Below are positions 1-20,643 of a DNA stretch of 20,643 bases, in pieces. The stretch comes from a virus. The notes beneath the pieces are model-generated. The model was not told where the DNA came from, did no database searches, and was given only the letters and a program-made list of their open reading frames with translations. Each line of letters opens with the position of its first letter. Position 1 is the stretch's first letter. The DNA is taken from positions 1 through 20,643 of IMG/VR virus record IMGVR_UViG_3300032087_003540. One strand, written 5' to 3'. Both the position numbers and the translations under genes were made by a program.

Positions 1-166
1 CCTCTCTGATTTGGTCACCAGTAATCTCATAGCTTGGTAGTGAGCCAAATTCTTTTGTTAAGTCGTCTCTAGTAGCGACATTACCCAAAGCACCAAGTTC
101 ATTCTCACTGAATAAAGGCTTAAAGTTCTTAGTTAAAAATTCTTTTAGGAACTTAAGTTTAGCCAT
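1..166 (-). CDS. Hypothetical protein, N-terminal part only (runs off left edge)
   Basis: An open frame begins with ATG at 166 and stays open to position 1, giving about 55 residues (MAKLKFLKEF... ending near GDQIRE). The start touches the stop of the preceding leftward gene, with no gap, so it is the next member of the leftward operon. The visible part is a short basic stretch followed by a mixed polar stretch. I recognise no domain. Its place downstream of portal and virion-type genes makes a structural or assembly role possible, but that is inference from position only. Confidence 0.6.
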   Translation of the reverse strand, partial: MAKLKFLKEFLTKNFKPLFSENELGALGNVATRDDLTKEFGSLPSYEITGDQIRE

Positions 167-301
167 TTAAGCCTTCTTTGTTTTAGGCTTCTTTTTCTTT
201 AACATAGCTAGTTTTTTAAAATCAGCCCCAGTCAACTTGTTCTTTGGCTTTGCCATGTTAGCAATCTTTTTTTGTTTTGATGAATATACTTTTCCTGGCA
301 T
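167..301 (-). CDS. Small Lys-rich basic protein (44 aa)
   Basis: ATG at 301 opens a 44-residue frame ending with TAA at 167-169. The product starts MPGKVYSSKQKK and ends in a run of lysines (KKKKKPKTKKA); nearly half its residues are Lys and acidic residues are almost absent. An AGGAA ribosome site lies about 8 bases before the start, and the gene sits 2 bases after the acidic 94-aa gene and directly before the next one, so it fits the operon. Such a charge suggests nucleic-acid binding or charge pairing with its acidic neighbour. That is inference; the family is not identified. Confidence 0.6.
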   Translation of the reverse strand: MPGKVYSSKQKKIANMAKPKNKLTGADFKKLAMLKKKKPKTKKA

Positions 302-303
302 AT

Positions 304-588
304 CTACATTCCTATCTTTGGTGAACCATGACCAAGTATCTCATCCATGACACCTCTCATATCGCCACTATCTACTTTCATGACTTTGACCTTAACGTCT
401 CCATCCATTTCTTCATAATCCTCTTCCTCTTCTTCGTCTGGAAGCATCATACCTTGATAACATAACAATAAAAAGTTAACTAACTGATCGTCAGATAGCT
501 CTAAACCTGGTGCATTATGTGGAAAGCCCATCTTTTCCATGAAAAGTTCAGCGTTCTCTTCCATGTTCTCTATGTTGATATCAGCCAT
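304..588 (-). CDS. Acidic hypothetical protein (94 aa)
   Basis: The product is strongly acidic, with a glutamate run (DEEEEEDYEE) at about residues 50-59, an N-terminal helix-like section (IENMEENAELFMEKMGF) and a Gly/Met-rich tail. The start overlaps the end of the upstream 408-aa gene by 8 bases, which implies translational coupling. It is followed at once by a Lys-rich 44-aa gene, so the operon encodes an acidic and a basic small protein side by side. Function is unknown; a scaffold, decoration or assembly-chaperone role would fit its place after the portal genes but cannot be shown from sequence. Confidence 0.7.
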   Translation of the reverse strand: MADINIENMEENAELFMEKMGFPHNAPGLELSDDQLVNFLLLCYQGMMLPDEEEEEDYEEMDGDVKVKVMKVDSGDMRGVMDEILGHGSPKIGM

Positions 589-1807
589 ATTTTTCTCCTA
601 TAAGTTGCTTGATATTAGATACAAAACCTAAAGCGTAACAAACTCCTTCGCCCACTTTACTTATAACCTTAACTACCTTGCTCTTCTTGCCATACCTACC
701 TTTGGATAAATCATAAGCCATTTGTTTTGCCCAAGCTAACGCTAAAGGCTTGGCTATCTTGTAAACTATTCCTTTGTTTCTCATTTTTGTAGCTACATAT
801 TTTCCCCATACACAATAACCTTTATACACCAATGGGTCTACACGTTTTCCATATATCTGATCATATTTGTAGATATATTTTTTCATATCACCCATTTCGT
901 ATAGTGCAGTACAAATATATGTACTACCACTATCACCACCACCAGAACCTTGTGCATCATCTGCATAACTTGTTCCTGATGAAGTTCCTGCAGTTGCTGA
1001 TGATGAAGTTGATCCACCTGACATACCACCTACCCCAGCCGCAGAGCCACCTACTCCTGTAGATGCTCCTGTGCTATTAGGGTCTGATGTATCTACGCCT
1101 TCAGCTTTGCCAAAACCAAAAGCATTTCCTGTACTTCCAGAATATCCAGCACCTTTTGCACCACCTAACCCTACAGTATCAACACCTCTACCTACTCCTG
1201 TTTGAGTGTCTTGTGCAATGCCTCTTGCTTGCTCCACAGTATATGAAAAGGGATTAGTTGAAAAACCAAACTGATCTACTCCTTTGGATGGAGCTTCCAT
1301 AGTCTGAACTGTTCCAGTAGTTGGTGTGCTTTTGCCAAACGCTGTCAGACCTTGTATTGAAACAGTATTTGGTGTGTAACCATATGCTGGATTTAATCCA
1401 ACTTGATAAGCAGTTAATTTACCTTGATTCATACCAAAGTTTTGAGCTTCTCTTTGTGATACTCTTCCATCTTTATTAGTGTCAGCTATGCCTCTGGCAG
1501 TATCCATAGCTGGGTTTGTAACCATGCCAGTTACTGTATCTATAAAGCCTCTGTTCTGACCAAGTGCAGATTGAGCCGCTTTTTCTGCACTATATCTTCC
1601 ATATACATCTAAAGCTGTGTTAGCAATACCAACTGGACTAGTACTAAATCCTGTCAATCCTAATGCAGCACCAATAGCACCACTTTTATTTACGTCAATA
1701 CCACCTAATGACGCAACTGGATTAGACATATCAAAGCCTCTTGAAAGGCTTCCAAACTGATCTTCTGTTAAACTACCTAAAGCTCCATATTGGTCGCCTT
1801 TAGCCAT
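581..1807 (-). CDS. Probable virion-associated protein with one EF-hand-like calcium loop and Gly/Ser-rich linker (408 aa)
   Basis: Three parts are visible. The N-terminal half (1-200) is low in charge and rich in Gly, Ala, Thr and Asn; it contains a textbook 12-residue EF-hand/dockerin-type loop at 109-120 (DTNKDGRVSQRE: D1, N3, D5, G6, V8, S9, E12) and a degenerate cousin near 38 (DVNKSG). A flexible Gly/Ser/Thr linker spans about 205-295. The C-terminal domain (296-408) is basic and aromatic, starts with YICTALYEMGDMKKYI, has Cys299, Cys332 and Cys390, and is predicted helical. ATG lies directly after the TAA of the 183-aa gene. The modular build suits a minor virion or adhesion component. 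The fold is not recognised; the calcium loop is the only motif I can name. Confidence 0.75.
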   Translation of the reverse strand: MAKGDQYGALGSLTEDQFGSLSRGFDMSNPVASLGGIDVNKSGAIGAALGLTGFSTSPVGIANTALDVYGRYSAEKAAQSALGQNRGFIDTVTGMVTNPAMDTARGIADTNKDGRVSQREAQNFGMNQGKLTAYQVGLNPAYGYTPNTVSIQGLTAFGKSTPTTGTVQTMEAPSKGVDQFGFSTNPFSYTVEQARGIAQDTQTGVGRGVDTVGLGGAKGAGYSGSTGNAFGFGKAEGVDTSDPNSTGASTGVGGSAAGVGGMSGGSTSSSATAGTSSGTSYADDAQGSGGGDSGSTYICTALYEMGDMKKYIYKYDQIYGKRVDPLVYKGYCVWGKYVATKMRNKGIVYKIAKPLALAWAKQMAYDLSKGRYGKKSKVVKVISKVGEGVCYALGFVSNIKQLIGEKYG

Positions 1808-2359
1808 TTATCTGACCATGCCCTCTGCAAAAGGATCAATACCTCTTCTTAACATATCCATCTGCTCTCTAGACATACCACTCATATCTGGTCTTGGTGG
1901 TGGTGCTGAAGGTAAAGCTCCCATTCCTTGTGCTTGTGGGCTTGTTGGCATTTGAGGTCTAGGCATTGGTGCTTGTTGTTGTTGCGTTGGCATTTGTTGA
2001 CCACTAAATTCTTCTGGTCTAACTGTACCCATACCCTTTTCTCTGACTACTGCCTCTATAGCATCTTGCTCATTTAATCCCATGTCCATAAGTAAACGAA
2101 CTTTGTCTATGTCATCCATGCCCATTTCCATTTGTGGCATCATGCTATCCATACCCATATCCATATTTGATGGTATGTTTTCTCTAGCCATTTCACCTTC
2201 ACGCACCACTGATCTAGGGTCTAATCTTTGCATATCCATATTAGCAATTGCATTAATTTCGCCTTCACGAGCAACTGATCCTGGGTCTCTTGGATTCATA
2301 ACTGGGTTACCAGTTTCTGAATCAACATACTCACCCTGTGGGGTTATTACTATTGGCAT
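1808..2359 (-). CDS. Met/Gln/Pro-rich hypothetical protein with 22-aa repeat and UBA-like helix segment (183 aa)
   Basis: Residues 25-68 are two imperfect 22-residue repeats (DPGSVAREGE... and DPRSVVREGE...). Residues 65-82 are Met/Asp-rich. Residues 84-108 (DKVRLLMDMGLNEQDAIEAV) look like the MG-loop plus helix pattern of UBA-type three-helix domains. Residues 115-165 are Pro/Gln/Met-rich and probably disordered. The last residues contain PFAEGM, which also occurs at residues 9-14 of the portal. The start has a GGAG site inside the portal 3' end, and the gene overlaps portal by 29 bases, so both are co-translated. Position directly after portal suggests a scaffold or head-assembly factor. 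That is inference. Confidence 0.75.
   Translation of the reverse strand: MPIVITPQGEYVDSETGNPVMNPRDPGSVAREGEINAIANMDMQRLDPRSVVREGEMARENIPSNMDMGMDSMMPQMEMGMDDIDKVRLLMDMGLNEQDAIEAVVREKGMGTVRPEEFSGQQMPTQQQQAPMPRPQMPTSPQAQGMGALPSAPPPRPDMSGMSREQMDMLRRGIDPFAEGMVR
2191..2288 (-). repeat. Tandem 32-nt near-repeat, period 66 nt, within the 183-aa gene
   Basis: Positions 2191-2222 and 2257-2288 are near-identical 32-base blocks (about four mismatches) spaced 66 bases apart, exactly 22 codons. They encode the two DPxSVxREGE segments. Because the period is a multiple of three, the duplication keeps frame and looks like a real protein repeat, not a DNA site. Confidence 0.75.
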
Positions 2360-4796
2360 CTTTCATTATCTCCTTTTGTATTTCAACTTGGTTTTTCTCA
2401 CGCTCCATCTGCAGTTCAAGTTCCAACTTGGCTACTTTGGCTTGTAAGTCTGCTTGTAGCTTGGCTTGCTCTATCTGCAAATCTTGTTTCGCTTCTGCTT
2501 CATTAATCGCTAATTTCTGTTGTGCTTTAGCTTGGTCACCTTGTATCTGCACTTCAGTTCTTGCTTTTAGGGCTTCAGCTTCTAGCTTCGCTAGTTCTTG
2601 TGCGTATTGTAGTGGGTTTTGTTGTTGTTGCTGTTGTTGCTCCATCATTTTAGCTAGTGGTGCAATCGCTTGCATTTGAGGTGCTTTAGCCACAACTTCT
2701 GCTGCTCTTTCGCTTATAAGCCTATCCATCTCTGGATTAATATCTTCAAACTTGAACTTAGGGTCACGAAGCTCTGGCAAGGTTGGTAATGATACGCCAA
2801 TACTTGCTTGCATTCTTTGTCTATATAACAACGCTATATGTTCAGCTATATGAGCTATCATAATTGGTTGCATAGCCGCAGCACCTGGGTTTCCAGCTAA
2901 CATTGGGTCTTGTAAGAACTGAAGGTGAACTGCAATGTGTGCATCGTGATCTTGATCTGGAAAGGCTCTTATAGCTTTACCATACATCAAAGCAGTGTTT
3001 TCTGTAATAGGATCAATTCTTGCTGCATCGTCTGGTTTCTTCAGTATTTCGTCTATGTTGTTTATACGAATAGCTTCAAGCATTCTTTTGTTAGCTTCAT
3101 ACTGATCATATAATTGTGGGCTTGCACTTGACATCTGCAGAACTGCTTGGGCTTGTGCTATTCTCTGTGCAGTACTAAATATATTAGGGTCACTGACTGG
3201 TATTACATCTATTCTTTCGTCAAAGTCTTTGGCAAATATAGTTTCGCTTATACCACCCATAGCAAAGGTAAAGCTCTCTGGCAGATATTCTGCGTTAAGC
3301 TTCGCCAACATTTTGAACTCTTGTCCTTGTGAATAATGTAATCTTTTGTGTATAGCACTGAAAGCTTTACTACCTTGCTCAATCAGTGCGACTGTTGAAC
3401 CAACGGGAGCATTTGGATTAACATCGCCTACATTTAAATCTGCAGTACTAGCAAATCTTCTACCAGCATCTGCAATAGCGTTCATAAGATTGAACAAGGT
3501 GCTTGATGGCTCTTTAAATGGTAGTGGCATAATAGCTTTGTTTACATCATCTACTGTGGCATCTAAATCTGCAAACTCACCAGGGTTAATCTGCATTTCA
3601 CCACCAGTAACTCTACCTTTAAGCTTAAAACCACCTTGCATGTTAGCAAAAGCCGCTGAATCTAATAAAGCTCTAAGTGATCCAGTTGCTGCTTTGCCTA
3701 GCCCACCTATCATGTGATACAAGCCAAATCCATAGAAACCAGTTCCAGGAAGAAACTTATAACTCACAAACCAATCTCTTCTTATTTGTTTTGGGTCTTC
3801 TTCTCTCCAATTACGTCTTACACTAACTATCTTTTCTGCATCGTAATCAATTGTAATTACATAAGGCAGAGCAACCATATTGTCTTCGTCTTCTTCCTCT
3901 ATAGTATCTATGCCATCAAATGATTGATACGCATGTACCTCTAGAAGCGTCATCACTTCATCTTCGCTATCTCCATAAGGGTCAACGCCCTCTATCTCGC
4001 TACCTACATCACCACTTGGGTCTATGTCTTCCCCACTGTATTTACTTGGCAGATAAAACCCAGCCTTAACATATTTGTTAAAGTCGTTTTTAGGCATACG
4101 AATAACGTGTGTATATCTATTTGATGTGTAGAGGTCTTTACTTTCTGGAGAAACCACAAAGTCTTCTGCCTTTACAAATTGTGAGCATTGCCTATCAAGG
4201 TTAGCATCCCACCATACTTTCTTAAACGTGTGACCAATTAATGGTAATTGAAATAACATTTGGTCTAGATCAGGGAAATACTCTGGCATATCTTGAGTAA
4301 TCTGATAATTCATAAAGTCTTTTACTCTACGAGCTTGCTCTTCCATCTCTTCACTTGGGTCGCCAACTATAATTGTTTTTACTGGGCCGCCACTTGGATA
4401 TAATTCTGCTATTGCTCTTGCATTAAATTGTGTTGCTGCTTCAGCTATCATAGGATGAACTACATTACTTAAACCTCTTGTAGCCCTTTGGTCTTCCTCT
4501 TCTTCTTGACCACCATGAACATCAAGTGTTTCCAAACCTTGCTTGTATCTATCTTCCCATTGTGACCTTGCTTCTTTGTCTGATTCATAGCTAGAGATTA
4601 ATTGGCTTGCTACTGCATTTAATTCTTTTGCATCAATTGTTTCTGCTAAGTTTTGGTCGAATGAACTATCTTGTTCTTCTATTATATCTAAAGATGGGTC
4701 GCCTACTAGCACCTCATCGTTACCTATTTCTTCTATTTGAAAGTCGTCTGAAGGCATACCTTCTGCAAAAGGAATTACTTGAGGTTCTCTAGCCAT
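2331..4796 (-). CDS. Portal protein, P22-type
   Basis: The 821-residue product forms the dodecameric DNA gate at one capsid vertex and docks the terminase. Length, position directly after TerL, and a long central alpha/beta body fit the large portals of P22-like podoviruses: an acidic N-terminus, a wing-like region, a clip/stem region with GTGFYGFGLYHMIGGLGKA, and a DLNVGDVNPNAPVGSTVALIE stretch. From about residue 665 the chain becomes a long Gln/Ala/Glu/Lys coiled coil (poly-Q run, then AKLEAEALKARTEVQ...), like the barrel extension of P22 portal. ATG at 4796 has AAGGA about 9 bases upstream and overlaps the TerL stop by 8 bases. The assignment is firm at family level, although no catalytic motif exists to test it. 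Confidence 0.88.
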   Translation of the reverse strand: MAREPQVIPFAEGMPSDDFQIEEIGNDEVLVGDPSLDIIEEQDSSFDQNLAETIDAKELNAVASQLISSYESDKEARSQWEDRYKQGLETLDVHGGQEEEEDQRATRGLSNVVHPMIAEAATQFNARAIAELYPSGGPVKTIIVGDPSEEMEEQARRVKDFMNYQITQDMPEYFPDLDQMLFQLPLIGHTFKKVWWDANLDRQCSQFVKAEDFVVSPESKDLYTSNRYTHVIRMPKNDFNKYVKAGFYLPSKYSGEDIDPSGDVGSEIEGVDPYGDSEDEVMTLLEVHAYQSFDGIDTIEEEDEDNMVALPYVITIDYDAEKIVSVRRNWREEDPKQIRRDWFVSYKFLPGTGFYGFGLYHMIGGLGKAATGSLRALLDSAAFANMQGGFKLKGRVTGGEMQINPGEFADLDATVDDVNKAIMPLPFKEPSSTLFNLMNAIADAGRRFASTADLNVGDVNPNAPVGSTVALIEQGSKAFSAIHKRLHYSQGQEFKMLAKLNAEYLPESFTFAMGGISETIFAKDFDERIDVIPVSDPNIFSTAQRIAQAQAVLQMSSASPQLYDQYEANKRMLEAIRINNIDEILKKPDDAARIDPITENTALMYGKAIRAFPDQDHDAHIAVHLQFLQDPMLAGNPGAAAMQPIMIAHIAEHIALLYRQRMQASIGVSLPTLPELRDPKFKFEDINPEMDRLISERAAEVVAKAPQMQAIAPLAKMMEQQQQQQQNPLQYAQELAKLEAEALKARTEVQIQGDQAKAQQKLAINEAEAKQDLQIEQAKLQADLQAKVAKLELELQMEREKNQVEIQKEIMKDANSNNPTG

Positions 4797-6294
4797 ATAT
4801 TGTCATCCTTCTCTCTTGAACTTCATCTTCTTCATCATAATCTGTAGAATGAGTGATGAACCAACCTTTTCTTAATCTTAGCCAAGCCTGTGTACAAGTG
4901 TCAACTATATCATCATTATCACCCGCAGGGAAGGCTGAACATATATCAATTAAGTTTTTAGCCCATTTTTTTCCTTGTGGATAGAATATTCTACCATCTT
5001 CAAGTAATGCAGAACTACTATGTGCCCTTGCAATCTTGTCTCTATCTGGTGAGTAAGCCAATACTGGTATGCCACCCATCCTTAAATCTTGTAATAAACT
5101 TTGACCACTAGCCTTCTTCTCTATCAATACTGTATCTGGCTGCCAGTCATCATATGCTTCTTGAGCAAGCTTTCTAAGCTCTGGGTAGGTTACTCTGTCA
5201 TACCACATTTCTACGACTATAGCATTTACTTGACCATTTTGTTTGAAGATGCCCCACGTTGTTCTTGCACTGTAACTACTTGTTTCTTTGGTGCTGAACG
5301 CAGTATCATAGCTTTGAACCAAGTATTCAATCTCTGGAAGATCATCTTTCTCCCAGGGAACCCACCATTCTGCTTTGAGGATACCACCTCCTTTGGGCAT
5401 TGGTCTTTGTTGCAGTTGACCAGCACTAGCGTATGAACCCAAACTCTTTTCCAAATTATCAAGAGTTTTTTCGTCAATCCTCTCCTCCCACAACAACTCC
5501 CCTTCTGAAGTTCTTGGGTCGCTAAAGCCAAGCGATGATCTAGTTGGCGTTGGGTGACCAATTTCGTATCTTGCAGGTAAACATAAATGATCCCAATCAT
5601 TGTACTCATTCGCTAATATGTGTCCAGTAAGGTCATTTTCATGTACCCTCTGCATAATTATAATAAAAGCTCCAGTTCGTGGGTCATTCAGTCTAGTTTG
5701 CATAGCCTGATCCCACCATTCTAGAACACCTTCTCTAACTGCTGACGATTCTGCTTCTCTTACGTTGTGAGGATCATCTATAACAATTATGTCACCACCT
5801 TCACCAGTTAGTGCTCCATCTACTGAGGTAGCTATTCTTTGACCTGTCTTATCATTTTCAAATCTTTGTTTTTGATTTTGATCTGAGGTTAGTGAGAATA
5901 TATCACCAAAGTAGCTTTTGTACCACGGGCTTTCTATTAATCTTCTGCACTTAACACTATCTCTTATAGATAATGACCCAGCATAACTAGCAAACAAAAA
6001 CCTTTTAGATGGCTGAATAGTCCATGTCCAAGCTGGTAAAGCTACAGCTACACTTATAGACTTCATGTGTCTAGGTGGTATGTTTATAATAAGTCTTTTG
6101 ATATCGCCTTCTACTACAGCTTGTAGATGTTCTGATATAGCATCTATGTGCCAGTTATCGTAAAAGTCTCTTCCAGGTTCAATCGCTTGCCAAGATTTCT
6201 TTGTGAAAACCTTCAATGACCTTTTCATTAGCTCCTTCTGAGCTTGAAGCAATAGCTTTGGATAAGACTCTTTCGAGATTTTCGAGTTCGTCAT
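4789..6294 (-). CDS. terL: Terminase large subunit (packaging ATPase and nuclease)
   Basis: It pumps and cuts concatemeric DNA at the portal. With the ATG at 6294 (501 aa) the ATPase shows a Walker A-like IPPRHMKS (about 72-79), Walker B IIVIDDP (Asp173, Asp174), and coupling motif FIIIMQRVHENDLTG near 210. The RNase H-like nuclease has YDTAF (Asp330), LIEKKASGQ (Glu392) and AGDNDDIVD (acidic cluster near 461). The Walker A lacks the classic G-x-G pattern, as in many phage terminases. A GTG at 6306 would add four residues; the ATG is preferred because GGAA sits about 8 bases before it. A later ATG at 6228 has AAGGAG but only 3 bases of spacing and would lose the conserved helix before the ATPase. 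The gene overlaps terS by over 100 bases, an unusually deep overlap. Confidence 0.95.
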   Translation of the reverse strand: MTNSKISKESYPKLLLQAQKELMKRSLKVFTKKSWQAIEPGRDFYDNWHIDAISEHLQAVVEGDIKRLIINIPPRHMKSISVAVALPAWTWTIQPSKRFLFASYAGSLSIRDSVKCRRLIESPWYKSYFGDIFSLTSDQNQKQRFENDKTGQRIATSVDGALTGEGGDIIVIDDPHNVREAESSAVREGVLEWWDQAMQTRLNDPRTGAFIIIMQRVHENDLTGHILANEYNDWDHLCLPARYEIGHPTPTRSSLGFSDPRTSEGELLWEERIDEKTLDNLEKSLGSYASAGQLQQRPMPKGGGILKAEWWVPWEKDDLPEIEYLVQSYDTAFSTKETSSYSARTTWGIFKQNGQVNAIVVEMWYDRVTYPELRKLAQEAYDDWQPDTVLIEKKASGQSLLQDLRMGGIPVLAYSPDRDKIARAHSSSALLEDGRIFYPQGKKWAKNLIDICSAFPAGDNDDIVDTCTQAWLRLRKGWFITHSTDYDEEDEVQERRMTIYG

Positions 6295-6667
6295 TTGATA
6301 TTCCACTTAGGTCTATAACTTGTCTTTGTTCTATTATTGTTTCTTTCTCTATCTTATCTTGCCATCCAGCCCTGTTCTTTAGGTAAAAGATCATTGCAGT
6401 ATTATCTCCTTCAAGAGCCTTTTCATAAAGCCTATTAGTGATAGTCTGTATACCTTTACCCTTTCCTCTTTTTATAGCTTCTGCAAACTCTATAAATTCA
6501 TTCTGCTTTTCGTATAGAGTAGATAGTCCTATACCTAACGCCATAGCTATCTGTTCTTGTGTTAATCCTTGTGCTGCGTAGGCTTCAGCCTTATCACACA
6601 TTTCTTTTGTAACTACAAATTTAGGTCTACCCACTTTTTTGATAGATTTTTTGTTTTTAGTACTCAT
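6179..6667 (-). CDS. terS: Terminase small subunit (DNA-recognition)
   Basis: The 162-aa product is basic at the N-terminus (KKSIKKVGRPKF). A helix-turn-helix at 34-57 (GLTQEQIAMALGIGLSTLYE) is followed by the section FAEAIKRGKGKGIQTITNRLYEKAL and then DNTAMIFYLKNRAGWQDK, a combination typical of phage TerS proteins that bind the packaging site and feed DNA to TerL. The C-terminal third is probably the TerL-contacting part. It starts in an ATGA overlap with the 90-aa gene upstream, and its 3' end runs deep into terL, so the two subunits are translationally coupled. Family fit is good; the packaging site itself was not located. Confidence 0.9.
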   Translation of the reverse strand: MSTKNKKSIKKVGRPKFVVTKEMCDKAEAYAAQGLTQEQIAMALGIGLSTLYEKQNEFIEFAEAIKRGKGKGIQTITNRLYEKALEGDNTAMIFYLKNRAGWQDKIEKETIIEQRQVIDLSGISNDELENLERVLSKAIASSSEGANEKVIEGFHKEILASD

Positions 6668-6936
6668 ATAATTTTAGCCTTAGCAATTTTATTATAGTCC
6701 TCTGCTGAAATTGAATTAAGTATTAGAGGGGCATCATCGCCTTCCCACATATTTTCAATGTTTTCCTCGAAGTACTCTATAGCTTTTTCTCTGCTATAGT
6801 TTTTTTCTTTCATAATTATTTCAACACATTTTGTTCTATTGTATACTGCTACAGTAGGTCTTTGTAATTTTTCTTGTACAACAAAGCCTTCGTAAGCATC
6901 ATCGAAACCCTCTAGCATTATCATATATGGTAACAT
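6664..6936 (-). CDS. Conserved small phage protein of unknown function (90 aa)
   Basis: The product has the pattern LEGFDDAYEGFVVQEKLQRP, then VAVYNRTKCVEII, then SREKAIEYFEENI. I recognise this from many phages: a short protein beginning EGF(D/E)DA, a proline-rich turn, AVYD-type beta strand and an acidic helix with EYFE. No function has been assigned to that family that I can name. The start codon shares bases with the upstream stop (TAATG), and its stop overlaps the terS start as ATGA, so it is tightly coupled. Homologues often start near MLEGFDDA, so the internal ATG seven codons in could be the true start. Confidence 0.75.
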   Translation of the reverse strand: MLPYMIMLEGFDDAYEGFVVQEKLQRPTVAVYNRTKCVEIIMKEKNYSREKAIEYFEENIENMWEGDDAPLILNSISAEDYNKIAKAKII

Positions 6937-7124
6937 TATAAGCTCATCTCAAATTGTTCATCTTCATTCAAAATTATATCTACATTTTTTTCAAAGCCAA
7001 TTTTCTCATTAGCTCTTAGCCTATTGTATAGTTTTAAATCAGTCTTCTTGATGTGTATCATAGCATCTTCATATTTTTTATCTAATATTTTTTGCTCTTC
7101 TTCAGTGATATCGCTTACTAGCAT
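6936..7124 (-). CDS. Hypothetical helical protein (62 aa)
   Basis: A small charged protein, probably helical (ITEEEQKILDKKYEDAMIHIKKTDLKLYNRLRANEKIG), acidic at its end. Its ATG follows a strong AAAGGGGAA site, and the start lies 23 bases inside the preceding zinc-ribbon gene; its stop overlaps the next start as TAATG. No family is recognised. Position between replication and packaging genes gives no clear role. Confidence 0.65.
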   Translation of the reverse strand: MLVSDITEEEQKILDKKYEDAMIHIKKTDLKLYNRLRANEKIGFEKNVDIILNEDEQFEMSL

Positions 7125-7272
7125 CTACATTCCCCTTTGGAAGATATACTTCAACATAACAATCACACTTAGGACATGATAGATTTGTGACAATAGCATA
7201 ATCTTCAGTTTCTTCGTCAATATCATGATCACCACCCCATATTAAACTTGTCTCACACCACCAACAATTCAT
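7102..7272 (-). CDS. Zinc-ribbon small protein (56 aa)
   Basis: This frame is shorter than 60 codons but looks real. It begins MNCWWCETSLIWGGDHDID and continues to LSCPKCDCYVEVYLP, so two CxxC knuckles (Cys3/Cys6 and Cys33/Cys36, with an extra Cys38) would bind one zinc. The arrangement, with IWGGDHD between the knuckles, is a pattern I know from small proteins of marine phages. ATG at 7272 has AGAGG about 8 bases upstream and lies 12 bases after the helicase stop; its own end overlaps the next gene by 23 bases. Function is unknown; zinc ribbons of this size commonly act as protein or nucleic-acid adaptors. Confidence 0.8.
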   Translation of the reverse strand: MNCWWCETSLIWGGDHDIDEETEDYAIVTNLSCPKCDCYVEVYLPKGNVDASKRYH

Positions 7273-7284
7273 GATGCAAACCTC

Positions 7285-9045
7285 TTACTCATATTCATAT
7301 TCACTAACCTCTTCATATACCTTTTTCTCATTACTGAATGAAAAGAATGCTTGACCTATATGACCATAGATACCTTGCTCTCTAATCTTCCTAGTAATTA
7401 TCTTGGTAGTATTATCCTCGAAGTCTCTATGAACTACTAAAGCAGCATCACTCATGTTTGCCCAATGTGCAGAACCACTAACTTGGTATAAGTCTGGTGG
7501 AGGAACTACTCCACTATCGTTTCTCTGTAGCTTATGAGGGTGGGCTACCATCCAGACAACTATTTGATGGTTTCTAGCAAACTGCTGACATTTAGCAATT
7601 ATATCTCTTATGTGCTCATCTTCTCTTTTAGCATAATCTCTGTTAGGGCTAATCTGATTAAATGGGTCTATAACTAATCCCTTAATACCAAACCTTTGCT
7701 TGGCTACCTTCGCCTTACTTAATATAAACTCTATGTCTGGGATTTCTTCTGTGTTCTCTATAAACTTAAAATGATTGTCCAAGAACTCTATCCCACCATT
7801 TAGTTCATCTTGTGTCATTCTAGCGTGTAAACCTATGTCAAAAGGCTTTCTACATCTCTTTTCAAGTAAACGCCTAATATGATTTGGTGTTGAGTGTTCT
7901 GGGCTAAATATAGCAAAGTTCCAATTCTCTCTTTCAGCTAAGTTTAATAACAACTGATCTAAGAAGTTACTTTTACCATGATTAGGTATGCCAGTTATTA
8001 GGTTAAATGTACTTGGCATAATCTTGTATATTTTATCTAACTCTTTGAAACCAGTACTAAAAGCTTTCTGCTCATTACCATCATAAATGTTCTGCACACT
8101 ATCGTGATACTCTTTGACGCCATGTAAACCTTGTACTGGGAACTCTTCAGCATACTGTATACATTCTCTTAATATTTGAGTATCATAATGTATTAAACAT
8201 TCGTTGGCATCTTTACACTGCCAATCATCTATTCTAGGGAAATTGACAACCTTACAAATGTCTTTACCAAATCTATGTATAATCTCCAACCTCAACGCCT
8301 TACCATTTTCATCAGCATCTGTGGCTACGATTACTTCGTCAGCATCAAAAATCCATTTAGAATGTTCAAACGCCATAAACCTTTTGTCGTCAGATTTAAA
8401 TTTCGCTGTTTGAGGTGCTCCATCTGGTAGACTTACTACATTTCTAAACCCAGCTTCATATAATGCCAACACATCCATTTCACCTTCAACAAATATAACA
8501 GTTTTCATATCTGTTTCTTCCCAATGTGCTCTTAACATATCTATATTATACAAACACTTAGTGGCATTTTTCTCTTGCAGAAACTTCTTATCTTTTGTTC
8601 TACTTTTTATATTTACAATATCTCCTTCAAGATAATATGGAAAACATAGCTTCTGATCTTTAGTAAATAACTTAAAAGCATCTGCAGTATCTTTTGTTAT
8701 TTTTCTATTTGCCAACCATAACAAAGAACCTTCTGATAGTTGGTGATTCGCATTTGATAATATTGGCGTAGGTGGTGTAACTTCTATTGGCTGTTCCCTT
8801 ACAATTCTTGGTTGTCTCATAGGTAAATTAATATTCTCCTTAACTCCCCCAGTCCAATCGCAATGATGACACATCCATAATATTGATTCGTATGTAACTG
8901 TAACTGACAAACAAGGGTCATGCTTCTTTCTTCTACTTGGGGAGCATTCTGGACATCTAGTTCTGTAGTCGCCTACCCCATAGTTATTTAAATGTATTCC
9001 TTGATCCATTGCTTTTTCTGCTAGTGATTTTTCGTTCTTCATCAT
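7285..9045 (-). CDS. Primase-helicase, T7 gp4-like
   Basis: A 586-aa replication enzyme expected to unwind the fork and lay down RNA primers. In order: a zinc-binding domain (Cys31, Cys34, Cys59, Cys62); a TOPRIM fold with VEGEMDVL (Glu187, Asp191) and the metal pair DAD at 243-245; a linker; and a RecA-like hexameric helicase with Walker A GIPNHGKS (352-359), Walker B GLVIDPFNQ (Asp460), the motif VVWMVAHPHK (His502) and a likely arginine finger region near TRKIRE. The length matches gp4/Twinkle enzymes. ATG at 9045 has AGGA 7 bases upstream; a second ATG follows directly. It is downstream of the initiator gene by 4 bases, so the two are one replication unit. Confidence 0.93.
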   Translation of the reverse strand: MMKNEKSLAEKAMDQGIHLNNYGVGDYRTRCPECSPSRRKKHDPCLSVTVTYESILWMCHHCDWTGGVKENINLPMRQPRIVREQPIEVTPPTPILSNANHQLSEGSLLWLANRKITKDTADAFKLFTKDQKLCFPYYLEGDIVNIKSRTKDKKFLQEKNATKCLYNIDMLRAHWEETDMKTVIFVEGEMDVLALYEAGFRNVVSLPDGAPQTAKFKSDDKRFMAFEHSKWIFDADEVIVATDADENGKALRLEIIHRFGKDICKVVNFPRIDDWQCKDANECLIHYDTQILRECIQYAEEFPVQGLHGVKEYHDSVQNIYDGNEQKAFSTGFKELDKIYKIMPSTFNLITGIPNHGKSNFLDQLLLNLAERENWNFAIFSPEHSTPNHIRRLLEKRCRKPFDIGLHARMTQDELNGGIEFLDNHFKFIENTEEIPDIEFILSKAKVAKQRFGIKGLVIDPFNQISPNRDYAKREDEHIRDIIAKCQQFARNHQIVVWMVAHPHKLQRNDSGVVPPPDLYQVSGSAHWANMSDAALVVHRDFEDNTTKIITRKIREQGIYGHIGQAFFSFSNEKKVYEEVSEYEYE

Positions 9046-9049
9046 TTGT

Positions 9050-9673
9050 TTATCCTACTAATAAGTTTAAGTTTGTTTTTCGTTGTTTAGGTTGCTCTAC
9101 ATCATTAAATCGCTTTTGCGATAACCAAGTCTTGGCGTGTGGAATAAATCGTTCATCTTTCCCCGATTGCGACTTAGCAAATGATCTTGTCTTATTTATT
9201 AAATTTTCAAAAGTAATTTCTTTATTCTTCATTGTTATTTGGAACTTTTGTGAAGCTCCAAACTTATTGTCATTAGGTCTGTTTGGATACTCTTTCCAAA
9301 ACAATTCAAATTCCTTACTATATTCTTTTTTATTATGATAGGTTATTGGTGTCGCATTTTGCAGAGGGGGTGGGGTAGCATTTTGCGACTGGGTATCTAT
9401 ATTGAGTTTATATATGTTACTTGTCTGTCTATGATTATTATTTTCTGTTAGCTGAAATCTTTTCTCAATATCAATAAAATTCATATCTTTCAAACGCTTA
9501 AGTGATCTAATGACTGTGTCAGTGCTACACTCACATAGCTCTGCAATCTTCTTGTGTGAAGGATAGCAACTGTTTTCTGCATCAGTAAAGTTAGCTAATA
9601 TAATAAGAACTAACTTATCTGTACTGTTACCTACCTTAACCTCTGACGCCCATTTCAACGCTGACCATGACAT
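9050..9673 (-). CDS. Winged-helix replication initiator-like protein (207 aa)
   Basis: Residues 1-95 form a winged helix: SALKWASEVKVGNSTDKLVLIILANFTD, then YPSHKKIAELCECSTDTVIRSLKRL as the HTH, then the wing. This is typical of phage replication proteins such as the lambda O type. Residues 95-115 are a linker with a repeated QNATP. Residues 120-192 (ELFWKEYPNRPNDNKFGASQKF... FIPHAKTWLSQKRF) match the small C-terminal domain found in many phage replication or primosome proteins that recruit helicase. It is followed directly by the primase-helicase gene. Likely role: bind the origin and load the helicase. The assignment to initiation is from domain build and context. Confidence 0.8.
   Translation of the reverse strand: MSWSALKWASEVKVGNSTDKLVLIILANFTDAENSCYPSHKKIAELCECSTDTVIRSLKRLKDMNFIDIEKRFQLTENNNHRQTSNIYKLNIDTQSQNATPPPLQNATPITYHNKKEYSKEFELFWKEYPNRPNDNKFGASQKFQITMKNKEITFENLINKTRSFAKSQSGKDERFIPHAKTWLSQKRFNDVEQPKQRKTNLNLLVG
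9351..9390. other. Candidate replication origin core: paired GCATTTTGC repeats inside the initiator gene
   Basis: Two copies of GCATTTTGC (9354-9362 and 9378-9386) lie 24 bases apart, flanked on the outside by GTC and GAC, so the pair is both a direct repeat and an interrupted inverted repeat (GTCGC...GCGAC). A G-rich run, GAGGGGGTGGGG, lies between them at 9364-9375. Lambda-type phages keep origin iterons inside the initiator gene's linker region, exactly where these lie. Only two repeats are seen, and they coincide with a repeated peptide, so a pure protein repeat is the alternative. Confidence 0.35.
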
Positions 9674-9682
9674 ATAAGTTCT

Positions 9683-10015
9683 CTACCTCAAAACTTCTGT
9701 TATCAATATTGGTGGATTATATGTAGATAGAATTTTCTTTCTAAGCATATAATCCCTTGTCTTAGTGGCTTTAGACTTTACATCTTCCACAACCACTTCA
9801 CCATCTTTTTTATAGCGAAAGTCTGCAGTATACCTACCTATCTTTACGCCATTACACATCAGATCAAACTTTGGATGTATTTCCAAATCTGATATTTCTT
9901 TGGCTCTAAGAAGGTATTCTAACTCAACAAACCTCTTAAGCTCACGCTTACTATCAAAAACCTCACCCTTGTAAGTTTGCTTGATGGCGTTGTATTTGTT
10001 TCTCGTAAAAGTCAT
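9683..10015 (-). CDS. DUF1064-type PD-(D/E)XK nuclease (110 aa)
   Basis: Starting at ATG 10015 (MTFTRNKYNAIKQTY), the protein shows the DUF1064 layout: an F(D/E)SKRELKR helix, a LRAKEISDLEIHPKF segment, then GRYTADFRY (Asp65) and VVVEDVKSKATKT (Glu77-Asp78, Lys80), which is the D...(D/E)xK core of a small endonuclease-like fold, and a final LRKKIL helix. GAGG lies 9 bases upstream of this ATG. The frame is open further, up to 10102, but that extension would overlap the whole HTH gene and does not look like the family. It still overlaps the regulator's 3' end by 53 bases. Related phage proteins are thought to act in DNA processing or Holliday-junction resolution; the exact substrate is unknown. 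Confidence 0.85.
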   Translation of the reverse strand: MTFTRNKYNAIKQTYKGEVFDSKRELKRFVELEYLLRAKEISDLEIHPKFDLMCNGVKIGRYTADFRYKKDGEVVVEDVKSKATKTRDYMLRKKILSTYNPPILITEVLR

Positions 10016-10184
10016 GACCAGTAACCTCGTTATTAGTAAAGTCAAAAATAAGTTTAGCTTTATTAAATCGTGGTAGAGTTTCGCCCCTACTCCACTTTTC
10101 AATATTCCTAAACGACACTCCTATTTCTTCACCAAAGGTTCTGTAGTTGTAGCCATTCCTTCTAATCCATTCTCCTAATTGCAT
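9963..10184 (-). CDS. Small HTH (XRE/Cro-like) regulator (73 aa)
   Basis: The product begins MQLGEWIRRNGYNYRTFGEEIGVSFRNIEKWSRGETLPRF. Residues 13-37 form a helix-turn-helix of the Cro/XRE type, with the conserved final turn W(S)RGETLP. It is the first gene of the leftward block and faces a divergent promoter region that carries a 23-bp palindrome, so it is the natural candidate to bind there as a Cro-like repressor. GGAG sits 8 bases before the ATG. Only one such regulator is present in the window, and no CI-like partner with a dimerisation or protease domain is seen. Confidence 0.8.
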   Translation of the reverse strand: MQLGEWIRRNGYNYRTFGEEIGVSFRNIEKWSRGETLPRFNKAKLIFDFTNNEVTGHDFYEKQIQRHQANLQG

Positions 10185-10252
10185 TAGATTTTCTCCATAA
10201 AAAAATTACACTAATACAGATTTAATTTTATGTAAACTAAAAAAAACTTTTT

Positions 10253-10275
10253 AAAAGGGTTTGACAAACCTTTTT
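10253..10275. promoter_or_regulatory. Near-perfect 23-bp palindrome, probable operator in the divergent control region
   Basis: Arms of 11 bases flank a central A at 10264: left arm AAAAGGGTTTG (10253-10263), right arm CAAACCTTTTT (10265-10275), with one mismatch. The core GGTTTG-A-CAAACC is perfect. It covers the -35 box of the rightward promoter, where a bound repressor would block RNA polymerase. The adjacent HTH gene is the likely binder. A transcription terminator is unlikely because both flanking genes point away from it. Confidence 0.65.
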
Positions 10276-10289
10276 TATGGGAGTACAAC
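10261..10289 (+). promoter_or_regulatory. Rightward early promoter for the recombination operon
   Basis: TTGACA (10261-10266), a 17-base spacer and TACAAC (10284-10289) give a sigma70-type promoter, with a perfect -35 and weak -10. It precedes the zinc-protein gene by 35 bases, and the leader ends with AACGAACAAGGAGAAA as in the other leaders of this strand. The rest of 10185-10260 is A/T-rich; I could not pick a convincing leftward promoter in it, although one must exist there or inside the first gene. Confidence 0.6.
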
Positions 10290-10324
10290 AATTTTAATAA
10301 TGAACAACGAACAAGGAGAAAAAG

Positions 10325-10525
10325 ATGGCTAAAGGTTACTTAGGAACATATGGAGCAAGAAAGTGCAAAATATGTAAAGGCAATATCGAAGTAATAAATG
10401 GTTATAGAGATGGACACAATGCTCTACCAGTGACTAAAGGTAGGTGTTGCTCAGACTGTAACTCAAGTGTAGTTTTTAAAGCTAGATTAGATCAAATTGA
10501 AAAGCTACTTAAGAAGTCAGTATAA
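10325..10525 (+). CDS. Zinc-finger-like small protein (66 aa)
   Basis: First gene of the rightward operon. CKICKGN (Cys14, Cys17) and GRCCSDCNSSVV (Cys41/42, Cys45) form two CxxC-type knuckles of a treble-clef or zinc-ribbon fold, separated by a segment ending NALPVTKG. A small protein of the pattern CxxCGK...N.A.PV..GRCC..CN is widespread in phages, usually near recombination or replication genes, with no known function. AAGGAG precedes the ATG by 6 bases, and its stop overlaps the start of the exonuclease gene (TAATG). Confidence 0.8.
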   Translation: MAKGYLGTYGARKCKICKGNIEVINGYRDGHNALPVTKGRCCSDCNSSVVFKARLDQIEKLLKKSV

Positions 10526-11286
10526 TGAAGAGCAACAATCCCTTCGAGGCTCATAACATAGAACATCTGTCACCTAGCAAGATTAACTTGTGGGTGGCAG
10601 ACCCAGCACTTTTTGTAGGCACATATCTATGTGGTATGAAAGGGTCTTTTGGTGTAGGTGCATTTAGAGGTACTGCAGTAGAACACGCCTTAGAGAAAAA
10701 GTTATCCAACAAGGACTTTCCACAAAAGGCTATAGACGAGTTCTTGTATGGTTCTTTTGACAAAGAATGTCTAGAGCATGACATATCAGAAAACGATGAT
10801 AAGCTAATCAAAGAAAGAACTGCATTAGAGCTATATTATAATGTTGCCTTAGAAACTTATGCAGACTTTGGTACGCCTACTCATTATCAACAAAAAGTCT
10901 ACTTTCAACACGAAGACTTACCCATACCATTTCTAGGATACATAGACTTTATGTATGAAGACAGTATCAGAGACTTAAAAACAGTTGGCGTAAGACCATC
11001 AAAGTTCTCTGAGGCTCATCAAAGGCAATTAGCAGTATATTCTTATGCTTACCCTGATAAGGAAATGTGGTGTGACTATGTGACAAAAAGAGAAGCCGTG
11101 TCTTTTAAATTACAAAACCCAAAGGAAAAATTTAAAGAAGTGATGAGAATTTGTTTTGGGCTACAAAAATTCTTGAGTATCAGTAATGATGCTTTTGAAC
11201 TAGCGTCTATGCTACATCCCAATTATGACGATTGGAGATGGAGTGAGGACATGAAACAACAATCAACCAAAATTTGGAGTAACTAA
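10525..11286 (+). CDS. RecB/Cas4-family PD-(D/E)XK exonuclease (253 aa)
   Basis: Motifs of the PDDEXK_1 nuclease group appear in order: LSPSKINLW near the N-terminus, FRGTAVEHALE (His54), PFLGYIDFMYEDSIRDLKTV (Asp141, Asp150, Lys152) and QRQLAVYSYAY (166-175, the QxxxY helix). There is no helicase part. Standing just before an ERF annealase, it is the probable 5'-3' resection partner of a two-component phage recombination system. No four-cysteine cluster like that of Cas4 was seen. It begins in a TAATG overlap with the upstream gene and ends 2 bases before the ERF gene. Confidence 0.88.
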   Translation: MKSNNPFEAHNIEHLSPSKINLWVADPALFVGTYLCGMKGSFGVGAFRGTAVEHALEKKLSNKDFPQKAIDEFLYGSFDKECLEHDISENDDKLIKERTALELYYNVALETYADFGTPTHYQQKVYFQHEDLPIPFLGYIDFMYEDSIRDLKTVGVRPSKFSEAHQRQLAVYSYAYPDKEMWCDYVTKREAVSFKLQNPKEKFKEVMRICFGLQKFLSISNDAFELASMLHPNYDDWRWSEDMKQQSTKIWSN

Positions 11287-11288
11287 CA

Positions 11289-12020
11289 ATGAACTACCAA
11301 TCTGAAAAAACCAATCTTGTTTTGCAAGCTATAGAAGATGCAAGGCAAGAGTTTTCTCCTCTAGAGAAAAGTGGTGTTAATGCTTTTTTTAAAAACAAAA
11401 AAGGTGACCCTCATATGTATAGCACATTAGATAATATATTTGATGCATGTATGCCAGCTTTACATAAACATAAATTATCTGTGGTGTACCAAGTGCAGAT
11501 TATGCAAACTGCAAACACACTAGAAAACGTACTTACAACCACCATAACTCATTTACCCTCTAATCAGTTTATTACCTCTTGCAGTACTTTGGGCAATCAA
11601 AGTGCTAAAAGCCAAGATGTGGGTTCAGCTATTACTTATCTTAGAAGATACCAAATACAAGCTATGTTGAACTTAGAAGCAGACTTTGAGGATGATGGTA
11701 ATTTAGCATCGGGTAACAAAACTGGCGAATCAAACATAATTGATAAAAAAGAAAACACTACAATGCCAAAGCGTAAGTATGTTTTATTTAACAAAGATGG
11801 GAATATTGCTTCATCTGTATCAGCATTTGGAACTTATCTAGGTGAATTAAATAAAGCTATAAGTATGATAAAGAGCAATCATTCTTGTTGTTCTGCGACT
11901 ATAATTCAGTTGCAAGATATAAAATTGTGGGCTGAAGGGCTTGGTGAACAACATAAGAAGAACGCCACAACCATGATAAAAAAATGTGAACAATATATTA
12001 AACTTTTCAAAGGAGAATAA
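11289..12020 (+). CDS. erf: ERF-family single-strand annealing protein (243 aa)
   Basis: The N-terminal domain (1-140) carries the ERF pattern: NAFFKNKKGDPHMYSTLDNIFDACMPALHKHKLSVV, a beta-rich section (VLTTTITHLPSNQFI), then SQDVGSAITYLRRYQIQAMLNLEADFEDDGN, the family's hallmark GSAxTYxRRYxLxxxL and acidic DDG end. Annealases of this kind pair complementary single strands during recombination-dependent replication. The C-terminal 100 residues are unlike usual ERF tails: KYVLFNKDGNIASSVSAFGTYLGEL, then a basic helical section with Cys pairs. GGAG lies 9 bases before the ATG. Its partner exonuclease is upstream and the putative SSB follows after 1 base. Confidence 0.9.
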   Translation: MNYQSEKTNLVLQAIEDARQEFSPLEKSGVNAFFKNKKGDPHMYSTLDNIFDACMPALHKHKLSVVYQVQIMQTANTLENVLTTTITHLPSNQFITSCSTLGNQSAKSQDVGSAITYLRRYQIQAMLNLEADFEDDGNLASGNKTGESNIIDKKENTTMPKRKYVLFNKDGNIASSVSAFGTYLGELNKAISMIKSNHSCCSATIIQLQDIKLWAEGLGEQHKKNATTMIKKCEQYIKLFKGE

Positions 12021-12021
12021 A

Positions 12022-12432
12022 ATGCAAAAAGATAACACAAATGCTGGAATATTATATAAAAACACTGATGATTGGCAAATTGTACAACAAGGCAAGCTAA
12101 ACCTTGAGGGTGAAGAGCATAGAATTATTGGCGTAAAACGTAAGAATAAAGATGGTCAGCCTATGGTAGAGCTTTATAGAGCTATAGGAACTCTAAAGGC
12201 AAACGATAGTAAACAGACTGATAAATCTCCAGACGCTAAAGGTGTAGTTAATAAAATCATGAATAGTGGTGCTATGACTATTTCTGCTTGGAAAGATGTA
12301 TCTGAAGCAGGGAACGCCTACACTAGTTTAAAAGTTAGAGAGTTCACTAGTAATGAAGATGGCATAGACAATGATCCACATAGTGAAAAAAATGTACTTT
12401 ATAACAACAATATAGAAGATATTGGCTTCTAA
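12022..12432 (+). CDS. Putative ssDNA-binding protein with SSB-like acidic tail (136 aa)
   Basis: The ATG at 12022 is chosen because GGAG lies 7 bases upstream; an in-frame ATG at 11986 would lie inside the ERF gene. The body is beta-rich (GILYKNTDDWQIVQQGKLNLEGEEHRIIGVKRK, then WKDVSEAGNAYTSLKVREF) and could be an OB-like barrel. The tail is Asn/Asp-rich and ends in IEDIGF, close to the DDIPF tip through which bacterial SSB recruits partners. With the exonuclease and annealase just upstream, an SSB role is sensible. The fold is not proven by any diagnostic motif, so this is motif plus context. Confidence 0.6.
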   Translation: MQKDNTNAGILYKNTDDWQIVQQGKLNLEGEEHRIIGVKRKNKDGQPMVELYRAIGTLKANDSKQTDKSPDAKGVVNKIMNSGAMTISAWKDVSEAGNAYTSLKVREFTSNEDGIDNDPHSEKNVLYNNNIEDIGF

Positions 12433-12433
12433 A

Positions 12434-12775
12434 ATGCTAATACCTAAGTCTCGTAAAATTAAAAACAAAAAACACCTTATGTTTGTAGCTAAACAAGTAT
12501 GTTGTCTAAATGGCATAGCTGCTGATTGGTGTAGGGGCAATGTTCAAGCACATCATCTTCTGAAGCCATATGAAGGTAAAAGAGGTATGGGCATGAAGTC
12601 TAGTGACAATAATGTAATACCACTTTGTTATTTTCATCATGCTGAGTTGCACGACACACAAGGTGATGAAGATAAGTTTTGGATTAACTACGATTTAAAT
12701 GAAAATTATGGCAGAGACAAAGCTAATTATTGGTGGGGTATTTCGCCATATAACCAAGAAAGATTTAAAAAATGA
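12434..12775 (+). CDS. HNH/Ref-like nuclease (113 aa)
   Basis: The sequence contains CCLNGIAADWCRGNVQAHHLLKP, GKRGMGMKSSDNNVIPLCYFHHAELHDTQGDEDKFW and a Trp-rich end. The H-H pair, the D-N-NVIPLC segment and the later HHAELH match the beta-beta-alpha metal finger of the HNH superfamily, closest to the YbcO/DUF968 and Ref recombination-associated nucleases. A TTG four codons earlier is possible, but the ATG 1 base after the upstream stop fits reinitiation. No strong Shine-Dalgarno sequence is seen. It lies in the recombination operon and probably nicks branched or RecA-bound DNA; this last point is inferred from relatives. Confidence 0.8.
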   Translation: MLIPKSRKIKNKKHLMFVAKQVCCLNGIAADWCRGNVQAHHLLKPYEGKRGMGMKSSDNNVIPLCYFHHAELHDTQGDEDKFWINYDLNENYGRDKANYWWGISPYNQERFKK

Positions 12776-13107
12776 ACGAACAAATAATTTCAGAAAAAGA
12801 AGTATCAAAAGCATTAGACTATTTAAGAGATTCCGCTGCGGAGGTTGCTAAAGCTAAAGCAGAAAGAATATATCTAGAAGAATACAGAAAATCACTTAAG
12901 GCATTAATAATGAAAGACCATTTGGATATATCTGTTTCTGCACAAGAGAGAGAGGCATACGCTAGTGATGAATATGTAAAACATTTACGAGCAATGCAAA
13001 TTGCTATAGAAAGAGATGAGAAGTTAAGATTTATGAGAATAGCTGCTGAGGCTAAGATTAATGCTTGGCAAACAATGTCAGCTAACTATAGATCGATAAA
13101 GTTATAA
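12772..13107 (+). CDS. Conserved coiled-coil phage protein (111 aa)
   Basis: A nearly all-helical charged protein: KALDYLRDSAAEVAKAKAERIYLEEYRKSLKALIM, then AQEREAYASDEYVKHLRAM, then RFMRIAAEAKINAWQTMSANYR. I recognise this pattern from many phage genomes next to ERF/SSB genes, without a known function. It starts in an ATGA overlap with the HNH gene and is the last gene of the first rightward transcription unit, followed by structured non-coding DNA. A nucleoprotein or recombination mediator role is conceivable from context alone. Confidence 0.75.
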   Translation: MNEQIISEKEVSKALDYLRDSAAEVAKAKAERIYLEEYRKSLKALIMKDHLDISVSAQEREAYASDEYVKHLRAMQIAIERDEKLRFMRIAAEAKINAWQTMSANYRSIKL

Positions 13108-13108
13108 T

Positions 13109-13181
13109 TCTACGCTGATCTCTACCTCTGAGCGTAGATAGGGGTGATTAGGTGTCCTCCAAGATAAACTACCTAGTCACC
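13109..13181 (+). ncRNA. Two tandem stem-loops after the recombination operon (attenuator/terminator or small RNA)
   Basis: First hairpin: TCTACGCT (13109-13116) pairs perfectly with AGCGTAGA (13131-13138). Second: GGTGATTAGGT (13143-13153) pairs with ACCTAGTCACC (13171-13181), with one G-U pair in 11. The first is 2 bases after the upstream stop. Neither is followed by a clear U-run, so a plain intrinsic terminator is doubtful; a 3' stabiliser or a small RNA is possible. The rest of 13182-13229 is A/T-rich and shows nothing else. Confidence 0.5.
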
Positions 13182-13229
13182 TCACCTCAAATTCTGTCTA
13201 TTTTTATTAAAAAAAACATCTTATAAGGG

Positions 13230-13258
13230 TTGACATTTGTATCTACAAAAATTATATT
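13230..13258 (+). promoter_or_regulatory. Promoter with TGTA-N2-TACA operator-like site (cassette 2)
   Basis: TTGACA (13230-13235), a 17-base spacer and TATATT (13253-13258) form a near-consensus sigma70 promoter. TGTATCTACA at 13238-13247, a perfect inverted repeat around TC, starts 2 bases after the -35. The predicted transcript starts near 13265 and carries the AACGAACAACAAAA leader shared with other promoters on this strand. Confidence 0.75.
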
Positions 13259-13291
13259 AAAAAAATAACGAACAACAAAATGGAGATAAAA

Positions 13292-13639
13292 ATGAGATAT
13301 TTAGATATAGAAAGTATTTGGAATAAAAATGGCGATAGCATTCTTAACAGAAAAAGTGAGCACCAAGAGTTAACTTTTAATGTGAATCACAACAGAGGTT
13401 TTTCTAAATGCTATCTTTTTGAAGACCAAGCTGAAGATAAGATTTGGATTATGTCAGTAGGTGCTTGTATCAAAGCAGTTTACACTGATGCAGATCGTGC
13501 TGAAGGCGAAAGGCTTTCTAAGGAATTACCACTAAATCATGGCGACACTGTTCGTATTAAGGGTAGGGGCGAAAAAGAGTTTTCTGTACATGTAAATGGT
13601 GCTTACTCTGACTTAGGCTACCTAGTTCCAATAAACTAA
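13292..13639 (+). CDS. Hypothetical protein (115 aa)
   Basis: The ATG at 13292 is chosen over the in-frame ATG at 13280 because the GGAG that starts inside the latter is the ribosome site: the same leader in two sister cassettes has AGGAGAAA at this place. The product (MRYLDIESIWNKNGDSIL...) is a mixed alpha/beta protein with FSKCYLFEDQAEDKIWIMSVGACIKAVYTDADRA and later GDTVRIKGRGEKEFSVHV, suggesting a small beta barrel at the C-terminus. No family is recognised. It is a single-gene unit, with its own promoter and a terminator after it. Confidence 0.7.
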   Translation: MRYLDIESIWNKNGDSILNRKSEHQELTFNVNHNRGFSKCYLFEDQAEDKIWIMSVGACIKAVYTDADRAEGERLSKELPLNHGDTVRIKGRGEKEFSVHVNGAYSDLGYLVPIN

Positions 13640-13642
13640 GAT

Positions 13643-13666
13643 AAGGGGTTTAATTACCCCTTTTAT
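13643..13666 (+). terminator. Rho-independent terminator
   Basis: AAGGGGT (13643-13649) pairs with ACCCCTT (13656-13662) across a TTAATT loop and continues into TTTTATT. It lies 3 bases after the 115-aa gene's stop and directly before the next promoter, so it separates two transcription units. Confidence 0.75.
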
Positions 13667-13670
13667 TGGG

Positions 13671-13699
13671 TTGACTTATATATTTACATATGCAATAAA
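13671..13699 (+). promoter_or_regulatory. Promoter with degenerate operator (cassette 3)
   Basis: TTGACT at 13671-13676, a 17-base spacer and an A/T-rich -10 (AATAAA at 13694, or TAAATA two bases later). At the same offset as in the sister cassettes the spacer has TATATTTACA (13679-13688), one arm of the TGTA-N2-TACA palindrome intact. The leader AACGATTAACAAAATTAGGAGAAA follows the shared pattern. Confidence 0.6.
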
Positions 13700-13732
13700 T
13701 AATTAACGATTAACAAAATTAGGAGAAACGAT

Positions 13733-13963
13733 ATGAACGAACTATTACACGATATAAAGGTTTTGGAAAACTTAGAGTACAACCTTAAATGTCATCAATC
13801 GCTATATGGTAAGGATAACTACTACATAGCCATGTCTATGAAAACTATCAAAAAATCTATCTCTGAAAAGAAAAAAATCGTAGAGAATTTTGAGAAAGAA
13901 AATATGTCATATGCTGACTATGAGGAGCACATGAAGGGTGTAGGTCTTAACGATGTTGCTTAG
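13733..13963 (+). CDS. Hypothetical coiled-coil protein (76 aa)
   Basis: A charged, mostly helical protein: LLHDIKVLENLEYNLKCHQSLYGKDNYYIAMSMKTIKKSISEKKKIVENFEKENMSYADYEEHM. AGGAG lies 8 bases before the ATG. It opens the cassette 3 transcript and its end overlaps a 43-codon membrane-protein frame by 11 bases. No family is recognised. Confidence 0.7.
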   Translation: MNELLHDIKVLENLEYNLKCHQSLYGKDNYYIAMSMKTIKKSISEKKKIVENFEKENMSYADYEEHMKGVGLNDVA

Positions 13964-14084
13964 TATCTTAAAACTCTTGGGGGTTATAGCGTCAGCTATA
14001 GCCACCTTGTATTTCTTTTATTATTTATTTTGGTTTTTATGCCTAATAGATAATGTTTGTTATAACGCTAACTTTGGAGGATAA
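13953..14084 (+). CDS. Single-pass small membrane protein (43 aa)
   Basis: A short frame in the gap between two accepted genes. It starts MLLSILKLLGVIASAIATLY and continues FFYYLFWFLCLIDNVCYNANFGG; residues 3-33 form one strongly hydrophobic helix with a single Lys at 7. It overlaps the previous gene by 11 bases, uses AGG about 9 bases upstream, and its last two codons GGA GGA are the ribosome site of the next gene, an economical arrangement typical of phage. A hairpin at 13982-14003 lies inside it and is the competing explanation for this DNA. If real it is an inner-membrane peptide, possibly involved in takeover, exclusion or lysis. Confidence 0.55.
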   Translation: MLLSILKLLGVIASAIATLYFFYYLFWFLCLIDNVCYNANFGG

Positions 14085-14087
14085 ATA

Positions 14088-14420
14088 ATGAAAAACTATA
14101 GAACTGAAATGATTAAAGCTAGTGCGACCTTTATAAAACAAATGGCAAGAAATATAAATGATGATGATATTTTTTCACATATCTCAGATCATTCGAGAAA
14201 GATTATAAGATACGCCAACTCTCATAATAAAAACTTATTAAATAAATTTGAGATAGCTGACCTCCTTTATTTAATTGATTCGTTTAGAAGTCTTGATGGT
14301 TACTTTCATGATATGTCAGACGAAAAATTGGATAATCTAGAGGCTAAGTTAAAGCTACAAGATAAAGAAGCACGAGTTACGCAATATGAGAAGAAAATAA
14401 GAGAAAATATGTTGGGTTAA
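14088..14420 (+). CDS. Hypothetical helical protein (110 aa)
   Basis: All-helical, charged: IKASATFIKQMARNINDDDIFSHISDHSRKIIRYANSHNKNLLNKFEIADLLYLIDSFRSL then an acidic and a basic helix. GGAGG lies 7 bases before the ATG, inside the end of the upstream small membrane-protein frame, so the two are probably coupled. No family is recognised. Confidence 0.7.
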   Translation: MKNYRTEMIKASATFIKQMARNINDDDIFSHISDHSRKIIRYANSHNKNLLNKFEIADLLYLIDSFRSLDGYFHDMSDEKLDNLEAKLKLQDKEARVTQYEKKIRENMLG

Positions 14421-14434
14421 TAGGGAGGTGTAAA

Positions 14435-14698
14435 ATGTATAAAAGATTAGTAACTAAACTATGGCAAGGTAAATACGTTAGCATAAGAGACTATGAGCTA
14501 GATAAAGCAATAAAGATGGGTGGTCTTATAATCACTCACAATGACAAACAAATGTCTCTTAATGTTGATGAATTAAAAGCACTTAAGCCTAGCCCAAAAC
14601 CTATACAATCCAAATTCAAGGGAACTTATAAATTAGTAAATATAACTTTTAAACCTTTAACACACGACCCAATGCAAGGAGATTTTTTGTATGACTAA
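14435..14698 (+). CDS. Hypothetical basic protein (87 aa)
   Basis: MYKRLVTKLWQGKYVSIRDYELDKAI suggests a small alpha/beta fold with exposed aromatic and basic residues; a later KGTYKLVNITFKPL strand ends the domain. GGGAGG lies 8 bases before the ATG. It shares the operon with the neighbouring small genes. No family is recognised. Confidence 0.65.
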   Translation: MYKRLVTKLWQGKYVSIRDYELDKAIKMGGLIITHNDKQMSLNVDELKALKPSPKPIQSKFKGTYKLVNITFKPLTHDPMQGDFLYD

Positions 14699-14710
14699 AG
14701 GAAATACCAT

Positions 14711-14896
14711 ATGGCTAACTTTTTAATAAAAGAAGCTTCAGATGAAGCTCTACATCTTAGGAAGCTATTACAGAAATATAAAATAGACATAAATAAAGAA
14801 AATTTGTCTAAAGAAGAAAGCCTTAATCACATAGAGAATATGGTTAAAGTAGCTTCGATAATCTATGCAAAATTAGAATTTATAAATAAAATATAA
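14711..14896 (+). CDS. Hypothetical helical protein (61 aa)
   Basis: A short charged helical protein (ASDEALHLRKLLQKYKIDINKENLSKEESLNHIENMVKVASIIYAKLEF), with AAGGAAA about 8 bases before the ATG. It is the last gene before the next promoter cassette. No family is recognised. Confidence 0.6.
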   Translation: MANFLIKEASDEALHLRKLLQKYKIDINKENLSKEESLNHIENMVKVASIIYAKLEFINKI

Positions 14897-14914
14897 AAAA
14901 ACTCTTTTTAGGGG

Positions 14915-14943
14915 TTGATTTATGTAGATACATATATTATATA
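14915..14943 (+). promoter_or_regulatory. Promoter with TGTA-N2-TACA operator-like site (cassette 4)
   Basis: TTGATT (14915-14920), a 17-base spacer and TATATA (14938-14943). TGTAGATACA at 14923-14932 lies at exactly the same offset as the site in cassette 2 and is its reverse complement. The leader AACGATCAACAAAATTAGGAGAAA precedes the 127-aa gene. Confidence 0.7.
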
Positions 14944-14976
14944 ATAGATAACGATCAACAAAATTAGGAGAAACAA

Positions 14977-15360
14977 ATGACTAAATATACTTACTCAGAC
15001 GATCTAGTGTCAGATTTACACAAAGATGCTTGGGGTCACAGACCTGGTGAAGGGTTTTGGTTTCGTTGGGAAATTGCAGACGAAGACGCTAAACAAGCTA
15101 TTTGGGATAACCTTATCGATGATATGGTTAAGAACGATGCTGAAGAAGCTAAAGCCAAGAAAGATAACGCTTCTAAACTTGCTCAAAGAATTAGAGAAGT
15201 TTGCAAGCTAGGTGCTCAAAACTACAGAACTGCAATCAGATGGATAATTGATGCAGATGAGTTAGAGCCTGACTTTCGATATGATGGCGACCAATTAGCT
15301 TGGGAATACAACATCGAATTTAGACACAGAAAATTATTTAAATTAGCGGGGGTAGCATAA
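14977..15360 (+). CDS. Hypothetical protein (127 aa)
   Basis: A soluble protein rich in Asp, Glu, Lys and Trp. Notable sections are YTYSDDLVSDLHKDAWGHRP, GEGFWFRWEIADEDAKQAIW and AIRWIIDADELEPDF. It is predicted mainly helical, with a charged middle (DAEEAKAKKDNASKLAQRIRE). I recognise the general pattern from other phages, always as a hypothetical gene and often beside a DUF932-type gene, as here. The AGGAG site lies 7 bases upstream and the stop overlaps the next start (TAATG). Function unknown. Confidence 0.75.
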   Translation: MTKYTYSDDLVSDLHKDAWGHRPGEGFWFRWEIADEDAKQAIWDNLIDDMVKNDAEEAKAKKDNASKLAQRIREVCKLGAQNYRTAIRWIIDADELEPDFRYDGDQLAWEYNIEFRHRKLFKLAGVA

Positions 15361-16274
15361 TGTTAGATACTAAAATGGAAGAAGCGTTACAAGACGTATC
15401 ATTTAAAATCGATGTAAGGGATATTCAAGGTATCCCTTCACATATGGGCAGAAAAGTAGTACGCCTTAATCACTATGGTCAACAAGAGGGTGATCCACTT
15501 GGTATCGTAGGTTCTAGATACAAGCCTATACATCATATGGATGCATTTGGTGGAGCTATAGAATCAATGAAAAGTGGTGGTCTAGACTTTACTGACCACG
15601 AAATCAAAGTTGACACTTATGAAAATGGTGCAATGGCTAAGATGGAGTTATTGCTTCCAGCCCATAACACTCAAGTTGGCGACCATGATTTATCACTTAA
15701 GTTTGTAGCTAGAAATAGTTACAACGCTAGATGGAAGTTTCAGTCCTTCTTTGGTTGGATGAACCATGTATGTTTCAATACTTTAGTAAGTGGTCAAAAG
15801 ATTGCTTATACTGCTAATAGGCACACTACACACTTCAACGTAGACGCCTCTAACAAGAAGATACAAAATGCAGTAACTGCTATTACTAATGAGACTGAGC
15901 AATTCAACAAATGGTGGGATACTAAAGTTGAAGATGAGCAAGTCATTGATTTGTTTAAATCAACTATAGCTAAAAGCCAAGCTAACGAAATTAAATTAGC
16001 TAGTGGTCAGTCAGATACTAACAAAAAGCAACTATATCATTTAATGGGCTTATATGAGGCAGAGGTGGCTCAAATTCATGGAAGGGGTGATTATGGCAGA
16101 AATGGTGCTAAAGGCTCTCTATGGTGTGCATATCAGTCTGCAACTGCTTGGTCTACACACTTAGGAGATGTAAAGGCTAATAGCACAAATAATCATATAG
16201 TCGAGCAACGTAGACAAAACGATGTAAGGTCTATGATTAATAGCAATAAGTGGAAACAACTTGAAAATGCATAA
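15360..16274 (+). CDS. DUF932/phage-plasmid-like protein (304 aa)
   Basis: The order of conserved blocks fits the DUF932 (TIGR03299-type) phage and plasmid protein family: LGIVGSRYKPIHHMDAFGG, then a beta section MAKMELLLPAHNTQVGDHDL, FVARNSYNARWKFQSFFGWMNHVCFNTL, and a helical end with TEQFNKWWDTKV and SLWCAYQSATAWSTHLG. In this family the N-terminal residues often carry a conserved G-x-x-Y-x-x-(I/V)-x-N-like segment, matched here by the GSRYKPIHH stretch. No enzyme activity has been settled for it; suggestions range from DNA-replication accessory to anti-restriction roles. It is coupled to the 127-aa gene and followed by a strong stem-loop. Confidence 0.8.
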   Translation: MLDTKMEEALQDVSFKIDVRDIQGIPSHMGRKVVRLNHYGQQEGDPLGIVGSRYKPIHHMDAFGGAIESMKSGGLDFTDHEIKVDTYENGAMAKMELLLPAHNTQVGDHDLSLKFVARNSYNARWKFQSFFGWMNHVCFNTLVSGQKIAYTANRHTTHFNVDASNKKIQNAVTAITNETEQFNKWWDTKVEDEQVIDLFKSTIAKSQANEIKLASGQSDTNKKQLYHLMGLYEAEVAQIHGRGDYGRNGAKGSLWCAYQSATAWSTHLGDVKANSTNNHIVEQRRQNDVRSMINSNKWKQLENA

Positions 16275-16280
16275 AGAGAA

Positions 16281-16298
16281 GGGGAGCTTTCGCTCCCC
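16281..16298 (+). terminator. Stem-loop terminator after the DUF932 gene
   Basis: GGGGAGC (16281-16287) pairs perfectly with GCTCCCC (16292-16298) across a TTTC loop. It lies 6 bases after the stop codon. The tail is TCACCTATTTATAT, only weakly U-rich, so termination may be partial. The remaining 16299-16397 is A-rich and shows a short palindrome (ATCCT...AGGAT, 16321-16334) but no clear promoter. Confidence 0.65.
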
Positions 16299-16397
16299 TC
16301 ACCTATTTATATAACAAAAAATCCTATTAAGGATAAAAATGATGATAATCGATAAAAAAATTAAAGTCCATCAAAAAAGATAAAAAGGGAGGACATT

Positions 16398-17543
16398 TTG
16401 GAAGATTTATATGGATACAAAAAAACTATATTAAGAAGTGAGGTAGAGCTAACTGATATAGATAAAGAGATATTTAAGAACTTTGATTATAAGTTTGATG
16501 GGGTGACTGAGTTTGAGTTACCTCATTTCGAGCCTTTTAAGGAAGACTTTTCTATTGGTGTTATTTATGGGTCAAGTGGTAGTGGTAAGTCCTCTATGCT
16601 TGCTCAGTATGGTAAAGAAGAGGAATTAACTTGGGATAACAATAAAACCATAGCATCTCATTTTGATAGCGTAGATGACGCCATAGAACGATTTGGTGCA
16701 GTTGGTCTTAATACTGTTCCTACTTGGGCTAAACCTCGTCATGTGTTGTCTAATGGTGAGGGCTTTAGATGTGACCTAGCTAGGCGTTTAGGTAGCAATA
16801 TTGTTATTGATGAGTTTACCTCAGTAGTAAATAGAGATGTAGCCAAGTCGTGTTCATTATCTTTATATAAGTATGTGAAACGTAAAGGTCTTAAGAATAT
16901 TGTACTAGCTACTTGTCATGATGATATTTTAGAATGGCTGCAGCCAGATTGGGTATTTAACACTGATGTGAAGCGATTCGCATCAAGGGGGTTAGTTCGG
17001 CAACCCATTGAAGTTAAAATTGTCAAAGGGAACAGACAACACTGGGAATTATTTAAAAAGCATCACTATCTAACTGAAGACCTACCTGCTTCTGCACATT
17101 GTTACCTTGCTATATGGAATGATAGAATTATAGGCTTTTCTTCTGTAATGTCTTTACCAGGGTGGACACCACCTCTTTACGAAGGCGACAAGCGTCTTAA
17201 ATGGCGTGAGGCTAGAACAGTAGTCCTTCCAGACTTTCAAGGGCTAGGGATAGGTGTAAGGCTGTCTGACGCTATTGCAGATATGATGATAGAGAAAAAT
17301 GTTCGTTACTATTCTAAGACCTCACATATTAGGATGGGTGAGTACAGACAAAAGTCTCCTCTATGGAGAGCAAGTGCAAGTAATTTAAAAGATAGAAGTA
17401 GCGATATACATGACCATAAAAAGCGTCTTATACCTTTAGAAAGAGATAGGATTTGCTATTCTCATGAATACATAGGGGAAAATAATAAGTCCTATGACCC
17501 TAAATATAATCGACCCGATGACCCACAACAAAGTTTGTTTTAA
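16398..17543 (+). CDS. ABC-type ATPase fused to GNAT/Mom-like domain (381 aa)
   Basis: Residues 40-195 are an ABC-type ATPase: Walker A GSSGSGKS (58-65), a shortened signature LSNGE (117-121), Walker B NIVIDE (Asp138, Glu139) and the switch histidine TCHDD (His174). There are no membrane segments, so it is not a transporter. Residues 203-381 are a GNAT-type fold with FKKHHYLTEDLP (His222-His223-Tyr224), PDFQGLGIG (281-286, the CoA-type loop) and SKTSHIRMGEYR; the end has CYSHEYIG. The layout matches COG2401 (ABC ATPase fused to acetyltransferase), and HHY plus the GNAT core resembles Mom, which modifies adenine in phage Mu DNA. Start is TTG with GGGAGG 6 bases upstream; no ATG precedes Walker A. 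Modification of DNA is inference. Confidence 0.8.
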   Translation: MEDLYGYKKTILRSEVELTDIDKEIFKNFDYKFDGVTEFELPHFEPFKEDFSIGVIYGSSGSGKSSMLAQYGKEEELTWDNNKTIASHFDSVDDAIERFGAVGLNTVPTWAKPRHVLSNGEGFRCDLARRLGSNIVIDEFTSVVNRDVAKSCSLSLYKYVKRKGLKNIVLATCHDDILEWLQPDWVFNTDVKRFASRGLVRQPIEVKIVKGNRQHWELFKKHHYLTEDLPASAHCYLAIWNDRIIGFSSVMSLPGWTPPLYEGDKRLKWREARTVVLPDFQGLGIGVRLSDAIADMMIEKNVRYYSKTSHIRMGEYRQKSPLWRASASNLKDRSSDIHDHKKRLIPLERDRICYSHEYIGENNKSYDPKYNRPDDPQQSLF

Positions 17544-18136
17544 TGAAATGGGAATATCACAAAGGTAAATCTAAATATCTATCTACAAAACTTACCAAGC
17601 CTATAATAAATGTAGATATAATTCATGGCGACAGAAGGCTATGGGATGTATTTAAAAAACATCATTATCTAAGCGAGGACTTGCCTTTGTCTACTAGATG
17701 CTTCTTCGCAGTATGGGATGATAATATAATTGGGTTTAGTGCTACCATAAGTTTACCTGGGAAAATACCACCTTTATATGAGGGTGATATTAGAAAGAAA
17801 TGGAGAGAATGCAGAACTGTAATAATACCAGACTTTCAAGGATTGGGTATTGGAACTAGATTTTCTGACGCTATAGCTGACATACACATAGAGCAAGGTT
17901 ATAGATATTTCAGCAAAACATCTCACATGAGAATGGGTTTATATAGAGAAAAATCACCTATATGGAAAGCGACAGCCACTAATCTTGCAGACAGATCAAA
18001 AAGCACTAAAGGTAAAAGTTGGTCACATCTTAATATAGAAAGAGAAAGAATATGTTATTCACATGAGTATATAGGGGAAGACAGAAAATCGTATAACCCT
18101 AAATATAACGCCACTAATCACCCTTTATTGATCTGA
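17543..18136 (+). CDS. Stand-alone GNAT/Mom-like protein, paralogue of the upstream fusion's C-terminal domain (197 aa)
   Basis: It repeats the second domain of the upstream gene: by eye about two thirds of some 130 residues are identical, including FKKHHYL (38-43), PPLYEGD, TVIIPDFQGLGIG (QGLGIG at 99-104), FSKTSHMRMG and ICYSHEYIG. The ATPase part is absent. All motif residues are intact, so it is not a decayed copy. ATG overlaps the upstream stop (TAATG) and has no own ribosome site, so it should be made by reinitiation in fixed ratio with the fusion protein. Its 3' end overlaps the convergent leftward gene by 23 bases. Likely role: second subunit or second specificity of the same modification enzyme (inference). 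Confidence 0.78.
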   Translation: MKWEYHKGKSKYLSTKLTKPIINVDIIHGDRRLWDVFKKHHYLSEDLPLSTRCFFAVWDDNIIGFSATISLPGKIPPLYEGDIRKKWRECRTVIIPDFQGLGIGTRFSDAIADIHIEQGYRYFSKTSHMRMGLYREKSPIWKATATNLADRSKSTKGKSWSHLNIERERICYSHEYIGEDRKSYNPKYNATNHPLLI

Positions 18137-18881
18137 GACTATCCATAATATCATCTATAGATGGTTCTTTGCCATTTTCATTTAACACACAACGGTAGCT
18201 CTTTGGGCATCCAACTCTAATATCAGTAAATTCCATCTCGTATGTTTTATTTGCACCTCGATAAATACAAGCCATTTTGTCTTTATAGACCTTCTGTTTC
18301 ATAAGTCTGCATAAAGTCATTGTAGGATTTTTGATCAGACCTTGATTAAGTTGTTGTTGTTTAGTTAGTCCTTTAAATTGGGTGTTTTTGGACTGATAGG
18401 TGTTACCTTTAGCAAATACTTTAACGCCTACTACTAAACCACCTAACAACACACCAATACATATAAAAGTAATTCCTACCCATTTTACAGTTTCTAATAG
18501 CTCATCTTGTCTTTTCCTAGCTTGCATTCTAGCTTGGCGTTGTGCTTCTCTGGCTTGATTTATTCTATCAGCACGCTCTGAAATTATCTGATCCCATGCA
18601 GTCGGTCCAAATCTAAGATTAATTATTTGTTTTAACTCTTGGCGTTTTTCTTCTAGAAGTTTTCTATCTATAAAATCATTGGCAGTTGATTCTATTCCAA
18701 ACTGTTCCTTGATGCCCAAGCCTTTACCTTGACCTTTATTCATCTGCTCTTCGCCTAGAAAAAAGCCATCTATTTGTTTAGCTATGCCTTGTATGTCTTG
18801 GACTGTGGAGATATTTTCTTTTATGAAGTCAACGCTTTTTTTGACTAATGCTATACCTGTGAGGATTTCGGCAACGACCAT
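18114..18881 (-). CDS. One-helix membrane protein, probable virion-associated (255 aa)
   Basis: The N-terminus (1-45) is amphipathic (ILTGIALVKKSVDFIKENI); the middle (70-130) is a long charged helix with REAQRQARMQARKRQDELLE. One clear transmembrane segment lies at 132-156 (VKWVGITFICIGVLLGGLVV). The C-terminal part has three Cys (about 191, 205, 225-230 region) and GCPKSYRCVLNENGKEPS, which could form a disulfide-bonded periplasmic domain. AGG sits 8 bases before ATG. It follows the large virion-type gene by 9 bases, on the same strand, and ends convergent with the Mom-like gene. The arrangement suits a membrane-inserting or ejection-complex component, but no family is recognised. Confidence 0.7.
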   Translation of the reverse strand: MVVAEILTGIALVKKSVDFIKENISTVQDIQGIAKQIDGFFLGEEQMNKGQGKGLGIKEQFGIESTANDFIDRKLLEEKRQELKQIINLRFGPTAWDQIISERADRINQAREAQRQARMQARKRQDELLETVKWVGITFICIGVLLGGLVVGVKVFAKGNTYQSKNTQFKGLTKQQQLNQGLIKNPTMTLCRLMKQKVYKDKMACIYRGANKTYEMEFTDIRVGCPKSYRCVLNENGKEPSIDDIMDSLRSIKGD

Positions 18882-18890
18882 GTCATTTAC

Positions 18891-20643
18891 CTACAACGCT
18901 TTTTCAGGCACTGGAGACAAATTTATTAAATTCATATTTCGTATTTTTTCTTTTGTGGCTGGATTTAACTCTTTGGCAAATTGAACAATTTCACTAGGGG
19001 TTTGTGGCTCTTGTAAAACGCCCTCAGTCATGTTACTAGCTTCTGCACTACCTACTATTGAAGGCACAAGTGCATTTACATATGACAAAGCGGCAGCGGA
19101 CATACTTTCATCTCCACTAAATATTTCCATAAGTCTACCTAAATGAAATGGTATATCTGCTGGATTTCTACCCATCTTAGGAGCGGCATCTGCTATCCAT
19201 TTAATAAACTTTTCGTTGGTTACTAGTTTTGACATATAATGTGGTGGAATTAAACCTGATGCCATTGTCAAGCCACCACTAATTAAATCCCCACCTTGAA
19301 CCATAAACCCACCATAACCTAATGGTATAAATGCCATTGCAGTAGCAATCATATCTCCAGTTTTTGATACGTTGGCGTAACTTTGTGCAGATTTAAAATT
19401 TTCTAATAGATCAACTATTTTGTCTAGACTTTGTCTTGCTTTTGTATCTTTATCAAATAGTGCATCTTTTGCTGAATTTGAAAGTTTTGAGAAGTTAGTT
19501 AAAAAACTATTTACAGAAAAATCGCTTTCTAACTTTGCACCACCTGGCTTTTGATATCCTAATCTGTTTAGCATAGATGCTTTAACAAAATTTCTTTCAT
19601 TTTCTGGTAAATTTCTTAAAACTCTTTTTAGCTGATCACTACTTTCTTTAGATCCCTGCACTAAAAAATTATAGGCTTTTAAATCAGTATCCATATCTAA
19701 TATTTTATTAATAACTGGAACTACATCCAATTTCATTCTATTAGCAGTATAGGCATCTGCTTTTGCCATAGCTTTAGCCGCTTTTTCTCCACCACTAGCT
19801 AAAACAATACCCTTTATGTCATCTGTTAGAGCGTCATAGACTTGGGTCATATATCTTGATTGTGGTTTAGTAATACCAACAGTACCTATACCAGTTGCAT
19901 CTGTTGATAGCCTAATTGCAGTTCTAAGCTCTCTAAGAGCTTTTAAATCCATTACACCTTCTTGGCTTAGAATATCTTCTATTTTCTTTAATGACCCATC
20001 CATGTATTCACCAAACGCTTTAGGGTTTTGATTATATTTAACCAAAAGATCAGCTTTAAGTTTTTTTAAATTTTTTAACTCACCTTTAGCTCCATCACCT
20101 ACTAAATCAAAAGCCTCATCGTATAATTTTGTTTGATCAGCAAGAAACTTAAATTTAGCTTTATTTATACCTTTTCTAATTTCTGATCCAATTTCACCAC
20201 CTTCTATTCCACTCTCTTTGGAATATTTTTGGGATATCTCATCTGTGGCTGATACTATATTTCTTTTAAATTCATCAAAGGTATCTCTAAATTTTCCTGC
20301 ACCAGTAGGAAACTGCTCTAGTCTTTTTTCTATAAATTGTATTATAGGTGCATTTGTTGCAACACCAGCAGTAGGAATTTTTACACCTAATTCTTGTGCA
20401 TCTTGTATTGATTTTTTAGCTAATTCTTTTCTTTCACCTGTCACACCTAAAACTTTTTGTATCACGCCTTTACTGACTGATCCAGCACCATCTAATAATT
20501 TCTGAAATGCTTTCCCAGCTACCATTTCACCCATGATATTTTCAGCAGAACCTATAGTTCTTTCTATTACATCACCTCTACTTATAGTCTTTGGTATCAA
20601 GGCATCCATTGCAATATCGTAACCCTTAGAAGCCAATTCTGAC
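18891..20643 (-). CDS. Large probable virion/ejection protein, N-terminus beyond right edge
   Basis: The frame stays open to the window's end, and the only nearby start-like codon (TTG at 20636) has no ribosome site, so the gene is truncated at its 5' end; at least 583 residues are visible. It is long, helical and charged (FRDTFDEFKRNIVSATDEISQKY; LKNLKKLKADLLVKYNQN), with the element AQELGVKIPTAGVATNAPIIQFIEKRLEQFPTGAG, a pattern I associate with internal or ejection proteins of podoviruses. A Gly-rich hydrophobic patch (AMAFIPLGYGGFMVQGGDLI, about 433-452) could contact membrane. No lytic transglycosylase motif is seen in the visible part. Confidence 0.7.
   Translation of the reverse strand, partial: SELASKGYDIAMDALIPKTISRGDVIERTIGSAENIMGEMVAGKAFQKLLDGAGSVSKGVIQKVLGVTGERKELAKKSIQDAQELGVKIPTAGVATNAPIIQFIEKRLEQFPTGAGKFRDTFDEFKRNIVSATDEISQKYSKESGIEGGEIGSEIRKGINKAKFKFLADQTKLYDEAFDLVGDGAKGELKNLKKLKADLLVKYNQNPKAFGEYMDGSLKKIEDILSQEGVMDLKALRELRTAIRLSTDATGIGTVGITKPQSRYMTQVYDALTDDIKGIVLASGGEKAAKAMAKADAYTANRMKLDVVPVINKILDMDTDLKAYNFLVQGSKESSDQLKRVLRNLPENERNFVKASMLNRLGYQKPGGAKLESDFSVNSFLTNFSKLSNSAKDALFDKDTKARQSLDKIVDLLENFKSAQSYANVSKTGDMIATAMAFIPLGYGGFMVQGGDLISGGLTMASGLIPPHYMSKLVTNEKFIKWIADAAPKMGRNPADIPFHLGRLMEIFSGDESMSAAALSYVNALVPSIVGSAEASNMTEGVLQEPQTPSEIVQFAKELNPATKEKIRNMNLINLSPVPEKAL

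Follow-up and report, generated by a model that had tools for sequence, protein, structure and literature searches.

The stretch of DNA analyzed here, hereafter referred to as the window, is a 20.6-kb fragment of a viral contig that carries terminase, portal, and replication genes. A megablast search of the window against phages yielded no match. Two genes on the plus strand are of particular concern. The first, at positions 16398..17543, begins with a TTG codon preceded by a GGGAGG Shine-Dalgarno sequence and encodes a polypeptide of 381 residues, referred to as P1, in which an ABC ATPase (residues ~1-200) is followed by a GNAT domain (residues ~205-365). It is predicted to function as a DNA-base acyl- or acetyltransferase. 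The second gene, at positions 17543..18136, encodes P2, a free GNAT of 197 residues that belongs to the same family as the GNAT domain of P1 and is devoid of the ABC part. The ATG of the second gene overlaps the stop codon of the first in the sequence TAATG. Directly upstream of the fusion, and likewise on the plus strand, lies a DUF932 gene (PF06067) at positions 15360..16274, which is kept in the window clade. The amino acid sequence of P2 is 57-62% identical to that of the P1 GNAT domain, and its dN/dS ratio of 0.07-0.14 is indicative of purifying selection, which rules out a decaying copy. The original prediction, made from the nucleotide sequence of this region, had described the second gene as an intact GNAT started at the stop of the first, and both the overlap and the purifying selection bear this out.

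The ABC portion of P1 is characterized by a Walker A motif, GSSGSGKS (16569..16592), an ABC signature, LSNGE (16746..16760), a Walker B motif with the catalytic glutamate, NIVIDE (16797..16814), and a switch histidine, H174 (16917..16919). In the GNAT portion, the sequence HHY is encoded at positions 17061..17069, and the acyl-CoA pyrophosphate loop, QGLGIG, at positions 17238..17255. The corresponding HHY and QGLGIG motifs of P2 are located at 17660..17668 and 17837..17854, respectively, and all of these features lie on the plus strand. Across 49 diverse homologues the Walker A residues, S118 and G120 of the signature, D138-E139, and H174 are invariant, as are H223-Y224, R273, P278, Q281-G282, and W323 of the GNAT domain. 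The full ABC ATPase core joined to a GNAT domain with HHY and QGLGIG, as originally described, is thus confirmed by motifs that are invariant or nearly so. ABC cassettes dimerize on ATP, and GNATs catalyze acyl transfer from CoA. In light of the invariant motif residues, both the ATPase and the transferase of P1 appear, as judged from sequence, to be active.

The model of P1 calculated with AlphaFold2 (pLDDT 87) consists of an ABC cassette and a GNAT fold, and that of P2 (pLDDT 82) displays a GNAT fold. The ABC part of the P1 model matches the structure of MJ0796 (1l2t) with a Z score of 13.8, and the GNAT part matches 1y9k with a Z score of 14.0. A sequence search with P2 against the PDB gave no match. 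The best structural matches of the GNAT folds are protein and small-molecule acetyltransferases, and enzymes with this fold are known to act on a wide variety of substrates. Pfam recognizes a GNAT in P2 and in the C-terminal portion of P1. P1 also matches phrog_11143, a family of unknown function, over residues 13-364 with an E value of 1.2e-105; for P2, the match is to the C-terminal half of that family. The domain order of P1 would be the same as that of COG2401, an ABC ATPase fused to an acetyltransferase.

A tblastn search with P1 returned 51 phage records, and P1 is 30-44% identical to proteins from more than 50 phages. Its homologue in Tenacibaculum phage pT24 shows a sequence identity of 38% (tblastn). 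This phage serves as the example, in section 3.4.7 of PMC7824862, of a GNAT linked with an ABC ATPase, a combination for which an uncharacterized acylation of a base in DNA had been predicted (Iyer 2013). With an ABC ATPase of seemingly active motifs followed by a GNAT, P1 belongs to this predicted family of DNA-modification proteins. The idea that ABC-GNAT proteins modify DNA is therefore not new, having been predicted already. No experiment on the family was found in the literature searched. The original remark that such a system is not characterized accordingly stands with respect to experiment, but the family itself had been recognized.

When 84,980 species genomes were scanned, 489 relatives emerged. 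The 80 of the 489 matches that were listed derive mostly from Planctomycete contigs, and in many of these the presence of terminase and portal genes downstream suggests prophages. Fusion homologues were also observed on contigs binned as archaeal MAGs (L084 and L102; Euryarchaeota and Woesearchaeota), which may be mis-binned phage contigs. In the loci L037:3803-4866, L040:3731-4791, L045:3710-4764, L034:5112-6190, and L038:3947-5343, which originate from Streptococcus, Oenococcus, Lactococcus, Thomasclavelia, and one environmental phage, the regions for the ATPase and the transferase occupy overlapping frames, with the ABC frame stopping at the HHYL/YHYL codons. In L034, nine consecutive A residues are situated at the ABC/GNAT junction, and slippage by -1 there would rejoin the two frames into a fusion. 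These split-frame loci may employ programmed frameshifting.

With respect to gene neighborhood, a ParB or ParB-methyltransferase gene adjoins the fusion in 65 of ~125 loci representing many lineages, and in 63 of the 65 it is positioned directly upstream and on the same strand. The ParB-family neighbor is sometimes fused to an N6/N4 methyltransferase. The fusion often lies just before the terminase genes, and the terminase small and large subunits and the portal commonly follow. The window clade itself yielded no ParB gene, and thus the ParB context from the other loci is not directly applicable here. The proximity of the fusion to ParB, together with its frequent position directly upstream of the terminase genes, would be in keeping with an accessory role in DNA packaging or partition rather than in base modification. 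We consider such a role highly improbable, however, in that the fusion is not next to the terminase genes in the window, in P12024S, or in the T4-like phages, the catalytic residues of the GNAT domain are invariant, and, as described below, the gene for Mom takes the place of that for P2 in related contigs.

Other neighbors of the fusion were observed as well. In Pseudomonas, Gordonia, and Porphyromonas phages, a formyltransferase-like gene of phrog_9240 is positioned directly 3' of the fusion (L039:5900-6517, L043:1805-2452, and L044:4852-5325), and it may hint at the group transferred. In Gordonia phage Jace, a gene annotated as an aspartate decarboxylase and with no PHROG match follows the ParB and ABC-GNAT genes (L049:5092-5517).

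According to the original prediction, both GNAT domains were Mom-like. By sequence, neither is Mom. P1 and P2 gave no match to the Pfam Mom model, PF25680, at E values up to 10, nor to phrog_1384 (Mom), and PF25680 is absent from the families listed for 55 GNAT members. A BLASTP search with P2 against Mu Mom likewise gave no match. The profile comparison of the GNATs with Mom that had been called for, carried out with hhalign, resulted in a probability of 1%, with the alignment pairing the HHY residues with the HY of Mom; this His-Tyr pair is all that aligns. The model of P2 can be superimposed onto the structure of Mom (8bv8) with a Z score of 11.6 over 151 residues, the longest of the structural alignments listed, and ordinary GNATs tie with it at 11.4-13.1. 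Note that both P1 and P2 keep the QGLGIG loop at the position where the Mom rows of the alignment show ELNRxxL and N-xx-S. The retention of the loop where Mom has an unrelated stretch makes an ordinary acyl-CoA reaction likelier than that catalyzed by Mom. In PMC7824862, Mom is treated as a separate GNAT family.

If both GNATs were nevertheless Mom-type iron/His-Tyr enzymes that carbamoylmethylate adenine as a fixed pair, the pairing of HHY with the HY of Mom and the length of the 8bv8 alignment would be accounted for. The lack of matches to the Mom models, the low hhalign probability, and the conserved QGLGIG loop all argue against this explanation, as does the absence of P2 from most relatives, and we regard it as very unlikely. 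Indeed, P2 is found only in the window and in five related contigs, and thus it is the fusion alone, and not the two-gene unit of fixed ratio that had been proposed, which is conserved.

The slot that follows the fusion was compared among contigs in which the fusion is at least 75% identical to P1. P2 follows the fusion in six contigs, namely the window, L003, L004, L005, L007, and L008. In nine contigs (L009-L015, L020, and L028), with fusions about 84-87% identical to P1, the P2 slot contains a true Mom; that of L009 matches PF25680 with an E value of 5e-38 and phrog_1384 with an E value of 7e-59. L016-L019 contain neither, and no record among those examined has both P2 and Mom. The nine contigs retain the sequence TAAATAAAATACGAATATCATAAAG just 5' of Mom. 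It reads IKYEYHKGY* and matches the start of P2, MQYEYH, with the ATG lost, and only 4 of 20000 random windows align as well. In L010, the last 46 nucleotides of the Mom gene share 87% identity with the 3' end of the P2 gene in L008, such that Mom in this contig terminates in the P2 tail, DSQFGLF. The Mom proteins of the other slot contigs terminate in VQQVLF. These observations are most simply explained by an in-place substitution of Mom for P2. A Mom gene is also found near the fusion in two more distant loci, L224 and L245.

In the tree, all of the P2 proteins group together (100/99) beside the fusion of L185, which belongs to another phage lineage (95/88), and they fall outside of the P1 clade. 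This placement rules out that P2 is a simple tandem copy of P1; a captured fusion stripped of its ATPase fits better. To our knowledge, the exchange of Mom and P2 provides the first context evidence that connects this uncharacterized family of GNATs with an enzyme proven to hypermodify DNA.

A role for P1 in DNA modification is likely, given the family prediction, the ParB and ParB-methyltransferase neighbors, and the Mom in the P2 slot. The hypermodification system that had been suggested is hence probably correct with regard to DNA modification, on better grounds than those originally given, and loses the Mom label. An alternative explanation is that the GNATs acetylate a host protein, such as RNA polymerase, an enzyme of restriction or repair, or the replisome itself, as phiKMV Rac does, with the C-terminal tail of P1 described below serving only to place the enzyme at the fork. 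Such a function would agree with the closest folds, and phage GNATs that modify RNA polymerase are indeed known (PMC7824862). The replacement of P2 by a true Mom in place and the ParB-methyltransferase neighbors speak against a protein substrate, however, and fusion to an ATPase is unusual for a protein acetyltransferase. Acetylation of a host protein is therefore, in our opinion, unlikely.

The last five residues of P1, QQSLF (17526..17540, plus strand), constitute a candidate β-sliding-clamp-binding motif, the consensus being QL[S/D]LF. The bacterial clamp-binding motif has been described as a C-terminal QL(S/D)LF (PMC9690074), and certain transposases bind the host β clamp through a short C-terminal QLxLF (PMC4549789). 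In the AlphaFold2 model of P1 the pLDDT of the tail is below 50, and it is predicted to be disordered; P1 thus ends in a motif of the QL[S/D]LF type within a flexible tail. The fusions of the aquatic clade terminate in QISLF, QINLF, QISMF, QMDLF, QQDLF, QGTLF, QTEMF, QQQLF, or QLELSL, and the linker preceding the motif varies among them. The fusion of P12024S, only 36% identical, ends in QISLF. For P2, the tail is QISIF in L007 and QFGLF in L008, and in the window it is HPLLI (18119..18133, plus strand), a degenerate or lost version of the clamp motif; the P2 of the window has probably lost it. The motif is missing from the Planctomycete prophage homologues and from most distant fusions. Aquatic viral Mom proteins (L164-L180 and L266-L345) contain a C-terminal extension of ~20 residues, and Mu Mom stops before it.

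A narrow regular expression, Q..[LMI]F, fixed at a stage when most of the Mom tails had yet to be inspected, matched 12 of 59 distinct fusion tails (shuffles: mean 0.14, maximum 3) and 33 of 56 distinct Mom tails (shuffles: mean 0.27, maximum 3). The motif is short. Because the tail sequences share ancestry, the counts are not independent and the shuffle tests overstate independence. A pattern including hexapeptides (QxxLF or QxxLxL), the widening of which followed inspection of the Mom tails, ends 50 of the 56 distinct tails of aquatic Mom proteins and 16 of 18 distinct aquatic fusion tails, as compared with 12 of 1091 background open reading frames. As judged from these sequences, Mom and the ABC-GNAT proteins, which have no detectable sequence similarity to one another, appear to converge on the same five tail residues. 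By Pfam, neither a polymerase of family A, B, or C nor a β clamp was found in seven relatives of 28-52 kb, and, with the reservation that these contigs may be incomplete, the phages probably use the host clamp. In the open-access literature we found neither a clamp motif on DNA-hypermodification enzymes nor any connection between sliding clamps and modification enzymes of the Mom or GNAT type. The new elements of this investigation are the Mom in the P2 slot with its accompanying P2 remnants, and the clamp-type motif that ends P1, most aquatic fusions, and most aquatic Mom proteins.

The tail also bears on the possibility that RNA is the substrate. TmcA, the tRNA(Met) cytidine acetyltransferase (2zpa), unites an ATPase with a GNAT in a single polypeptide and catalyzes an ATP-dependent nucleobase acetylation, producing N4-acetylated cytidine in tRNA. 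It is the sixth match of P1 in Foldseek and the highest-ranked one to join an ATPase to a GNAT. In addition, 5 of the 55 GNAT members match PF13718, the GNAT family of TmcA, albeit weakly (best E value 0.0024). On the other hand, the structural match to TmcA is itself weak (TM 0.28), and P1, with its ABC cassette, does not show the helicase-type ATPase and GNAT_acetyltr_2 combination of TmcA-like proteins. The DNA-methyltransferase, ParB, and terminase neighbors, along with the clamp tail, point to DNA. RNA modification in the manner of TmcA thus seems to us quite improbable.

On balance, we favor, at slightly better than even confidence, a model in which P1 is a clamp-tethered, DNA-base acylating enzyme and P2 an accessory GNAT, with the two protecting the phage from host restriction. 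The GNAT domain of P1 would bind an acyl-CoA, probably acetyl-CoA, through the QGLGIG loop and place its acyl group on an exocyclic amino group of a base in DNA, the active site being formed with the His-Tyr pair. The ATPase, which probably dimerizes as other ABC cassettes do, would use ATP to engage or remodel the DNA such that the base is presented. The flexible C-terminal QQSLF would bind the host replication clamp, and from this we propose that the enzyme acts on newly made phage DNA. P2 would represent a second, ATPase-free GNAT that was captured from the fusion of a related phage and that sits in an accessory slot filled in relatives by Mom, where it may broaden or boost modification. 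Both P2 and Mom could supply either a second chemistry or more activity, the presumed purpose being protection from host restriction.

The broader proposal that Mom and the ABC-GNAT proteins share a C-terminal clamp tag, with hypermodification occurring at the fork by riding the host clamp and with enzymes or tails being exchanged in one genomic slot of this phage group, is in our estimation evenly poised. If true, it would directly and testably explain how phage hypermodification enzymes act on the viral DNA before the restriction enzymes do, in that viral DNA may be marked while it is being copied, and the tag would also help to recognize, from sequence, further DNA modifiers that are coupled to replication.

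P1 shares with the predicted GNAT/ABC family (Iyer 2013; PMC7824862; pT24; phrog_11143) the same two-domain architecture and the same predicted role, and differs in the clamp-like tail and the P2/Mom slot, neither of which is mentioned in the portion of PMC7824862 considered. Mu Mom (PDB 8bv8; PF25680; phrog_1384) resembles P1 and P2 in its GNAT fold and in the His-Tyr pair after the first helix, whereas P1 and P2 miss the Mom models and keep QGLGIG, and P1 adds the ABC ATPase. Unlike P1, Mu Mom is without a clamp tail. TmcA, like P1, carries its ATPase and GNAT on a single chain, but it differs in having a helicase-like ATPase and an RNA substrate, and its structural correspondence to P1 is weak. 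Finally, the β-clamp-binding transposases (PMC4549789) are, like P1, mobile-element enzymes with a C-terminal Q-L-x-L-F type of motif; the transposases move DNA, whereas P1 is predicted to modify it.
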